The notes beneath the pieces were generated by a model that searched no databases, was not told the DNA's origin, and saw nothing but the letters and a program-made list of their open reading frames with translations. A program made the translations under genes and the position numbers. DNA of 64,000 nt. Source: Granulicella sp. L56. GTDB lineage: Bacteria > Acidobacteriota > Terriglobia > Terriglobales > Acidobacteriaceae. Position 1 is the first letter of the stretch. Every line of letters starts with the position of its first letter. Of this stretch, positions 1 through 64,000 are shown piece by piece. The stretch spans positions 2,066,438-2,130,437 of the forward strand of contig NZ_LMUS01000006.1 of assembly GCF_009765835.1 (NCBI RefSeq), in the 5' to 3' direction.

Positions 1-1289
1 CCCGAGCCGGTTTCTGTGTGGGGCTTGGCTAAGAATTCTTTAATTGCTTGGTTTGGCGGATTCCTTTCAATCTCTTTGAATAATGAATTCTTTGAGGAAA
101 CATCTAAAGCAAATGCCATTTCCAGCTCACGCCAACCAGTAGTCAAGACTCGAGCAAACTGCTGCTCCTCAGCCAGCACGACCTTCGCGACCCGCTCAGC
201 CGACTCCTTCAGCTCCGGATACGCCGCGCCCATCTCATCGCGCACGGCAAACACCATCTCGTGCATAAACGGCTTCTCCTGCCCCAGCAGCCGTCCATGC
301 CGAATCCCACGCCGCAGAATCTTCCGCAGCACATAGCCACGGCCTTCATTCTGAGGATGCACTCCATCCGAGATCAAAAATGTGGCTGCCCGTGCATGGT
401 CGGCAATAATCCGCAGCGAGGCACGCGAGCGATCATCGACCTCGTGATCCGCCTCAACCTTATGTCCGGTCAACTGCTCCGCCCGCTTAATCAGCGGAGT
501 AAACAAGTCCGTCTCGAAGTTCGACAGCACTCCCTGCAGCACCGCCGAAACCCGCTCCAACCCCATCCCCGTATCAATCGAGGGCTTCGGCAGCGGAGCC
601 AGCACCGGTCCATTCGCCGTCATCGAGCGGTCGAACTGCATGAACACCAGGTTCCAGATCTCGACATACCGCTGCTCGTCCCTGGGAAACGGAACGTCCT
701 CACCCGTTTCCGAAGCCGCGATGCCAAGGTCGTAATAGATCTCCGAGCAAGGCCCGCACGGCCCGGTATCGCCCATCGCCCAGAAGTTATCCGCTGCGCC
801 CATCTCAAAGATTCGCTCCGCCGGAACGCCCACATCCAGCCAGAACTGATAAGCCTCCGCATCCCTCGGCACCGCATCATCGCCTTCAAAGATCGTCACA
901 TACAGCTTCGCCGCATCGATCCCAAACCACTCGGGCGACGTCAGCAGCTCCCACGCATAGGCGATGGCGTCCTTCTTGAAGTAGTCGCCAAAGCTGAAGT
1001 TGCCCAGCATCTCGAAGAAGGTATGGTGCCGTCGCGTGAAGCCGACGTTCTCCAGATCGTTGTGCTTGCCGCCCGCGCGCACGCACTTCTGCGAGCTTGC
1101 CGCCCGCGAGTACTCGCGCTTCTCCGCGCCCAGGAAGACGTCCTTAAACTGATTCATCCCCGCATTGGTAAACAGCAGCGTAGGATCGTTCGCCGGCACC
1201 AGCGAAGAAGAGTGCACGCGGCGGTGCCTCTTGGTCTCAAAAAACCGCAAAAAGTCTTCCCGAATCTGGCTTCCCGAACGATATTCCAT
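1..1289 (-). CDS. alaS: Alanyl-tRNA synthetase, N-terminal part (3' end outside window)
   Basis: Charges tRNA-Ala with alanine in the cytoplasm. I translated the minus strand from the ATG at 1287-1289 and found one open frame of 429 codons running off the left edge. It begins [13 protein letters not shown], followed by [19 protein letters not shown] (class II motif 1 region), then [18 protein letters not shown] at about residue 90 (motif 2) and [15 protein letters not shown] at about residue 245 (motif 3), all typical of AlaRS. The editing and C-Ala domains would lie beyond the window. No clear Shine-Dalgarno precedes the start. It lies downstream of recX, a DUF429 gene and a CDP-alcohol phosphotransferase on the same strand; recX next to alaS is also the arrangement in Escherichia coli. 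Long plus-strand frames over this region are antisense shadows. Confidence 0.97.
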
Positions 1290-1320
1290 ATGGCTAAAAG
1301 TTTATCAGTGCGAGCCGCCT

Positions 1321-1902
1321 CTATTCAGCCAGCATGATCTTTCGCAAAGCCCACGCCTGTCCCAGAGTCTTCACATCATTCTTCCATCTAGGCAAAATCA
1401 GAGACATCGCTAGTCCCTCGAGATTCACTACGATTCCTAATACCAACGCCACCACAATCAAAGTAGGCTGCTTATCGAAGCTCAACACCGCAACTACGGC
1501 CACTACAATCACCAATCCCCAGCATTTTGCCAGGTAGGAGTGGTAGCTAGCTGTTTTTCGATACTTCCAGAAGTCAAACAGGCATCGGAATACTTCTAAG
1601 CTGAACAACGCGGCAAAGAGCCTCAAGTTACCCCATATCACCCCTGGTTCACGCATTAACAACGCTCCAACCACACCCAAATAGAAGATAGTGTCAGCGA
1701 TCGAATCGGAGACGCGTAAAGAAGCTGTCTCAACTCCCCATCGGCGAGCCAGGATGCCATCGTAGATATCCGATAGCAATGCAACTATCACGATTCCCCC
1801 TAGCCAGCCATGTTCAGTCCCAATAAGAATCAACGGACCAAAAAGGGCTCGCATTCCCACCATTACCCACGGTACCCATCGCAGCAATGCATGCAGTCTC
1901 AT
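1321..1902 (-). CDS. CDP-alcohol phosphatidyltransferase family membrane protein
   Basis: Integral membrane protein of about 193 residues, mostly hydrophobic helices. It carries the CDP-alcohol phosphotransferase signature in the segment SDIYDGILARRWGVETASLR and on to SDSIAD. All four metal-binding aspartates are present, but the glycine normally found between the second and third aspartates is a leucine here. Family members transfer a phosphoalcohol from a CDP-activated donor in phospholipid synthesis; the substrate cannot be told from sequence. I prefer the ATG at 1902, which overlaps the upstream stop as ATGA and has AGGAG just before it; an in-frame ATG at 1926 would add eight residues. 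It is probably co-transcribed with recX, DUF429 and alaS. Confidence 0.8.
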   Translation of the reverse strand: MRLHALLRWVPWVMVGMRALFGPLILIGTEHGWLGGIVIVALLSDIYDGILARRWGVETASLRVSDSIADTIFYLGVVGALLMREPGVIWGNLRLFAALFSLEVFRCLFDFWKYRKTASYHSYLAKCWGLVIVVAVVAVLSFDKQPTLIVVALVLGIVVNLEGLAMSLILPRWKNDVKTLGQAWALRKIMLAE

Positions 1903-2822
1903 TTCTCCTGCACCCCAGGCCGCCACGTAATCCCCTCTAGCTTCAATACCGCATCCTTTGTAGCCTTCAACCGCACAAACTCATCCTGCCAGCGCACCAT
2001 CTCCATCGCGCACACCAGAGCATCGAACGCATCCTCACTACCCAGCGCCTTCGCCATAACCCCACGCGGCAACTTCACATAAGCCTCATCGGTCTTTTTC
2101 TTCGCTGCCAGGTAAGCCTTTCGCGCCACAGGATTACTCTTTGCCACCGCGCCCGTCAGCAGCCGCGTATACATCTCCACCAGCAGCGGTTGCGGCTTCT
2201 TCGCGCCAAGAGCTGCGCTCTCATCCGGCCAAACCCGAAACCCCGCCTCTCGCAGCTTCAACAGAAATGGCATCGCCCGCAGCGACCCCGTACCTACGCT
2301 GCCCGAGCCGCCAATCTGAAATGGAGACTTCGGTGTAATCCCCTTCACCTTCGCCGCCCGTTCCGGGTCCCTCGCCATCAGTTGCGGAGCGAACTTGTTA
2401 TCCATATCCGTCCACCGCATCGACCGGTGCAGCCCCTCGCCGCAAAACTGCGCTGGCCGTTTATGCGGTTTCCCCCAGAACCGCTCATCGCGCTCCACAT
2501 CCTCGCACTCCCGAGCCAGCCAACGCTCGCCATGCCCCGACGCAACATGCTGCCAAAAGTCGAAGACCGTAGCGCACCCATGCTCCTTGAGAAACCATGC
2601 CGGAAAGCTGAAGCAGCAATCGATCCCCACCACCATTCGTGGAGTCTCCCGCGCCATCTCCACTAGCCACTCCATCAACTCCTCGCGCGTGCGCCCTGCC
2701 TCCAGCGTCACTACTCCACGCGTCGATACCCCGGCCCAGATATGCCGCCGCTGCCCGGCTGCATCCACCCTGCCGCTCCAATCCACGGCAACGATGCGCT
2801 CAATTATCGTCATCGTTGTCAT
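1899..2822 (-). CDS. DUF429 domain protein
   Basis: A protein of about 307 residues that begins with IIERIVAVDWSGR, the acidic first strand typical of DUF429, a family with an RNase H-like fold and no firmly known reaction. GIDCCFSFPAWFL and the late segment SEDAFDALVCAMEM fit the conserved acidic positions of that fold. The frame stays open upstream to an ATG at 2900 inside recX, but a start at 2822 (or 2813) gives the family-like N-terminus and only a short overlap with the recX stop at 2800. It sits between recX and the phosphotransferase in a tight same-strand cluster. Family assignment is fairly sure; function is unknown. Confidence 0.78.
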   Translation of the reverse strand: MTTMTIIERIVAVDWSGRVDAAGQRRHIWAGVSTRGVVTLEAGRTREELMEWLVEMARETPRMVVGIDCCFSFPAWFLKEHGCATVFDFWQHVASGHGERWLARECEDVERDERFWGKPHKRPAQFCGEGLHRSMRWTDMDNKFAPQLMARDPERAAKVKGITPKSPFQIGGSGSVGTGSLRAMPFLLKLREAGFRVWPDESAALGAKKPQPLLVEMYTRLLTGAVAKSNPVARKAYLAAKKKTDEAYVKLPRGVMAKALGSEDAFDALVCAMEMVRWQDEFVRLKATKDAVLKLEGITWRPGVQEK

Positions 2823-3426
2823 CGTTCTGCCGGGCATACGCATCTGAATCTGCCGCTGGCTCATGCCGCTCCGCGTACTCGTCGGCGCTATTCTCCTCAA
2901 GCCCCGCGAGCGAATCTTCCGGCACGTCCCACTCCCGCAGCACCTTGAAGATGGACGAGGAAGAAAACCCCGCCCGCATCAGCCTTCCCATCACCCGCGC
3001 CGTCTGCTTCTGCGCGTCCGGCCCGCTCGGCTGCTTCATCCTCTTCCGCGCAACATACGCCCGAGCCAGAGCCACCTCATCCACATCGTCATACGCCTTC
3101 GCCAGGGTAGCCGCGACCAGTTCTTTGTGAACGCCCTTCTGCATCAGGTCCTGCTGCACCCGCCGCCGCCCGTGCTTCTCGTTCTCCTTGCGCAGCCGCG
3201 TGTAGTCGGCGGCAAACCGCGTATCGCTCAGATACTTCAGCTCCGTCAGCCGAACGACCACGGCATCCATCGCCCGCTCCCCAGCCTCACCCTCCTCAGC
3301 GCGGTTCTTCATCAAGCGCCTCAGATCGCGCACCGTCCGCATCCTGCGCGCCAGCACGCCCACAGCATACTCAAACAGACCAGCCTCACCCACCGGTTCA
3401 CGCTTCTTCGGTCTCGCAAACGCCAT
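2800..3426 (-). CDS. recX: Regulatory protein RecX
   Basis: RecX binds RecA filaments and limits recombinase activity in the cytoplasm. The 208-residue product has the usual three-helix repeats: LFEYAVGVLARRMRTVRDLR at the N-terminus, then LKYLSDTRFAADYTRLR and a GRRRVQQDLMQKGV segment, all characteristic of RecX. The C-terminal 30 residues are acidic (ending NDDNDDDN), longer than in many homologues, and are encoded by a repetitive CATCGTTGTCATCG-like stretch. It is the first gene of a minus-strand cluster leading to alaS. recA is not in the window. Confidence 0.9.
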   Translation of the reverse strand: MAFARPKKREPVGEAGLFEYAVGVLARRMRTVRDLRRLMKNRAEEGEAGERAMDAVVVRLTELKYLSDTRFAADYTRLRKENEKHGRRRVQQDLMQKGVHKELVAATLAKAYDDVDEVALARAYVARKRMKQPSGPDAQKQTARVMGRLMRAGFSSSSIFKVLREWDVPEDSLAGLEENSADEYAERHEPAADSDAYARQNDDNDDDN

Positions 3427-3583
3427 CTTTAGTCCTCTTCACCATCATGCATCACGACTATGCATTTCTATTCCTATAGACAAATTTCTCGATTAGACTT
3501 ACGCTGTTTTGCAACATCATAGCCGTTGCTCCACTCCTCCCCATGGCGCTTCCCGCAGACTCTTGTTTGTTCGAGGAAAAACT

Positions 3584-4156
3584 ATGCAAATCTTCAAGTG
3601 GTCCGCAAGTATCGCCATCGCAGTTGTTCTACTGGTTCTTTCTTCAACCGCATACGCCGATACCTATGAAATCTTCGATCTCGGCGGTGACAATGGCCAG
3701 CATATCCAAGGAATTGACGCCTCAGGGGCAGTCGTTCTCCTCGATATCTTCGATGGCTACTACAGCGTCTACAACGGCGTAGCAGGATCCCCCTCGACTA
3801 CAGATCCAGGCTTGACCTACGACAATGGAACGCCGTGTTCCCCGGTCTTATCCGCAGGGATGTCGGTCCTTGGCCGGGCATCCTGCAACAATGGACATGA
3901 AGTGTTTGGCGGCTATTACCTGGATGTCAGCAAAGGATTGTATACCGGTCCTGACCCTGCCGACTTTCTGCAAAGTGGCTCCGTCGACGCGCTGGTCTTG
4001 AACTCCGCCGGTGACTTTGCCTGGTCCGATGGTGCGTTTGAGGAAAACTATCTGGCCATCGATCTCAGCTCGCAGGCCCCAGAACCGGACAGCATTCTGC
4101 TCCTTAGCACAGGCCTGCTCGCCGCAGTCGGAATGCGCCGACGCCTCTTCTCATAG
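3584..4156 (+). CDS. Exported protein with PEP-CTERM sorting signal
   Basis: A secreted protein of 190 residues with an N-terminal signal peptide (FKWSASIAIAVVLLVL, then a likely cleavage near AYA-D). The C-terminus is a typical PEP-CTERM tail: APEPDSILLLSTGLLAAVG followed by MRRRLFS, that is PEP motif, hydrophobic helix and basic end. Such tails are recognised by exosortases, and the mature protein is usually part of extracellular matrix or surface structures. The middle is rich in Gly, Asp and Tyr without a domain I recognise. The start at 3584 is chosen because GAGGAAAA (3573-3580) lies just upstream; an in-frame ATG at 3509 lacks one. No exosortase gene is visible in the window. Confidence 0.82.
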   Translation: MQIFKWSASIAIAVVLLVLSSTAYADTYEIFDLGGDNGQHIQGIDASGAVVLLDIFDGYYSVYNGVAGSPSTTDPGLTYDNGTPCSPVLSAGMSVLGRASCNNGHEVFGGYYLDVSKGLYTGPDPADFLQSGSVDALVLNSAGDFAWSDGAFEENYLAIDLSSQAPEPDSILLLSTGLLAAVGMRRRLFS

Positions 4157-4259
4157 AGGAGTGGCTTTTGCTGTTGTCTGCAACGCTGCCTTAAGCCGTC
4201 CTCCAGCCCTAAGCGAGAGCGAATGAGCAGCGGTTGCTGTGCCTCATGGTTGCCTTGAG

Positions 4260-6506
4260 CTACAGCGTGTTCGCAACTGAATAGGTCCCGCTATGCGTCC
4301 ACTGATCGCACCAGTCATTCACGGTCTTATACCAAAGCTCTGAGTTCTGCGGCTTCAGCACCCAGTGTCCCTCATCGGGAAAGTAGAGCATCTTGCTCGG
4401 CACATGAAGCTGTTGCAATGCCGTGAACAGTTGGAACCCCTCCGACACGTCCAGCCGATAGTCCTTCTGCGAATGAATGATCAGCGTAGGCGTCTTCGCA
4501 TTCTCGATCGACAGCATCGGCGACCATTTCCTGAACGGGTCTTCCGCCACCGGCCCCGCAGCATACTTCCACGGTTGCCCCGGCCCGGTCGTTCCCGGCC
4601 GCTTGAACTCCCACTCGTTGAACCAAAGCTCCTCAGTCGTTCCATACGCACTCTGCGGGTTGTACATGCCGTCATGGGTCACGATGCACTTGAAGCGGTC
4701 AGTGTGCGTTAGCACCCAGTCGGCCATGTATCCGCCATAGCTCGCGCCCAGCGCGCACTCCCGCGTCTTGTCGATAAAGGGATACTGTTTCTCCGCATAG
4801 TCCAATCCTTTCATCAGATCGACATAGGCCTTCCCGCCCCAGTCGCCGCTCACCTCGTCGACAAACTTCTGCCCATAGCCGGTTGAGCCGCGCCGATTGA
4901 TCATCACAACGACGTACCCGTCCGCTGCGAAAAGCTCCGCATTCCAGCGATAGCTCCACGCATCGCCCCATGCCGTCTGCGGTCCGCCATGCATCAGGAA
5001 CTTCAGCGGATACTTCTTCGCGGCGTCGAAGTTCGGTGGCCGAATAATGAATCCCTGCACCGACGTATTTCCCGCACCGGGGAAGATGAAGCTCTCCATC
5101 TTTGGCAGATCGAGTTGGCGCAGCAACGCATCGTTGAGGTGTGTCAGCCGTACTACCGGAGCGCCCCCGCCACCCGCAGCGTTCAGGGCAATCGAGGCAA
5201 CCTCTGCAGGATGCCGCACCGTCTGCACCATCGCGATAAGCGCCCTCCCATTCGGCGAGATCTGCAGTCCGCCATACTCCGCCTTGTTCGCCACTGCCGT
5301 CGCCTCGGGAAGCCCCACCTGCGTCGACAAGATGTTCTCCTCGCCCATCTCGCCGCTGGCAAAGTAGATCGTCTTCGAGTTCGGAGCCCAGGTGAACTCG
5401 TCCACCCAGTTGTCGAGCTTCGGCAGCATCTCTGTAATCGCCTTGCTCTGCCGGTCGAACAGCATCAGCCGAAAGCGGTCGCTCTCGAATCCCGCCCGCG
5501 CCTGCGACCGGAACGCGATGTACTTTCCGTCCGGCGAATAGGCAGGAGCGTCATCGCTGCCCGGCGAGGTCGAAATCTTCACCGCTCGCGCGTCGGGATC
5601 GTCCAGCCGCAGCGTGATCACATCGTTGTTCGTGCTCGTCGCCGGAACCGGGTCAAGGTTCGTCACATACGCAATCTCCTTCGAGTCAGGAGCCCACGCA
5701 TAGTCCACCGGGCCGCCCAGCGAAAACACCGGAGCCTCGGCATCGCCGATCTCCCGCCGCGGCGTCAGATCGCGCACCGTATTGCCGTCCGTCACACTCA
5801 CCACCAGCACATGGCTGCGCTTATCGCCGATGTAATGGTCCCAGTGCCGATACAACAGATGCGTAAAGATCGTCGCCTTCACCGGGCTCGCTGCCGCCGC
5901 ATCGTCCTTGCGCTTGTCGCAGGCATCTTCTTCCAGCCAGGACTCCTCATCGCTGCACTCCGGATAGACCCGCGACACAAACAAAATTCGTTGCGAGTCC
6001 GGCGACCACACTGGCCCGTCAGCCTCTGTACTCACATTGGTCAACCGCTTCGGCGTTCCCAGCGTCCCCGTCGCCTCGTCCCACGAAGCCACGAAGATCT
6101 GCGAGTGCCCGGTCGTGCCGTCCGTCGCCACAAACGCCACCTGTTTGCCGTCCCGCGAAAAGCGTCCCTCGGTCTCCCCCTCTTTCCAGAAGGTCACCTG
6201 CTTCTCTGAAGAGGGCGAAGCCGTAACGTGTCCGCCCTTCAGCGGCACCACCCAAAGATGGCTCACCTTGGTATTCGCCGCCAGATCGACATCGGTTGCC
6301 GCGAACATCACCCATTTGCCGCTCGGCGAGACCTGCGGATCGTCGATTCGCTTCATCCGCTGCAGATCGGCAAACGTCATTGGACGTTCGCTCAAAGCCG
6401 CTGCCAAATCCGTCACTGTGGCCTCGTTCGAAGCCACCCCGGTACTCTGTCCCAACGCCACCCCACCCAAAACCGTTCCCAGAATCAACCCTGCAAGCAT
6501 CTTCAT
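4260..6506 (-). CDS. Exported S9 family peptidase (prolyl oligopeptidase / acylaminoacyl-peptidase type)
   Basis: A 748-residue serine peptidase with a signal peptide (MKMLAGLILGTVLGGVALGQ), so it probably acts in the periplasm on short peptides. The N-terminal two thirds is a beta-propeller built from WD40/TolB-like blades (for example DPQVSPSGKWVMFAATDVD and DDAPAYSPDGKYIAFRSQA). The C-terminal alpha/beta-hydrolase domain has the nucleophile motif GASYGGYM (Ser about 589), an aspartate in HSQKDYRLDV (about 682) and the histidine in DEGHWV (about 714). The length fits the DPP/acylaminoacyl peptidase branch of S9. It stands alone, facing a kinase gene on the same strand 120 bp upstream. Exact substrate preference cannot be read from sequence. 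Confidence 0.92.
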   Translation of the reverse strand: MKMLAGLILGTVLGGVALGQSTGVASNEATVTDLAAALSERPMTFADLQRMKRIDDPQVSPSGKWVMFAATDVDLAANTKVSHLWVVPLKGGHVTASPSSEKQVTFWKEGETEGRFSRDGKQVAFVATDGTTGHSQIFVASWDEATGTLGTPKRLTNVSTEADGPVWSPDSQRILFVSRVYPECSDEESWLEEDACDKRKDDAAAASPVKATIFTHLLYRHWDHYIGDKRSHVLVVSVTDGNTVRDLTPRREIGDAEAPVFSLGGPVDYAWAPDSKEIAYVTNLDPVPATSTNNDVITLRLDDPDARAVKISTSPGSDDAPAYSPDGKYIAFRSQARAGFESDRFRLMLFDRQSKAITEMLPKLDNWVDEFTWAPNSKTIYFASGEMGEENILSTQVGLPEATAVANKAEYGGLQISPNGRALIAMVQTVRHPAEVASIALNAAGGGGAPVVRLTHLNDALLRQLDLPKMESFIFPGAGNTSVQGFIIRPPNFDAAKKYPLKFLMHGGPQTAWGDAWSYRWNAELFAADGYVVVMINRRGSTGYGQKFVDEVSGDWGGKAYVDLMKGLDYAEKQYPFIDKTRECALGASYGGYMADWVLTHTDRFKCIVTHDGMYNPQSAYGTTEELWFNEWEFKRPGTTGPGQPWKYAAGPVAEDPFRKWSPMLSIENAKTPTLIIHSQKDYRLDVSEGFQLFTALQQLHVPSKMLYFPDEGHWVLKPQNSELWYKTVNDWCDQWTHSGTYSVANTL

Positions 6507-6627
6507 CGCGTCAGTCTACTCCCGTAACCCTCTCTCAAGCCTCAAAAAGTATCTTGCCAGACACTACAACAACCCCGCATCTTGCCGTGTCAGGATCAGC
6601 AAGAGCCCCGGTGTTTCTGAATTTGCT

Positions 6628-7974
6628 CTAAGCGACCTCACGCGTGGCTCCGGAAAAATTCTGCGCGGAGACCGCTCCCAAAGGCAGCTCCACCATCACC
6701 GCCGCCCCATACGGATGCAGGTTGAACGCGCTGATCTCCCCGCCATGCTCATGCACGATCCCATAGCAGATTCCAAGCCCCATCCCCACGCCCGGCCCCA
6801 ACGGATCGAACACTCGCCCCGGCTCCTCGAAGCCCGGCCCGGTATCGCTCACAATCATCTGCACCGAGTTCGCGTCATGGCTCACCGAAACGCGTATCTC
6901 CCGCTCCCGTTCCGCCTCGTCCCCGATCGAATCGATGGCCTGCGCGGAGTTATTCAGCAAATGCTCCAATACCTGCCGCAACGCATCTCCATCCCCCCGC
7001 ACCGCCCGCACATCGTCCTCCGCATCCACCACCAGCAGAACTCCGCGGCTCTCCAGCTTCTCCTCGCACTCGGCGGCCAGTTCCCGCAACAATCCAACAA
7101 GCTCCACCGGCTCATCGATGCGCGTCCGGGACTGTCCGAAGTTCACAAGCTCCTGCACCGTCTGCTGCATTCGCAAGGCTTCGTTCACAATCGTCTTTGC
7201 GTTCGCCTGTACCCGGCTCTCCTTCGCCGTCTCGGCAATCTGCTCTGCAAACTCCAGCACTGCCGTAAGTGGAGAGCTCAGCTCATGCGCCACCCCGTTC
7301 GCGAGCATCCCGAAGCCGGCCATCTTCTCCGCCTGTTGTAGTTGTTCCACCATCTCGGCGCTTTCGATGGCGCGCCCCAGCTTCACTGCCAGCGCTTCCA
7401 GCGGTGAAATCGTCTCTTCCACCGTCTGCCGCCGCAGGCTCATTAGACCGTCGGCACACACTGCCAAAGCGCCCCTCACCGCTCCGGTAGAAGTCTGCAG
7501 CGGAATCAGGATCGCACGTCCACATCCTGCTTCAATAGAGTTCTTTCCAAGCACCATGGCAAAGCTTCTCTTGCCCAGGCGCGTGCCTGCCTCGTCCGGC
7601 GTCGCCTCCCTCATGCGTCCGCCACAGACCTGAAGCTCCTGAAGGGTGATCTCGTCGACCCCCACGCTGCCCGCCACCTGCAACTCTCCTCCGCTATCCT
7701 GGGTCAGCATGGCAACTCGCAGAAACGCGCTCTTTTTGGATACCAGCTTGCACACGCGCTTTGCCAGTCCACTTAAATCTTCTCCATGCAGCGCGGCATC
7801 GAGTCCGGCATAAGCCTCAAACTCTTCACGAATCCTGCGGTCGCGCTGGCGCTCTTTTGCATGAAGGCGCTGTTCGTGCGCCATCAACGACACTGCGCCT
7901 GCCAGGCCCAGGACGCCAATCATGCACCCCCAATGAAGAGCCCACATATTACTCAGCCAGCCCAATATCACCAA
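6628..7974 (-). CDS. Sensor histidine kinase with GAF-like domain
   Basis: About 448 residues. An N-terminal membrane segment (MWALHWGCMIGVLGLAGAV) is followed by a GAF-like region (about 60-205), a dimerisation/phosphoacceptor helix with GVAHELSSPLTAVLEF (His about 230), an N box (LEHLLNNSAQAID) and G boxes (DTGPGF, then GVGMGLGICYGIV). Autophosphorylation at the histidine and transfer to an unlinked response regulator is the expected role; no regulator gene is adjacent. The start is uncertain: the listed one is TTG, and GTG at 7971 or ATG at 7947 are alternatives. The signal sensed is unknown. Confidence 0.88.
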   Translation of the reverse strand: MVILGWLSNMWALHWGCMIGVLGLAGAVSLMAHEQRLHAKERQRDRRIREEFEAYAGLDAALHGEDLSGLAKRVCKLVSKKSAFLRVAMLTQDSGGELQVAGSVGVDEITLQELQVCGGRMREATPDEAGTRLGKRSFAMVLGKNSIEAGCGRAILIPLQTSTGAVRGALAVCADGLMSLRRQTVEETISPLEALAVKLGRAIESAEMVEQLQQAEKMAGFGMLANGVAHELSSPLTAVLEFAEQIAETAKESRVQANAKTIVNEALRMQQTVQELVNFGQSRTRIDEPVELVGLLRELAAECEEKLESRGVLLVVDAEDDVRAVRGDGDALRQVLEHLLNNSAQAIDSIGDEAEREREIRVSVSHDANSVQMIVSDTGPGFEEPGRVFDPLGPGVGMGLGICYGIVHEHGGEISAFNLHPYGAAVMVELPLGAVSAQNFSGATREVA

Positions 7975-8055
7975 CCCTCACTTTTAGCGTCTATTCTTTA
8001 GATAGGGGAGGGGGAGGTACCGTTGCCCCACCTGTTTTATTGGAGCCCTCGCAAA

Positions 8056-8970
8056 ATGAAGCTGTTTTCCCGCTTTCGCGCCCCAGCCGCCCTCTTGACT
8101 GCATCGCTCTTAGCAGCCTCCTGCCTTACCCTCGCCACCGTCGCTGCTCCCCGCGCAGCCATGGCGCAGGAGCCCGCAGGCTTCGGCCCGCTCGATTCCA
8201 CCCCGCCTAAAGACCTGACCCCACAGCAGATCATCACCAAGTTCGCCGCCCGCGAGTCCGTCTTCAACGTCGCACGCCAGAACTACAGCTTTCGCCAGAC
8301 CGTCAAAGTCGACACCCTCTCCGAAGACACCAACAAGGTTGACGGCGAATACATGCAGGTCACCGATATCCTCTTTGATTCCAGCGGCAAACGCGACGAG
8401 CACGTCGTTTTCGCCCCGCAAAACACCCTCGAGCGGGTCATGATGTCCCCCGCCGACTTTCAGGACATCGAGCATCGTCTCCCGTTCGTCCTCACCACCG
8501 AAGACCTGCCCCAGTACGACATTACCTATCTCGGCCGCCAGCACATCGACGAGATCGACACCTACGTCTTCGACGCCAAACCCAAGGTACTCGAAAAAGG
8601 GAAGCGCTACTTTCAGGGCAAGGTCTGGGTCGATCAACAGGACTTCCAGATCGTCCTTGTCAACGGCAGGTCCGTGCCCGACGACAAACGCAAGGGGCAC
8701 GAAGACCTCTCCCCGCCCTACACCACCTACTATCAGCAGGTTGACGGAAAATACTGGTTCCCCACCTACACCAAGGCCGACGGCACGCTGCACTTCGACG
8801 CTCAGCAGGGTGCTTTAAGCGATGATGTCCACCTGCGTACCGTAGTCAAATACACCGACTACAAGCAGTTCCACGCCACCAGCCGCGTCATCTACGACGG
8901 TCAGGACATCACCGACAACAAATCCCCCGGAGACAACAAGCAGCAACCGCCGACGGCTACCAAGCCTTGA
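8056..8970 (+). CDS. Exported protein resembling LolA/outer-membrane lipoprotein-sorting folds
   Basis: A 304-residue protein with a long signal peptide ending near AAMAQ. The mature part alternates polar and hydrophobic residues, as in the half-barrel fold shared by LolA, LolB and RseB-like proteins (for example YFQGKVWVDQQDFQIVLVNG and KYWFPTYTKADGTLHFDA). The tail is Pro/Thr/Lys-rich and probably disordered. I place it in this fold class by pattern only; no family signature decides it. ATG 8056 is preferred over an upstream TTG at 8023. The gene is monocistronic, followed by an intergenic repeat. Confidence 0.65.
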   Translation: MKLFSRFRAPAALLTASLLAASCLTLATVAAPRAAMAQEPAGFGPLDSTPPKDLTPQQIITKFAARESVFNVARQNYSFRQTVKVDTLSEDTNKVDGEYMQVTDILFDSSGKRDEHVVFAPQNTLERVMMSPADFQDIEHRLPFVLTTEDLPQYDITYLGRQHIDEIDTYVFDAKPKVLEKGKRYFQGKVWVDQQDFQIVLVNGRSVPDDKRKGHEDLSPPYTTYYQQVDGKYWFPTYTKADGTLHFDAQQGALSDDVHLRTVVKYTDYKQFHATSRVIYDGQDITDNKSPGDNKQQPPTATKP

Positions 8971-8998
8971 TCTCTGATGGCTTTTTAAAAAACTAAGC

Positions 8999-9074
8999 CA
9001 CGTCATCTCAACCGAAGCCGCGCGGCTCTATCGCGCGGCGCAGTGGAGAGACCCCTGTATTTTGTCGTTGCCTG
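8999..9074. repeat. Intergenic repeat, full copy with variable hairpin
   Basis: Copy of the window-wide element: head CACGTCATCTCAACC, a central inverted repeat in which CGCGCGG is mirrored across a CTCTAT loop, then GCAGTGGAGAGACCCCTGTAT and a GTTGCCTGT tail. It lies downstream of the exported protein gene and upstream of the next plus-strand gene. Confidence 0.9.
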
Positions 9075-9230
9075 TCACCCCGGCTCGCTAAGCGCATCAA
9101 CGAATTGACGTAGTATTCGCTTGCCTGCTTCGCAACGCAGGGGTACTATTCCTGTGTTCCCAACACCACAGCTTCATGGGCCCCCTTACAGAACGACGTT
9201 GGAACAGCGTTGGTCACACAGGAGGGTAAG

Positions 9231-10001
9231 ATGTCCGCCAAAAACATTCTCAATTTAACTATGGTTGCCGGCCTTGCTGTCGGTACTGCCTTTGCCCAGG
9301 CTCCACAGGTCCCTCAGGCCGCCCAGTCCGTCGTTCCGGCTGACGGCATCACCATGGACATGATGCCCATCACGCCGGACCAACTCACCGGCTGCCGCCA
9401 GCAGGCCTCCGGTCAACTCTCCGATGAGCAGAAGGCGCTCCACGACCGTGAGCACGGCCAGGACAAGGACAAGATGGCGCAGGGAGCCATCACCGGAACC
9501 ACCGGCGCCGTCACCAGCGCGATCTCGCGCGGCCACGGCTGGGGCTACTGGGGGAACCATAGCAACAACGGCGCACAAACCGCTGCCGCTACGGGAGCCA
9601 CCCAGCGCACCGATCGCAACAGCGATAACGTCGCCAGCACGACCGCCACCAGCCAGACGGTCGGCGTCGACGCCTACCAGCAGTGCGTGCTCGGCATCAA
9701 GGGCTCGGAGTACGTGACCTACCGCTCAGCCCATCCGCTCAACGGTGTTCCAGCCGCTACGCCTGTGGCCGAGCCTGCGATCGCCTCCGCTGCGGTGCCT
9801 CCACCACCCAACGCTTCGGCGTCGCCGGTACAGGACGAGGGCGACGGTAAGCACTTCGTCCTCACCGAGCCCGGCCAGACCAACTCGGTCGAAGTGACCC
9901 AGTCCGCCACCAACAAGAACGCCTATGTCGACGCATCCACCGGCAACAGATACATCGTCATGCCCGACGGCTCGGTCAAGAAGATCGTCCACCACAAATA
10001 G
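9231..10001 (+). CDS. Exported protein of unknown function
   Basis: A 256-residue protein with a signal peptide (ILNLTMVAGLAVGTAFAQ). The mature chain is low-complexity, rich in Ala, Thr, Gln, Gly and Asn, with a glycine/tryptophan segment (GHGWGYWGNHSNNG), two widely spaced cysteines (CRQQA and QQCVLGIKG), a Pro-rich linker, and a C-terminal compact piece ending GNRYIVMPDGSVKKIVHHK. I do not recognise a family. The start at 9231 is set by a strong AGGAGG (9221-9226); the in-frame GTG at 9210 is unlikely. It is followed by a good intrinsic terminator, so the transcript is probably monocistronic. Confidence 0.75.
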   Translation: MSAKNILNLTMVAGLAVGTAFAQAPQVPQAAQSVVPADGITMDMMPITPDQLTGCRQQASGQLSDEQKALHDREHGQDKDKMAQGAITGTTGAVTSAISRGHGWGYWGNHSNNGAQTAAATGATQRTDRNSDNVASTTATSQTVGVDAYQQCVLGIKGSEYVTYRSAHPLNGVPAATPVAEPAIASAAVPPPPNASASPVQDEGDGKHFVLTEPGQTNSVEVTQSATNKNAYVDASTGNRYIVMPDGSVKKIVHHK

Positions 10002-10018
10002 CTTCTCTCCAAAAGAAG

Positions 10019-10060
10019 AAAAGCGCACTGCTCATCGCGTCATCGCGGCAGTGCGCTTTT
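10019..10060. terminator. Bidirectional intrinsic terminator
   Basis: Perfect 12-bp stem AAAAGCGCACTG / CAGTGCGCTTTT with T-rich flanks on both strands. It sits between two convergent genes (stop at 10001 on plus, stop at 10080 on minus) and should serve both. Confidence 0.85.
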
Positions 10061-10079
10061 CCCTTGTCTTCTGTCTGCG

Positions 10080-10346
10080 CTAAACAGACTCGCAGTGCGC
10101 ACTGGGGTCTTCATGCTGCGCCGTCATCCAGCGGTCGATCATGGTGCCTGCGCAACGTGCGCCGCACAGGTGCTTCACTCCTTCTTCGTGCGCCTGCCGC
10201 TGCTGCCATCGGGTCAGCTTGATCAGCGGCTGGTCGTCACCGGGGCTGATTCCCTCGAAGCAATCTGTCCATGCAAGCCACCACAACTCATTCTGGTTTT
10301 TCTGGTTGCCGCATACATCGCACTGAAAACTTTCGCTTCGCGCCAT
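10080..10346 (-). CDS. Small zinc-ribbon-like protein
   Basis: An 88-residue cytosolic protein with CDVCGNQKNQNE near the N-terminus and CGARC near the C-terminus, two cysteine pairs suited to bind one zinc ion. The middle has WWLAWTDCF and a basic helix (LTRWQQRQAHEEGVKH). I do not recognise a named family. It could be a small regulatory or nucleic-acid-associated protein, but this is inference from the cysteine layout only. It shares the bidirectional terminator at 10019-10060 with the convergent upstream gene. Confidence 0.6.
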   Translation of the reverse strand: MARSESFQCDVCGNQKNQNELWWLAWTDCFEGISPGDDQPLIKLTRWQQRQAHEEGVKHLCGARCAGTMIDRWMTAQHEDPSAHCESV

Positions 10347-10430
10347 TCAGGACTCTCCTGCCGCTGAAATTATCACACTTGCAACACATCCCATGCGACA
10401 AGAATCCCAATGCTCTTCCGCCACCCAATC

Positions 10431-10482
10431 CACGTCGTCTCGACCGAAGCGCAGCACAGTGGAGCGACCCTCTATTCCGCCT
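10431..10482. repeat. Intergenic repeat, diverged copy
   Basis: CACGTCGTCTCGACCGAAGC, then CAGTGGAGCGACCC and TCTATTCCGCC: same order of blocks as the other copies but with several substitutions. The rest of 10347-10570 shows no further feature. Confidence 0.75.
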
Positions 10483-10570
10483 GCACCACATTCGCACAAA
10501 AAAAGACTGACCGGCGATCTGATTTCCTCACCGGCCAGCCCATACGCTTTTCAATATCCAATCCCGTTCA

Positions 10571-11920
10571 TCACCCCTCGATGTTGAAATTGATATTGAT
10601 GGTCGTCTCTACTGCCACTGGCTCTCCATTCAGCAGATACGGCTTGTATTTCCAGGTCTTTACCGCGGTTAGAGCGCTCTGGTCATAGTCCTTGCGAAGG
10701 CTCTTGACGACACGCACGCGGGTTATGCGCCCATCTTTATTGATGATGGCTCGCAAAGTGCATGTGCCATCCACGGTGTTCTTGTCGGCCCTTGCTTTCG
10801 CGGGATAGACCGGGTTTTGGCCGCCGAGCCTGCTTCCAGCCATGATTGCACCTTGCACCTTCACGGGATGGTTAGGGGCGGCCGCCATCATCGCAGAAGC
10901 AGGCGGAGGCTCATTCACGTCCAGACGCAGCGCCAGCGCCGACCCGCAAGTCGCAACTCCTACCACAACGCACACCGCCGCAACCCCAATCCGCAGCAAT
11001 CCTCTCGTCTCTTTTGGCTTCGTCATCAGGCTCATAACTCTCCTCTCCAGAATGTTGGCATCGAAGATTCCGATGGCGTGAATGTTCATGGTCTGCGTCT
11101 GGCTCGACATCAGCGACGCCAACCGCAGCAGCGATCGTGCATAGTGTTCTCTTGTGGTTACAAATTCAGCCGCCATCGCATCGCACACCAGCTCGCGGCT
11201 CTGCCGTATCTGCGCCTTCAGCCATCGCGTCATCGGGTGATAGCTCACCGGTAGTGAGACCAGCTCATACAGCACGTTCTTCGCATAGTCGCGCCTGCGC
11301 ATATGCGCCAGTTCATGCCCCAGCACCGCCTCCACATCGCTTGCCTCCGCCTTCTCCATAAACTCCGGAGGCACCAGCAGCACTCTCCGCCGAAGGCCCA
11401 GCGTCAGCGGTCCCGCCACCATCGGCGTGCTTGCAATCTCTGCATCCGGCACATCGAAGCTGCGGCAATACCGCTTCCACACCGCGGCCAACTCTCCAGT
11501 CAGCGACAGCCGCCGCGACCCGCGCCGCAGCCCATTGCTCTGGATCAGTCCCCACGCCAGCCGCCCGCATAAGAACAGCGCAAAGCCGAGATACAACATC
11601 GTCGCTCCGTGTCGCAGCCAAAGCGGCAGGTACAGAGATGCTCCTCCCACCTGCGTAAATCTGCCCATCTCCACCTGTACCGCCGTCGCCCCGGCCCCCA
11701 CTCCGGCACCGCCGAAGATACGCGGCATTCCGAAAACGGCCCCGACGCAGGCCGGTAGAATCGCCGCAATCATCAGCGCTGCCACCCAGACCCGATGCTC
11801 CGCCTGCGGCCCCATCCGCCGCACCAGCCGGGCGCAGCCATATCCTGCCAGGCACACCAGCGGGACCTGCCACAGCGAGTTCACCAGGTATCCCAGCACA
11901 AACGCTTCGAGTCCGCTCAT
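10571..11920 (-). CDS. BlaR1-type M56 peptidase fused to a TonB C-terminal domain
   Basis: A 449-residue membrane protein. Four hydrophobic segments surround an M56 zinc-peptidase core with GHELAHMRRRDY (HExxH at about 202-206) and the downstream glutamate in SRELVCDAMA. A cytosol/periplasm-crossing segment near residue 315 leads to a C-terminal TonB-like domain (about 365-449; TCTLRAIINKDGRITRVRVV, then ALTAVKTWKYKPYLLNGEP). In BlaR1/MecR1 the M56 domain cleaves or triggers cleavage of a BlaI-type repressor after signal sensing. Here the sensing penicillin-binding domain is replaced by a TonB domain, so the signal is different and unknown. Its ATG overlaps the blaI-like stop (ATGA), showing translational coupling. 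Confidence 0.9.
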   Translation of the reverse strand: MSGLEAFVLGYLVNSLWQVPLVCLAGYGCARLVRRMGPQAEHRVWVAALMIAAILPACVGAVFGMPRIFGGAGVGAGATAVQVEMGRFTQVGGASLYLPLWLRHGATMLYLGFALFLCGRLAWGLIQSNGLRRGSRRLSLTGELAAVWKRYCRSFDVPDAEIASTPMVAGPLTLGLRRRVLLVPPEFMEKAEASDVEAVLGHELAHMRRRDYAKNVLYELVSLPVSYHPMTRWLKAQIRQSRELVCDAMAAEFVTTREHYARSLLRLASLMSSQTQTMNIHAIGIFDANILERRVMSLMTKPKETRGLLRIGVAAVCVVVGVATCGSALALRLDVNEPPPASAMMAAAPNHPVKVQGAIMAGSRLGGQNPVYPAKARADKNTVDGTCTLRAIINKDGRITRVRVVKSLRKDYDQSALTAVKTWKYKPYLLNGEPVAVETTININFNIEG

Positions 11921-12306
11921 CGCTCGCCTCCACCTTCTTCTATCTCTTCCAGCTTGCGGCTCAGTTTGGCGATCATCTTCGCATCGATCTGCTTGCTCTT
12001 GATCAGGCTCATCACCAGCTCTTCGCTCGACCCGCCGAACATGCGGTCGACCACGTCGCGGAGCGCATGGCTCAACGCCTTGGCCTCCGACACGGTAGCG
12101 CTGTACTCATACGCCCGCCCCTGCAGCTTCCGCTTCAGCTTGCCCTTGCGGTGCAGAATGTTCAGCATCGTCTGAACAGTCGTGTAAGCCAACTGCTGCT
12201 CCAGCCCCTCCTGCACCTCGCCCACATTGCTCGTGCCCCGCCGCCAGATCACCTGCATGATCTGCAACTCCAGCTTCGTCAAACCTTCTTTATCCTGCTC
12301 GCCCAT
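11917..12306 (-). CDS. BlaI/MecI/CopY-family transcriptional repressor
   Basis: A 129-residue winged-helix repressor: LTKLELQIMQVIWRRG, then the recognition region AYTTVQTMLNILHRKGKLKR and a C-terminal dimerisation part (SKQIDAKMIAKLSRKLEEIE). Members bind palindromic operators as dimers and are inactivated by the partner M56 peptidase encoded immediately downstream in an ATGA overlap. A perfect palindrome lies directly upstream of its start and includes the likely ribosome-binding sequence (TTAGGAG on the minus strand), suggesting autoregulation. Which other genes it controls is not shown by this window. Confidence 0.9.
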   Translation of the reverse strand: MGEQDKEGLTKLELQIMQVIWRRGTSNVGEVQEGLEQQLAYTTVQTMLNILHRKGKLKRKLQGRAYEYSATVSEAKALSHALRDVVDRMFGGSSEELVMSLIKSKQIDAKMIAKLSRKLEEIEEGGGER

Positions 12307-12311
12307 GGCAC

Positions 12312-12376
12312 ATCTCCTAACAACTTAGGACATTACGCCGAGACTTCAACGCGTGTCAACTAAAAACTTAGGAGAT
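12312..12376. promoter_or_regulatory. Candidate operator of the BlaI-like repressor
   Basis: TCCTAA-CAAC-TTAGGA (12315-12330) is a perfect 6-4-6 palindrome 9 bp from the repressor start codon. A further half site CTTAGGAGAT lies at 12367-12376, so ATCTCCTAA (12312-12320) and TTAGGAGAT (12368-12376) form a 9-bp perfect inverted repeat over the whole region. The proximal arm doubles as the Shine-Dalgarno. Binding is inferred. Confidence 0.6.
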
Positions 12377-12589
12377 AGCCCGGAGCTGGTTCTTCACCCG
12401 TCGCTGTTGTCGTTATTCCTGGCTTCTGGGTACGCCAAGGCTTCAGCCTTGGCCCTCTAAGAAGCGCCAGGAAGTCGGGCTTTAGCCCACGGGGTATGTC
12501 TTCCTTCCCCGGTCCCACACAAAGCGCCTTTTTTCGAAGACTTTAGTACTTAAATACGGGAGGCCCCTCTCAATAGAGAGAAAATTTCG
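12377..12589. other. Intergenic stretch with two small hairpins
   Basis: CCAAGGCT-TC-AGCCTTGG (12435-12452) and GGGCT-TT-AGCCC (12477-12488) are perfect short stems. The layout resembles a second type of scattered intergenic repeat, comparable to the GGCACGGC-TGAA-GCCGTGCC hairpin after gyrA. No gene is seen here. Confidence 0.6.
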
Positions 12590-13249
12590 CTAAGCCGCGT
12601 CACCCGCCTCAAAGTACAGGTACTTCCGCCACGCAGCATCGGCACTGCCGATCATCCGCATGATGTGCCGCGAGGTATGCAGGCTGAACGGCCGTGGCTC
12701 CCGTTGCAGCGTCATGTCGGTCAGCTCATGCAGCAACTGATTGCCCTTGCGCCGGTTGCAGTCATGGCAGCACGCCACTAAATTCTCCCAGGTCGAAAGC
12801 CCACCCCTTGACCGCGGAATCACATGGTCAAGCGTCAGCTCGCCCGCCGTCAGCACGATAGAGCAGTACTGGCAGCTATTTCTGTCCCGCAGCAAAATGT
12901 TCTTGCGCGAAAGCGCCCGTGTCTGATGCGGAATCCGTCGGTACTCCAGCAGCCGGATCACGCTTGGCATCGCCACAGTCACCCGCGCTGCATGAAGGAT
13001 CGCGCCCTGCTCCTCCTCGGTGCGCGCCACACCCTTCAACACCAGCACCAGAGCCCGCCGCGCTCCGCAGATATTAATCGGTTCATAGCTGGCATTCAGC
13101 ACCAGCACCGGCGTCTGCATCGCCGGTTGCCGGAACACACCAATCCGGACATCCACATCTGACACCAGCCTCCCGCTCGCATGGGAGCTGCCATGTCCCG
13201 AGTGTCGATTCCCAGTTAGCCTCTGCTTCCGCATCTTCCCCGATTGCAT
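12590..13249 (-). CDS. HNH endonuclease family protein
   Basis: A nuclease-fold protein of about 219 residues. The core begins PVLVLNASYEPINICGARRA and carries the HNH signature: CQYC, then LTLDHVIPRSRGG (catalytic His), ENLVACCHDCNRRKGN (Asn and second cysteine pair). This is a widespread single-domain family in bacteria; a cellular substrate is not established and it should not be equated with phage or restriction nucleases. GGAGGG sits 7 bp before the ATG at 13249. The conserved core would start at an ATG at 13120 and could be the real start; the extra 43 residues are basic and not conserved-looking. Confidence 0.85.
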   Translation of the reverse strand: MQSGKMRKQRLTGNRHSGHGSSHASGRLVSDVDVRIGVFRQPAMQTPVLVLNASYEPINICGARRALVLVLKGVARTEEEQGAILHAARVTVAMPSVIRLLEYRRIPHQTRALSRKNILLRDRNSCQYCSIVLTAGELTLDHVIPRSRGGLSTWENLVACCHDCNRRKGNQLLHELTDMTLQREPRPFSLHTSRHIMRMIGSADAAWRKYLYFEAGDAA

Positions 13250-13306
13250 CGTCCTGCCCTCCGGTTCCAAATCATCGTTCGCAAGAAATCATTAAAAAAT
13301 TTGTGC

Positions 13307-14140
13307 TCATGATGCATCCCAAAACTCAACCATCTCTCGCTGCGCCCGGGCCAGCGTAGCGACCCAAACCTTCGTCGCTCCAGCCCGCCGAAGAACTCGC
13401 GCACACTCCCGCGCGGTCGCTCCGGTCGTATAAATGTCATCCACCAGCAGAACCTCGCGCCCGGTCAACGCAGAGCCATCTCGCACCGCAAACGCGCCTT
13501 TCAGGTTCCGCCTGCGGCCATGCGAGGTCAGCGCAAACTGGCTCTCTGTATCCCGCACCCTCCGAATCACTCCATGCGCCGCGCGCAGCTTCCACTCCGG
13601 CCGCGTCTTCTCCAGCTCGGACAGCGCCGCATCCGCCAGCAAAACCGCCTGGTTATAACCCCGTTGTCTTTCCTTGGTCGGGAACAGCGGCACCGCGACC
13701 ACCATTAACTCCGCGCCAGTCTGCCCCTCCAGCATCTCGACTGCCTGCGCCAGCATTCCACCCAGTGGACGCGCCACAGCGCTCATCCGCTCGTATTTGA
13801 GCAGATGCACCATCTCGCGCAGTCCATCCTGATAGACCCCATAGGCGACCGCCCGCTCAAACTCCGGCGCAACCATCCGGCAAGGCGAGCACAGCAATCC
13901 CTCGGCAGGGAACTGTCCTGCAAACCGAACCCCTTCCAGATCAAGAGCTTCCCCACACTGCCTGCACAACGTCGCCGTCTGCACCGCAACGGCACCTAAA
14001 CAATCTTCGCAAACAGGAGAGAGTCCAGCCCGAAGCAGCGGTCCACCACAAACCCTGCAATCGGCGGGAAATAAAGTTGTTACCAAATCATCGACAACAG
14101 CCCGAACCACCCGTTCCGGCTTTTGCAGAAAGCGCGACAT
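13307..14140 (-). CDS. ComF family phosphoribosyltransferase-like protein
   Basis: A protein of 277 residues with N-terminal zinc-binding cysteine pairs (CRVCGG, CEDC, CRQCG, CSPC) followed by a phosphoribosyltransferase domain with the PRPP-binding loop VLLVDDIYTTGATAREC. ComF/GntX-type proteins take part in DNA uptake or phosphonate/gluconate use in some bacteria; the biochemical role is still poorly defined. The frame is open up to 14350, but the ATG at 14140 (MSRFLQKPERVV) gives a normal family N-terminus and the upstream part has no recognisable content. The neighbouring HNH gene follows on the same strand. Confidence 0.85.
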   Translation of the reverse strand: MSRFLQKPERVVRAVVDDLVTTLFPADCRVCGGPLLRAGLSPVCEDCLGAVAVQTATLCRQCGEALDLEGVRFAGQFPAEGLLCSPCRMVAPEFERAVAYGVYQDGLREMVHLLKYERMSAVARPLGGMLAQAVEMLEGQTGAELMVVAVPLFPTKERQRGYNQAVLLADAALSELEKTRPEWKLRAAHGVIRRVRDTESQFALTSHGRRRNLKGAFAVRDGSALTGREVLLVDDIYTTGATARECARVLRRAGATKVWVATLARAQREMVEFWDAS

Positions 14141-14440
14141 TGCGCTAACATCCGCCACCCTGTTGGCTTCCAAACCAGGCGGCGCGCTGTGACACGTACC
14201 GGGCGGCCCCCCGGCACTACTACCGAGCGCATTGTCATTCAAGCATTCGCTGAAGACGCACCTCACTCGCCGGCGCTCCAGGTCGGTCGGACCGCGCCAT
14301 GCCCGCAGTATACGCCTAAACTGCAACTTTCTCGCAAATTGCTGCACCATGCTTGATGCACCTCTGCCCCGGCCTCATCCCCGCTGATACACTCCCATCC
14401 AGCCGGACACATCGCTTTACCGGCGGGAGAGAGTCACAGA

Positions 14441-16729
14441 ATGGCAACGCCTACCATCACCAAAACCACTTACCAGCCCTTCGTAGGCGCAGGCGAATCC
14501 CGCCGCGAGCTCACACCCCGCGCCCTTATCCTCGGTGCCTTCTTCGGTGTGCTCTTCGGAGCGGTCACCGTCTACGTCGGCCTCCGCGCAGGTCTCACCG
14601 TAGCGGCATCGATTCCAATCTCGGTCCTCTCTATCAGCATCCTGCGCGCCTTCGGCCGGGCCAGCATCCTTGAGAACAACATCGTCCAGACCACCGGAAA
14701 CGCTGGCCAATCCATCGCCTCGGGCGTCATCTTCACGCTTCCTGCGTTGATCTTTTTAGGCTTTGATCTGGAGAGCACAAGAATCTTCGCCCTTGCGCTC
14801 TTCGGAGGCTGGCTCGGCGTTCTCTTCATGATCCCGCTCCGCCGCCAGCTCATCGTCGAAGAGCATGGTTCGCTCACTTACCCCGAAGGCACTGCCTGTG
14901 CCGACGTCCTCGAAGCCGGAGAGCGCGGCGGAAGCTTTGCCAGCCGGGTCTTCCTCGGCCTCGGCCTCGGCGGCATCTACACCCTCTTCCAGAACGACAA
15001 CCTCTTCTCCCTCTGGCCCTCGCAGCCCGACTACCAGCCCAACCTCGGCGCGCAGCATCTGCTCAAAGGCTCGGCCATTCGCGCCGACTGCACGTCAGAG
15101 TATCTCGGCGTCGGCTACATCATCGGCCTTCGCGTCTCCGCCGTCATGCTCGCCGGAGGAGTCTTCTCCTGGCTCGTCCTGATGCCCGCGATCTACTTCT
15201 TCGGCTCTCACCTAACCAGCCCCATCTATCCCGGCACGACGCTCATCAGCAACATGACGCCCTCCGATCTCTGGAGCACCTACGTCCGCCCCATGGGCGC
15301 GGGGGCCGTCGCCGCCTCCGGCCTCATCACTCTACTTCGCACCGCACCGACCATCATCTCGGCGCTCACTGAAGGCCTCGGCAGCATGGGAAAGAATCGC
15401 AAGGGCAGAGAGGGAAGCCAGGCCAAAACCATCCGCACCGAGCGCGACATCCCCATGTCGATCGTTCTCGGCGGAAGCATCCTGCTGGTCATCCTGATGT
15501 GGGCGTTTCTGCAGTTTCATCCCGTCCCGGGAGCGCAGGTCGGTGCGTTCGCCAACCTCTCCGCCGCTCTGCTCGTCATCGTCTTCGGATTTTTATTTGT
15601 CACTGTCTCCGCCCGCATCGTGGGCATCGTCGGCAGCAGCGCCTCGCCGGTCTCGGGCATGACCATCGCCACGCTGATGGCCACCGCCGCCATCTTTCTC
15701 GTCCGCGGTTGGACCGCGCCCGCCTTCGGAGCGCTCGCCATTACCATCGGTGGCATCGTCTGCATCGCCGCCGCCAACTCCGGCGATACCGCGCAGGACC
15801 TCAAGACCGGCTTCCTTATCGGAGCCACTCCGTGGAAGCAGCAGCTCGCCATCATGATCGGCGTCATCGTCTCGGTCTTCTCCATCGGCGTCACGCTCAA
15901 CGCCATGAACACCGGTCTCGAGACCTTTCAGCGAATGCAGAAGCCCATCGTCTTCTCGCTGAACGCTCTCCCCGACGGCGTACAGAATGAAGGCAACTTC
16001 AAACGCGATCACCTCTCGCTGACCTCGCACAACACCGACAATCCCACGCGCGAAGAGGTCTCCAACACTCATCAGCTTATTCTGCTCAACTCCATCGGCT
16101 CCACCACCCTCGAAGACGGCAAATACCTCTACAACCCGCAGACAGGGCAGATCGAGATCCAGTGGATCCAGGGCATCGGCAGCGAAAAGGCCGCTGCTCC
16201 GCAAGGCCGCCTCATGGCCACCGTCATCAACGGAATCCTCACCCGCAAATTGCCCTGGGGATTAGTCCTGCTGGGAGTAGCGCTCGTCATCTGCATCGAA
16301 ATGCTCGGCATTCGCAGCCTTACGTTTGCCGTAGGAGCCTACCTCTCCATCGCCACCACGCTCGCCATCTTTATCGGCGGCCTCATGCGCTGGATGGTCG
16401 ATCGCACTCTCGAAAAACGCGTGGCCACCAACCCTGAAGAGATCGACCCGGATACGGGGCTGCCTGTTCCCACCAGCGTCACTCCTGCGCTCGACTCGGA
16501 ATCGGAGATCAGCTCCGGCTCGCTCTACGCCTCCGGTCTTATTGCGGCAGGAGGCATCGTCGGTCTGATGGGTGTAGGTGTGCGACTCTACGAAGCTGCC
16601 ACCGACAAGATGTTCCCACGCTTCAGCGACCACAACCCCTTCTATCACGACTGGGTCAGTGTCATCATGTTCGCGCTGCTGGCCTTCTCGCTCTACTACT
16701 TCGCCCGCAAGCCGCTGGAGAAAAAGTAG
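14441..16729 (+). CDS. OPT family oligopeptide/metal-chelate transporter
   Basis: A 762-residue integral membrane protein with about 14-16 hydrophobic segments. The N-terminus ELTPRALILGAFFGVLFG and the motifs NIVQTTGNAGQSIASG, YPEGTACADVL and GSSASPVSGMTIATL are typical of bacterial OPT/YSL-like transporters. These proteins import small peptides or metal-chelates with protons. A soluble loop (about residues 505-590) interrupts the membrane core, with no domain I recognise. It stands alone in a gap between minus-strand clusters. The start codon has only a weak GAGAGAG-type leader. Confidence 0.9.
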   Translation: MATPTITKTTYQPFVGAGESRRELTPRALILGAFFGVLFGAVTVYVGLRAGLTVAASIPISVLSISILRAFGRASILENNIVQTTGNAGQSIASGVIFTLPALIFLGFDLESTRIFALALFGGWLGVLFMIPLRRQLIVEEHGSLTYPEGTACADVLEAGERGGSFASRVFLGLGLGGIYTLFQNDNLFSLWPSQPDYQPNLGAQHLLKGSAIRADCTSEYLGVGYIIGLRVSAVMLAGGVFSWLVLMPAIYFFGSHLTSPIYPGTTLISNMTPSDLWSTYVRPMGAGAVAASGLITLLRTAPTIISALTEGLGSMGKNRKGREGSQAKTIRTERDIPMSIVLGGSILLVILMWAFLQFHPVPGAQVGAFANLSAALLVIVFGFLFVTVSARIVGIVGSSASPVSGMTIATLMATAAIFLVRGWTAPAFGALAITIGGIVCIAAANSGDTAQDLKTGFLIGATPWKQQLAIMIGVIVSVFSIGVTLNAMNTGLETFQRMQKPIVFSLNALPDGVQNEGNFKRDHLSLTSHNTDNPTREEVSNTHQLILLNSIGSTTLEDGKYLYNPQTGQIEIQWIQGIGSEKAAAPQGRLMATVINGILTRKLPWGLVLLGVALVICIEMLGIRSLTFAVGAYLSIATTLAIFIGGLMRWMVDRTLEKRVATNPEEIDPDTGLPVPTSVTPALDSESEISSGSLYASGLIAAGGIVGLMGVGVRLYEAATDKMFPRFSDHNPFYHDWVSVIMFALLAFSLYYFARKPLEKK

Positions 16730-16752
16730 TAGAGCGATGACTCATAGCCCGG

Positions 16753-17777
16753 TTATTTCTTGAGCAGCTTCGTGAGATAGTCGAGCGCGCGCGGATCGGT
16801 GGACTGCCCCAGCCAGAAGACGGCCTGCTTGCGAACGGCAGCGTCTTTGCTGGTGTTGGCAATCTGTATAAGCTGCGTAGCCGCTTCGTCCCCCGGCAAG
16901 CGCGAGAGTGAGAAGACTGCGGATTTACGAAGTTGTGCATCGGGATCGTTTTCGCTGATCTCGCGAAGATCGCCCGCGACAACTTTGCCGCCCTTCATCG
17001 CCATCCAGAACTGAGCCTGCTTGCGGACCTGCGGAGAGGAATCTTCGTGCGCCATGCGAATCAGTTCTGCAACCGCACCGGGGTCTTTGGTGACGGTGAG
17101 GTCGAAGGTAAGCTTCTCGCGAAAGGCTGCGTCGGAGTCCTCGCGGGCAAAGTGCTGCAACGCAGCGAAGCCCTCGTGGCTATGCTGGCTGGCAAGCCAG
17201 AACGCGGCTTTCTCGCGGAGATCGAGATCGTTCCCAGCAGCCGCGAGGCTGATAAGCGTGGGCCAGTCGCTGGAGATTGATGGATGGAGATGGCGAAGAC
17301 GGCAACGTCGCGAAGCTTCCTGCTGTCATTCTGAAGGGCGAGTGATTTCAGGTTAGCGATGCTCTCATCGGGTGTGACGTTGGTGAGCCACACAACGCGG
17401 AGATCGCCTGCATCGATCTGGCGGCCGGGATTGTCCACATGGATCTTCTCGATGCCGTGATTGACGATGCGAAAGAGGATGACGGCATGGTCGTAGGAAT
17501 GATTGCCAGAGTCGCCTTCATCATCTTTCACGTTTGGATGATCGCCTTCAAGGTAGCTGATGCGCGGATACTGTCCAGAGAAGGATTTTTCGACTACGGG
17601 AACGCTATAGCCGACCCACAGCGGTGCAGCTTCGTCTTTGAGTGAATTGAGCTCGGCGTTCAGACCGTGGGCAGCAGTCGTGGTGAGACGCGCATGGAGG
17701 AATTGCGGCTGCTGCGCAAAGGCTGTGACAGCAGAGAAGACAGCGATAGTGGCGAGCGTGCGAGCGAGAGGACGCAT
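16753..17777 (-). pseudogene. Exported HEAT-repeat protein, frame interrupted
   Basis: Two reading frames together make one HEAT-repeat protein of about 340 residues. The first (start 17777, AGGAG upstream) has a signal peptide, MRPLARTLATIAVFSAVTAF, and runs through SRKLRDVAVFAISIHQS. From about 17265-17290 the same pattern continues in another frame (SDWPTLISLAAAGND, then DLREKAAFWLASQHSHEGFA) to KALDYLTKLLKK-like repeats ending at 16753. One base appears to be missing relative to an intact gene; no slippery heptamer is visible at the junction. It could be a real frameshift or a sequencing error. Repeats such as VRKQAQFWMAMKGGKVV recur every 30 or so residues. It is the last gene of the sigma/anti-sigma cluster. 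Confidence 0.8.
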
Positions 17778-17817
17778 GTTCTTTCTCCTGTAAGGGGAAC
17801 GGGTGATAAGAAGTCGA

Positions 17818-18795
17818 TTACTTGAGAAGCTCCATCATGTAGTCGGTGGCAACCTTGTCGTTCATGACGGAGAGTTGGGCGACGATCGTGCGCTTCAACT
17901 GGAGGTCTTTCTCGCTGCGGGCCAGCTCGACCAGATGGGGCGCGTCCTGGGTGAGGAAGAAGGCGGAGATGATGGACTTCTTGATCTGGCGATCAGAAGT
18001 GGTGCGGTAGACTTCGGCGAGCGTGTCGTCGTCGCGCTTGCCCTGGAAGAGCGCCATCATCGTGATGGCCTGGCGCTGAAGTTCAAGGTCCATCTTGCCG
18101 GTAACGGCGTCGTGCAGCATGGCCCGCGCCTCGGGAGATTTGCTCTGCGCGAGCACAAAGATGGCGTGTTTCTTCACCCCGATCGATTGATTTCCATTGA
18201 GGATGCCGCGCAGGATCGGGATGGCCTTGGCCGGGTCCTGATTGAGCATGGAGTTGAGCGCGAGGATCTTCATGTCGGGGTTGTTATTGATATCGACATT
18301 GATGTTGGGGATGACGATGGGATCGATATGAACATCGGGATTGACGTGAATGTTCATGCTCTGCGTAATCTTGTCGCTGAGATTGATGTTGATGTCGGGA
18401 TTGCTGATCGAGAGAACATCGCAGTCCTTATTCCAGGGGCTATCGGCATACTGCGCATGGAGCGTGTTGCAGATTGCCGCAGCATCGGAGTGGCGGCGAA
18501 GCTTGTTGAGCGAGTAAGCCTTCCAATAAAGGGCAGCGTCGGAGCGCTTCTCTTTGGCCGCAATCACCTTGTCGAATGCGCGGATCGCATCCTGCCATCG
18601 CTGTTCGTTCATGGCGCGAGTTCCGGCAGCGTAGGGGCTGTTGTCGTTGGCGGCTGCCGCAGGCAGAGGCGCTGGATCGAAGACCATTCCGTAGAGCGGT
18701 TGTGCAACCGCAAAGACAAGCAGAAGTGCCGGGGAGAGAAGTCTGCTGCCGATTCGTTTTGTCGTAGTGATGGTCGTGGACATTGCTGTGGTCAT
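17818..18795 (-). CDS. Exported TPR/HEAT-repeat protein of the sigma-factor cluster
   Basis: A 325-residue protein with an N-terminal hydrophobic export signal (about 16-38). A TPR-like part follows (AMNEQRWQDAIRAFDKVIAA and SLNKLRRHSDAAAICNTLHA), then an unusual tract rich in Asn, Asp, Ile and Val (about residues 130-175), then HEAT repeats (KKHAIFVLAQSKSPEARAML, LQRQAITMMALFQGK, IKKSIISAFFLTQDAPHLVE). AAGGA lies upstream of the start. It is encoded 10 bp after the anti-sigma factor and probably co-transcribed with it. Protein-protein interaction at the envelope is the likely role; the partner is unknown. Confidence 0.82.
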   Translation of the reverse strand: MTTAMSTTITTTKRIGSRLLSPALLLVFAVAQPLYGMVFDPAPLPAAAANDNSPYAAGTRAMNEQRWQDAIRAFDKVIAAKEKRSDAALYWKAYSLNKLRRHSDAAAICNTLHAQYADSPWNKDCDVLSISNPDININLSDKITQSMNIHVNPDVHIDPIVIPNINVDINNNPDMKILALNSMLNQDPAKAIPILRGILNGNQSIGVKKHAIFVLAQSKSPEARAMLHDAVTGKMDLELQRQAITMMALFQGKRDDDTLAEVYRTTSDRQIKKSIISAFFLTQDAPHLVELARSEKDLQLKRTIVAQLSVMNDKVATDYMMELLK

Positions 18796-18804
18796 GGCGG
18801 TTCC

Positions 18805-19545
18805 TTATTGGGCGTTCTGGTTCTGGCGAAGAATGCGAATGTCGAGCAGCAGGCCGGAGGTATTCATCTCCAGGCGAAGCTGCAAAGTGCTATGCGGCGA
18901 AGACGGCTCGTTGTCGAGCGTGGTCAGCACGCGGCCCAGATCGTCGAGCACCGCTGCCTGCGCCAGCTCGCCATGGTCGCGCGCAGTGCGAACATAGACG
19001 GCGTTGCTGAGCAGAAGATCGCGGGCCTGCGCACGCGTCGCCGGATCAAGCGAGCCGGAGGTGTGGTTGACCTCGGTGAGAAGACGCTCCGCTGCGTCAA
19101 GATGATTGGCGACGGTCGGGTCGGTCGGCTCGGTGGTAAGCGGGCCATGCCCGTTGATCGCGGTATTGGGGTGGGTGACGCGGTCGATGGCAGGCAGCAA
19201 CGCGGCGATGTGGTCGCGGTCGCGGGTAACGTGAATGCTGACGAAGACGACGAGAAGCAACGCCACGGCGGCCAAACCTGCTCCTGCCCATAACGTAAAG
19301 CGCAAGAAGAATTTGCGACGTGGTTCAGGCGTAAGCACGGAGAGATTGCCGCGCAGACGCTGCCAGTTGCGGTCCAGATCAGGCTGTGGGACGGGATCGG
19401 AGGAGAAGACGCGCAGGGTCTCGGCAATCGAATCCGACAGCGCGGCGCACTCGGTGCATTGCTCGATATGGCGCTGGATAGCAGCTTCGTCAGAGCTTTC
19501 GTGAAGCTGATAGGCGATCAGGTCTTCTTCAGAAAAGTGGGTCAT
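18805..19545 (-). CDS. Membrane anti-sigma factor with zinc-finger domain
   Basis: A 246-residue single-pass protein. The cytosolic N-terminus has the zinc anti-sigma motif RHIEQCTEC (HxxxCxxC), the hydrophobic segment at about 85-105 (AGAGLAAVALLLVVFVSI) crosses the membrane, and a helical extracytoplasmic domain follows. It should sequester the ECF sigma factor whose stop overlaps its start (ATGA). The outer domain may receive the signal, perhaps through the repeat proteins encoded next, but this is inference from gene order. Confidence 0.88.
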   Translation of the reverse strand: MTHFSEEDLIAYQLHESSDEAAIQRHIEQCTECAALSDSIAETLRVFSSDPVPQPDLDRNWQRLRGNLSVLTPEPRRKFFLRFTLWAGAGLAAVALLLVVFVSIHVTRDRDHIAALLPAIDRVTHPNTAINGHGPLTTEPTDPTVANHLDAAERLLTEVNHTSGSLDPATRAQARDLLLSNAVYVRTARDHGELAQAAVLDDLGRVLTTLDNEPSSPHSTLQLRLEMNTSGLLLDIRILRQNQNAQ

Positions 19546-20126
19546 GACAAGCCTCCTGCGAGGGGAGCGAGGGAGCGCCGCAGCTTGCCGACAGCACGGA
19601 AGACAGCCTGCTTGGCCGAGTTGGCGGGCACATTCAGCGCAGCGGCGATCTCGGCGATGGGCAGGTCTTCCATGTGGCGAAGCGTGAAGGCGGTCCGCTC
19701 CATAGGGGTAAGGTGGGCGAGCGCTTCGTTGCGAAGCGAGGCAGCTTCAAGGTCGAGCAGTTGCCGTTCAGGGCCGGCGTGCGTGTCGGCCAATTGAACG
19801 GTCTGCTCGACCGGGGAGGGATTCTCGGTGATGCGTGGGCCGTATTGCGAGAGATCGCGGTTGCGGCGTTCGACGAGATTGATGGCGGTATTCATAGCGA
19901 TTCGCGTGATCCAGGTGGAAAAAGAGGCGTCCTGCCGGAAGCCCGGAAGCTTGTTGTAGGCGCGAAGGAATGCCTCCTGCGCGGCCTCTTCCGCGTCGGC
20001 CTGATTGCCGGTGATGCGGAAGGCGATGCGATGCACGGTGCAGAAGTGGCGGTCCATCAGGACCCGGTAGGCATCCCGGTTTCCGGACAGTATCTGCTGA
20101 ATCGCCTCTGCATCGACTTTGTTCAT
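19542..20126 (-). CDS. ECF-type RNA polymerase sigma factor
   Basis: A 194-residue group 4 sigma factor. Region 2 is seen in FCTVHRIAFRITGNQADAEE with AAQEAFLRAYNKLPGF and FSTWITRIAMNTAINLV; region 4 in LTPMERTAFTLRHMEDLPIA followed by a helix-turn-helix (EIAAALNVPANSAKQAVFRA). It is the first gene of a four-gene minus-strand cluster (sigma, anti-sigma, TPR/HEAT, HEAT) and is divergent from the exported TldD pair across a 178-bp gap. Autoregulation is usual for the family, but I could not recognise its promoter in the gap. Confidence 0.93.
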   Translation of the reverse strand: MNKVDAEAIQQILSGNRDAYRVLMDRHFCTVHRIAFRITGNQADAEEAAQEAFLRAYNKLPGFRQDASFSTWITRIAMNTAINLVERRNRDLSQYGPRITENPSPVEQTVQLADTHAGPERQLLDLEAASLRNEALAHLTPMERTAFTLRHMEDLPIAEIAAALNVPANSAKQAVFRAVGKLRRSLAPLAGGLS

Positions 20127-20304
20127 CCGCCCGATTAGACAACAACTTTGGGCTGCGGTTAGGTAGCAGGCAGCTTATTTTTTGGCGAAAGCCGGGTTTA
20201 TTACTTAGGAGCGGGGCGGTCATCATTGACGCGCCGAAGTGAAGATATTTCCGCTACACTCTGCTTCAGTTGAATTTTTGTATGTGAATCGAGTTTTCTT
20301 TCCA

Positions 20305-22071
20305 ATGACGAGACAGAGAGTCGTGGTTGCCGGTGCTGCAATAGCCGGTTTGGTGATGGTGGGGATGGCCCTGCCAGGGCGTGTGGTTGCGGCGGCGGAG
20401 GCCCATGCGGAAACGGGTCAGACTTCCAGCGTTCTGGTGGACACGATGGAGTCGGAACTGCATCGCGCGATGAACTCGCTGGGCAGTTCCAGCAGCGCGG
20501 CACAGCAACCGAAGCCGTATTTCCTGAGCTATTCGGTGGCCGACGGCGAAGAGGTCAGCATCGCCGCTCAATTTGGCGCGATCACGAACTCGAACCAAAG
20601 CCATCGCCGTTTTGCCGACGTACAGGTGCGCATCGGTTCGCCCGCCGAAGACAACACGCACGGCGACCATCGCAACAGCGCGCTCACGACCATCCCCATT
20701 CCGCTGACCAATGACAGCAACGCCATTGCGCGTAGTCTTTGGTTTGCGACGAATCGCGGCTACGGCAAGGCGCTCGACGGCTATCTGAAGGTGAAGGCAG
20801 ACCAGGAGGTCCGCGCCAAGGAAGAGGACGGGTCGCCGGATTTTTCGACGGAAGAGGCAAAGGTAGCCTTGCTGCCGACCGCTCCGCCGCTCAAGGTCGA
20901 CACTGCGGAGTGGGAGACGCGGCTGCGTGAGCTCTCCGGCCTGTTCAAGCAGTATCCGGACGTCTTCTACAACACGGTGGCGCTTGAGGCCAGCTCCGAG
21001 ACGGACTACTTCGTCTCGTCGGAGGGCGCGAAGGTCGCCACGCCGAACCACGTTGCCCGCCTGGTGGTTCTGGGCCGAACGCGTGCAGCCGATGGCATGG
21101 ACATGTTTCGCGCCGAGACCTTCGAGGCCGATGCGACCGGACATCTTCCCGATCAGAAGGTACTCGCCGCAAAGATCACCGAGATGGGCAAAAATCTCGA
21201 AGCCTTGCGCGTGGCCCCGATCACCGACCCCTATAACGGCCCCGCGATTCTGAGCGGACGAGCGGCGGCTGTCTTCTTTCACGAAGTTCTCGGCCATCGC
21301 CTGGAAGGCCAGAGGCAGCGTGGCGACGACGAGGGTCAGACCTTCACCAAGCTGATGGGCAAGCAGATCCTGCCCACCTTCATGAGCGTCTCCGACGACC
21401 CCACGCTCGAGAAGTTTGAGGGAACCTGGTTGAGCGGCCACTACGACTACGACGACGAGGGCGAGCAGGCGCGTCGCGTCGATCTGATCACGGACGGAAT
21501 CCTCAAGACATTCCTGATGTCGCGTCAACCGGTCGCAGGCTTTGCTCATAGTAATGGCCACGGGCGCGCCGAGGTGGCCCACATGCCTAACGGACGGCAG
21601 GGAAATCTGATCGTCACCTCGTCGAAGACGGTAAGCGATGCCGAGCTGCGGAAGATGCTGATTGACGAGGCGAAGAAGCAGGGCAAAGCCTACGGGCTTT
21701 ACTTCGAGGACATCTCCTCCGGATTCGCGGTGACGACGCGGCGCTCGCCACAAGCCTTCCAGGTCATCCCGCTGGTCGTCTATCGCGTGTATGTGGACGG
21801 ACGGCCCGATGAGCTGGTGCGCGGCGTAAGCATCGTAGGCACACCGCAGGCGGCTCTGGCGCGAATCGTTGCCACCGACGACAAGCCGGAGGTCTTCAAC
21901 GGAATCTGCGGCGCCGAATCAGGCAGCATCCCAGTCAGCGCGGTGGCACCGGCTATGCTGGTCAGCGAGATTGAGACGCAGAAGCAGGCACAGGGCACCG
22001 CCAGACCTCCCATCCTTCCTCCTCCTAACGCAGAGATCAGCGCAGATGCTTCCGGAAAGGGTGGCCAATGA
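20305..22071 (+). CDS. Exported TldD-family metalloprotease
   Basis: A 588-residue protein of the TldD/PmbA family, with an N-terminal hydrophobic export signal (about 5-30), which is unusual because TldD/TldE of Escherichia coli are cytosolic. The zinc motif HEVLGH (HExxxH; 21280-21297, His about 326) is intact, and the third ligand region is seen as FNGICGAESGSIPVSAVAPA near the C-terminus. In the known heterodimer TldD is the catalytic half and degrades unfolded peptides. The next gene overlaps its stop (ATGA) and encodes a family member without metal ligands, so the two probably form a catalytic/non-catalytic pair. An upstream GTG at 20239 would lengthen the N-terminus. Confidence 0.88.
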   Translation: MTRQRVVVAGAAIAGLVMVGMALPGRVVAAAEAHAETGQTSSVLVDTMESELHRAMNSLGSSSSAAQQPKPYFLSYSVADGEEVSIAAQFGAITNSNQSHRRFADVQVRIGSPAEDNTHGDHRNSALTTIPIPLTNDSNAIARSLWFATNRGYGKALDGYLKVKADQEVRAKEEDGSPDFSTEEAKVALLPTAPPLKVDTAEWETRLRELSGLFKQYPDVFYNTVALEASSETDYFVSSEGAKVATPNHVARLVVLGRTRAADGMDMFRAETFEADATGHLPDQKVLAAKITEMGKNLEALRVAPITDPYNGPAILSGRAAAVFFHEVLGHRLEGQRQRGDDEGQTFTKLMGKQILPTFMSVSDDPTLEKFEGTWLSGHYDYDDEGEQARRVDLITDGILKTFLMSRQPVAGFAHSNGHGRAEVAHMPNGRQGNLIVTSSKTVSDAELRKMLIDEAKKQGKAYGLYFEDISSGFAVTTRRSPQAFQVIPLVVYRVYVDGRPDELVRGVSIVGTPQAALARIVATDDKPEVFNGICGAESGSIPVSAVAPAMLVSEIETQKQAQGTARPPILPPPNAEISADASGKGGQ

Positions 22072-23744
22072 ACAATTCGTTCTCATCAAAGTTACATAAA
22101 TATTGGCTGATCACGACAGCATCCTGCCTGTGTGTTTTTTCTGCAACATTCAGCGCAGCCCAGACACAGAGCAGCGATTCAATGTTGCGTGCCATGCAGA
22201 CAGAGCTTAGCCGCGAGAAGGCGCTCCTTGTCTTGCCCGGAATGCAGCGGCCGTACTTCATCGAATATCAGCTCGACGATTTGACCAGCTACGAGGCCAT
22301 CGCCAACTATGGAGCGCTGACCCGCGAAGAGTCGAACCATCAGCGCGTGGTGCGTGTCACCGTTCGTGTTGGGGACTATGCCGCGGACAGCAGCACCAGC
22401 CGGGGAGAAGGCGCCATCGCGCTTGCGCCCAGCGACAACAATCCCGAGGCGTTGCGGTACGCTCTTTGGACTGCGACCGATACGGCGTACAAGAATGCGT
22501 TGCAAACCTACGCCGCCAAGCAGGCCGCGTTGAAGCAGTTTCAAACCCCACAGGTGGAGCATGACTTCGCCGAGGCGAAGCCGGTGGTGCACGTAGCTCC
22601 GCTGGTCGCGATTGATCTCGACCGCAAAGAGTGGAAGCAGCGAATCATCGACGCGAGCGGACTTTTCGAGACTGCGCCCGAGGTCCGCGCTTCAGCGGAA
22701 CAGGTGCAATACTCGACGGCGAACGTGCGTGCAGTGGCTGTGAACCGGTATCTGGTGAACACCGAAGGAACCGTGGTGCGGCAGGGATACACGGGTTACG
22801 CCGCTGGTATCAGTGTCGGCGGCCAGGCCTCCGACGGAATGCAGTTGAGTCGCGATAACGGGCCGACCGCCGCGGACGCGAAGGAGTTGGAGACCGGGCC
22901 TGAGTTTCGCAAGCGCGTGATCGAAGATCTGAAGAGCCTCACTGCGCTGCGTGCTGCCCTAGTAGTCCCGGCAGAGGACTACCACGGTCCCATCCTCTTC
23001 AGCGGCGATGCAGCGTCCGATGTTATGGCACGGCTATTCGTTCCCAACATTGAGGCAGACCGTCCCGCGATGGGCACAACGGCGCGGACGACAGGAGCCT
23101 ATGCGTCCAGCTATAAATCGCGTGTATTGCCCGCGATACTGAACGTCACCGACGACCCCCTGATGACGAAGTTTGCAGGCAAGACCCTGCTGGGCGCTTA
23201 CGAGGTCGATGACGAGGGCGTCCCCGCGCAATCCGTCGATGTCGTGGTCAAAGGCATCCTGCAGAACTACCTCATCGGGCGCGAGCCGGTGAAGGACTTC
23301 CCCGCTTCCAACGGGCATGGACGCTCCGCGCCGGGACAGGCGGCGCACTCACGCGCCAGTGTCGTGATCGTGAAATCAAGCGAGGCTGTGCCGGTAAGTG
23401 AGTTGAACAAGCGCCTGATTGCCATGGCGAAGGAACAGGGCCGCGATGTCTATGCGGTCGAGACTCTGGGCGGCGCTCTCGAACCCCGTCTCTTGTATCG
23501 CGTCCATGCGGATGGCAGCAGGGAACTGGTGCGCGGTGCGGTCTTCGACGAACTCGACAACCGCAGCCTGCGCTCGGATATCGTGGCGGTGGGCAATGAC
23601 GATTATGTCTCAAACTCGCTAGGCCCGGTGCCGCAGACCACGATTGCCCCGAGCCTGTTGTTCGACGATGTAGGCGTCAAGCGTGCAGTCGAGGAGCAGC
23701 AGAAGCTGCCCTACTACCCCCCACCGGCATTGGATAAAAAGTAG
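22068..23744 (+). CDS. Exported TldD-like protein lacking metal ligands (probable TldE-like partner)
   Basis: A 558-residue homologue of the preceding gene, with its own signal peptide (LITTASCLCVFSATFSAAQ). Family features are shared along the whole length (for example PAILNVTDDPLMTKFAGKTL versus PTFMSVSDDPTLEKFEGTWL, and SNGHGRSAP versus SNGHGRAEV). Where the first protein has HEVLGH this one reads SGDAASDVMARLF, and the C-terminal cysteine is also absent. That is the division of labour seen between TldD and PmbA/TldE. Translation is coupled by an ATGA overlap. It should be a structural or substrate-binding subunit, not a protease in itself. Confidence 0.85.
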   Translation: MNNSFSSKLHKYWLITTASCLCVFSATFSAAQTQSSDSMLRAMQTELSREKALLVLPGMQRPYFIEYQLDDLTSYEAIANYGALTREESNHQRVVRVTVRVGDYAADSSTSRGEGAIALAPSDNNPEALRYALWTATDTAYKNALQTYAAKQAALKQFQTPQVEHDFAEAKPVVHVAPLVAIDLDRKEWKQRIIDASGLFETAPEVRASAEQVQYSTANVRAVAVNRYLVNTEGTVVRQGYTGYAAGISVGGQASDGMQLSRDNGPTAADAKELETGPEFRKRVIEDLKSLTALRAALVVPAEDYHGPILFSGDAASDVMARLFVPNIEADRPAMGTTARTTGAYASSYKSRVLPAILNVTDDPLMTKFAGKTLLGAYEVDDEGVPAQSVDVVVKGILQNYLIGREPVKDFPASNGHGRSAPGQAAHSRASVVIVKSSEAVPVSELNKRLIAMAKEQGRDVYAVETLGGALEPRLLYRVHADGSRELVRGAVFDELDNRSLRSDIVAVGNDDYVSNSLGPVPQTTIAPSLLFDDVGVKRAVEEQQKLPYYPPPALDKK

Positions 23745-23754
23745 AACCAAAGCT

Positions 23755-23862
23755 CACGTCATCTCGACCGCGCTGCTCAACCACAACGGCACGTCATCTC
23801 GACCGAAGGCGGCGCTTTTGCCGCCGCAGTGGAGAGACCCCTGTATTTCGTTGTTGCCTGTT
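23755..23862. repeat. Intergenic repeat: head copy plus full copy
   Basis: A 16-bp head copy (CACGTCATCTCGACC at 23755) is followed 35 bp later by a full copy (from 23790) whose central hairpin is GGCGGC-GCTTTT-GCCGCC, then GCAGTGGAGAGACCCCTGTA. It lies between the convergent TldD-like and GH76 genes. Confidence 0.9.
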
Positions 23863-24984
23863 TTACTGACGCCGACCAGAACCAAGATCAGCCGCGGCCG
23901 TCAGAGCATCCAGCGCCGAACTCTGACGCGCGGCATCGGCCAGATCGAACGGCCCAGCCCACCAGAAGCCCAGATGATTCGCGGAGTCTCGGTCCTTGGC
24001 CCATAGGCTCGCGGCATTCGCTCTCGCAAAGCTCGCGTAGCTGCCATCCGGGAACGCATTGTTGAGCAGCATAAGATTGCGGCTGAAGATGCCTTTGAAC
24101 TGCGGCACGTCGCCGCCGGTATGTGCGCCGTTGGGCTCATGCAATACACCCTGGCCATCGACGAGGTGCTCGATCGCCGCATGTGCGATAGCCGACGCCG
24201 TCTCCGTAAGCGCCGGATCGGGCGCGGCTTTGTTCAGCTCCATCAGTGCGCCGAGAATCACTCCCTGGTTGTAGCTCCACGTAGCTCTGCCGTTGTTGGT
24301 GCAGTGTGTTGGGTTCGAGATGTCGAGTCCATCGTTGATCAGATGTTCGCCGTTGATCATGCCCGAGTCATGAAACCAGACCCATTCCTTCTGTGCCCAG
24401 CCTAGATATCGCTGACGCTCCTCGGGAGCTTTTGCGCGATTCGCCAGCGAAGCCGCAACCGCAAGGAACAGCTCATTCTCAATCGCATTCTTCTCTTTGC
24501 TCTTCTTGCTCCACCACACGCCTCCGTCACACGTCTCGGTCTCCCATCCTTTTTGCATGTTGTCGAAGATGGAGCCCGCGGCCTGAAGATACTCGGTCTT
24601 CCCAGTCAGGTCATAGACATCGATCCAGGCCAGCGCCCACCAGCCCTCGTCGTCGTAGTAGTCGTTGATGAAGCCCGGAAACCCGTCATGCCCAGCCTGC
24701 GCGGCGTGCAGCGTGTTCGCAAAGATGGGCAGGTATTTTTTCGTGTGACTCATCCGGCTGTAGTTCGCAAGCGCGGTGATTGCGTTGGCGGAGTTCCACC
24801 ACCCCGTCGTGCGATACAGGCCACTCTGCGACGTGTACCACTGCTGCAACACATTCACTGCCACACCCGCATGCGCCCGGTCGGTTTTGTTCGATGACGG
24901 TGCAGCCAATGCCTGCGTGGCGATGCATATTGAGAGGAAGACAGGAAGGATGCGGACAATCGGGTTCGTTTTGGATAGCGTCAT
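23863..24984 (-). CDS. Glycoside hydrolase family 76 (alpha-1,6-mannanase type), exported
   Basis: A 373-residue secreted enzyme with a signal peptide ending near ALAAP. The family 76 core is visible: QWYTSQSGLYRTTGWWNSAN, the adjacent catalytic aspartates in FINDYYDDEGWWALAWIDVY, and TWSYNQGVILGALMELNKA. GH76 enzymes cleave alpha-1,6-linked mannan, for example from fungal walls, consistent with a soil lifestyle. It is not clustered with other mannan genes, though a GH2 enzyme lies 8 kb away. Confidence 0.88.
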   Translation of the reverse strand: MTLSKTNPIVRILPVFLSICIATQALAAPSSNKTDRAHAGVAVNVLQQWYTSQSGLYRTTGWWNSANAITALANYSRMSHTKKYLPIFANTLHAAQAGHDGFPGFINDYYDDEGWWALAWIDVYDLTGKTEYLQAAGSIFDNMQKGWETETCDGGVWWSKKSKEKNAIENELFLAVAASLANRAKAPEERQRYLGWAQKEWVWFHDSGMINGEHLINDGLDISNPTHCTNNGRATWSYNQGVILGALMELNKAAPDPALTETASAIAHAAIEHLVDGQGVLHEPNGAHTGGDVPQFKGIFSRNLMLLNNAFPDGSYASFARANAASLWAKDRDSANHLGFWWAGPFDLADAARQSSALDALTAAADLGSGRRQ

Positions 24985-25062
24985 CGAAGATACAGGCCCT
25001 TGGTTAAAATTCGCTGCTCAATTCCTGCGCAACGAGTGTTCGCAACCACTATAGAAGAATGC

Positions 25063-25836
25063 TTAGTTGGTTCGGACGATGTAAGGCAGCGCGGCCGGGT
25101 CAGGCGTCCGGATACTCTCGGCGACCTCATTGGCGTGGGCCCTGTCGGGCTGTAGCGGATTGATGCGCACCCAATGGCCCGTAGGACCGGCGAATTCAAT
25201 GACCTTGGCAGTCGTGTAGCGGCGGCTGAGTTGGTCCTTCAGCTTGGCTGCATCTCTCTCGCTGGAGAAGGCACCAACCTGAACACACCATCGTCCGGCG
25301 GCCTGCGGCGTGGCCGAGGCGAAGGCCTCGACTCGTACTCTTGCAACGCCAACGCGATAGACACCAATCGCCTTGGCAGCGGCAAGCGATAGGTCGATGA
25401 TGCGGCCGCGAACAAAAGGCCCACGGTCGGTGATGCGCACGACGGCAGATTGATTGGTGGTCAGGTTCGTCACGCGGACCACGGTTCCCAGCGGCAGCGT
25501 CAGATGAGCGGCGGTCATCGCGTTCTGATCGTAGACAGTGCCATCGGCCCCTTTGCGTCCGGCGTAAGGGGGGCCATACCAACTCGCCAGCCCAATCTCG
25601 CTCGAAACCGCTCTGCCATCTGTCTGAGGTTGCGGCGCGGCCTCTTCCGCATCCATATCGCGATCACGATCAGTATTGCGGCTGGGACTTCGGCTGGCAC
25701 GGGTGGAGTTACTCGCATCCGGCAGCGAAGGCGGTGGAGGTTGGCGATAGGCTCGCGTCGTCTCTCTGTGGCACCCGCTCGCCAACAGCATCAGCGCTGA
25801 CAGCACAGCCGCGTAAGTGAGGCGCGAGCGGTTCAA
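25063..25836 (-). CDS. rlpA: RlpA-like septal ring lipoprotein with SPOR domain
   Basis: A 257-residue lipoprotein with lipobox LASGC (Cys about 22). A Pro/Ser/Arg-rich linker is followed by the double-psi beta-barrel lytic domain (GLASWYGPPYAGRKGADG, then DQNAMTAAHLTLPLGTVVRV and VVRITDRGPFVRGRIIDLS) and a C-terminal SPOR domain (RWCVQVGAFSSERDAAKLKD). RlpA cleaves glycan strands lacking stem peptides at the division septum in some species. The start codon is TTG and overlaps the stop of the preceding small gene as TTGA, so translation is probably coupled. Confidence 0.88.
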   Translation of the reverse strand: MNRSRLTYAAVLSALMLLASGCHRETTRAYRQPPPPSLPDASNSTRASRSPSRNTDRDRDMDAEEAAPQPQTDGRAVSSEIGLASWYGPPYAGRKGADGTVYDQNAMTAAHLTLPLGTVVRVTNLTTNQSAVVRITDRGPFVRGRIIDLSLAAAKAIGVYRVGVARVRVEAFASATPQAAGRWCVQVGAFSSERDAAKLKDQLSRRYTTAKVIEFAGPTGHWVRINPLQPDRAHANEVAESIRTPDPAALPYIVRTN

Positions 25837-26081
25837 GGCTTCGGCTCACCCGGCGGTGGAGGTGGTGTCTTGCGAGCCTTATCGTCCATCCGCTGGGCCA
25901 GACGGTTCAACTCGGCTGCGGCGGAGCGAAGTGCCTCGGAGCCATTGCGGCGTACATCAGGCACAATCTCGTCGTTGAAGTAGGTCACAAAACGGCGAAG
26001 ATCTTCCTCGACGCGAGTTCCGGCTTCATGCAGGCGCTGCTCCCACGGGCGCTTTGGGGCTGTGGAATCTTCAAAAGCCAT
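25833..26081 (-). CDS. Small helical protein upstream of rlpA
   Basis: An 82-residue soluble protein, strongly helical and charged (WEQRLHEAGTRVEEDLRRF and EALRSAAAELNRLAQRMDDK), ending in a Pro-rich tail PPPPPGEPKP. I do not recognise a family. Its stop overlaps the TTG start of rlpA, so the two are co-expressed; a role with RlpA at the envelope is only suggested by this linkage. No signal peptide or membrane segment is seen. Confidence 0.7.
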   Translation of the reverse strand: MAFEDSTAPKRPWEQRLHEAGTRVEEDLRRFVTYFNDEIVPDVRRNGSEALRSAAAELNRLAQRMDDKARKTPPPPPGEPKP

Positions 26082-26367
26082 GAGCGTACCTCTCTGCTTT
26101 GAACGAACAAGCCTCTGTGTAATTATGCGGATGTGGAAAATGCATGGTCAACCGTGATTGCCGTATATTCGCAGCGCAGTGCCGACGTGGTAACGGTGGC
26201 ATATTGCAAGTCCGTGCTGGCTTTGGGATACAACCTGAGCCCCCCAAATAGCGTCTTTTAAAGGTATAGATACGCTGAATCTTCGCGTATACGTTAGTCT
26301 GGTGACTCTCTCCCGAAAGACTTCGAGGTTATTTCTTTTGAACGGAAAGCGCATTTCAAAGTCTTTC

Positions 26368-27183
26368 ATGGCACGACAATCGATACTGCTTCTCGCACTC
26401 GGCCTGGCAGCAATGCCTGTTGCATTTGCGCAGCCCACGTTGCAGCCAGCCGCCACACCGCATACGGAAGTGGCAGCGTTGCCAGACGCGCCCGGAGAAA
26501 TGTTCAGGATAGCCGGCAACAACAGCGTTGATGCTGCCGACAACTCCTCCAGCTCAGTGGACGCCTTCCCGGATGCCGAGCCGACAGGACCGGCCGTCGC
26601 GCGAAAGAGGGTGGCTTCGCGTTGGTCAGGTATCATCCTTCGCGGCCAGCAGGCTCCTGTCCTTACCGGCAGAGACAAATTTTTGATGGGTGCAAGAGAC
26701 GCGGTCTCGCCCTACTCGATTGCCGGATGGTTCTTCTCCTCGGGATACTCCCACCTGACCAACGGTTCCCCAAACTACGGCACCGACAAAGGAGCGTACG
26801 GCCAGCGACTGGGAGCTGCGGCTATCCGCGACATGAGTGAAGACGTCTTCAGTACCTCGATCCTGTCAGCCGCCTTGCACGAAGACCCTCGCTACTACAA
26901 AATGGGCCGGGACCACAGCTTCGCCCGGCGAGCCGTATACGCCGCGACGCGCGTCCTCATCACCCGTACCGATAGTGGGCGTGCAACTCCCAACCTGTCA
27001 CTCATCGGTGGAAATCTGGCAGGCGCGGCATTGACGAACGCCTACTATCCTCCCTTGAATCATGGAGCTAAACAGACCATGCTGACCTTCGGCTCTTCCC
27101 TCGGCGGCTCCGCTCTCGGCTTTGGCGTCAGTGAATTTCTCGATGACGCGCTTCAGTTCGCTCATATTAAAAAGAGCGAGTGA
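26368..27183 (+). CDS. Exported protein with LPDAP motif, paralogue 1
   Basis: A 271-residue secreted protein with a signal peptide (SILLLALGLAAMPVAFAQ). The motif LPDAP is at residues 38-42, 16 residues past the likely cleavage site. The rest has hydrophobic stretches and the segment ALHEDPRYYKMGRDHSFARR followed by AVYAATRVLITRTDSG. The next gene has the same order: SIAHQDPRYFRMPKASIPRR, then AVSRTFVANHDDG. So they are paralogues of an unrecognised family. The start at 26368 is chosen because the signal peptide begins there; an upstream frame to 26302 adds a basic, unlikely segment. Envelope location is likely; function unknown. Confidence 0.72.
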   Translation: MARQSILLLALGLAAMPVAFAQPTLQPAATPHTEVAALPDAPGEMFRIAGNNSVDAADNSSSSVDAFPDAEPTGPAVARKRVASRWSGIILRGQQAPVLTGRDKFLMGARDAVSPYSIAGWFFSSGYSHLTNGSPNYGTDKGAYGQRLGAAAIRDMSEDVFSTSILSAALHEDPRYYKMGRDHSFARRAVYAATRVLITRTDSGRATPNLSLIGGNLAGAALTNAYYPPLNHGAKQTMLTFGSSLGGSALGFGVSEFLDDALQFAHIKKSE

Positions 27184-27216
27184 CTCGCACCTCGCCGGGG
27201 TTATAGAACATAGCGA

Positions 27217-28107
27217 ATGGGCTATACGGTGATTCGATCTCTTCTGGTTCTGACGGTTGCGTTCTCCGGCGCAGCGGCCTGCGCTCAAACCAGCGCCTCG
27301 CAATCCTCCCTACCCGATGCGCCAAGCGTCCTTCTCTCCCAACAGCAGGATGTCGTCGCCGTGGCAGAGGCGTCTCTCAAGGCAAGCGGTAGCGGCGTGG
27401 CGCCTTGCACACTCCGCCACGCCATGCTCAACATTCCTTCCCACTCCCGAACCATCGAGCCCGTCCGCGTCCCCTGCAACGAACTCGTCAATCCCTACCA
27501 GCGATTCTTCGATACCAACGTCGTCATTCCTCTGACGTCGAAGCAGAAGGGATATCTGGCGATTCATAACCTGACCGACCCCGCCAACCTGGCGACCATC
27601 GTTGCGGTCGCCGGCTTCAGCACCGCCATCGATTCGCATAGCGCATACGGTCCCGGCTGGAAAGGCTTCGGCAAAAATACCGGCGTAAGCCTTTTGCAGG
27701 ACGCGACCGGAGAATTCTTCGGTGCGTATCTGATTCCTTCTATCGCCCATCAGGACCCCCGCTATTTCCGTATGCCCAAGGCAAGCATTCCGCGGCGGCT
27801 TGGACATGCGGTCTCCCGCACCTTCGTCGCCAACCACGACGACGGAGGCCTGATGCCCAACTACGCCAACCTGCTGGGCTATCCCATCAGCGCCGAGCTG
27901 AGCAACCTGTACGTTCCGGGCATCCATGCCGACCCGGCCTCCACCATGGCGCGCATCGCGACCGGCCTTGCGACCGATCCTGCCAACAACCTCATCACCG
28001 AGTTTCTGCCCGACGTGGCCAAGCACATCAGCATCCGCATCATCTTCGTGCAGCGAATCCTCAACCAGGTCGCCAGCCAGCAGCAGCAAGGCGGCACAAC
28101 GTTCTAA
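27217..28107 (+). CDS. Exported protein with LPDAP motif, paralogue 2
   Basis: A 296-residue secreted protein, 33 bp after its paralogue. A signal peptide (SLLVLTVAFSGAAACAQ) is followed by SLPDAPS (LPDAP at 32-36). Conserved with paralogue 1 are HQDPRYFRM, a basic RRLGHAVSRTF helix and the late glycine/asparagine-rich part. Cysteines occur at the export signal and in APCTLRHAM and VPCNELVNP. No catalytic motif is visible. The pair is probably one transcript; nothing in the sequence shows what it acts on. Confidence 0.72.
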   Translation: MGYTVIRSLLVLTVAFSGAAACAQTSASQSSLPDAPSVLLSQQQDVVAVAEASLKASGSGVAPCTLRHAMLNIPSHSRTIEPVRVPCNELVNPYQRFFDTNVVIPLTSKQKGYLAIHNLTDPANLATIVAVAGFSTAIDSHSAYGPGWKGFGKNTGVSLLQDATGEFFGAYLIPSIAHQDPRYFRMPKASIPRRLGHAVSRTFVANHDDGGLMPNYANLLGYPISAELSNLYVPGIHADPASTMARIATGLATDPANNLITEFLPDVAKHISIRIIFVQRILNQVASQQQQGGTTF

Positions 28108-28155
28108 AAGCTCTTTAACTACGTCGTCGCGATCAGTACCACTCGGCCACCACTG

Positions 28156-28275
28156 CACGTCATCCAACTAGTCCCGCTCAGCCACACTACACGTCATCTC
28201 GACCGGAGCAGCGCGGTCTCATCGCGCGGCGCAGTGGAGAGATCCCTGTATTTCGCCGTTGTTCTTGCCGTTGCC
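28156..28275. repeat. Intergenic repeat: head copy plus full copy
   Basis: A diverged head (CACGTCATCC at 28155) precedes by 35 bp a full copy starting at 28190, with central CGCG-GTCTCAT-CGCG hairpin and GCAGTGGAGAGATCCCTGTA. It separates the LPDAP pair from the convergent DUF882 gene. Confidence 0.85.
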
Positions 28276-28302
28276 TGTTCTTGCCATCAGGCAAATCACC
28301 CG

Positions 28303-28926
28303 CTACTCGCCCAGTGCGCGCACTCGAGTCCGGGAGTGCCGATGCCGCGACCGCACCCGTCCATACGACCACTCCCTTACCGGTCCCACATCCACATGCA
28401 CGAACTGCGACGTCGGATAGTACCCCACGCCGCCTTCATGCAGGCTTAGGGCCGCATTCCTCAGCCTGACGGTCGACACGCCCGGCACGCGGATATCAAT
28501 CGCTTTCGCCGCAATATGCTGGCTATGCTCTGCCACGCCGGTGCTGGCTGCCCGCGTCCGCAAAAAGTGATTGGTCTCCGGAGTCCTATAGCCGCAGACG
28601 ATATCGATCACCCCATTGGGCCGTCTCAACTTCGCCATCAGCGAGTGCAGTACATCGAACTCCTTCGGATCGTATGTCTTGACCGTGTCGGTCCGATAGT
28701 CACGCAGAAAATGGTTCAGCTTGTCGAGCGCCTCCGGAATATAGGTGTCCCCCACCCGGTACACCACATCAAGGCTCTCCCCCGTATGCAACTGATAGAG
28801 ATGCAGCGAATAGTTCTTGCCCTGCAGTGTCTCTGTCGGCTCCGCGGCCTTCGCCGATCCGCCCACCATCAGCACCGCCGCAGCAACAGCCACAGCCGTC
28901 ACCCACCTGTTAAAACGAAGCCTCAT
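28303..28926 (-). CDS. Exported DUF882 / M15-like peptidase
   Basis: About 207 residues, exported by an N-terminal signal (VTAVAVAAAVLMVGGSAKAA). The DUF882/YcbK pattern is clear: LNHFLRDYRTDTVKTYDPKE, CGYRTPETNHFLR, SQHIAAKAIDIRVPG and GGVGYYPTSQFVHVDVGPV, which supply the His, Asp and His ligands of the M15 zinc fold. Relatives trim peptidoglycan peptides in the periplasm. The C-terminus is arginine-rich (YGRVRSRHRHSRTRVRALGE). ATG 28926 follows a G-rich leader; an ATG at 28977 would add an unlikely segment. Confidence 0.86.
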   Translation of the reverse strand: MRLRFNRWVTAVAVAAAVLMVGGSAKAAEPTETLQGKNYSLHLYQLHTGESLDVVYRVGDTYIPEALDKLNHFLRDYRTDTVKTYDPKEFDVLHSLMAKLRRPNGVIDIVCGYRTPETNHFLRTRAASTGVAEHSQHIAAKAIDIRVPGVSTVRLRNAALSLHEGGVGYYPTSQFVHVDVGPVREWSYGRVRSRHRHSRTRVRALGE

Positions 28927-29144
28927 CCGCACATCCCCCGGGATCTGATTGTCTAAATGGTCGAACTCCAATGGCATTTGCTAAACGCCATTCGAGAATT
29001 CAATTTTATCGTCTCCAAACAACCATAATCTTCAAAATGCTCTTCCCGCATGTAACTTTTAGGTCACAGTTCCATTTCGGTTACTTCGGCACTCAGGCCG
29101 AAAGCCATCAGTCTGTCCACGATCCATTGTGTAATCATTAAGTT

Positions 29145-29870
29145 ATGACGCTCGACCCTATCCAGCTCCGCGTACTCGGCGCGCTTGTCGAAAAAGAGAT
29201 TGCCACTCCGGAAAATTATCCGCTCTCGCTCAATGCTCTGGTCAACGCGTGCAACCAGCGCTCCAGCCGCGATCCCGTGCTCAATCTGGCCGAAGACGAG
29301 GTGCGCCAGGCAATCCATTCGCTCGAAGACCTCAAGCTCACCGCTCCCGTCAACGATAGCCGCGTGCCCAAGTACGAGCACCGCATCCGTACCGTGCTGA
29401 ATCTTCGTCGAGACGAGACCGCCGTTCTCTGCCTGCTGATGCTGCGCGGCGCACAGACCCCCGGCGAACTGCGCAGCCGCGCGGACCGCCTCTACACCTT
29501 CGATGACATTGGTTCCGTCACCAGCACGCTCGACCGCCTCGCCTCCCGTCCCCAGCCTGCTCAGGATGCAGAAACTCCCGACGCCACCGGACCACTCGTG
29601 ATCATGCTGCCGCGTCAGCCCGGCGCGCGCGAGTCCCGCTACATGCATCTGCTGGGCGGCCCAATCGCCGTCTCCGCGCCGCCGTCTTCATGGTCGCAGC
29701 CTCTGCCCGACAGCGGCCACAGCACAGGTTCCTCGCGCGAACTGCTCGTCAGTCTTCACGAAGAAGTCATTACGCTGCATTCCACGGTCGCGGCGCTGGA
29801 GCGGCGCATCACGCAGCTTGAATCTCTTCGCACCTCTGAGCCCCTTCCACTCGCCGAGGCCGTAGACTAA
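29145..29870 (+). CDS. yceH: YceH family protein (DUF480)
   Basis: A 241-residue cytosolic protein. The DUF480 core is typical: QLRVLGALVEKEIATPENYP, SLNALVNACNQRSSRDPVL, LEDLKLTAPVNDSRVPKYEH and CLLMLRGAQTPGELRSRADR, two winged-helix modules. The C-terminus adds a helix rich in leucine (SLHEEVITLHSTVAALERRI). Function is not established in any organism I can name. The next gene begins 25 bp later on the same strand, so the two are likely co-transcribed. ATG 29145 fits the family N-terminus. Confidence 0.9.
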   Translation: MTLDPIQLRVLGALVEKEIATPENYPLSLNALVNACNQRSSRDPVLNLAEDEVRQAIHSLEDLKLTAPVNDSRVPKYEHRIRTVLNLRRDETAVLCLLMLRGAQTPGELRSRADRLYTFDDIGSVTSTLDRLASRPQPAQDAETPDATGPLVIMLPRQPGARESRYMHLLGGPIAVSAPPSSWSQPLPDSGHSTGSSRELLVSLHEEVITLHSTVAALERRITQLESLRTSEPLPLAEAVD

Positions 29871-29894
29871 TCGCAGTACACTGAGACATCCGCC

Positions 29895-32159
29895 ATGCCT
29901 CCCACGCCTTCCTTAAATACGGCGTCTCTCGCAGAGTCTGTGCAAGCAGCCTCTTTCAAGGCAGCGGGTCTGGACTTCGCCGCGCTTCTCGACGCGTCGC
30001 CCGATGCCATCATTGCATTCGACCGCGACTTCCGCATCGTCTACGCGAATCCTCAGGCCATCCGTATCAGCCAGTTGGAGACGGATGGTTTCATCGGCAA
30101 AATCTACTGGGACATACGTTCGGAATCGCGAGGTACCATCCTCGAAGAGAATTTTCTGGCCGCCATGCACAATCGCGTTTCGCGCCAGTTCGAGTTCTAT
30201 TGCGCTCCGGTTGGCCTCTGGATGGATATCCTGGTAACTCCCTTGGCGGATGGGCTGGCCGTCTTCTATAAAGACATCTCCGCCGCCAAGCTAGCCAGGG
30301 AGACCCGTGACATCGCAACCAGGCGCCTTCAGCAGACCTTCGACGCGATGCCCGATTCCATCGCCTGCCTCGACCGCGATTGGAACTTCACCTTCGCCAA
30401 CTGGCGCGCCGTCGACATGCTCGCCTCCGGGCCGCTTGCCGGGGATAACCTCTGGCAATGCCTGCACCACAGCAGGCAGGAGCCCTTCAGCTCCAACTAT
30501 CGCAAAGCCATGGAGCAGCGCGTCCCGACCGAGTTCGAGGCGTACTATCCCGCGCCGGTCGACCTGTGGCTCAACATCCAGTCGATTCCCTCCGACGACG
30601 GCATCATCATCTTCTTTCGCGACATCACCGAGCGGCGACAGGCCGAAGAGGCGCTCCGCGAAAGCGAGCTTCGCTACCGGGCTCTGACAGACCTCAATCC
30701 TCAGGCCATCTGGATGGGCGATGCCAACGGCAGGATCACCTACGCCAATCATGGCTTCAGCGACTACCTCGGCTTCACGACCGCCGACCTCGACCATTGG
30801 ATTACCGCCTTCCATCCCGACGACCGCACCCGCGTCCTCGACGCATGGGCGGTCTGCGTCTCTACCGCTGCCGAGTACGATATCGAGGCCCGCCTTTTCC
30901 GTGCCCGCGACAGTCTGCCGCGCTGGTGGTGGATTCGCGCTCAACCGATCCGCGACGCATCCGGCACGATTCTCTACTGGCTGGGCGTCGCCATCGACAT
31001 CGACGACCGCAAGACCTTCGCCGAGATGCTACTGCAAAAGCAGGCGGAGACCGAGCGTCAGCGCACCGAACTAGAAACCATCTACGACACTGCTCCCGTC
31101 GGCCTCGCGCTCTTCGATCCCGTCGAGTTCCGCTACCTGCGCGTCAACGACCATCAGGCTGCGATCATCGGTCTACCCAAGGACAGGATTCTAGGCCGTT
31201 CCATCAACGAGATCGCTCCGCTCGCCGGGCTGAAAGAGCTGTTTCAACAGGTCGCCGCCGGCAAAGTGGTCAGGAACCACATCCTCGAAGGCGAACTTCC
31301 CAGCCGCCCCGGCCAGCATCGCTTCTGGAGCGTCAACTACTCTCCGGTCTATGGCGCCGAAGGAAAAGTTGAGGCCATCGCCGCAGTCATCGTAGAGATT
31401 ACCCATCAGAAGAAGGCCGAGAGCGCTCTCATCCAGAGTGAGAAGCTTGCCGCCGTCGGTCGCCTCGCAAGCTCCATCTCGCACGAGATCAATAACCCGC
31501 TCGAAGCCATCACCAACCTCCTTTATCTGATCAATCTCTCCGACGATCTGTCTCCCGGAGCGCGGGATTACCTGCACACGGCGCAGAGCGAGCTCTCGCG
31601 TGTCTGCCAGATCGCCACCCAGACGCTCCGCTTCCACCGTCAGGCCGTTCGCGCCACCAATGTCACCGCTGCCGATCTTGTAGACGCCGTCCTCAATCTC
31701 TATCAGGGCCGTCTCGCCAATTCGAGCGTCAAGGTCGAAGCCTGCTACGCCACTCAGACCCGCATCCTCTGCTTTGAAAACGACATCCGCCAGGTCCTCA
31801 ACAACCTGATCGCCAACGCCATTGACGCCATGCGCCAGGGCGGCCGCCTCATCGTCCGCGCCCACGACACCACCGACCATTCGGAGAACTCTCCGAAGAG
31901 TCGGCAGGGCATCCGCATCACCATCGCCGACACCGGACACGGCATGTCACCCGAGGTGCAAACCCGCCTCTTCGAGCCCTTCTACACCACCAAAGACCTC
32001 AACGGCACCGGGCTCGGCCTCTGGATCTCCGCCGGAATCGTGCGCCGCCATCAGGGACGTCTTAGCTTCCGCAGCACACAGCATTCCGTCCACCACGGCA
32101 CCATCTTCTCGCTCTTTCTCCCATGGGCAGAAGAACCATCGCCGCCTGCCTCGCAGTAA
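29895..32159 (+). CDS. Multi-PAS sensor histidine kinase
   Basis: A 754-residue cytosolic kinase without membrane segments. It has four PAS domains in a row, at about 25-130 (LLDASPDAIIAFDRDFRIVY), 150-255, 265-385 (LNPQAIWMGDANGRITYANH) and 395-515 (DTAPVGLALFDPVEFRYLRV). The phosphoacceptor helix reads SISHEINNPLEAITNLLY (His about 530). The ATPase has an N box (RQVLNNLIANAIDAM) and G boxes (DTGHGM; GTGLGLWISAGIV). The stacked PAS domains suggest sensing of a soluble or redox cue; no cofactor ligand is evident. No response regulator gene is nearby. Confidence 0.92.
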   Translation: MPPTPSLNTASLAESVQAASFKAAGLDFAALLDASPDAIIAFDRDFRIVYANPQAIRISQLETDGFIGKIYWDIRSESRGTILEENFLAAMHNRVSRQFEFYCAPVGLWMDILVTPLADGLAVFYKDISAAKLARETRDIATRRLQQTFDAMPDSIACLDRDWNFTFANWRAVDMLASGPLAGDNLWQCLHHSRQEPFSSNYRKAMEQRVPTEFEAYYPAPVDLWLNIQSIPSDDGIIIFFRDITERRQAEEALRESELRYRALTDLNPQAIWMGDANGRITYANHGFSDYLGFTTADLDHWITAFHPDDRTRVLDAWAVCVSTAAEYDIEARLFRARDSLPRWWWIRAQPIRDASGTILYWLGVAIDIDDRKTFAEMLLQKQAETERQRTELETIYDTAPVGLALFDPVEFRYLRVNDHQAAIIGLPKDRILGRSINEIAPLAGLKELFQQVAAGKVVRNHILEGELPSRPGQHRFWSVNYSPVYGAEGKVEAIAAVIVEITHQKKAESALIQSEKLAAVGRLASSISHEINNPLEAITNLLYLINLSDDLSPGARDYLHTAQSELSRVCQIATQTLRFHRQAVRATNVTAADLVDAVLNLYQGRLANSSVKVEACYATQTRILCFENDIRQVLNNLIANAIDAMRQGGRLIVRAHDTTDHSENSPKSRQGIRITIADTGHGMSPEVQTRLFEPFYTTKDLNGTGLGLWISAGIVRRHQGRLSFRSTQHSVHHGTIFSLFLPWAEEPSPPASQ

Positions 32160-32195
32160 ACCGGCTCCCAAGCAGCAGCCATGTCCCAAAGTATT

Positions 32196-32340
32196 GTCAT
32201 CCTTCGCCGCAGGCGAAGGATCTGCTTTAAGCAGCCTCAGAACCATGTCATCTCGACCGCTCGCACCAGCCCCAACCGCACGTCATCTCGACCGGAGCGA
32301 AGCGGAGTGGAGAGACCCCTGTATTTCGCCGTTACCTGTT
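32196..32340. repeat. Compound intergenic repeat (two families)
   Basis: First a second-family element, GTCATCCTTCGCCGCAGGCG with AAGGATCTGCTTT (32196-32229). Then a head copy of the first family (CATGTCATCTCGACC, 32244), and 35 bp later a full copy (32279) ending GTATTTCGCC. An open frame continues from here into the GH2 gene but is only translated repeat. Confidence 0.9.
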
Positions 32341-32375
32341 TCACAATCAATAGCCACCCATTGGTACGACCTCGT

Positions 32376-34244
32376 ATGATGGTCGCCATGTTCCCTGAAG
32401 CCTTCTGCCGCCTGCGCAAAACCCTCCTTGCCACTCTAAGCACTGCCCTCCTGCTCTCCTCAGCCGCCGCCCACGCGCAGACCGCCGATACCACGCTGCT
32501 GGTGGACATCGACCACCGCGCCGCCACCTCGCTCGATGGCGACTGGCACACCATCGTCGATCCCTACTCCACCGGCCTCTACAACTTCCATCACGAGATC
32601 AAGGCAGACGGCTACTTCATGAACGGGACGAAGGCCTACAACGGTGAGCCGCTCGAATACAACTTCGCCACCTCTCCCACGCTCAAGGTTCCCGGCGACT
32701 GGAACACGCAGCGCCGCGACCTCTTCTACTACGAAGGCGTCCTGTGGTACGAGAAGGACTTTAAGTACAGCCCCAAGCCCAACACCCGCACCTTCATCCA
32801 CTTCGGCGCTGCCAACTATCGCAGTCACGTCTGGGTCAACACTAAAAAAGTCTGCGAGCACGAGGGCGGCTTCACTCCCTTCGACTGCGACGTCACCGGC
32901 GTCGTCAAAGATGGCGATAACTTCGTCGTCGTCGCCGTAGACAACACTCGCTCCGCCGACGGTGTACCCACTCTCCAGACCGACTGGTGGAACTACGGCG
33001 GCCTCACCCGCGACGTCTCTCTCGTCGACGTACCTCAGCAGTTCATCGACGACTACGATCTCCATCTCAGCCGCGCCGACCACGATCTCATCGAAGGCTA
33101 CGTCCACGTAGAAAACGCAACTCCCGGCACAGACGTCACCGTCTCCATCCCCGAGCTGCACGCCACCACCCACGCCACCGTCGATGCGAATGCCCGCGCC
33201 GCCATCAAGCTCCCCGTCAAATCACTCAGCCTGTGGTCGCCCGACAACCCCAAACTCTACAAGGTCGACCTCGCCTCTGGCTCCGATCGCCTCGAAGACG
33301 AGATGGGCTTCCGCACCATCGAAACCCGCGGCACCGAGATTCTGCTCAACGGCAAACCTATCTTCCTGCGCGGCGTCTCCGTCCACGCCGAAGCCCCCTA
33401 CCGCACCGGACGCGCCTACAGCGAGAAAGACGTGGACACGCTGCTCGGCTGGGCCAAAGAGATGGGCTGCAACTACGTCCGCCTCGCCCACTACCCACAC
33501 GATCAGCGCATGACCCGCGCCACCGACCGCCTCGGCATCCTCGTCTGGTCCGAGATTCCCGACTACTGGGCGCTCCAGTTCGACAACCCCGCCGTCCTCG
33601 CCAAATCCAAACAGCAGCTCGGCGAGATGATCCGCCGCGACCGCGACAAGGCCTCCATCATCCTCTGGTCCGTCGCCAACGAAACTCCCGACACCGAGGC
33701 GCGCACCAAATACCTCACCACCATGGCCAACCTCACCCGCCAGCTCGACCCCACCCGCCTCGTCACCGCCGCTCTGCTGGTCAAAACCCAGAAGACCGCC
33801 AACGGCTCCGTCAAGATCGTCGATGATCCGCTCGGCAAGGCGCTCGACGTCATCGGCACCAACGAGTACATCGGCTGGTACGAGCAGAAGCCCGCCGGAG
33901 CCGACACCACCACCTGGGACATTCACTACCAGAAGCCCGTCATCATGTCGGAGTTCGGTGCCGCCGCCCGCGCCGGCCACCACGGCCCCGCCACCGAGCG
34001 CTGGACAGAGGAGTATCAGGCCGACGTCTACAAGCACCAGATCCCCATGCTCAACCGCATCCCGCAGCTTCGCGGTACCAGCGCCTGGGTGCTCATGGAC
34101 TTCCGCTCTCCCATGCGCACACTACCCGGCCTGCAGGACAACTTCAACCGCAAGGGCCTCATCTCCGACCAGGGCGAAAAGAAGCAAGCCTTCTTCGTCC
34201 TGCAAAAAGCCTACAAAGATAAGACCCTTGGCAAAGCTGAATAG
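32376..34244 (+). CDS. Secreted GH2 enzyme, probable beta-glucuronidase
   Basis: About 622 residues from the ATG at 32376 (32379 and 32388 are alternatives), with a signal peptide (LATLSTALLLSSAAAHAQ). The family 2 layout is jelly-roll (LWYEKDFKYSPKPNTRTFIH), immunoglobulin-like domain and TIM barrel. Acid/base Glu lies in ILWSVANETPD and the nucleophile in VIMSEFGAAA. Near the C-terminus FNRKG followed by LISDQGEKKQAFFVLQKAY matches the Asn-x-Lys motif that binds the uronate carboxylate in beta-glucuronidases. It would release glucuronic acid outside the inner membrane. The frame is open further upstream to 32181, but that part is only the translated intergenic repeat and should be excluded. 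Confidence 0.87.
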   Translation: MMVAMFPEAFCRLRKTLLATLSTALLLSSAAAHAQTADTTLLVDIDHRAATSLDGDWHTIVDPYSTGLYNFHHEIKADGYFMNGTKAYNGEPLEYNFATSPTLKVPGDWNTQRRDLFYYEGVLWYEKDFKYSPKPNTRTFIHFGAANYRSHVWVNTKKVCEHEGGFTPFDCDVTGVVKDGDNFVVVAVDNTRSADGVPTLQTDWWNYGGLTRDVSLVDVPQQFIDDYDLHLSRADHDLIEGYVHVENATPGTDVTVSIPELHATTHATVDANARAAIKLPVKSLSLWSPDNPKLYKVDLASGSDRLEDEMGFRTIETRGTEILLNGKPIFLRGVSVHAEAPYRTGRAYSEKDVDTLLGWAKEMGCNYVRLAHYPHDQRMTRATDRLGILVWSEIPDYWALQFDNPAVLAKSKQQLGEMIRRDRDKASIILWSVANETPDTEARTKYLTTMANLTRQLDPTRLVTAALLVKTQKTANGSVKIVDDPLGKALDVIGTNEYIGWYEQKPAGADTTTWDIHYQKPVIMSEFGAAARAGHHGPATERWTEEYQADVYKHQIPMLNRIPQLRGTSAWVLMDFRSPMRTLPGLQDNFNRKGLISDQGEKKQAFFVLQKAYKDKTLGKAE

Positions 34245-34268
34245 CGTAGAGAAGAGGCACCACAAACG

Positions 34269-34345
34269 CACGTCATCTCGACCGAAGGCGGCGCTTTTGC
34301 CCTATTTTGTTGTCATTCCCGAAGGGAATCTGCGTTTCTTTAGTT
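34269..34345. repeat. Intergenic repeats, truncated
   Basis: The head and variable part of the first family (CACGTCATCTCGACCGAAGG, then CGGCGCTTTTGCC) is broken off and replaced by a second-family copy, TTGTCATTCCCGAAGGGAAT with CTGCGTTTCT. The junction is a natural hybrid of the two families. Confidence 0.8.
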
Positions 34346-34419
34346 TTTACATGACTACACCGTAAGGAAACAGCGATCAGTGTGCGGAGTAGACGTGGTT
34401 CAGAGGCAGTGACCCACGC

Positions 34420-35793
34420 CTACTCCTCCTTATCCGATTTGCTCTCCGAAGGATGCCGCCGCTTCCACCACCATACGATCAGCCCGGCAAGAGCGGTAAA
34501 CCCTGCTCCTCCCGGCAACACATACTTGATCGCCCCTGACGGATTGTTCCAGAACTCTTCCCGCAGCGCCTCCCAGAATCCAGGCACGCTTACGTTCACC
34601 GTCGCGATATAGCTTGGAAGCAACTCCTGGGGGTTATCCCCAGTCTCGGTATAGACAAGGAAAGCCTCAATCGTCAGTTTCTGATTGGCCGCAGGTTGTT
34701 TCGGTACAACGTTCCACGTCCATTTCGCCGAACTGTCAATCGGCACTGGCAGGACTGCCCCGATCTTCGGATCAATGTCAAACTCATCCGGATTGTCCGC
34801 GGTGAGTTGCATCCGCATGTAAGGGGAGACTTTAAGGGTGCCCTCCTTGGCTCCAGCCAGGTCGTTTGGGCTGGCATCCGCAAACCCATGCAGAACGACC
34901 GTGACGACAGCCGTCTCATGCAACTTCATCGGAGTTGGAATCGCGTAGTCGATTCTTCCATCCTTAACCGCCTTCACCCATTGCGCGCGCACTTCGCTCT
35001 CTTGATATGGATCGACGCCCGCTGCTGCCGGTGGCGGCGCAGGAGGAGGTGCCACCGCGGCTGCCATGACCGGAGGCGTGCTGGACGGGCTCACGGAACT
35101 CACTTTGCCGGCCGTCTGCGTCTCTCCACCTGAAGGGGGAGCTGCTGCCTGATCGTATGCGCCCTGTGACTGGCCGGATCCGCCTTGTGCCTGCTGACCA
35201 GCGTGGTTGGCCGTACTCTTCGCGTGTCCGCCGATCGGCGAACCCGCCTTCGACTCACGAATAATTTCGTTGTCGAAATCTTCGTTCTTCGATTTTACCG
35301 AAGCCGTTTGAGCATTGATCGCCGCATTCATCGCCTGCAATTCGGCGTACGTCTTGTCTGTATTCGTCGCTGGCGGCGGCGCGCTCGTCGGGGTTGTAGC
35401 TGCGACGACACGCACAGTAGCCACACCCGAGCTCCGTAGCCCTGCTCCATCCACCACGACGCAGTTCGCCGAGATCGCTGTCCCCGCAGGCACTCCCGCC
35501 GTGTCCAGCCGCGCCGTGCTCCCGTTGGGATAGAGTTTTCCGCCGCTGCTTGAAAAGCTGTACACCAGCCGCGCCGAGACGCCCTGCACACGAGCGGTTA
35601 CGGTTACGCTCTGCCCGGTGGCTACGTTCGACGAAGAGGCCACGCACTCCACCTTCGGCGGCAGCATGGCTTCAATTTTTTTCGCATAGGTCGCATCGGC
35701 AGCGACCTGCGGAGCGCTCCAACCGGCACCGGGCAACAAAATCAGCGCCAGAAAACTCGCAAATAAAAAAGAGGGCCCAAATCTCCGGTTCAT
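34420..35793 (-). CDS. Exported, membrane-anchored surface protein
   Basis: A 457-residue protein with a signal peptide (FLFASFLALILLPGAGWS). An Ig-like beta domain at about 50-130 (VECVASSSNVATGQSVTVTA) is followed by a long Ala/Gln/Pro/Ser-rich linker (about 190-265), a second beta-rich domain (AVVTVVLHGFADASPNDLAG) and a C-terminal transmembrane helix (GGAGFTALAGLIVWWW) with a basic stop-transfer and acidic tail. No enzymatic motif is seen. It is probably a sensor or adhesin presented at the envelope. The neighbouring genes suggest no pathway. Confidence 0.78.
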   Translation of the reverse strand: MNRRFGPSFLFASFLALILLPGAGWSAPQVAADATYAKKIEAMLPPKVECVASSSNVATGQSVTVTARVQGVSARLVYSFSSSGGKLYPNGSTARLDTAGVPAGTAISANCVVVDGAGLRSSGVATVRVVAATTPTSAPPPATNTDKTYAELQAMNAAINAQTASVKSKNEDFDNEIIRESKAGSPIGGHAKSTANHAGQQAQGGSGQSQGAYDQAAAPPSGGETQTAGKVSSVSPSSTPPVMAAAVAPPPAPPPAAAGVDPYQESEVRAQWVKAVKDGRIDYAIPTPMKLHETAVVTVVLHGFADASPNDLAGAKEGTLKVSPYMRMQLTADNPDEFDIDPKIGAVLPVPIDSSAKWTWNVVPKQPAANQKLTIEAFLVYTETGDNPQELLPSYIATVNVSVPGFWEALREEFWNNPSGAIKYVLPGGAGFTALAGLIVWWWKRRHPSESKSDKEE

Positions 35794-35873
35794 AAAAACC
35801 CTCCAGAAATCGAGTGGCGCTATTGTGAGCGTAAATTTCGCCGGTGTCTACACCTTTCCGACTTGCGCGACCG

Positions 35874-36554
35874 CTACATCTCTGCCCAGCGCCGCAGCAG
35901 GTTGTGATAAACCCCCGTCAACTGCACTCCCGCCGCATTTCCCGGAACATCCTTCGCCAGCGTCTGAATCGCCGTATCCAGATCCAACAGCATCGACCTA
36001 TCGGCATCGCTGCGAATCATGCTCTGAATCCAGAAGAAGCTCGACACCCGCGCGCCTCGCGTCACCGGCTCCACGCGATGCAGGCTCGTCGCCGGATACA
36101 ACACCATATGCCCCGCAGGCAGCTTCACCGAGTGCGACCCATAGACGTCCTCGACGATCAGCTCGCCGCCGTCATACTCCTCCGGCTTCGTCAAAAACAG
36201 CGTCGCCGAAATATCCGTACGAATCCTCTGCCCGGTCGTGACCAGTTGGCGTATCGCCGTATCCACATGCGTGCCAAAATGCCCGCCGCCGGTATAGCGG
36301 TTGAACATCGGCGGAAACACGCGCAGCGGCAGTGCCGCCGACATAAACAGCGGCGACCGCGCCAGCCCACCCAGCACCATCTCGCCCAGCTCCACCGCCA
36401 CCGGATGACCCTCCGGCAACTGATGGTTCTCCTTCACCTTCTGTGCCTGGTATCCAGCCGTCACTTTGCCGTCCACCCAATCGGCGGCATCGAGCTTCGC
36501 CCGCGCCTGCTGCACCTGCGCGGCGGTCAACACATCAGGAATCGTAATCAGCAT
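35874..36554 (-). CDS. piuC: PKHD-type Fe(II)/2-oxoglutarate hydroxylase (PiuC/YbiX family)
   Basis: A 226-residue cytosolic oxygenase. Motifs of the family: [13 protein letters not shown] (iron ligands His and Asp), [16 protein letters not shown], the distal His in [20 protein letters not shown] (also the Arg for 2-oxoglutarate) and [20 protein letters not shown]. PiuC/YbiX genes usually neighbour Fiu/PiuA siderophore receptors, and the receptor gene is directly upstream on the same strand here. The substrate of the family is not settled. The 287-bp gap between them contains intergenic repeats. Confidence 0.93.
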
Positions 36555-36628
36555 CGTCGTCTCTCCCTATCGCAAAAACCTTATCACTCCAAAACTATCA
36601 ACTCATCATTTCAAGCCCAGCAAAACTG

Positions 36629-36740
36629 TACGTCATCTCAACCCAGCACCAATGCACATCATCTCGACCCAGCAAAAAGGCACGTCATCTCGACCGGAGC
36701 GAAGCGGAGTGGAGAGACCCCTGTATTTCGCCTTTCGCCT
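36629..36740. repeat. Intergenic repeat: two head copies plus full copy
   Basis: Head copies start at 36629 (TACGTCATCTCAACCC) and 36655 (CACATCATCTCGACCC), 26 bp apart, and a full copy starts at 36681, again 26 bp on, ending GTATTTCGCC. It lies between the receptor gene and piuC. Confidence 0.9.
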
Positions 36741-36841
36741 TTGCCTTCCCCCGCACAACCTCAAAGCCGCATCTAAATCCCAAACAAAGCGCGGCGAAGT
36801 CCAAAAGACTCCGCCGCACCCAACAGCGCCCACCGCGCAAA

Positions 36842-39505
36842 TCAGAACTTGAAGTTCACTCCAATCAGCGCACTCAAACCAGCACCCGGAATCAGGTGGC
36901 TCGGATGCGGCTGATCGATATAGAACCGGTTCAGCAGGTTATACACATTCGCCTGCAACTCCAGCCTGTCCGTCACCGGCCGCCGCATCATCGCGTTGAA
37001 GACCCAGTAGCCCGGCACCTGTTTCATCGCAATACTGGTGACGACATAGCCCGGCCCATTCGGATTCGGCGCAAAGCCGGTCGGCACATAAGGCACCGTC
37101 GAGCTCGCCGTACGGCTGGCAACATAATTGCCACCCAACCCCGCGCTCAGCCGCAGCGGAAGCCGTTGCGTGATGAACGCATTGAACGTCTGCTTCGGTA
37201 CATTCGCCAATTGATATCCGACCGAGGCCGGATAAAACTTCGAAGAGATCACGGCGCTATCGAGATACGCATAGCCCAGCACAACGTCGGTGCCCTGCGG
37301 CAGCCTGCCCACCGCGCTGAACTGCACGCCCTTCACCAGCTGGTTGCCCGAGTTCACGATGTTGTTCGAGTTCGTCGGATCAGTCTCCTTGGCATTGTCC
37401 TTCTCCGTGCGGAACCACGCGCCATCCAGCAGCAGCCGCTCATGCAACAGGCTGTACTTCGCGCCGGCCTCGTAGGTCTCGTTCTTCTCCGGAGCCAGCG
37501 AGCTGGCCGCCGTCGGCACGCTCAGGCTGAGAGATTCTGCCGCCGGATCGAAGCTCGTTCCATAGTCGAAATACACGCTGCCATGCTTCGTCGGCTTGTA
37601 CACAAACGCCGCGCGATAGCTCGGCTGCTTGTCCAGCCTGCTGATCGGCCCAATCGGCGCGCTCACCGTGCCGCCTGCTGGTGGAGCGACCGGCTGGTAC
37701 GAGTTATAAACCGTATCGAAGTAGTCCCAGCGAACCCCGCCGCTCAGCTCAAACAGGTTCCCAAGATGAATCGTATCGACGAAGTAGACTCCCATGCTCT
37801 GCGACTTCGTGTGTACCACCGTGGTGATGTATCCGGTCCCGCCAAACGAGTCAGCAGCATTCGGGTGCAACAGGTTCGTCGAAGGAACAGTATTGACGCC
37901 CTTGATCGTGTAGCTGGTGCGAATAGGGTTCGATACCTCCTGCCCGCCTTCGACGCCGCCGTCGAAATCATTCCGCATTCCCAGCACCTTGAACCGCGCC
38001 GTCAATTCCGTCTGGTCCCATAGATCGCCTTCGACGCTCTTGATCTGCAACTGATTTCGATTCACCGCAATCGTCGCTGGATCGGATGCCTGCGTGTAGT
38101 TACAAGGCTGGGTCGGGTTGACCGCGCTCGTTGGCAGGGAAGCGACCACACCGCCCACAGGCACACTGATCGCAGCGTTCGAGCAGATCTGCGGCTCGGT
38201 AATCTGCGCCTGCCGCGGATAGTTCGCCCACCGCGCTATGCTGTGTACGCTCACATTCTCGCCAAACGCATGGCTCACCTTCGCCGTCAGAATATCGTCG
38301 TTTGTCCTCAGATAATTCTGGTCAGGGAAGCCATAGTAGTTATGCCGGATCGGTCCCGGAGCCACGCCATTTAGCAGCCACGGCAAACCATAGTCCGGCG
38401 TATCGCTCTCGGTGTAATGGAAGTAGCTGATCGTGAACGGTGTCGTCGAATTCAATCCGAACGAGATCGATGGAGCCACCCCGAACCGTCGAATCTCGGC
38501 ATGTGGTCGGCCAGCGACACCGCCCTCCTGCCCGACAGCATTCAGCCGAAACGCCGCGCCTCCATGTCCAATCTCTTTCAGCGGTTCATTGATGTCGGCG
38601 GTAATTCTCCGCGTCGCATCCGTGCCAAACTGCGTCTGCACATTCACAAACTGCTGCAGCTCGGGAACCTTGCTCTCCTGGTTGATGATGCCGCCCGTAG
38701 CTCCGCGCCCAAACTGCACGCCCGCCGGTCCCTCCAGCACCTCAACCTGGTCGAAGTTAAAGCTGTCGCGGTAATAGCTGCCGAAGTCGCGAATGCCATC
38801 CAGAAAGATATCGTTGCGCGCCGTAAAGCCGCGAATGGTCAGGTTGTCGCCCTGCGCGCCGCTCTCGCCCGCCGCCATGCTGATGCCCGGAACATTCCGC
38901 AGCGCATCCCGCAGCGTCGAGTTGCCCTCATCGTGCAGCACAAACTGCGGCACCACCGCCACCGTCTGTGGAGTATCGATCAGCGGCTGCGAAAACTTCG
39001 CCATCGACACCGCATCCGGCAACCCCGACGACGTCACATTCACCGAGTCCGAGTAGCGCAGCCCCACCACCATCGTCGATGCATCCTGCGCCGCATAGCT
39101 CAGCCCCGTTCCTTCGAGCAGCAGCCGCAGCCCTTCTTCCTCGGTGTGCAGCCCATTCACGCCATGCGTCTGAAATCCCGACAGCGTCCCGGCAGGCAAC
39201 GTCACATTCACCTTCAGCCCGGTCACCTGCTCATAATCTTTGATGGCCGCATCCAACGGCCCCGTAGCAATGTGAAACCGCTTCACCGGAAGGTTCGCCG
39301 CCGGTGCACCCGCTCCCGCCCCGCCTGCTCCGGCATCGTTGGTCACCGCCGCCATCGCGCCGCGACTCGAACCCATCACCGCATAGGCCGCCAGCGTTCC
39401 CATCGCCAACCACCCACGCCGACTCCCCACCTTCCAGCCGGCCTTCTTACCCTTACCCACCATCTTCAAAGTCCGCTTCACTTGCATTCTCCTCAAATCA
39501 AACAT
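36842..39505 (-). CDS. TonB-dependent siderophore receptor with STN domain (Fiu/PiuA-like)
   Basis: An 887-residue outer-membrane receptor. After the export signal (about residues 32-52) comes an STN domain (HIATGPLDAAIKDYEQVTGL at about 77), a plug (TLRDALRNVPGISMAAGESG, then GDNLTIRGFTARNDIFLDGI and VEVLEGPAGVQFGRGATGG) and a 22-strand barrel ending in phenylalanine (GVNFKF). An STN domain usually means signalling to an anti-sigma factor, but none is adjacent. Together with piuC it points to uptake of catecholate siderophores. In-frame starts at 39487 and 39463 are possible alternatives; AGGAG sits only one base from the ATG at 39487. No convincing Fur box was found upstream. Confidence 0.9.
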   Translation of the reverse strand: MFDLRRMQVKRTLKMVGKGKKAGWKVGSRRGWLAMGTLAAYAVMGSSRGAMAAVTNDAGAGGAGAGAPAANLPVKRFHIATGPLDAAIKDYEQVTGLKVNVTLPAGTLSGFQTHGVNGLHTEEEGLRLLLEGTGLSYAAQDASTMVVGLRYSDSVNVTSSGLPDAVSMAKFSQPLIDTPQTVAVVPQFVLHDEGNSTLRDALRNVPGISMAAGESGAQGDNLTIRGFTARNDIFLDGIRDFGSYYRDSFNFDQVEVLEGPAGVQFGRGATGGIINQESKVPELQQFVNVQTQFGTDATRRITADINEPLKEIGHGGAAFRLNAVGQEGGVAGRPHAEIRRFGVAPSISFGLNSTTPFTISYFHYTESDTPDYGLPWLLNGVAPGPIRHNYYGFPDQNYLRTNDDILTAKVSHAFGENVSVHSIARWANYPRQAQITEPQICSNAAISVPVGGVVASLPTSAVNPTQPCNYTQASDPATIAVNRNQLQIKSVEGDLWDQTELTARFKVLGMRNDFDGGVEGGQEVSNPIRTSYTIKGVNTVPSTNLLHPNAADSFGGTGYITTVVHTKSQSMGVYFVDTIHLGNLFELSGGVRWDYFDTVYNSYQPVAPPAGGTVSAPIGPISRLDKQPSYRAAFVYKPTKHGSVYFDYGTSFDPAAESLSLSVPTAASSLAPEKNETYEAGAKYSLLHERLLLDGAWFRTEKDNAKETDPTNSNNIVNSGNQLVKGVQFSAVGRLPQGTDVVLGYAYLDSAVISSKFYPASVGYQLANVPKQTFNAFITQRLPLRLSAGLGGNYVASRTASSTVPYVPTGFAPNPNGPGYVVTSIAMKQVPGYWVFNAMMRRPVTDRLELQANVYNLLNRFYIDQPHPSHLIPGAGLSALIGVNFKF

Positions 39506-40064
39506 CCAAAGGCCCAGGCAAAGACCGCACCCACAAAACCGGAAACATCGTGCGTCCCCTGCGATTCACATCCATGCAGCCAGCTCCTCGGCACCGAAAA
39601 CGCGCATACCTCGTCCTTGACCGCTTACTCTTGAAGCCCTCGCCAATGGCCAAAGCCCGGCGAGCACATCAAAGCTCGAAACCAGATTCTTTCTATGGAA
39701 GGAGTGGAACCGAAGCGGAGCGCCGCAGTTGCCCGGGCCGGGAACCGACCCTATAATCCAGACAACCTGCAGCCGTCCAAACGGCTTGTAGCCTCCAGAT
39801 TCCCGTGGTCTCCGCCAAGAGATAAACTCCACGGGGATCTGGACCTTCTACTCGATCCCTGCTTACTTCAAAAGCAAAAACGAATTGCAAAACTTGATAA
39901 ATCTGAATATACGACAACAACAGTCCTACATCAATCAAAATATAAGACTATTTATGTCCGTGTTCGAAAATCGGACATTTCGCACACAAAAGGCCATAGT
40001 TAAAAGAAAAAGGCGGGGGAGCCGAAGCTCTCCGCCTTTTCCATTGCCCTGTCTCCAGAGCGGG
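39506..40064. other. 559-bp gap between two receptor genes
   Basis: Half of it (to about 39840) is GC-rich leader of the siderophore receptor with a CTCGCC/GGCGAG stem at 39641-39666. The other half (39870-40000) is strikingly AT-rich. It holds a perfect palindrome ATGTCCG-N11-CGGACAT (39954-39978) and ends in the terminator of the Oar-type receptor. A short open frame at 39566-39832 on the minus strand has no homologous look and is not called. Confidence 0.6.
40007..40040 (-). terminator. Intrinsic terminator of the Oar-type receptor gene
   Basis: On the minus strand AAAAGGCGGAGAG-CTTCGG-CTCCCCCGCCTTTTTC forms a stable stem followed by a T-rich tail (TTTTTCTTTT), 25 bp after the stop codon at 40065. 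Confidence 0.85.
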
Positions 40065-43000
40065 TTAGAAGTTCATCTTCAGTTGGAACTCCGTGGCACG
40101 CGGCGCGCCCTGATCGAACGTTCCGGTCCGGCGGGATACACGCTGCGCATTATAGGCAGCGTAATCCGAAGGTCCATTGACGTTTCCGCCGCCACCGCTG
40201 TTAGCTAAATCACCCGGTGTAAGAATCGTTCCTCCTCCGCCTCCTCCAACCGAGAGTGCGTTGTAGTTTGCAAAGTTGAACACGTTATAGATCGACACCG
40301 AGGGCTCGAGGCTGATTCCTTCCGGCAACTTGCTCCAGCGAATCGGATAGGAGAAGTTTGCGTCGAAGGTCTTGAGCATCGGGTTTGCATACGCTCTGCT
40401 CGGGCCCTGGGCCAACGTCGGCTCCACAGCGCCTAGCTGGATCATCTCGGCATTGGTCAAGACACCGGATGCGACAACCGCCTGGCCAGCCGGCGTCAGC
40501 GTTCCCGCATGGGTAGCGTTGTAGGTGCTGATCAGGTTATTCAGATTGCCCGGCTTGATCTTCCTCATGTATGCGCCTGGATCGGTTCCCGGAACAAGGT
40601 CTCCAACCTGTCCATCTCCATCCACGTCGCTGCGGAAGATCTCACCGGGGTTAGAGCCCTGCTGATCGAGCGTAAGGTTTGCCGGCACGGCGGAATCAAT
40701 ATGGGTAATGATGCCGATCCGCGGGCCGTATTTCGGTTGGATGGATCCGCCCAGCGAGAAGATATGGGTACGGTCAAGGCCGCCATATCCCATATGCAGC
40801 GTCGGGTTACGGTTGTCATAGGACGGGGGCGAGAAGAACGGATCGGAGGTGCCGATGTTGTTATACGCCGTTGACGAGATCATCCGGGAGTAAGCATAGG
40901 AGACTTCGAGGTTCGTCTCCGCTACGCCGCGCATGGGATGAACCTTCTGTTCGCGAAGGTCCAACTGGAGCCCATCATAACCCGCCTTGCCCATGGGGTA
41001 CGAGAAGGTGCCAACGCCGACCGCAGGATTGACGCCATCAAACGCCGCCGCTGCCGAACTGCCAGCAATGGAATTCGGTGCGCCGCCGTTGACGGCCACT
41101 CCGGAATCAAGGCCATTCGACGCGAAGTTGGTGATGGTGGCACCAGCCGCAATGGCGCAGGTAATCGCTGAAGCGCTAGTACCGCCTCCGCAGGGGAAAG
41201 TATTCGTTGGATTGTTCGGATCGTAAGCGGTCGTCCTTGCAATCGCCGCCTTCGCATTGGTTGCGTCAAAGTATCTTGAATCGCCTACATGGTTCGCATC
41301 GATCGTCTGTTGAATTCGAAGCGTTGCCATGTGCACGTAGTCTGCGGAAAGCACCACGCCCGGAGCCAACTGCTGCTGGATCCCGAAGTTGATGTTGATC
41401 GAGTAGGGTGACTGATACTTCGGCGCATAAGCAATCGTGCCGTTCTGAATGGAGAGTCCGTAACCCGCAAACCCTGTGTTTGCGATGGCCGCATTTCCTC
41501 CGGCGCGCGCATCCGCCTGCAACTGCAGGATCGCAGGTGCAGCCTGTCCTACCGATTCGCTGCAGATTGTCGAGATCGGTATACCCGTGCTCGTCGCGCT
41601 TACGTTCCCTTTACCCGGAATGGGATACGTGTCAACGCCGTTAAGGCAGATGATTGGATACGAGGCGAACTCACCGGTCGGGAGTCTCGATGCACGATCG
41701 AACTGCACATTGTTGAACACATTGCTCTCAAAGAAGAGGCCGATTGCGCCACGAAGCACTGTCTTCTGCGCGGCAGCAGGGTTATAGGTAAAACCAAGCT
41801 GGGGCGCAATGTTCTTGTTCGGCTGATTGACCTTGCCGCCAAGGTTAGAACCCCACTGCTCGAACAGAGAAGAGTTCCCCGTGCAGGGAGGGGCCGTCGT
41901 GAAGTTCGCTGTCACAATCTCGGAGCAGGGAACTTCAGGAAGATCGGAGTTCGTGCGTCCGGTATCCCGGTCATATCGCAGGCCGGCGGTCAAAGTGAAA
42001 GTCGGCTTGAGCTTCCAGGCATCCACAATATAGAACCCAGTGCGCCAGTCTCCCTGATAGCCGCCCGGCAGACCAAATCCCGGCTTCTCGGAAGCATATC
42101 CCTGATTGTTTGAAATCTGGACGGCATAAGGTGAATAGCCATTCACGGGATCGGTATTGCAGGCAGCACCAGCTGCCACACCTGGGCAGCTTGCCAAAAC
42201 CGTTCCGGGGTCCAGCGTCACCTGAGGACCATAGCCAAAGAAAGCTGCAAGACCGCCGCCCAGAATACGGTTCAGGCTGGCGCCATAGCGTATGTTGTGC
42301 GCGCCCTTCGTCCAACTGCCGTCATACCGCAGTTGTTTGTCGGTCTGGAAGGTCTGCTGGGGAGCATTCGGATTCGGTCCGCTCGTAAACGGGGCCGCGT
42401 CGTAGCTGATGCCCAATCCGGCAATGGGATTGTAGATCGCATCGTTACCGAGAGTCGTGTCCACAATCAGGTTGTGGAATTTCTCATAGCTTCCGCGAAA
42501 GCTATGGGTGAATCGCCCGCGAGCGAAGTCGGCGCCGCCTGCGATGCCCGGCGCGTTATCGCGGTTGGCATAAGTCGAATACTGGTTTCCCGTATCGAAG
42601 AAGTTTGCTTCGTAGTTGACGCGCGCAAACATGTGGGTGCCCCACGGCCCGTTATAGTCCAGCCGTCCTGCCGAATAGGTGTCTCTCACAGGGCTGGAAA
42701 CGTCTGGAAACTGGCTCTGAATCGCGGCGAAGATCGAAGGAAGATTCTGTCCGGCAGACTGATCCTGCTTCAACCGCTCTGCATTGGCGAAGAAGAACAG
42801 CTTGTCTTTGATGATCGGGCCGCCGATGCTGCCGCCAAACTGATTGCGTTGGAATGGGCTGTTGACTCCTTCAAAGGATGCCGCGCCTGCCCGCTGGTCT
42901 TGAAAGTCATAGAAAAGCTGGCCGTGGAAGCCGTTCGTTCCCGACCGGGTCGACATCAGCACAGAGCCTGAAGACGTAATGTCGGCCGAAGGATCGGCGG

Positions 43001-43685
43001 TGGCACGGTTGACTTGAATCTCTCCGATAGAACCGGCTGAGATATTGAAGATCGTCGTTCCAACCGTCTCGTCGGTCACGTCCTGTCCGTCGAGCAGAAT
43101 ACGTGTGGTGCGTCCGGAGACGCCGCTGAACGAAAGCGCCGAATATCCGGCCTTCGTCGGGTCGAATCCACCGTCGGCATCTCCACCGGGCTGCAACTGA
43201 ACGCCAGGCTGAAGCTGCGCATAGTCCAGAATGTTGCGGCCATTCACCGGCAGCGTGTCCAACTGCGCCGTTGTAATGACACCCGAAACGCCTGCCTGCT
43301 CGGTATTGATCTGGACCGCGCCCGCATTGACTTCAACCGTCTCGCTCGACTCACCGAGGGTCAGCTTGAAGTTGCCATTCGTCGCCGTGCCTGTCTGGAT
43401 GATCGTCGATACGGAGAGCTTCTTGAACCCGGACAGCGTGATCGTCACGTTATATTTGCCGGGGTTTAGAGGGCCAAGGCTATAAAACCCCGCCGAGTCC
43501 GTCGTCAAAACCTTAACCGATCCGGTCTCCGTGCCCGTAACCGTCACATTGGCACCCGGAACCACCGCACCGCTGGGATCGGTGATGGTTCCCTGAATCG
43601 ATCCGCCATTTACCGAAATGGCCTGTCCGTAACCCAATGCCAAGGTCGTGAATAATATCACCACCAGCCCAAGTAACTTTTTCAT
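40065..43685 (-). CDS. Oar-type TonB-dependent receptor with carboxypeptidase-regulatory-like domain
   Basis: A 1206-residue outer-membrane protein with a signal peptide (LLGLVVILFTTLALGYGQ). Residues about 27-110 form a carboxypeptidase regulatory-like beta domain (GSIQGTITDPSGAVVPGANV). A plug follows (VNGRNILDYAQLQPGVQLQP, RTTRILLDGQDVTDETVG) and a long barrel ending LKMNF. Such receptors are abundant in Acidobacteriota and are thought to import oligosaccharides or other large nutrients; the ligand here is unknown. GGGAG lies 8 bp before the ATG. The gene has its own terminator and a long, AT-rich upstream region. Confidence 0.92.
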   Translation of the reverse strand: MKKLLGLVVILFTTLALGYGQAISVNGGSIQGTITDPSGAVVPGANVTVTGTETGSVKVLTTDSAGFYSLGPLNPGKYNVTITLSGFKKLSVSTIIQTGTATNGNFKLTLGESSETVEVNAGAVQINTEQAGVSGVITTAQLDTLPVNGRNILDYAQLQPGVQLQPGGDADGGFDPTKAGYSALSFSGVSGRTTRILLDGQDVTDETVGTTIFNISAGSIGEIQVNRATADPSADITSSGSVLMSTRSGTNGFHGQLFYDFQDQRAGAASFEGVNSPFQRNQFGGSIGGPIIKDKLFFFANAERLKQDQSAGQNLPSIFAAIQSQFPDVSSPVRDTYSAGRLDYNGPWGTHMFARVNYEANFFDTGNQYSTYANRDNAPGIAGGADFARGRFTHSFRGSYEKFHNLIVDTTLGNDAIYNPIAGLGISYDAAPFTSGPNPNAPQQTFQTDKQLRYDGSWTKGAHNIRYGASLNRILGGGLAAFFGYGPQVTLDPGTVLASCPGVAAGAACNTDPVNGYSPYAVQISNNQGYASEKPGFGLPGGYQGDWRTGFYIVDAWKLKPTFTLTAGLRYDRDTGRTNSDLPEVPCSEIVTANFTTAPPCTGNSSLFEQWGSNLGGKVNQPNKNIAPQLGFTYNPAAAQKTVLRGAIGLFFESNVFNNVQFDRASRLPTGEFASYPIICLNGVDTYPIPGKGNVSATSTGIPISTICSESVGQAAPAILQLQADARAGGNAAIANTGFAGYGLSIQNGTIAYAPKYQSPYSININFGIQQQLAPGVVLSADYVHMATLRIQQTIDANHVGDSRYFDATNAKAAIARTTAYDPNNPTNTFPCGGGTSASAITCAIAAGATITNFASNGLDSGVAVNGGAPNSIAGSSAAAAFDGVNPAVGVGTFSYPMGKAGYDGLQLDLREQKVHPMRGVAETNLEVSYAYSRMISSTAYNNIGTSDPFFSPPSYDNRNPTLHMGYGGLDRTHIFSLGGSIQPKYGPRIGIITHIDSAVPANLTLDQQGSNPGEIFRSDVDGDGQVGDLVPGTDPGAYMRKIKPGNLNNLISTYNATHAGTLTPAGQAVVASGVLTNAEMIQLGAVEPTLAQGPSRAYANPMLKTFDANFSYPIRWSKLPEGISLEPSVSIYNVFNFANYNALSVGGGGGGTILTPGDLANSGGGGNVNGPSDYAAYNAQRVSRRTGTFDQGAPRATEFQLKMNF

Positions 43686-44239
43686 ATGGTCAACTCCCCT
43701 TAGTCGTCGTCGAATCCGCTTGGTCGATCCTGTCTTCTACAAAACAGACTTCAAGCCCAATGAACCAATTCCGTGACCATATGAAGTGCATTTGCCGTAC
43801 CAATTTGAAACAACTGTTCGTTTATCAGATTAACCACAGTATTCAAATGACTTAGTGAACACCCATTCACGTAGGTCATCTCGCAATGCGATTGAATGTC
43901 CGCTCATTTTTGAGTGGTGATTCATTGCCAGATATTATTAATCATAGATTCATCTAACCCAATATGTTGCCGCAGTTAGGTATATAAAACGTACTGTGGT
44001 TGCCTTATAAAAATTAGTGATTGTGATGTCACTTCAATTTTTTTCGCCAAAGATACGCCCCCGCTGCCCCGTCAGAACCCCAAAGGCACGCCGACCCGTG
44101 TATTTCGCCGTTGCTCCTGCCGTTGCCTGTTTTTCATCCGAATAGCCAGCATCGCCCGTGCCTTGGGCGCTTCCGTGCCCACCCGCTAAACCCTCTATAA
44201 CTCTCCTAAGCAAACCCTCTATAATAGATACATAAACCC
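43686..44239. other. 554-bp divergent promoter region
   Basis: Separates the Oar-type receptor (leftward) and gyrA (rightward). The first 350 bp are AT-rich and probably hold the receptor promoter, which I could not pinpoint. At 44092-44135 the end of a first-family repeat survives (GACCCGTGTATTTCGCCGTT followed by GCTCCTGCCGTTGCC). The gyrA promoter elements follow. Confidence 0.65.
44188..44225 (+). promoter_or_regulatory. gyrA promoter with 13-bp direct repeat
   Basis: AAACCCTCTATAA occurs at 44188-44200 and again at 44212-44224, exactly 24 bp apart. The second copy runs into TATAAT (44220-44225), a perfect -10 box; no good -35 is seen. Transcription would begin near 44232, only about 8 bases before the ATG at 44240, and no Shine-Dalgarno is present. 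Confidence 0.6.
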
Positions 44240-47083
<2,844 letters not shown>

Positions 47084-47101
47084 CCATCGTTGCTGTTCTT
47101 G

Positions 47102-47131
47102 TTGTCATCCCCTGAAAGGGGATCTGCGTTT
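47102..47131. repeat. Second-family intergenic repeat
   Basis: TTGTCATCCCCTGAAAGGGG followed by ATCTGCGTTT, the same design as 32196-32229 and 34310-34340: GTCATC, a short variable hairpin, then ATCTGCGTTT. Confidence 0.8.
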
Positions 47132-47136
47132 GTATT

Positions 47137-47170
47137 GCTTAAGGGCACGGCTGAAGCCGTGCCCTTAAGC
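47137..47170 (+). terminator. Long hairpin after gyrA, likely terminator
   Basis: GCTTAAGGGCACGGC-TGAA-GCCGTGCCCTTAAGC is a perfect 15-bp stem with a 4-base loop, followed by AAAGATTTTT. The element may itself be a third kind of scattered repeat. It marks the left edge of the restriction-modification block. Confidence 0.7.
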
Positions 47171-47188
47171 AAAGATTTTTGAAGAAAT

Positions 47189-47219
47189 GAATACTTTAGA
47201 CTGTGGCACTTTAGTATTC
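47189..47219. promoter_or_regulatory. Candidate C-box operator
   Basis: Inverted repeat GAATACT (47189-47195) / AGTATTC (47213-47219) around GACTGTGG, with a direct repeat ACTTTAG at 47193 and 47208. This tandem-symmetry design with a central GTGG-like spacer resembles C-boxes bound by controller proteins of restriction-modification systems. It ends 5 bp before the TTG start of the controller gene. Confidence 0.6.
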
Positions 47220-47224
47220 AAGAC

Positions 47225-47473
47225 TTGAAGATTTTAGTTGTGAAAACTCACAATATATCTTTAGGCTCCGTCATTGCTTCGCTGCGGAACAAATCACATA
47301 TCTCACAAGAAGAACTGGCAGCGCGAGCTGGGGTTCACCGCACTTACATCAGCCAGCTTGAACGCGACCTAAAATCGCCCACAGTCGATACACTCAAGAA
47401 CATCGCGCTTGCTTTAGGTATAAAAACCAGCCGCTTGATTCGACTCACCGAGGGAAACCCCGATGAGTTATAG
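47225..47473 (+). CDS. Controller (C) protein of a restriction-modification system, XRE-type
   Basis: An 82-residue helix-turn-helix regulator. LGSVIASLRNKSHISQEELA with ARAGVHRTYISQLERDLKSP is a classic Cro/C1 domain of the size of C proteins; such proteins dimerise on C-boxes and switch their own and the nuclease gene on with delay after entry into a new host. The listed start is TTG; GTG at 47240 would also fit and could be leaderless. A candidate C-box lies immediately upstream. The gene overlaps the nuclease frame by 11 bp, so both are translated from one message. More AT-rich than gyrA and the genes after it. Confidence 0.85.
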   Translation: MKILVVKTHNISLGSVIASLRNKSHISQEELAARAGVHRTYISQLERDLKSPTVDTLKNIALALGIKTSRLIRLTEGNPDEL

Positions 47474-47969
47474 GATGAAGAAGGCATTTGCAACTGAGTG
47501 CGGATTCGCTGTGAATGCAGCAGATGTACTCCATGCTACTGAATTGACAAATAATATTTTGGCAGCTCTGCCTGCGTCGCTCTTTAGAAGTATAGATTTC
47601 AAAACCAGCAGCTCTATTATAGGCGCGGTATTTTGCGAACACTTGGCTGATAGGGTCAACGCTATCGTCAATCCGATCGAAAAAGGCCACCCCGATATTC
47701 TGCCACTCACTGCTGCCAAAGCCCCAGAAGCCGCTTTACGAAACTATCCTTGCGGATTGGAAGTTAAGAGTACTATTGGCAACATAACCAAAGGAGCAAA
47801 CCTGCGAGCGGGTGTAAAGAGAGTTGCACATATAGAAGGGATCACCTGGCAAGCCCATCATCGAGATGTGAAAGCACTCATGGGGCTAAGCTGGGACTTC
47901 ATACAGCAACACGAGGCATTCTACTATCCAGGTATCACCGGCGTTTTTTTTTACGAACAATTTGTGTGA
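47463..47969 (+). CDS. Putative type II restriction endonuclease, frame ended by a T9 tract
   Basis: A 168-residue protein following the controller gene (ATG 47463 or 47475). HPDILPLTA and YPCGLEVKSTIG supply the spaced PD and E-x-K residues of a PD-(D/E)xK nuclease core; KRVAHIEGITWQAHHRD and LMGLSWDF follow. I cannot name the specificity. At nine consecutive T (47944-47952) the frame runs into TGA at 47967. With one T fewer it would continue as LCEDDWGQISGTTGRN, then WILLWEEDEYIQMFENCF, to a TGA at 48145-48147, giving 227 residues and ending exactly beside the methylase stop at 48148. The extension reads like genuine protein, so the intact gene is probably 47463-48147 and the present copy shifted. 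Nuclease assignment rests on motifs and gene context. Confidence 0.7.
   Translation: MSYRMKKAFATECGFAVNAADVLHATELTNNILAALPASLFRSIDFKTSSSIIGAVFCEHLADRVNAIVNPIEKGHPDILPLTAAKAPEAALRNYPCGLEVKSTIGNITKGANLRAGVKRVAHIEGITWQAHHRDVKALMGLSWDFIQQHEAFYYPGITGVFFYEQFV
47944..47952 (+). other. Nine-T homopolymer, possible phase-variation tract
   Basis: Uninterrupted T9 in the coding strand near the 3' end of the putative nuclease. Loss of one T (or gain of two) joins the two frames. Such tracts mutate by slipped-strand mispairing; they are also prone to sequencing error. Confidence 0.75.
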
Positions 47970-48147
47970 AGACGATTGGGGACAGATAAGTGGCACAACA
48001 GGCCGAAATACAAAAGTGTCCGGAATGAAGGCGTCAGGAAAAACAAAGATGGGAACCGGCTGGATTCTTCTGTGGGAGGAGGATGAATATATACAAATGT
48101 TTGAGAATTGTTTTCCGGGAACTCTACACAACAATTTATTTAATTGA

Positions 48148-48834
48148 TCAATAAGAGAAATTTAATTGCGAGAGTTCTGAGCCAGAACCGTAATACACAA
48201 CCTCTTTGCTTCTCTTTCCAGCCACCCCAGGTAAATCTAGTAATCGATTGAAAGGCAAATAATCTCCGAACGCACCTTCGCAGAATATTAGCTGACCTTT
48301 CCGCTGTAAAGCCCATCCAGCGAGCGCCTCATAATTCAGATCAGAACTGCCGTGAGCATACCCCTGCCCTGGTTCAGATTTGTACGGAGGGTCAATAAAC
48401 CACGTAGCCTTTATATCCGGAGCCGCCGTGAAATCGGCCTCTATAATTTTCCAGTGTTTCACTTTATGGATCGAAGCGGCCATTACCCGTTTGCTTATTT
48501 CCCAGTTACGTTCCAAGACCGGTGTCACTTTGATGCATTTGTACTTAAATGCCATTTTTGTTGCAGCATGGACGATATGCAGAAATTCAGTACTTCTTTC
48601 GCCGACCTTTAAGTCTGGCAGCGCGAGAATCTGCTCTGGGGTAGCTGATTCAATGAGCCAGCGCCATATTTCAGCAACCTTGTGATCTCTTTCCACAAGA
48701 ATAACTTTTTTCATCCAGTGGGAAGAGTGCAGCGCATAGGCCGCCGCACCGGCAAACGGTTCGATGATCGTGTCATACTTCGGGGTTGCATAGTGGCGCG
48801 CGATTTGTTTCTTGCGACCGTAATAATAAAACAC
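48148..48834 (-). CDS. DNA N6-adenine methyltransferase (D12 class)
   Basis: A 228-residue methylase convergent to the nuclease. The AdoMet-binding motif is IIEPFAGAAAYALHSSHW and the catalytic motif is TWFIDPPYKS (DPPY), the layout of the Dam/D12 alpha group; N-terminal FYYYGRKKQIARHYATPKYD also fits. It should protect host DNA from the partner endonuclease by methylating adenine in an unknown site. The start is GTG (48832-48834). Its TGA starts at the base after the end of the extended nuclease frame, a zero-gap tail-to-tail arrangement. It has its own upstream region, so it can be expressed before the nuclease. AT-rich like the controller and nuclease genes. Confidence 0.88.
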   Translation of the reverse strand: MFYYYGRKKQIARHYATPKYDTIIEPFAGAAAYALHSSHWMKKVILVERDHKVAEIWRWLIESATPEQILALPDLKVGERSTEFLHIVHAATKMAFKYKCIKVTPVLERNWEISKRVMAASIHKVKHWKIIEADFTAAPDIKATWFIDPPYKSEPGQGYAHGSSDLNYEALAGWALQRKGQLIFCEGAFGDYLPFNRLLDLPGVAGKRSKEVVYYGSGSELSQLNFSY

Positions 48835-49037
48835 TTATCTCACAGCCTCTCTGAATACTATAGCATTCAACGCTAGTTCACGGCATCACTTCCAAAGTTC
48901 TTCTTATGGCTTCTCTGACTCCCCCAGCATCCGCTCCCTCAGAATCAGACTAGCCGACAAACAACTAGATACAAAGTGGGTCTCGACCCCGCCGGAAGGT
49001 AGACAGTCGAGCTACGAAACAGGCGGCGGCTGGGTGC

Positions 49038-49063
49038 CCCATATCTCGATTTTGAGATGTGGG
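49038..49063. repeat. Small hairpin repeat beside the restriction-modification block
   Basis: CCCATATCTC-GATTTT-GAGATGTGGG, a 10-bp stem with one G-T pair, flanked by GGTGC and GCATTCGC. It resembles a further type of short scattered palindrome. The rest of 48841-49081 shows no gene. Confidence 0.55.
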
Positions 49064-49081
49064 CATTCGCGCAACCACGCA

Positions 49082-49660
49082 CTAACTCACCGGCGACAGC
49101 AAAACATCATTCGCCACATAGGCATGCAGCGGATCACCCGCGTTGATCTCCACATTCTTGCCATGCTTGACATGGCCAAACGGGGAAGACAGCGCTCCTC
49201 TGATCCCGCCCTCATCTTCTTTGCCCTTGGTCTGGCGCAGCTTGATCTTGTTGTCGCCCGCCTTCAGGTAGTCGAGCCGGATCTCCAACTGCCCCGACTT
49301 GCCCATCATCCCCGACTTATGCGCCTTGGTCACCACGCCATACGCGCTGCTGCCTGCCTTCGCCACCACAACGTCCCCAACCTTCAAGTCCTTCACCAGC
49401 GTCAGCGCCACCGGGTCGCCCTCGAACGACGTCGACGAGCTCAGGTCCTGCGCGAACTGCAGCTCGACATCCGTCCCCTCGGCCAGCGTGTACGTGTCCT
49501 TGCGCGAAGGTTCAGTCGCAGCCTCACCCGCAGCAGCGGGAGCAGTCGCCGGACTCGCAACCGGATTCGTCGCCGGATTGGCAGCCGGAGACTCCTGACC
49601 CAACGCAACCTGACCAAGTACAACGATTAAAACCAGCGAACCAGCAAGCATCGGCCTCAT
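49082..49660 (-). CDS. Exported protein of unknown function
   Basis: A 192-residue protein with a signal peptide (LAGSLVLIVVLGQVALGQ), an Ala/Pro/Thr-rich spacer (about 25-50) and a compact C-terminal beta domain. That domain contains TYTLAEGTDVELQFAQDLSS, VGDVVVAKAGSSAYGVVTKA and LEIRLDYLKAGDNKIKLRQT. The pattern recalls small soluble domains that control surface or pilus-associated components, but I cannot name a family. A strong GGGAGG lies 5 bp before the ATG. It is monocistronic. Confidence 0.75.
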   Translation of the reverse strand: MRPMLAGSLVLIVVLGQVALGQESPAANPATNPVASPATAPAAAGEAATEPSRKDTYTLAEGTDVELQFAQDLSSSTSFEGDPVALTLVKDLKVGDVVVAKAGSSAYGVVTKAHKSGMMGKSGQLEIRLDYLKAGDNKIKLRQTKGKEDEGGIRGALSSPFGHVKHGKNVEINAGDPLHAYVANDVLLSPVS

Positions 49661-50083
49661 AGAAACCTCCCAGGGAAACTAAATCAGAAACGCCCAACCG
49701 TACCCTAACCTCAGTAGCGAGACAAGGGAATTTGCAGCCGACTTCCATCGGGTGAACAAATCTTGTCAAGCCCTAAACACCCTCATCTAACGCACCATCA
49801 ACAACATAGCGATTGCAGATGAGTTTCCCTCCATTCGCTACAATTAACTTAGGCCCCAAATACCAAGTTTCCGCATAAATTCGGGCCTTCTCCTTTGGAA
49901 TCAAGACTTTGCCGAAAGGTTGCATTGCGGGTCTAATAAAATCAATACTTTACAAGGCAAGTCCAGACCTAAGTCAAAAAAGAATGAAGACTTTGAGACT
50001 AAAGTACCCCCAGGGGGAGGGGGTACCTTGGACGCCCGCGAAAAAATCCGGACGCGGCCAACCGAACCCGCATCTAACCCCGC
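49661..50083. other. 423-bp gap with a GC-clamp palindrome
   Basis: Mixed composition, no convincing gene. GTACCCCC-AGGGGGA-GGGGGTAC (50004-50026) is a perfect 8-bp palindrome preceded by GAAGACTTTGAGACTAAA. A related G-rich string GGGGAGGGGGAGGTACC occurs at 8005-8021, and GAAGACTTTAGTACTTAAAT at 12536-12555, suggesting a further repeat type. Promoters for the two flanking genes must lie here but I could not fix them. Confidence 0.55.
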
Positions 50084-50452
50084 ATGATGAAGATACGAAA
50101 AGCTATACTCATCGCCCCTCTCATGCTGGCCACGAGTTTTCTCCCCGTGACCGCCAGCGCCCAGTATCGAAATCAGAATTCCAACTTCAATAACGGAGTG
50201 CGCAACGGCGGTCGCGGCGGCCATTACAACGACAACCGCCGCTACGACAATCGCAATCAGGGCGGAATCGGGCCAGGAAAAGGCGCCCTCATCGGCGCAG
50301 GCGGCGGAGCACTTCTCGGCGCCGTCTTCGGCGGCGGTCTCAAAGGAACCATCATCGGCGGCGCAGCCGGAGCTGGCATCGGTGCAGTCGTCGGCCAGGC
50401 AGCACAGAGCAAGCGCGACAACAACCGCTACGACCACCATCACCGCCGCTAG
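50084..50452 (+). CDS. Exported glycine-zipper protein
   Basis: A 122-residue protein with a signal peptide (ILIAPLMLATSFLPVTASAQ), an Asn/Arg/Gly-rich mature N-terminus and a glycine-zipper core (GALIGAGGGALLGAVFGGGL and IIGGAAGAGIGAVVGQAAQ) typical of outer-membrane-associated small proteins. The tail is His/Arg-rich. ATG 50087 is an equally good start. The next gene begins 33 bp later on the same strand, so they probably share a transcript. No enzymatic role is expected. Confidence 0.8.
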   Translation: MMKIRKAILIAPLMLATSFLPVTASAQYRNQNSNFNNGVRNGGRGGHYNDNRRYDNRNQGGIGPGKGALIGAGGGALLGAVFGGGLKGTIIGGAAGAGIGAVVGQAAQSKRDNNRYDHHHRR

Positions 50453-50485
50453 CCTCCACCTTCAGCAAGAAAGGGAACTCGACCC

Positions 50486-50971
50486 ATGAAGACCGTGAAT
50501 AAGATGAAGACGATGATCTCGAAGCCGCTCCCCGCCTGCCTCACCCTCGCCGCCGCGCTTCTGCTCACCGCTGGCTGCAACCCCAAGACGCCAGCCCCAA
50601 CCACCGAAACGCCAGCCGCTACGACAACGCAGAGCGCCGCACCCGGACAGTCGCCGGCGACCATCACGCCTGACGCCGATCAGGCATCGCAGACTCACCC
50701 CTGGACCGACCAGCAGATTCTCACCTGCACCGTTTCGCAGTGCTGGCACCTCGCCAACAAGAGCGAAGATACCTTCTTCGACATCGTTCAGCAGTTAGCT
50801 GCCATCTCCGCTCAGAACCGTTCTCTCACCTTGCCGCAGACCGAAGCCGCTGGCCAGCAGGTCGGTAACGACATTAAGACCCAGGCCAAAGCTGACCACG
50901 ATCAGCTTCTCTACTCCATCGTCGACGCCGCCGTCCGCAAGGTCGGCCAACCCGCTGCCGCCACAAAGTAG
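50486..50971 (+). CDS. Small lipoprotein of unknown function
   Basis: A 161-residue lipoprotein: signal peptide with lipobox LLTAGC (Cys about 31), then a Thr/Pro/Ala-rich tether (to about 70) and a helical domain with two cysteines (ILTCTVSQCWHLANKSEDTF), which could form a disulfide. The C-terminal half is a long helix (FFDIVQQLAAISAQNRSLTL). No family recognised. AAGGGA precedes the ATG. It is the last gene before a strong terminator and follows the glycine-zipper gene. Confidence 0.78.
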   Translation: MKTVNKMKTMISKPLPACLTLAAALLLTAGCNPKTPAPTTETPAATTTQSAAPGQSPATITPDADQASQTHPWTDQQILTCTVSQCWHLANKSEDTFFDIVQQLAAISAQNRSLTLPQTEAAGQQVGNDIKTQAKADHDQLLYSIVDAAVRKVGQPAAATK

Positions 50972-50982
50972 ATACTCAAAAG

Positions 50983-51018
50983 AAGAAAGCGTCCCCGCAG
51001 AACCGGGGACGCTTTCTT
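50983..51018. terminator. Bidirectional intrinsic terminator
   Basis: Perfect 15-bp stem AAGAAAGCGTCCCCG / CGGGGACGCTTTCTT with loop CAGAAC, placed between the convergent lipoprotein and yegP genes. Confidence 0.9.
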
Positions 51019-51043
51019 CCTTAACTTGTAAATCGATACGTCT

Positions 51044-51379
51044 CTAAATGGCTAAATCTTCCAAAGCAGCCGTCTCGGCATTGGCTTTGACGGATGCAAT
51101 CCCCTCATCCCGTGCTGCATTCGACGAATAGCCCTGGCTCGTCCCGATCACCTGATGGTTTGCTGCCTTCAGGTTGAACATCGCATGGCCGCCATGCTGC
51201 TCTTTCCGTTCATAGTGCGCATCGTTGCCGGCATTTTTCCGCACCGACGCGATCCCGTTCTCCGCCGAAGCCTTGGCGACGTACATCTCGCTGGTTAAAA
51301 TCACCTGGCCGTTTCCAGCCTCCAGCACAAAGTAGAACTGTCCATCTTTCGCTGTCTTGAGCACAAACTTACCTGCCAT
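51044..51379 (-). CDS. yegP: YegP family protein (two DUF1508 repeats)
   Basis: A 111-residue soluble protein made of two similar repeats: GKFVLKTAKDGQFYFVLEAG with NGQVILTSEMYVAKASAENG, and HAMFNLKAANHQVIGTSQGY with SSNAARDEGIASVKANAE. Each repeat has the aromatic and F-x-L-K-A-N-pattern typical of DUF1508. Function is not established. It precedes, on the same strand, an NRAMP-related transporter gene whose stop is 80 bp upstream. Length fits the two-repeat form found in Escherichia coli. Confidence 0.92.
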   Translation of the reverse strand: MAGKFVLKTAKDGQFYFVLEAGNGQVILTSEMYVAKASAENGIASVRKNAGNDAHYERKEQHGGHAMFNLKAANHQVIGTSQGYSSNAARDEGIASVKANAETAALEDLAI

Positions 51380-51459
51380 CGTGTCTCCTTACCCTTGAGA
51401 TTGACGTTCGCAGCCAGGCCGTCCGGCCACGCGCCCATTGTACAAGTTCAGCGCTGCGC

Positions 51460-52797
51460 TTATCTCCCTAAATGCTGGGATATCAGCGTATATAGCAGAG
51501 CGATCGCAGACAGCCCCATCACGCCAAAGGTCATCCAGACAAAGCCCCGCGACAGCCCACCACCGCGTTCCTCTCCCAAGATCTCGGTGCTGCCGTTGAT
51601 CTTCGCAATCAAATACAGCAGAGGCACCGCAGCGATTCCGTTGAAGACTGCAGTGAAGACCAGCGCCTTCATTGGATCGATGCCGATGAAATTCAGCAGC
51701 AGCCCTATCAGCATCGACACGATGATGACGCCATAGAATCCACGCGCCTTCTTGAACTTCCTCGATAGCCCTTCCTTCCAGCCAAAAGCCTCCGCCAGCG
51801 CATAAGCAGCGGAGCCCGCGAGCACAGGAATCCCCAGCAATCCCAGCCCGATGATGCCGACTGCGAACACGTCCTTCGCCACCTGCCCGGAGTTGGGAAA
51901 CGATCGCACCAGCGGTTCCAGCGCCTTGGCTGCATCGGCCGCCGTATTGATCGTCGTCGTCCCATGCTTGAAGAGCACCGTCGCCGTCGTGATGATGATG
52001 AACCACTGTGCAAGCTCCGCCGACGCCATGCCGATCAGCGTGTCGATCCGCATGTCCCGAAGGAATCTTCGCGGCAGCCGTGGTTTGCCATCGCGGTCCG
52101 ATCTCATCCCTACGGCACGCTCTTCTTCCACCTCTTCCGAGGCCTGCCAGAAGAACATGTACGGCGAGATCGATGTTCCAAAGACGCCCGTAATGATGAA
52201 GAAGAAGGCAAACGTAAGCTCGATATGCGGCACCACCGTCGCATACAGAATCTGCTTCCACGGCTGCTTCACGATAAGGGCCGTTGCCGGGTAGGAGAAC
52301 AGCGCCAGTGCCAGCCACTTCAACACATTGGCATAGGTCTTATAGGTAATCAGAACCTCCGACACCACCAGCAGAGCGGTGGTCGCGACCGCCAGCAGCC
52401 AGAACGGCACATTCACCACCAATTGACCTGCTGCTGCGACTGCGCCGATATCGGCCCCGATATTGATCGTGTTGGCAACAGCCACCAGCACCACAACCCC
52501 GATCAGGATCTTGCGTGAATAGTGCTCCTTGATAACTCCGGCAAGCCCTTTGCCTGTCACCGCACCGATGCGTGCGCACGTCTCCTGAACCGCGAGCAGA
52601 AGCGGTATCTGGTAGAGCGCCGTCCAGAGCTGACCGAATCCAAACTGAGCGCCCGTCTGCGAGTAGGTAGCAATGCCGGAGGGATCATCATCCGCCGCAC
52701 CCGTAATCACGCCGGGGCCAAGAATTTTGAAAAACCCAAGGACTTTCTGCTTCACCGAGCTCTTTTTCTTCGGCTCCTGCTGAACGATCGAGACCAT
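51460..52797 (-). CDS. NRAMP-family divalent metal transporter with NRMT-type (magnesium) signature
   Basis: A 445-residue membrane protein with about 11-12 hydrophobic segments. The first-helix motif of NRAMP manganese/iron transporters, DPGN, is here DPSG (GAADDDPSGIATYS, about 36-46), and the sixth-helix motif MPH is replaced by SPY (TSISPYMFFWQASEE). These replacements are the mark of NRAMP-related magnesium transporters, which lack the methionine that selects soft transition metals. A basic loop (RSDRDGKPRLPRRFLRD) lies between the halves. Start 52797 is selected because AGGGGATGAG is directly upstream; 52830 would add an unlikely segment. It is divergent from a CHAD-domain gene. Confidence 0.85.
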   Translation of the reverse strand: MVSIVQQEPKKKSSVKQKVLGFFKILGPGVITGAADDDPSGIATYSQTGAQFGFGQLWTALYQIPLLLAVQETCARIGAVTGKGLAGVIKEHYSRKILIGVVVLVAVANTINIGADIGAVAAAGQLVVNVPFWLLAVATTALLVVSEVLITYKTYANVLKWLALALFSYPATALIVKQPWKQILYATVVPHIELTFAFFFIITGVFGTSISPYMFFWQASEEVEEERAVGMRSDRDGKPRLPRRFLRDMRIDTLIGMASAELAQWFIIITTATVLFKHGTTTINTAADAAKALEPLVRSFPNSGQVAKDVFAVGIIGLGLLGIPVLAGSAAYALAEAFGWKEGLSRKFKKARGFYGVIIVSMLIGLLLNFIGIDPMKALVFTAVFNGIAAVPLLYLIAKINGSTEILGEERGGGLSRGFVWMTFGVMGLSAIALLYTLISQHLGR

Positions 52798-52932
52798 CTC
52801 ATCCCCTGTTTCTGTCCACCGAAGTGGCACAAGTCTATCTCACCCAAACCTTAATGTCGGTCGCTCCCCGTGCGACGGATACACACTCCTTGGATGCCGA
52901 TTCCCGCACGATCCTGCAAGCATCCAATCCAC

Positions 52933-53721
52933 ATGGCCGCCGCCGCTCATCCCGTTCGCACCCTGCGCGAGCTGATCACCTCGCTTGAAGCTGCCATCAC
53001 CCTTACGCTCGCCGATCCCAAACCTCGCCCCGTCCACCATCTCCGCACCAGCACTCGCCGCATCGAGGCGCAGCTCGAACTGCTTGCGCTCCTGCCCGAT
53101 CTTCCCAGGCACGACAAGCCAGCAAGAAAGGCGCGGAAGCGGCTTCGCAAGCTGCGCCGCGCCGCCGGACGCGTCCGCGATCTTGACGTGCAGCGCGATC
53201 TCATCCAATCCAAATCCGGCGAAGCTGACCAGCTCCGCAGCCTGTTCAAGCAACAGCGCGAGCAGGCCGCCGAAAAACTCCTCATCACGATTCACAAGCA
53301 CCAGGCCAAACTTGCCCGCGCTCTCGAGGTAACGTTAGAGGCCCTCGCTCCCGCCGAATCCCTCACTCTCTCCGCCGAACATTTAGCTACGCTCGCACTC
53401 GACTGGTACGCCCACAACGCTCCCACCACCGCGAAGCAGAACCATCGCCAGCTCCACGGCATTCGCAAAGCTGCCAAACTCGCCCGCTATATCTCAGAGT
53501 CGGTGGCCTCGACCGCCACCCGCAGCCTCGCCCGCACCTTCGAGTCGCTCCAGCAATCCGGAGGCGACTGGCACGATTGGCTCACCCTCTCCGATATCGC
53601 CCACCAAGAACTCGGCGACTCATCGCGCCTCGCCCAGAACTTCACTCGACGCTGCGAAAGATCGCTGGCCAAATATCAGAGCCATCTGAGATCGCTTCCC
53701 AAAAAACTCCCCAGCTCATAG
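52933..53721 (+). CDS. CHAD domain protein
   Basis: A 262-residue all-helical protein with conserved histidines and many basic side chains: PVHHLRTSTRRIEAQLELLA near the N-terminus, LRKLRRAAGRVRDLDVQRDL, and HGIRKAAKLARYISESV in the second half. CHAD domains bind inorganic polyphosphate and often occur in polyphosphate granules. No CYTH domain or ppk gene is linked here. The ATG at 52933 gives the usual CHAD start; the frame is open upstream to 52870. Confidence 0.88.
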   Translation: MAAAAHPVRTLRELITSLEAAITLTLADPKPRPVHHLRTSTRRIEAQLELLALLPDLPRHDKPARKARKRLRKLRRAAGRVRDLDVQRDLIQSKSGEADQLRSLFKQQREQAAEKLLITIHKHQAKLARALEVTLEALAPAESLTLSAEHLATLALDWYAHNAPTTAKQNHRQLHGIRKAAKLARYISESVASTATRSLARTFESLQQSGGDWHDWLTLSDIAHQELGDSSRLAQNFTRRCERSLAKYQSHLRSLPKKLPSS

Positions 53722-53762
53722 CCGTTGCCATTGCTCTTGCTTTTTCTCGATAACCACAACTG

Positions 53763-53814
53763 CACGTCATCTCGACCGGAGCGCAGCGGAGTGGAGAGAC
53801 CCCTGTATTTGCCT
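53763..53814. repeat. Intergenic repeat, full copy
   Basis: CACGTCATCTCGACCGGAGC, then GCAGCGGAGTGGAGAGACCC and CTGTATTTGCC; no head copy. Placed between convergent genes. Confidence 0.92.
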
Positions 53815-53848
53815 TCGTTCGACCGGGGCAATCGCCATCTCAAAAAAA

Positions 53849-54268
53849 CTAATGTCTCGCCGCGTCTTCAGGCATAATCGCTCCCGCCTTCACCCACTGC
53901 GTGATCGTCGCGATATCCGCGTCCGAAATCTTCGGCGACTTCGGCGGCATCGGCATCGGGTCGTTGGCTGGACCCTCATGCCGGATCAGCCTGACCAGCA
54001 GGCTCTTCGCCGGATCGCCCGGAACCAGAACCGAGCCATCGTGGCCGCCCTTCAACATTCCCGCTCGTGTCGCGAGATTCAACCCGCCTCGATGGTTAAA
54101 TCCGCCATGGCAGCGGTAGCAATGTTCTCTGAGGATCGGCTGCACTCGCGTCGTATAAAACTGCGTCGTCGCTGCCTCATTCGGCGCTGCCTGCACTGTC
54201 CCAGTCCGCAATGCCCACCCCAGCAAGGCAACTCCAGCCATCCCACAGCCCACCAGCAACTTCCGCAT
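53849..54268 (-). CDS. Exported c-type cytochrome (planctomycete-cytochrome-C-like)
   Basis: A 139-residue protein with a signal peptide (LLVGCGMAGVALLGWALRTG) and one haem-binding motif (EHCYRCHGGFNHRGGLNLA). The later part, PGDPAKSLLVRLIRHEG and PKISDADIATITQWVKAGA, matches the single-haem domain often found in front of DUF1549/1553 proteins; here it stands alone. It could shuttle electrons in the periplasm. The axial Met may be one of those in NDPMPMPPK. No redox partner is encoded nearby. Confidence 0.88.
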   Translation of the reverse strand: MRKLLVGCGMAGVALLGWALRTGTVQAAPNEAATTQFYTTRVQPILREHCYRCHGGFNHRGGLNLATRAGMLKGGHDGSVLVPGDPAKSLLVRLIRHEGPANDPMPMPPKSPKISDADIATITQWVKAGAIMPEDAARH

Positions 54269-54377
54269 CCATGCTCCCTAGTTACTGATGAGTATACGGA
54301 ACCCACCTGATTACTTACACTATGACTAGAGACTCTCTAAGGTAGGAATTGCTCTGACGTTCCGCGCCTCTCAAAAC

Positions 54378-55544
54378 ATGATGCGGTTGAACGCTACACT
54401 TCCGGCCTTCCTGGCGCTTGCAGTCTTGTTTCTTATCCCTGCCACGCTCCTTGCCAAACCTGTGCACCACCGTGCCCGTAAGTCAGCGGCTGTTCATCAG
54501 CAAGCTCATCGCAAGGCCACGGCAGCACGCAGGCACACCGCAGAGCCGCGTGTTGCTCCCGTCCGTTCAAGCCACACGCGAACCAGGCGCCATCAGGCGG
54601 AGCCAGTCAGGACAGGCAGGGCCAAAGCCCGGCGCTCCACTCCTCGCCGTCTCAGCGTCTCCGATAACGGGCCACGAAAAGCCACCTCGGATGACTTCCT
54701 GAAGGCGGCTTCCGTCAAGCAGGACGTTCAGCAAGCCCCGGCACCGCATCGCACCGAGCGTGCCGCAGTCGTCACTCATTCGCGCCGCTCTTCTCGCAGA
54801 TCGCGTTCGGTGGCCCGGCCCGTCTCCGTAGTCAACGTCATTCGACCCACGGCAGAGAAGCCCCAGTTGAAGAGCATCGCCGATGAGGCCGTCACTCCCG
54901 CCATCCTTCCCATGCTCTACAACAAGCGCGGACGCCTCATCATTCCTCCGCCGCTCAAGGGCTCGCACGAAATTCTCATTCGCCAGAATGAAGTTGCCGA
55001 CCGCGAGGGCCTCGACCGCATTCAGAACGATGCCGACCTAATGGATATGCGCGGCAAGCGGATGCTGGTTCCCCTTCCCACCAGCTATGCGCTGCAGGTC
55101 GATGACCGCCTGCCCGAAAACCGCCGCTACACCCGGCCCTGGACCGCGGTGTTCCTCGCCAGCATGGCGCGGGCGCACTACGCTCACTTCCACACGCCGC
55201 TGCAGATCAACTCAGCCGTCCGCACCGTCGAGTTCCAGCAGCACCTCATCCGCATCAACGGCAACGCCGCTCCGGCGGAAGGCGATACGGCATCGCCTCA
55301 TCTCACCGGGCAGGCCATCGATATCGCGAAGCACGGCCTGTCGCGTACCGAGGTAGCTTGGATGCGCGGCTATCTTCTTCCGCTGATTCAGGAAGGCAAG
55401 ATCGATGTCGAAGAGGAGTTTCAGCAGTCCTGCTTTCACATCAGCGTCTACAAGCGATATCTGCCGCCCGCCGATGCACCCACACGCGATCTGGCCTACC
55501 ACCGCCGCGGCGAAGCCAGCACACTGGCAGCCGCGATCCGCTAA
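54378..55544 (+). CDS. Exported DUF5715 family protein (M15-like)
   Basis: A 388-residue protein with an N-terminal signal (FLALAVLFLIPATLLA), a long Arg/His/Ala-rich, probably disordered region (to about 150) and a C-terminal domain with the peptidase-like order NSAVRTVEFQQHLIRINGNA, SPHLTGQAIDIAKHGLSRTE and SCFHISVYKRYLPP: His, Asp and His spaced as in M15/DUF882 proteins. A periplasmic peptidoglycan role is likely by fold only. It is the second such fold in the window (compare the DUF882 gene at 28.3 kb). ATG 54381 is an alternative start. Confidence 0.82.
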   Translation: MMRLNATLPAFLALAVLFLIPATLLAKPVHHRARKSAAVHQQAHRKATAARRHTAEPRVAPVRSSHTRTRRHQAEPVRTGRAKARRSTPRRLSVSDNGPRKATSDDFLKAASVKQDVQQAPAPHRTERAAVVTHSRRSSRRSRSVARPVSVVNVIRPTAEKPQLKSIADEAVTPAILPMLYNKRGRLIIPPPLKGSHEILIRQNEVADREGLDRIQNDADLMDMRGKRMLVPLPTSYALQVDDRLPENRRYTRPWTAVFLASMARAHYAHFHTPLQINSAVRTVEFQQHLIRINGNAAPAEGDTASPHLTGQAIDIAKHGLSRTEVAWMRGYLLPLIQEGKIDVEEEFQQSCFHISVYKRYLPPADAPTRDLAYHRRGEASTLAAAIR

Positions 55545-55581
55545 CGCTCTCTCGAAGAGAGTCAAGTTTTGAGAACAGAAG

Positions 55582-55665
55582 CACGTCATCTCGACCAGGG
55601 CCCGGCCACAACTGCACGTCATCTCGACCGAAGCGAAGCGTAGTGGAGAGACCCCTGTATTTGCG
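55582..55665. repeat. Intergenic repeat: head copy plus full copy
   Basis: Head copy at 55582 (CACGTCATCTCGACC), full copy at 55615, 33 bp apart, with AGCGAAGCGTAGTGGAGAG and CCCTGTATTTGCG. It lies between convergent genes. Confidence 0.92.
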
Positions 55666-55696
55666 TTCCTCGGACGAGCCTCAAACACTCAATGGC

Positions 55697-56698
55697 TTAA
55701 ACCGTCTCGCGCAACCCGCTTTGCCAGCTCTTATACGCTGCATCGAGCGCGCGCATATTCCGCACGCCGTCCTCACCCGACGCGGCAAACGTCTCTTCCC
55801 CGCGAAACGCCCGCGCAAAGCTATCCAGCATCCGCGTGTACCCGTCGCCGTTCTCGAGCGTCACCGTCTCGACCAGCTCTCCGGCCCGACGCAGTTGCAG
55901 TTGCACAGGACGGTCCACCGTCAACCCATTTTCCGCAACCAGCACACCGTCACTGCCGTTGATCTCGATCAGAGTCCGGTACGGTGCGCGCGCACTCGCC
56001 GTCACATTCGCATAGACGTCGCCGGTCATCTCCAGTTGCAGCGAGGCAATCGCCTCGACCTTGCCCGATGCGTCGTCCCGCCGTGCCAGCGTGCTGACGC
56101 TCACGACATCCTCGCCCAGCACATAGCGCAAAGCGTCGATGCAATGCACGCCGACGTCGGCGATCGGGCCGCCACAGGCCAGCGTCGGATCGGTGATCCA
56201 CTTCCTCGGCGCGTTGGCTGCCGGATAGGAATACTGCGCGTGGGCAATCTGTGGCTGCCCGATGCGGCCCGCCGCGACCTGCTCGCGCATCCAGTCCAGG
56301 CTGTGATTGAAACGAAAGTTCTGCCCCACGCCAAACAGCAGTCCCGCCGCCTTCGCCGCCGCGGCCATCTCCTCTGCTTCGGCAGTGTTCATCGACAGCG
56401 GCTTCTCGCACAGTACGGCTTTGCCATGCTTCAAGGCCAGCAGCGTATCGTCCTTGTGCATCGCGTCCGGCGACGTGATGAAGACCACATCGACCTCCGG
56501 CGAAGCACACAGCTCCTCGCGCGTCGCAAAGCAGTGAGCGATCTTGTGCGTGGCACAATCCTGCGCCGCAGCCGACTGATCGCGCCGCCACATTCCTACC
56601 AGCGTCGCATCGTTACACGGGGCAAAAGCAGGCAGCAGCCGCCGCACCGCATGGTATCCAAAGCCGAGAATCGCAAAGCGTACCGGAGCCTGAGTCAT
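55697..56698 (-). CDS. Gfo/Idh/MocA family oxidoreductase
   Basis: A 333-residue NAD(P)-dependent dehydrogenase. The N-terminal Rossmann fold begins VRFAILGFGYHAVRRLLPAF, the signature CEKPLSMNTAEAEEM carries the conserved lysine, and GGPIADVGVHCIDALRYVLG supplies the catalytic-loop histidine. The family oxidises or reduces sugars, inositols and related compounds; the substrate is not evident. It is a lone gene flanked by intergenic repeats on both sides. Confidence 0.92.
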   Translation of the reverse strand: MTQAPVRFAILGFGYHAVRRLLPAFAPCNDATLVGMWRRDQSAAAQDCATHKIAHCFATREELCASPEVDVVFITSPDAMHKDDTLLALKHGKAVLCEKPLSMNTAEAEEMAAAAKAAGLLFGVGQNFRFNHSLDWMREQVAAGRIGQPQIAHAQYSYPAANAPRKWITDPTLACGGPIADVGVHCIDALRYVLGEDVVSVSTLARRDDASGKVEAIASLQLEMTGDVYANVTASARAPYRTLIEINGSDGVLVAENGLTVDRPVQLQLRRAGELVETVTLENGDGYTRMLDSFARAFRGEETFAASGEDGVRNMRALDAAYKSWQSGLRETV

Positions 56699-56747
56699 GC
56701 TTTAAGTTTAGAGCATTTCTACTGCGCGATGAGACGCACCCCAACAA

Positions 56748-56845
56748 ACGTCATCTCGACCATAGATAGCGCTTTGCCTGACCGCACCTCAAATGCACGT
56801 CATCTCGACCGCAGCGAAGCGTAGTGGAGAGACCCCTGTATTTGT
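56748..56845. repeat. Intergenic repeat: head copy plus full copy
   Basis: Head copy ACGTCATCTCGACC at 56748, full copy from 56796 with GCAGCGAAGCGTAGTGGAGA and CCCCTGTATTTG. Spacing here is 49 bp, wider than in the other compound copies. Confidence 0.88.
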
Positions 56846-56892
56846 CCTGTGTTTATCCATCGAACAAAAACAAATACAGAGGTCAATGATCT

Positions 56893-58008
56893 TTAGTGCG
56901 CGTCGTTCTTGAAGATCTCTTCGGCGTAGAAGTTCTCGATCTTCGCCTGATCGCGCAGCATCTCGAAGTAGGCGTTCTTGAGCAACTGCGAACGGCCCTC
57001 GTGGAGCTGCTGCCGAATCGACTGCTGCACGCTCGGGTCTTTCAACTCGCGCTGGCCTGCCGGTTCGATGGCAAGCAACTTGTAGATCGCATATCCCGCA
57101 GACTTCTTGGTCTGCGCATCCGGCAACGGCAGGATGGGCGTCACCTCGCCCGGCTTCAGTTGCATCACCGCGTTATAGATGGTCAGGTCGGCGGCCTTCA
57201 TCTGGTCTGCCGTGGCAAAGCCCTTGTCTCCGCCATTCGGCGCCGACTCCGGTTCCTCGGAATAGTTCATCGCCAGCGTACCGAAGTCGTCGCCGCTGTC
57301 CAGCCGGTTCTTCAGCGCCTGGATCTTCTTCTTGGCCTCAGCGTCCGAAGTGGCCTTGCTGTTCTGCAGATTCACGGGCTGCGCCGACGGCACATCCGTC
57401 ACCTGGATCGCTGCCAGATGATATAGCGTCTGGATCAGGTTGTACTCGGACTTGTGCTGGTTGTAGTAGTTGGCGACGTCCGCATCGGTCACCGTGATCT
57501 TCGAGTTGATCTCCTTGTTCAGCAGCTTGTTCTGCGTCAGCGAACGGCGCAGGTCGTGCTTCACCTCATCGAGCGTCGTATGGTTGGCCGCCAGTTGCTG
57601 GTTGAACTGGTCCTCGGTGTAGCGGGCCTTCATCTCGTTCAGCTTGGTGTCGACCTCTTCGTTGGTCGCCGTCAGGTTCATCTTGGCGGCACGCTGCTGC
57701 ACAATCTCTTCACTGATCAGCGCATTCAGCACGTTCAGCCGCAGCGAATTCGCCTGGTCCTCCGACGAAGGTTGCTGCTGTTGCTGGCCCAACTGCTGTT
57801 CATACGCCTTGTCCATCTCGGACTTCATGATGGCGTGGCCGTTCACCGTGGCCACCACATCGGCCTTATGCTCCTGCTTGCAGCCCGCAATCGGAAACAG
57901 GGCGGCAGCCATCAGCAGGGCAATCGGAATGGAAACCTGGCGCTGCAAGCGCGCAGTCACAGTAGAAACAGGCAAAGCTGCATTAGTATCGGTCGACAAT
58001 CTCTTCAC
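56893..58008 (-). CDS. SurA/PrsA-like peptidylprolyl isomerase lipoprotein
   Basis: A 371-residue periplasmic chaperone attached by a lipobox (FPIAGC, Cys about 43). The SurA-N-like helical domain (ANSLRLNVLNALISEEIVQQ, with TNEEVDTKLNEMKARYTEDQ) is followed by a parvulin-type region (about 230-320; FGTLAMNYSEEPESAPNGGD). A Gln-rich stretch (QQLGQQQQQPSSEDQAN) interrupts the first helix pair. It should assist folding of outer-membrane proteins. It lies in the same-strand set with a DsbA-like gene and lptD, a grouping of envelope-assembly functions comparable to the lptD-surA pairing of Escherichia coli. Confidence 0.88.
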   Translation of the reverse strand: MKRLSTDTNAALPVSTVTARLQRQVSIPIALLMAAALFPIAGCKQEHKADVVATVNGHAIMKSEMDKAYEQQLGQQQQQPSSEDQANSLRLNVLNALISEEIVQQRAAKMNLTATNEEVDTKLNEMKARYTEDQFNQQLAANHTTLDEVKHDLRRSLTQNKLLNKEINSKITVTDADVANYYNQHKSEYNLIQTLYHLAAIQVTDVPSAQPVNLQNSKATSDAEAKKKIQALKNRLDSGDDFGTLAMNYSEEPESAPNGGDKGFATADQMKAADLTIYNAVMQLKPGEVTPILPLPDAQTKKSAGYAIYKLLAIEPAGQRELKDPSVQQSIRQQLHEGRSQLLKNAYFEMLRDQAKIENFYAEEIFKNDAH

Positions 58009-58032
58009 GTAATCAATTCTCCTGCATGAACG

Positions 58033-59013
58033 CTAGTTTCCTGGCTTGGTCGCCGGCGAAGTCTCGGTGGGTTGGACAGGTTCATCCGGCGGCGGGGGTG
58101 GGGGAGTCTGGCCTGAGGCCGTCAGCGCATCATCAATAGCCTTATACACATATTTCATCGGGACCGCACCTACGATCCTTTCGCCGTTGATGAAGAGCGC
58201 GGGTGTCGAATCGACCCCCAGATCGTCGCCCAGCTTCATCGAGGCCTGCACCGAGGTGTCGTCCTGCTTGGCGAGGCACGCAGCCAGCGTGCTTTCATTC
58301 ACCTTCTGCCGAACCCCCTCAGCCTTGGTCAGCGAGTCGATCGTCTCGTTCGCCTTGGCGACGCTTCTCTCGGCTCCGCCCATCTCTGCCGCATGAGCGT
58401 GAATGTAGTCCACGAGGTTCCAATATCCCGTCGGGCTCTGCGCCGCGATGCACTCCACATCGACGGCCGCATGCATCGCCCACGGATGCTGGCTCAAAGG
58501 AAAATCTTTATAGACGATGCGCACCTGGTTCTTGTAACGCGTAGTCAGCGCCGGAAACACCTGCTCGTGCATCTTCGCGCAAAACGGGCACTCCAGATCG
58601 TCGAATGCGACGATCAGCACCGGGGCATTTGCCGGACCGCCCCGCGAGGGCCGTCCCTCATCGCTCACCAACTGCTTCGGGTCTTTGCTGATGTCGAACT
58701 TGCTGAACTGCGCCAGCGTCTTGCCGTCTTCCGAAAGCAGAAATGTCACAGGCTTGCTCGTCTTTCCCTCCGACGAGAATGTAACGGCAATCGCATCGAA
58801 GCCGGGAACGTCGCTCTTGGTCCGCGGCCCTACCGCGATCTCGTACTCCGGTGGAACGCCCGACCGCGACCGGATCAGAACCTGCACGCGCCGGGTCAAT
58901 TCAGGAGAGAGCTTTCCCCCGTTGGCCTCCGCTGGTACCTGAGCGTGGCAGCCGAGGGCCGCCAGGGTAAGGGCGAAGACAAGAATACGGAAGGGTCTCA
59001 CTGCAATCTGCAC
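58033..59013 (-). CDS. DsbA-like periplasmic thiol oxidoreductase
   Basis: A 326-residue exported protein. The signal peptide contains a possible lipobox (LALAALGC-like, LAALGCHAQ). The first third is a partner domain (about 35-115) with no cysteines, followed by a DsbA-type thioredoxin fold with active site DLECPFCAKMHEQVF, the helical insertion, and the cis-proline loop VDSTPALFINGERIVG. The C-terminus is Pro/Thr-rich. It should catalyse disulfide formation or reduction in periplasmic proteins, and LptD, which needs disulfides in many bacteria, is encoded directly upstream. Confidence 0.88.
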   Translation of the reverse strand: MQIAVRPFRILVFALTLAALGCHAQVPAEANGGKLSPELTRRVQVLIRSRSGVPPEYEIAVGPRTKSDVPGFDAIAVTFSSEGKTSKPVTFLLSEDGKTLAQFSKFDISKDPKQLVSDEGRPSRGGPANAPVLIVAFDDLECPFCAKMHEQVFPALTTRYKNQVRIVYKDFPLSQHPWAMHAAVDVECIAAQSPTGYWNLVDYIHAHAAEMGGAERSVAKANETIDSLTKAEGVRQKVNESTLAACLAKQDDTSVQASMKLGDDLGVDSTPALFINGERIVGAVPMKYVYKAIDDALTASGQTPPPPPPDEPVQPTETSPATKPGN

Positions 59014-59106
59014 TCTCTGATTATCTCAGAACCGGCCTCAATCGACCGTCGAGACCCTTCTCATTCCTCGCCCACGTCCAATCCACGCTCACCCCACCCT
59101 CAAACG

Positions 59107-59165
59107 TACGTCATCTCGACCGGAGCGAAGCGCAGTGGAGAGACCCCTGTATTTCGCCTTTGCCC
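59107..59165. repeat. Intergenic repeat, full copy
   Basis: TACGTCATCTCGACCGGAGC, then GAAGCGCAGTGGAGAGACCC and CTGTATTTCGCC. It separates lptD from the DsbA-like gene, so these two may not be strictly one message. Confidence 0.92.
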
Positions 59166-59201
59166 GCCGCAAAGCCGTCAGAAAGCCACCCCGACCCTCA
59201 C

Positions 59202-61787
59202 TCAAAACAGCCGTTCCGCCCGCCGCAGATTCCCCGCCGACCCGATGTTGGCCAGCGTGAAGTTGAACCGGTACGCATTCTCGTTTCGCACCGAGCCCAG
59301 CTCGTACTTGCGATACTCCACGCTGAACCCGCAGCAGTCCCAGTTATACGAGGTCTGGAGCGCTCCATACTGCATCTGCCCCAGATTCAGGTCCAGCCCC
59401 ACATTCGCCGCGACGCCCAGGCCCACCTTCGTCGGCGACCCGTACCCCGCCAGCAGCCGCAACTGGCTGAAGTCCGAGACCAGAGAGGCCGTCCCCTGCG
59501 TGTACGACCGCCCCGGAGCGTTCAGCCGCGCATAGCTCAACCCGCCAAACGCATTGCCCTCGTGCAGGTCCACCAGCACATTGTTCGACGTAAATTTCTT
59601 CGCCCCCGTATCCAGGTCGAAGTCCCATTCCACGTCCATATGTGCTGACGTCCTTACCCTCAGCCGTGACACCAGAGGCGAGATCTCGCGCGCCTCCGTC
59701 AAAAATGCCACGCCCGACAGGTTCAGCGTCGTGTCGAAGATATTCCGTCTTCCATCTACGACCGCGCCGCCAAAGTTCTTGTCGAAAAAGTACTTCTGCG
59801 TCAGCCGCCAGCTAATCCACTCCCGCGCTCCGCACTTGTTCGAAGCCGCCTCGGGATCGTCCTCCTCCTGCGTCTGGTCGGTGTCCTTTTCTTTCTCCGC
59901 AACCTTGCACGGCTTGGCCTTTTTCCCCTTCACCGGCCTCAGGAACAGCCGCTGGGTCACGCCATACTGCAGCTCATTGGTATCGCTCACGACATCGATG
60001 TCGTCGAAGCGCAGCACCTTCAGGAAATTATCCACGCCGCCCACATAGCGGTACTTCAGCTCCGGCTCGATGGTATGGCGTACATCATTGCCGAACAGCT
60101 TCTCGACGAACTTCGAGTCGAACGTCCTCTCGATCACCGGCGGCCTTATATCCACCTGCGCCTCGACATTGCTCCGGCTCAACCCGCCCCTGTGCTCCAC
60201 AGACGGGTCCGTCGGATTCGTCGGCGGCTTCAGGCTCCGGCTGTAAAGCGTCTCGCGAACTCCCAGCGAAGGCAGAAACTTCCACTCGCCGAGCTTCAGC
60301 GGATAGGAGATCTCCGGATGCAGGTCGAACCGCTGCGTGACGCCGCTGCTGACAAAGTCAGGCTGCACCCGCTTCAGCCCACTCGCCGAGCTCTCAAAGT
60401 TCCATAGCAGGCCGCTGTTGCCAATGGCATGGTCGGTCGAATACATCTCCAGCGCCGGGACATGAAAGATGCGGATCTCCTGCGCCGGAATCGCCGGGGT
60501 CGTCGGCGTTGCAGGCACCGCTACCCGCTTCAATCCCTGATAGCGGTCAGCACGCACATCCGACTCAAACCCATCCGCCTCATGCACGCCATACGCAAAC
60601 GAAAGAATGTCGGTCGAGACCGCCTCGTTGAAGTTCTCCGTGAACGCCTCGCGATAAGGATACGAGCTGAGATACTCCATGCTGCTCACGATCCTCGTAT
60701 GCGCCGGTGCAGCATCTGCCAGAGCGGCCTGTTGCCCTGCGACAGTCTCCTCCGAAGCCGGAGTCGAAGCAGCCGGCCTGCCAAAGTCATGCCGACCCGA
60801 GAACGTCACATCCTGCCCGCCCTGGTTCACATACACGCCGCCCGTCACATAGCCCCGGTCCAGCAGGCCGCTGTAGCGTGCCGTCACAAAATCCGTGTCC
60901 CGCCCGCGATAGTGAAACATCGCCGACTGCGACCAGCCTCTGCTCGAAAAATACTCCGCGCCCACCGTCAGGTCCGTGCTCCGGTTGATGGCGAAGTAGA
61001 TCTGCTCCCCCAGGATCAGGCCCTTCGTCGATGACTCGCCGATCACCGGAATCATCAAGCCGCTCTGCCGCCCCTCCGTGTCCACCGGATGCGTCACATA
61101 AGGCATATAGAGCAGAGGAATATTGAACAGGTGGAAGACGCTGTTATGCGCGCTTGCCATCTCGTCGCTGACCTCGAACTTGCCGGCATACAGCAGCCAG
61201 TCGGGATGCTCCAACTGGCACGACGTCACCGTGCCGTCATAGACCTCGTACTCCTGCGGCCCCTTCTTTACCACCACCCGGCCCGTGAACAGGAAAGGAT
61301 GGCCGTTCGCGTAGACCATCTTGTTGTGGCCGGAGTTCTTCAGCCCCACCGAGCCCGAAACATCGTAGAACCGCCCCGTCTGCTTGTTCAGATTGACGGT
61401 TCCGTGGCTGGCGTTGATGATCTCGTTGTTCGCCCCGCCCGTCGCTTTCAGGTGGCCCGTCGCCTCCAACTCGCCCGTCGCGCTGTCGTACTCGATGTGG
61501 TCGGCCTCGACCTTGCGATTGCCGTAAATGATGAGGACGTTCCCATCGAGCACATAGCGGTCGCCCGTCTTCGATTGCGTGTCCGACTCCATCACTACAG
61601 GGGCCGTCTTCTCCACTTCAGGAACGACAATCGCTTCTGGATAGCGGTCTGCCTCCGGCGCATCCGGAAGCGTCGCCGCGGGGGTTGCCTGATTCGTCAC
61701 CTCTTGGGCACGAAGCTGTGGATGACTTGATGCAATCATCGTGATAGTTATCAAGAGGTAAATGGTTCCCCGTACGCGGCGTCTCAT
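59202..61787 (-). CDS. lptD: LPS-assembly outer-membrane protein LptD
   Basis: An 861-residue barrel protein that inserts lipopolysaccharide in the outer leaflet. After a signal peptide (TIYLLITITMIASSHPQLRA) come LPDAP (40-44), an LptA-like jelly-roll (VLDGNVLIIYGNRKVEADHI, then TGELEATGHLKATGG) and a barrel with the LptD family segment FHLFNIPLLYMPYVTHPVDT followed by GRQSGLMIPVIGES. Cysteines occur in SCQLEHP, PCKVAEK, NKCGAREW and DCCGFSV. A hydrophilic loop with KEKDTDQTQEEDDPEAASNK is unusual. The ATG at 61787 is chosen for the signal peptide; an upstream GTG at 61907 overlaps the divergent gene region. Confidence 0.93.
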   Translation of the reverse strand: MRRRVRGTIYLLITITMIASSHPQLRAQEVTNQATPAATLPDAPEADRYPEAIVVPEVEKTAPVVMESDTQSKTGDRYVLDGNVLIIYGNRKVEADHIEYDSATGELEATGHLKATGGANNEIINASHGTVNLNKQTGRFYDVSGSVGLKNSGHNKMVYANGHPFLFTGRVVVKKGPQEYEVYDGTVTSCQLEHPDWLLYAGKFEVSDEMASAHNSVFHLFNIPLLYMPYVTHPVDTEGRQSGLMIPVIGESSTKGLILGEQIYFAINRSTDLTVGAEYFSSRGWSQSAMFHYRGRDTDFVTARYSGLLDRGYVTGGVYVNQGGQDVTFSGRHDFGRPAASTPASEETVAGQQAALADAAPAHTRIVSSMEYLSSYPYREAFTENFNEAVSTDILSFAYGVHEADGFESDVRADRYQGLKRVAVPATPTTPAIPAQEIRIFHVPALEMYSTDHAIGNSGLLWNFESSASGLKRVQPDFVSSGVTQRFDLHPEISYPLKLGEWKFLPSLGVRETLYSRSLKPPTNPTDPSVEHRGGLSRSNVEAQVDIRPPVIERTFDSKFVEKLFGNDVRHTIEPELKYRYVGGVDNFLKVLRFDDIDVVSDTNELQYGVTQRLFLRPVKGKKAKPCKVAEKEKDTDQTQEEDDPEAASNKCGAREWISWRLTQKYFFDKNFGGAVVDGRRNIFDTTLNLSGVAFLTEAREISPLVSRLRVRTSAHMDVEWDFDLDTGAKKFTSNNVLVDLHEGNAFGGLSYARLNAPGRSYTQGTASLVSDFSQLRLLAGYGSPTKVGLGVAANVGLDLNLGQMQYGALQTSYNWDCCGFSVEYRKYELGSVRNENAYRFNFTLANIGSAGNLRRAERLF

Positions 61788-61955
61788 TGATGCAAGATGG
61801 GATGCAAGGGGGGATTCCACGGACGGCACAGGATGCGAAAGCAATTGGCCCTGCAGCTCGGCCCTTTTCTCTCGTTCAGGTATTTCGTAACTTGTCAGAC
61901 GCACCACCCTTTGAGGCTAAACGATTTCACGGAAGCGGGTTTAGGTTTGAGCACA

Positions 61956-63362
61956 ATGAGCTCTGCACAGCTTGACATACAGCCACTGGACGAAGCCGCC
62001 GCGGAATCGGAAGCAACCCTCGCTCCCTTTGCCCTTAAGCAGCAGGTGGCTGAGCGCCTCGCCGCCCACCGCGCCCGTCACGGCCAGCAGGCCGCCGCGC
62101 CAACGCCATCCATCGTTCGCCCCACGGCGGCAAAGCCTCGCGCCGCCCAAATCGCGGCTGCCGTAGCCGAGCGCTACGCCCAGTCACAAAGCTACCGGGC
62201 CTTCCTCGCAGCCGAGGCCGAACGCGCCATTCAGGAGGCCCACGCCGCCGCCGAAGTAGCCGCCCGCAGCGCGCAGGCCATCGCCGATGCGCAGAACGCG
62301 CTGCTCGCCGAACTCGATCAGTGGGAGCTCACGCCACCCCCCGCCCCTTCGGCACCGATCTCCTCGCCAGCTTTGTCATCCTTCGCCCCCGCGACTCCCC
62401 CAACTTTGTCATCCTTCGCCGAAGGCGGAGGATCTGCGTTTTCTCTAACCGAGCCGCAAACCCAGGTCTCCAGCGCCGGCCTCACCGTCCGCCTCTACGA
62501 AGACCGCAACCACTCGATTCCCGGACCCTTCAGCGGCGCGAGCCATAACCGCTATCACGACCCCTTTGAAGAGATCGAAGAAGAGGAGCGCCTCGCTCTC
62601 GAAGACGAGATTGCCTTCCGTCAGTCTCCCACCTTTGAAGATCGCCTCGCGCCGGTTGAGATCCCCGCCAATCTCATCGAGTTTCCCCGCCAGCTCGTCG
62701 CCTCGCGCCGCGCCCGTCCGCGTATCGCCGAAGGCCCCCTGCGCGAAGAGGCCGAGCAGGCCCACGACGCAACCCAGCTTCGCATCTTCGAGGTCGAGTC
62801 GGCCCAGATCTCCACCGCGCCCGCAGCAGAGTCCGCCGAATCCATCATTCCCGAGTGGTCTTCCATCCTGCTCAACGCGCAGCCGGTCTCCTCCTACGTC
62901 GAACCGGAGACCTCGCGACTACCCTTCAGCCCTGTGCTTCCGCTGCACGCCGCCTCTCCCAGCCTGCGCCTGATGGCCGCGGTGGTCGATGGCTGCATCC
63001 TCCTCGCCGCCTTTCTCGGCTTCGTCGCTGTCTGTTCGCTTACGCTGGGCAAGCTCGGGGTTCCGCAACTTCCTGTCCAGGTCGCAGCTATTGGCTCTGT
63101 CGGAGTTCTGGCCCTGATGGCGCTGCTTTATCAGGCACTGTTCTTTACTTTTTCCGACACTACGCCGGGGATGCGCTATGCCCACATCGGCCTCTGCACC
63201 TTCAACGACGAGAATCCCACTCGTGCGGCCATGCGCCGCCGCATTCTGGCCGCACTTCTCGCAGCTTGCCCTCTTGGCATTGGCTTCCTCTGGGCGTGGC
63301 TGGACGACGATGGCCTGGGCTGGCACGACCGTATCTCCCGTATCTACCAGCGCAGCTACTAA
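61956..63362 (+). CDS. RDD family membrane protein with Ala-rich N-terminal region and embedded repeat
   Basis: A 468-residue protein. Residues 1-135 are Ala-rich and helical (AAAEVAARSAQAIADAQNAL); 140-165 is Pro/Ser-rich and encoded by an intergenic-type repeat; 165-330 is acidic and probably disordered. The C-terminal RDD domain (from about 333) begins SLRLMAAVVDGCILLAAFLG and ends with SDTTPGMRYAHIGLCTFNDE, MRRRILAALLAACPLGIGFL and GLGWHDRISRIYQRSY, the usual two or three membrane helices. The role of RDD proteins is mostly unknown. The ATG at 61956 is preferred because the upstream open frame overlaps the start region of lptD and looks non-coding. Confidence 0.8.
   Translation: MSSAQLDIQPLDEAAAESEATLAPFALKQQVAERLAAHRARHGQQAAAPTPSIVRPTAAKPRAAQIAAAVAERYAQSQSYRAFLAAEAERAIQEAHAAAEVAARSAQAIADAQNALLAELDQWELTPPPAPSAPISSPALSSFAPATPPTLSSFAEGGGSAFSLTEPQTQVSSAGLTVRLYEDRNHSIPGPFSGASHNRYHDPFEEIEEEERLALEDEIAFRQSPTFEDRLAPVEIPANLIEFPRQLVASRRARPRIAEGPLREEAEQAHDATQLRIFEVESAQISTAPAAESAESIIPEWSSILLNAQPVSSYVEPETSRLPFSPVLPLHAASPSLRLMAAVVDGCILLAAFLGFVAVCSLTLGKLGVPQLPVQVAAIGSVGVLALMALLYQALFFTFSDTTPGMRYAHIGLCTFNDENPTRAAMRRRILAALLAACPLGIGFLWAWLDDDGLGWHDRISRIYQRSY
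62371..62449 (+). repeat. Second-family intergenic repeat inside a coding sequence
   Basis: A 17-bp head copy, CTTTGTCATCCTTCGCC at 62371, and 33 bp later a full copy from 62404 (CTTTGTCATCCTTCGCCGAA, then GGCGGAGGATCTGCGTTTTC). Read in frame it gives LSSFAPATPPTLSSFAEGGG followed by SAFSLTE. Confidence 0.88.
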
Positions 63363-63378
63363 TCTGCGAGCTTGACGC

Positions 63379-63564
63379 ATGTAACCGGATAAAGCGCAGT
63401 TGACCGGTTACATTGAGTCGGCATGTAACCGGTCCCGTATGGTTTTATCGGTTACATGCAATTGCCACGAGACGAAGGTCTTCGCATGTTGACCCTCCCC
63501 CGGAAACGCGATACACTTCTTAAGTTTGGCGCTGTAACCCGTGTGTCTCGATTCTGGGTTACAG
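63379..63564. promoter_or_regulatory. Three TGTAACC-type palindromes upstream of rplU
   Basis: ATGTAACCGG-N15-CCGGTTACAT (63379-63413), GCATGTAACCG-N17-CGGTTACATGC (63421-63459) and CTGTAACCC-N15-GGGTTACAG (63532-63564), all perfect. Measured between the TGTAACC/GGTTACA cores the spacers are 19, 19 and 17 bp. They occupy half of the 341-bp gap 63363-63703. The regulator is unknown; no gene is seen here. Confidence 0.65.
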
Positions 63565-63703
63565 GGACGACAGGCTTGAGTCCGCGAAAGATGCGACGGC
63601 TCAGCCAGTTGGCTTGATGCAGTGCTCCTGTATTCGCCCCATGCAGCACAATCTATGTGAAGAAGCGGCAGCGTTTTAGCAACGCACGCTTGAGGTTTTA
63701 GCT

Positions 63704-64000
63704 ATGTACGCAGTCATCCGCACCGGCGGCAAACAGTACCGCGTTGCCCCAGGCGACAAATTGAAGATCGAGACCACCGCCCACGAAAATGGCGCAGTGG
63801 AGTTCTCGGACATCGTCGCCGTCAGCGGCGAAGCAGGCAAGTTCGAGTCCGAGCTGGGCGGAGCGAAGGTTCTCGCCTCCGTGCTCGGTGAAGGCCGTGG
63901 CGACAAGATCCTCGTCTTCAAGCTCAAGCGCAAGAAGCAGTATAAGAAGATGCAGGGCCACCGCCAGAACTTCGTCGAAGTCAAGATCAACGAGATTCAG
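63704..64000 (+). CDS. rplU: 50S ribosomal protein L21 (3' end outside window)
   Basis: The ATG at 63704 opens a frame of 99 codons to the window edge. MYAVIRTGGKQYRVAPGDKL, VEFSDIVAVSGEAGKF, and ILVFKLKRKKQYKKMQGHRQ are characteristic of L21, which binds 23S rRNA in the large subunit. GAGG (63692-63695) is the ribosome-binding site. rpmA normally follows but lies outside the window. The 341 bp before it hold unusual palindromes. Confidence 0.96.
   Translation, partial: MYAVIRTGGKQYRVAPGDKLKIETTAHENGAVEFSDIVAVSGEAGKFESELGGAKVLASVLGEGRGDKILVFKLKRKKQYKKMQGHRQNFVEVKINEIQ

Follow-up and report, generated by a model that had tools for sequence, protein, structure and literature searches.

The gene of a Type II restriction endonuclease in Granulicella sp. 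L56 is split by a tract of nine T residues (T9; 47944–47952, plus strand), and the gene of the partner methylase is intact. Positions refer to the window, i.e., the whole 64,000-nucleotide stretch of DNA that was analyzed. The reading we favor, with a rough probability of 0.6, is that the T run was made by chance and underwent a recent one-base slip, by which the nuclease was lost and the methylase kept—a modification-only state that would be leaky and revertible. The cell is most likely left with a protective methylase but with little or no cutting enzyme.

The tract is the place of a frameshift. The ORF that starts with the ATG at 47463 ends after 168 codons at a TGA (47967–47969), which begins 15 bases past the end of the tract. 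A second frame, displaced by one base, stays open for 195 bases, stop included (64 codons plus stop), and its end adjoins the stop of the methylase ORF on the minus strand (Table 1). With one T fewer, the ORF encodes 227 amino acids; recovery of the frame at T9 takes either one base fewer or two more. The initial annotation, which was made from the letters of this DNA, had described a putative restriction endonuclease cut at this tract, a stop 15 bp past it, a shifted frame of 195 bp ending beside the methylase stop, and a 227-residue frame upon removal of one T; re-reading of the ORFs bears out this description. T9 is the longest run within the 64-kb window and the only one there of more than seven bases, and, when either strand is counted, the 4.7-Mb genome contains six separate runs of T9 or longer, including one T10. 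Within the protein, the tract falls at about residues 161–163, inside a predicted β-strand (153–164). Val-Phe-Phe spelled as GTT TTT TTT has a probability of 0.087 under the codon use of the cassette itself, so that, given protein sequence and codon use, a T8 is not improbable here.

Table 1. Features of the restriction-modification cassette and its border, in positions of the window
Feature	Position	Strand	Basis
Inverted repeat GAATACTTTAG...CTTTAGTATTC, probable C-box-like operator of the C-R operon	47189..47219		Sequence; putative function
Gene of the C-type regulator (HTH_3; GTG start, 77 aa), overlapping the R start	47240..47473	+	Pfam HTH_3, E 2.2e-16
Restriction endonuclease as encoded, truncated, 168 aa	47463..47969	+	PADLOC REase_II, profile 6–201 of 267, E 1.2e-41
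C-terminal part of the restriction endonuclease, detached, in the shifted frame	47953..48147	+	PADLOC REase_II, profile 201–254 of 267, E 1.7e-18 alone
D12/Dam-like DNA methyltransferase, 228 aa, intact, convergent	48148..48834	-	PADLOC MTase_II PDLC03340, E 7.9e-107
Operator-like repeat GAATACTATAGCATTC upstream of the methylase gene	48853..48868		Sequence; putative function
Probable remnant, 3' end of a brnA antitoxin gene	48920..48946		25/27 bases identical to G033

Both pieces of the split gene match consecutive stretches of one Type II restriction-enzyme profile (PADLOC REase_II). The split is more than chance, because the shifted piece of 64 residues matches this profile on its own, at the positions that follow. 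The read-through protein scores 219.6 bits (E 1.1e-65), and the unbroken enzyme of the closest relative, encoded in a genome of the same family (G298), reaches 212.3 bits. Across 50 aligned sequences, of which the window's is one, P77, D78, E100, and K102 are invariant; all four lie before the tract, and we take them to be the P-D...(D/E)-x-K catalytic signature of Type II PD-(D/E)XK restriction endonucleases. Profile match and PD...ExK residues thus support the earlier assignment as a restriction endonuclease, and the separate match of the shifted residues supports the claim that the extension is genuinely protein-coding. The read-through enzyme matched no Pfam or NCBIfam family above its cut-off, and no sequence relative was found in the PDB. 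As no such model reached its cut-off and the ORF call ends early, annotation may miss an enzyme of this kind.

The truncation removes a conserved part of the protein: out of 25 invariant columns in the 50-sequence alignment, seven lie past the tract (W172, G173, G180, T183, V185, G192, and K195). An AlphaFold2 model of the read-through protein (pLDDT 92.5, pTM 0.91) places two strands, 185–188 and 200–204, and two helices in this region. The top solved folds for this model are restriction enzymes—NaeI first (Z 7.8, rmsd 3.9, 142 aligned), followed by 3ndh, SfiI, SwaI, DpnI, and EcoRV—with every Z below 8 and a best Foldseek E of 0.15, which is not significant. Judged by the model, the 168-residue fragment should keep the catalytic residues but not a sound fold, and proper folding and cleavage would not be expected of it.

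The split gene is part of a putatively C-regulated cassette. A regulator gene lies directly upstream of R and overlaps its ATG; its start was set to the GTG at 47240, aligned with the start in the relative, whereas the ORF list gives a TTG at 47225. The methylase scores 21.9 bits against Pfam MethyltransfD12, just under the cut-off of 22, keeps 97/100 conserved columns, and contains FIDPPYK in its translation, i.e., the DPPY motif, presumably that of the D12 class of adenine methyltransferases. The cassette has 45.6% G+C versus 59.2% for the window and sits between gyrA and the gene at 49082–49660. This slot behind gyrA holds the restriction-modification cassette in the window (47174–48946) and a toxin–antitoxin pair in the congener G033 (L109, 1014–1805), assigned by Pfam as BrnT/BrnA. 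Together with the brnA-like remnant at 48920–48946, this suggests that the cassette replaced a BrnT/BrnA pair or came after its loss. In the window's own genome, no second copy of the restriction gene was found, the single match being that of the window itself.

The closest known system is the cassette in G298, which has the same three genes C-R-M in the same order and orientation, with a small HTH gene likewise directly upstream of R and with the same operator-like repeats. The repeat upstream of the C gene recurs there with one base changed, and the first 12 bases of the repeat before the methylase gene are identical. Identities to the window amount to 66% for C, 68% for R, and 78% for M. 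R is unbroken in G298 (221 aa) and split in the window: aligned with the window, the G298 protein matches in two segments, one per frame, which join at the tract. Since the DNA similarity covers only the cassette (47188–48864), the G298 cassette occupies another chromosomal place. A more remote counterpart is found on the Escherichia coli plasmid p12579_5 (WP_001106952), where R is 55% identical and is likewise overlapped by an upstream HTH gene; this R is unbroken, and it is paired with a cytosine methylase, not with one of the D12 type.

Both genes are rare in the sampled relatives. The restriction gene occurs in 2/299 genomes sampled from the class, one of them being the genome of the window, and the methylase in 3/398 genomes of the family sample, counting the own genome and one weak match (28% identity). 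The scan of viral_contigs gave one relative; a phage record bears the label 'R.SnaBI'. A wider view of the tract site comes from 85 related loci, namely L009–L013 plus the best 80 of 107 relatives in genome_contigs. The site is covered in 84 of these 85 loci (L051 ends at a contig edge), with one copy counted per locus, and the counted copy reads across it in 84/84, always with T7 or less: the longest T run at the site measures 2, 3, 4, 5, 6, or 7 in 11, 9, 33, 11, 17, and 3 loci, respectively. In this set, with its best 80 of 107, no counted homologue ends at the present stop, which is the outcome of the homologue alignment that the initial annotation had proposed as a check. Second copies in L012, L013, L047, and L078 also cross the site with T7 or less; in L085, the second copy has decayed and carries a stop at this place. 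The T runs at the site in the relatives are explained by the encoded residues, which are Phe-Phe or Phe-Tyr in most of those examined (best 80 of 107 included). As these relatives do not exceed T7 and G298 has a T4, T9 is peculiar to the window's lineage among those seen. L026 carries a T9 run elsewhere in its restriction gene, whose frame is intact.

The same loci display a variable gene neighborhood. A D12 methylase is present in 34 of the 41 closer loci (L009, L010, and L013–L051), a cytosine-5 methylase in five (L010, L013, L024, L044, and L047), and neither class in two (L025 and L051) on the DNA covered; all 44 more distant loci (L011, L012, and L052–L093) carry a cytosine-5 methylase, both groups again drawing on the best 80 of 107 relatives. 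One restriction-enzyme family, thus, pairs with two unrelated methylase classes. Probable C-R fusions—a type of fusion already known (PMC3850674)—form one frame of ~310–375 codons in L014, L018, L030, L031, L035, L039, L041, L042, L045, and L049, in all of which the methylase is co-directional and not convergent; further probable C-R single frames are found in L068, L071, L072, L080, and L082. Two related restriction-enzyme frames lie side by side or nearby in L012, L013, L047, L078, and L088, so that a two-subunit enzyme is possible there.

Could the tract be an evolved phase-variable (contingency) switch, kept because replication slippage toggles the nuclease in subpopulations? A 9-base tract does set the frame of a nuclease that is dangerous if unbalanced, and the detached part is either still constrained or very recently lost. 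Repeat-switched restriction-modification genes are also known: in Helicobacter pylori and Mycoplasma agalactiae, frameshifts at homopolymers or short repeats likewise break such genes (PMC3936762, PMC9465063). In the passages considered, the broken genes mostly encode methylases or Type IIG and Type III enzymes, with a truncated HsdR of suggested switching also mentioned, whereas the window carries a stand-alone Type II nuclease of which one allele is seen. A selected switch would be expected to keep its tract in relatives, and T8 or more occurs at 0/84 homologous sites (best 80 of 107 included), with T4 in the closest relative, G298. Moreover, the chance of a T8 from Val-Phe-Phe given above means that no selection is needed for the run. 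Hence, an evolved switch is not supported and we hold it to be very unlikely. The on/off switching by slippage that the initial annotation had considered is retained in one respect: reversal is physically possible, but the tract, which is not kept at the 84 sites, lends no support to an evolved device.

A second possibility is that the T9 allele itself is selected, with transcriptional slippage limiting the nuclease to a few per cent of the methylase. The nuclease would then be made only via RNA polymerase slippage, T9 acting as a fixed throttle that is tunable by single-T changes. The downstream frame is intact and still similar to the relatives, and a coding-strand T9 lies above the threshold of T7 described for E. 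coli RNA polymerase in a reporter study (PMC6260861). In this study, deletion slippage by the polymerase was seen with T runs but not with the A runs that were examined; with T8, a reporter shifted by one base was rescued by deletion at ~10%, and no rescue was detected below T7. mRNA sequencing in the same study gave a lower value, with 0.75% insertion at a T7 run. Runs of nine A or T slip in bacteria according to another report, with extra bases in that case (PMC5009743). In Citrobacter rodentium, tssM is also interrupted just past a homopolymer and rescued by slippage, the full product arising from slipped transcripts; that case involves an A11 with added bases, established by experiment, whereas T9 in the window would need one base fewer or two more by deduction from the sequence (PMC4256274). 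Against a selected T9 allele stands that it is not conserved in the relatives (best 80 of 107 included) and that the timing of the enzyme is already set by a C protein in systems of this type. We therefore give little credence to T9 as a selected setting, and its role as a tunable throttle appears just as doubtful. A full-text literature search found no on-topic paper that joins transcriptional slippage with the restriction endonuclease of a restriction-modification system. A −1 shift of the ribosome on the U run was set aside, since the frame needed is +1 (or −2); with +1 needed, UAC rather than a stop as the next codon, and no stand-out RNA structure past the tract (z −0.57), ribosomal frameshifting is the less likely route.

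No further stop or frame change was found in the shifted part up to 48147. Of the columns with a conservation of 90% or more among 35 close relatives, 47/48 before the tract and 18/19 after it are kept in the window. The mean identity to these relatives is 52.2% for the window versus 52.6% for the G298 enzyme before the tract, and 62.4% versus 60.0% for residues 163–206; relaxed selection past the tract was, thus, not found against these 35 outgroups. When compared with G298 alone, the window shows a pN of 0.25–0.27 after the tract and 0.18 before it, with synonymous sites saturated between the two (pS 0.88). These somewhat denser nonsynonymous differences could be a slight relaxation. The lost part bears no clear decay, and therefore the break is very recent, the part is still read, or the break is a sequencing error.

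The last of these would mean that T9 is an error of sequencing or assembly and that the cells hold an in-frame tract and a complete, normal restriction-modification system. T9 is the longest run in the window, and the lack of clear decay fits such an error equally well. Precedents are on record: the frame break of the MjaVIP methylase is given as a sequencing error, and 109/138 genes in Brucella proved uncorrupted on resequencing (PMC3488263). The window also holds another single-base frame break near 17260, so that single-base errors in the assembly are possible; this break, examined base by base, is not at a homopolymer. The assembly as a whole speaks against this reading, however. Of the other five T9/A9 places, three fall within open frames that are long when measured from stop to stop (478 codons in L001, 548 in L006, and 303 in L007). 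In 263.6 kb of aligned coding DNA, seven candidate frame switches were found in the window's genome (G000), versus five in 264.2 kb of the congener G033; only one of the seven, which include the break near 17260, is near a run of at least five bases. With 92 runs of at least six bases well inside ORFs of at least 150 codons in the 400 kb taken, the assembly displays no excess of homopolymer frameshifts. We therefore regard a mere error as unlikely, if less so than a selected tract.

The break near 17260 affects a HEAT-repeat-like gene (by eye) on the minus strand, which differs by one base from a 403-codon ORF in G033. It is one of three candidates found in the window; the other two, near 49670 and 52910, are at gene-start positions and were not taken as breaks, the latter showing several gaps when aligned.

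Broken nucleases are found elsewhere in this family of enzymes. Among the related loci (best 80 of 107 included), the restriction gene is broken at other places in four, by stop codons in L025 and L091 and by a frame change in L048 and L050, in the latter beside a G5 run; a full-length methylase match is kept in L048 and L050. Since all four come from metagenome-assembled genomes, these lesions may be errors. The opposite arrangement might be represented by L049 (3682–4300), where the match of a D12 methylase beside an intact C-R frame stops at residue 139 and its middle seems to be missing, the DPPY region included. Provided that this metagenome-assembled contig is correct, the nuclease would be kept there and the methylase damaged.

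We, hence, return to the loss of the nuclease through a chance-made T run. Of the two outcomes that the initial annotation had offered, a nuclease silenced with its methylase kept is the better supported, as the enzyme is split and the methylase intact. In the course we propose, a C-regulated Type II cassette—a C-R operon plus a convergent D12-like methylase—would have been acquired into the slot behind gyrA, and a T run would have arisen by chance in the codons of the Val-Phe-Phe strand. Replication slippage at this run may then have changed its length by one base, putting the nuclease out of frame and leaving C and M in place; T9 would accordingly be the true length in cells. The main product would be the 168-residue fragment, which bears PD...ExK, is devoid of the last two predicted strands and helices, and is presumably inactive. 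As the methylase is kept, the state would be one of modification only, and as T9 is long enough for polymerase slippage, it would be leaky and revertible and no dead end: a few transcripts and rare descendants might regain the full frame. For the transcripts, we infer that the host polymerase slips like that of E. coli.

A restriction gene broken by a homopolymer slip is a further example of an already known kind of event. What the window adds is a clear instance in which a restriction system is just losing, or has just lost, its nuclease, and for which the unbroken sister cassette from the same family can serve as a control. If the state is leaky, a one-base slip would set a defense gene to a low level and not simply kill it.
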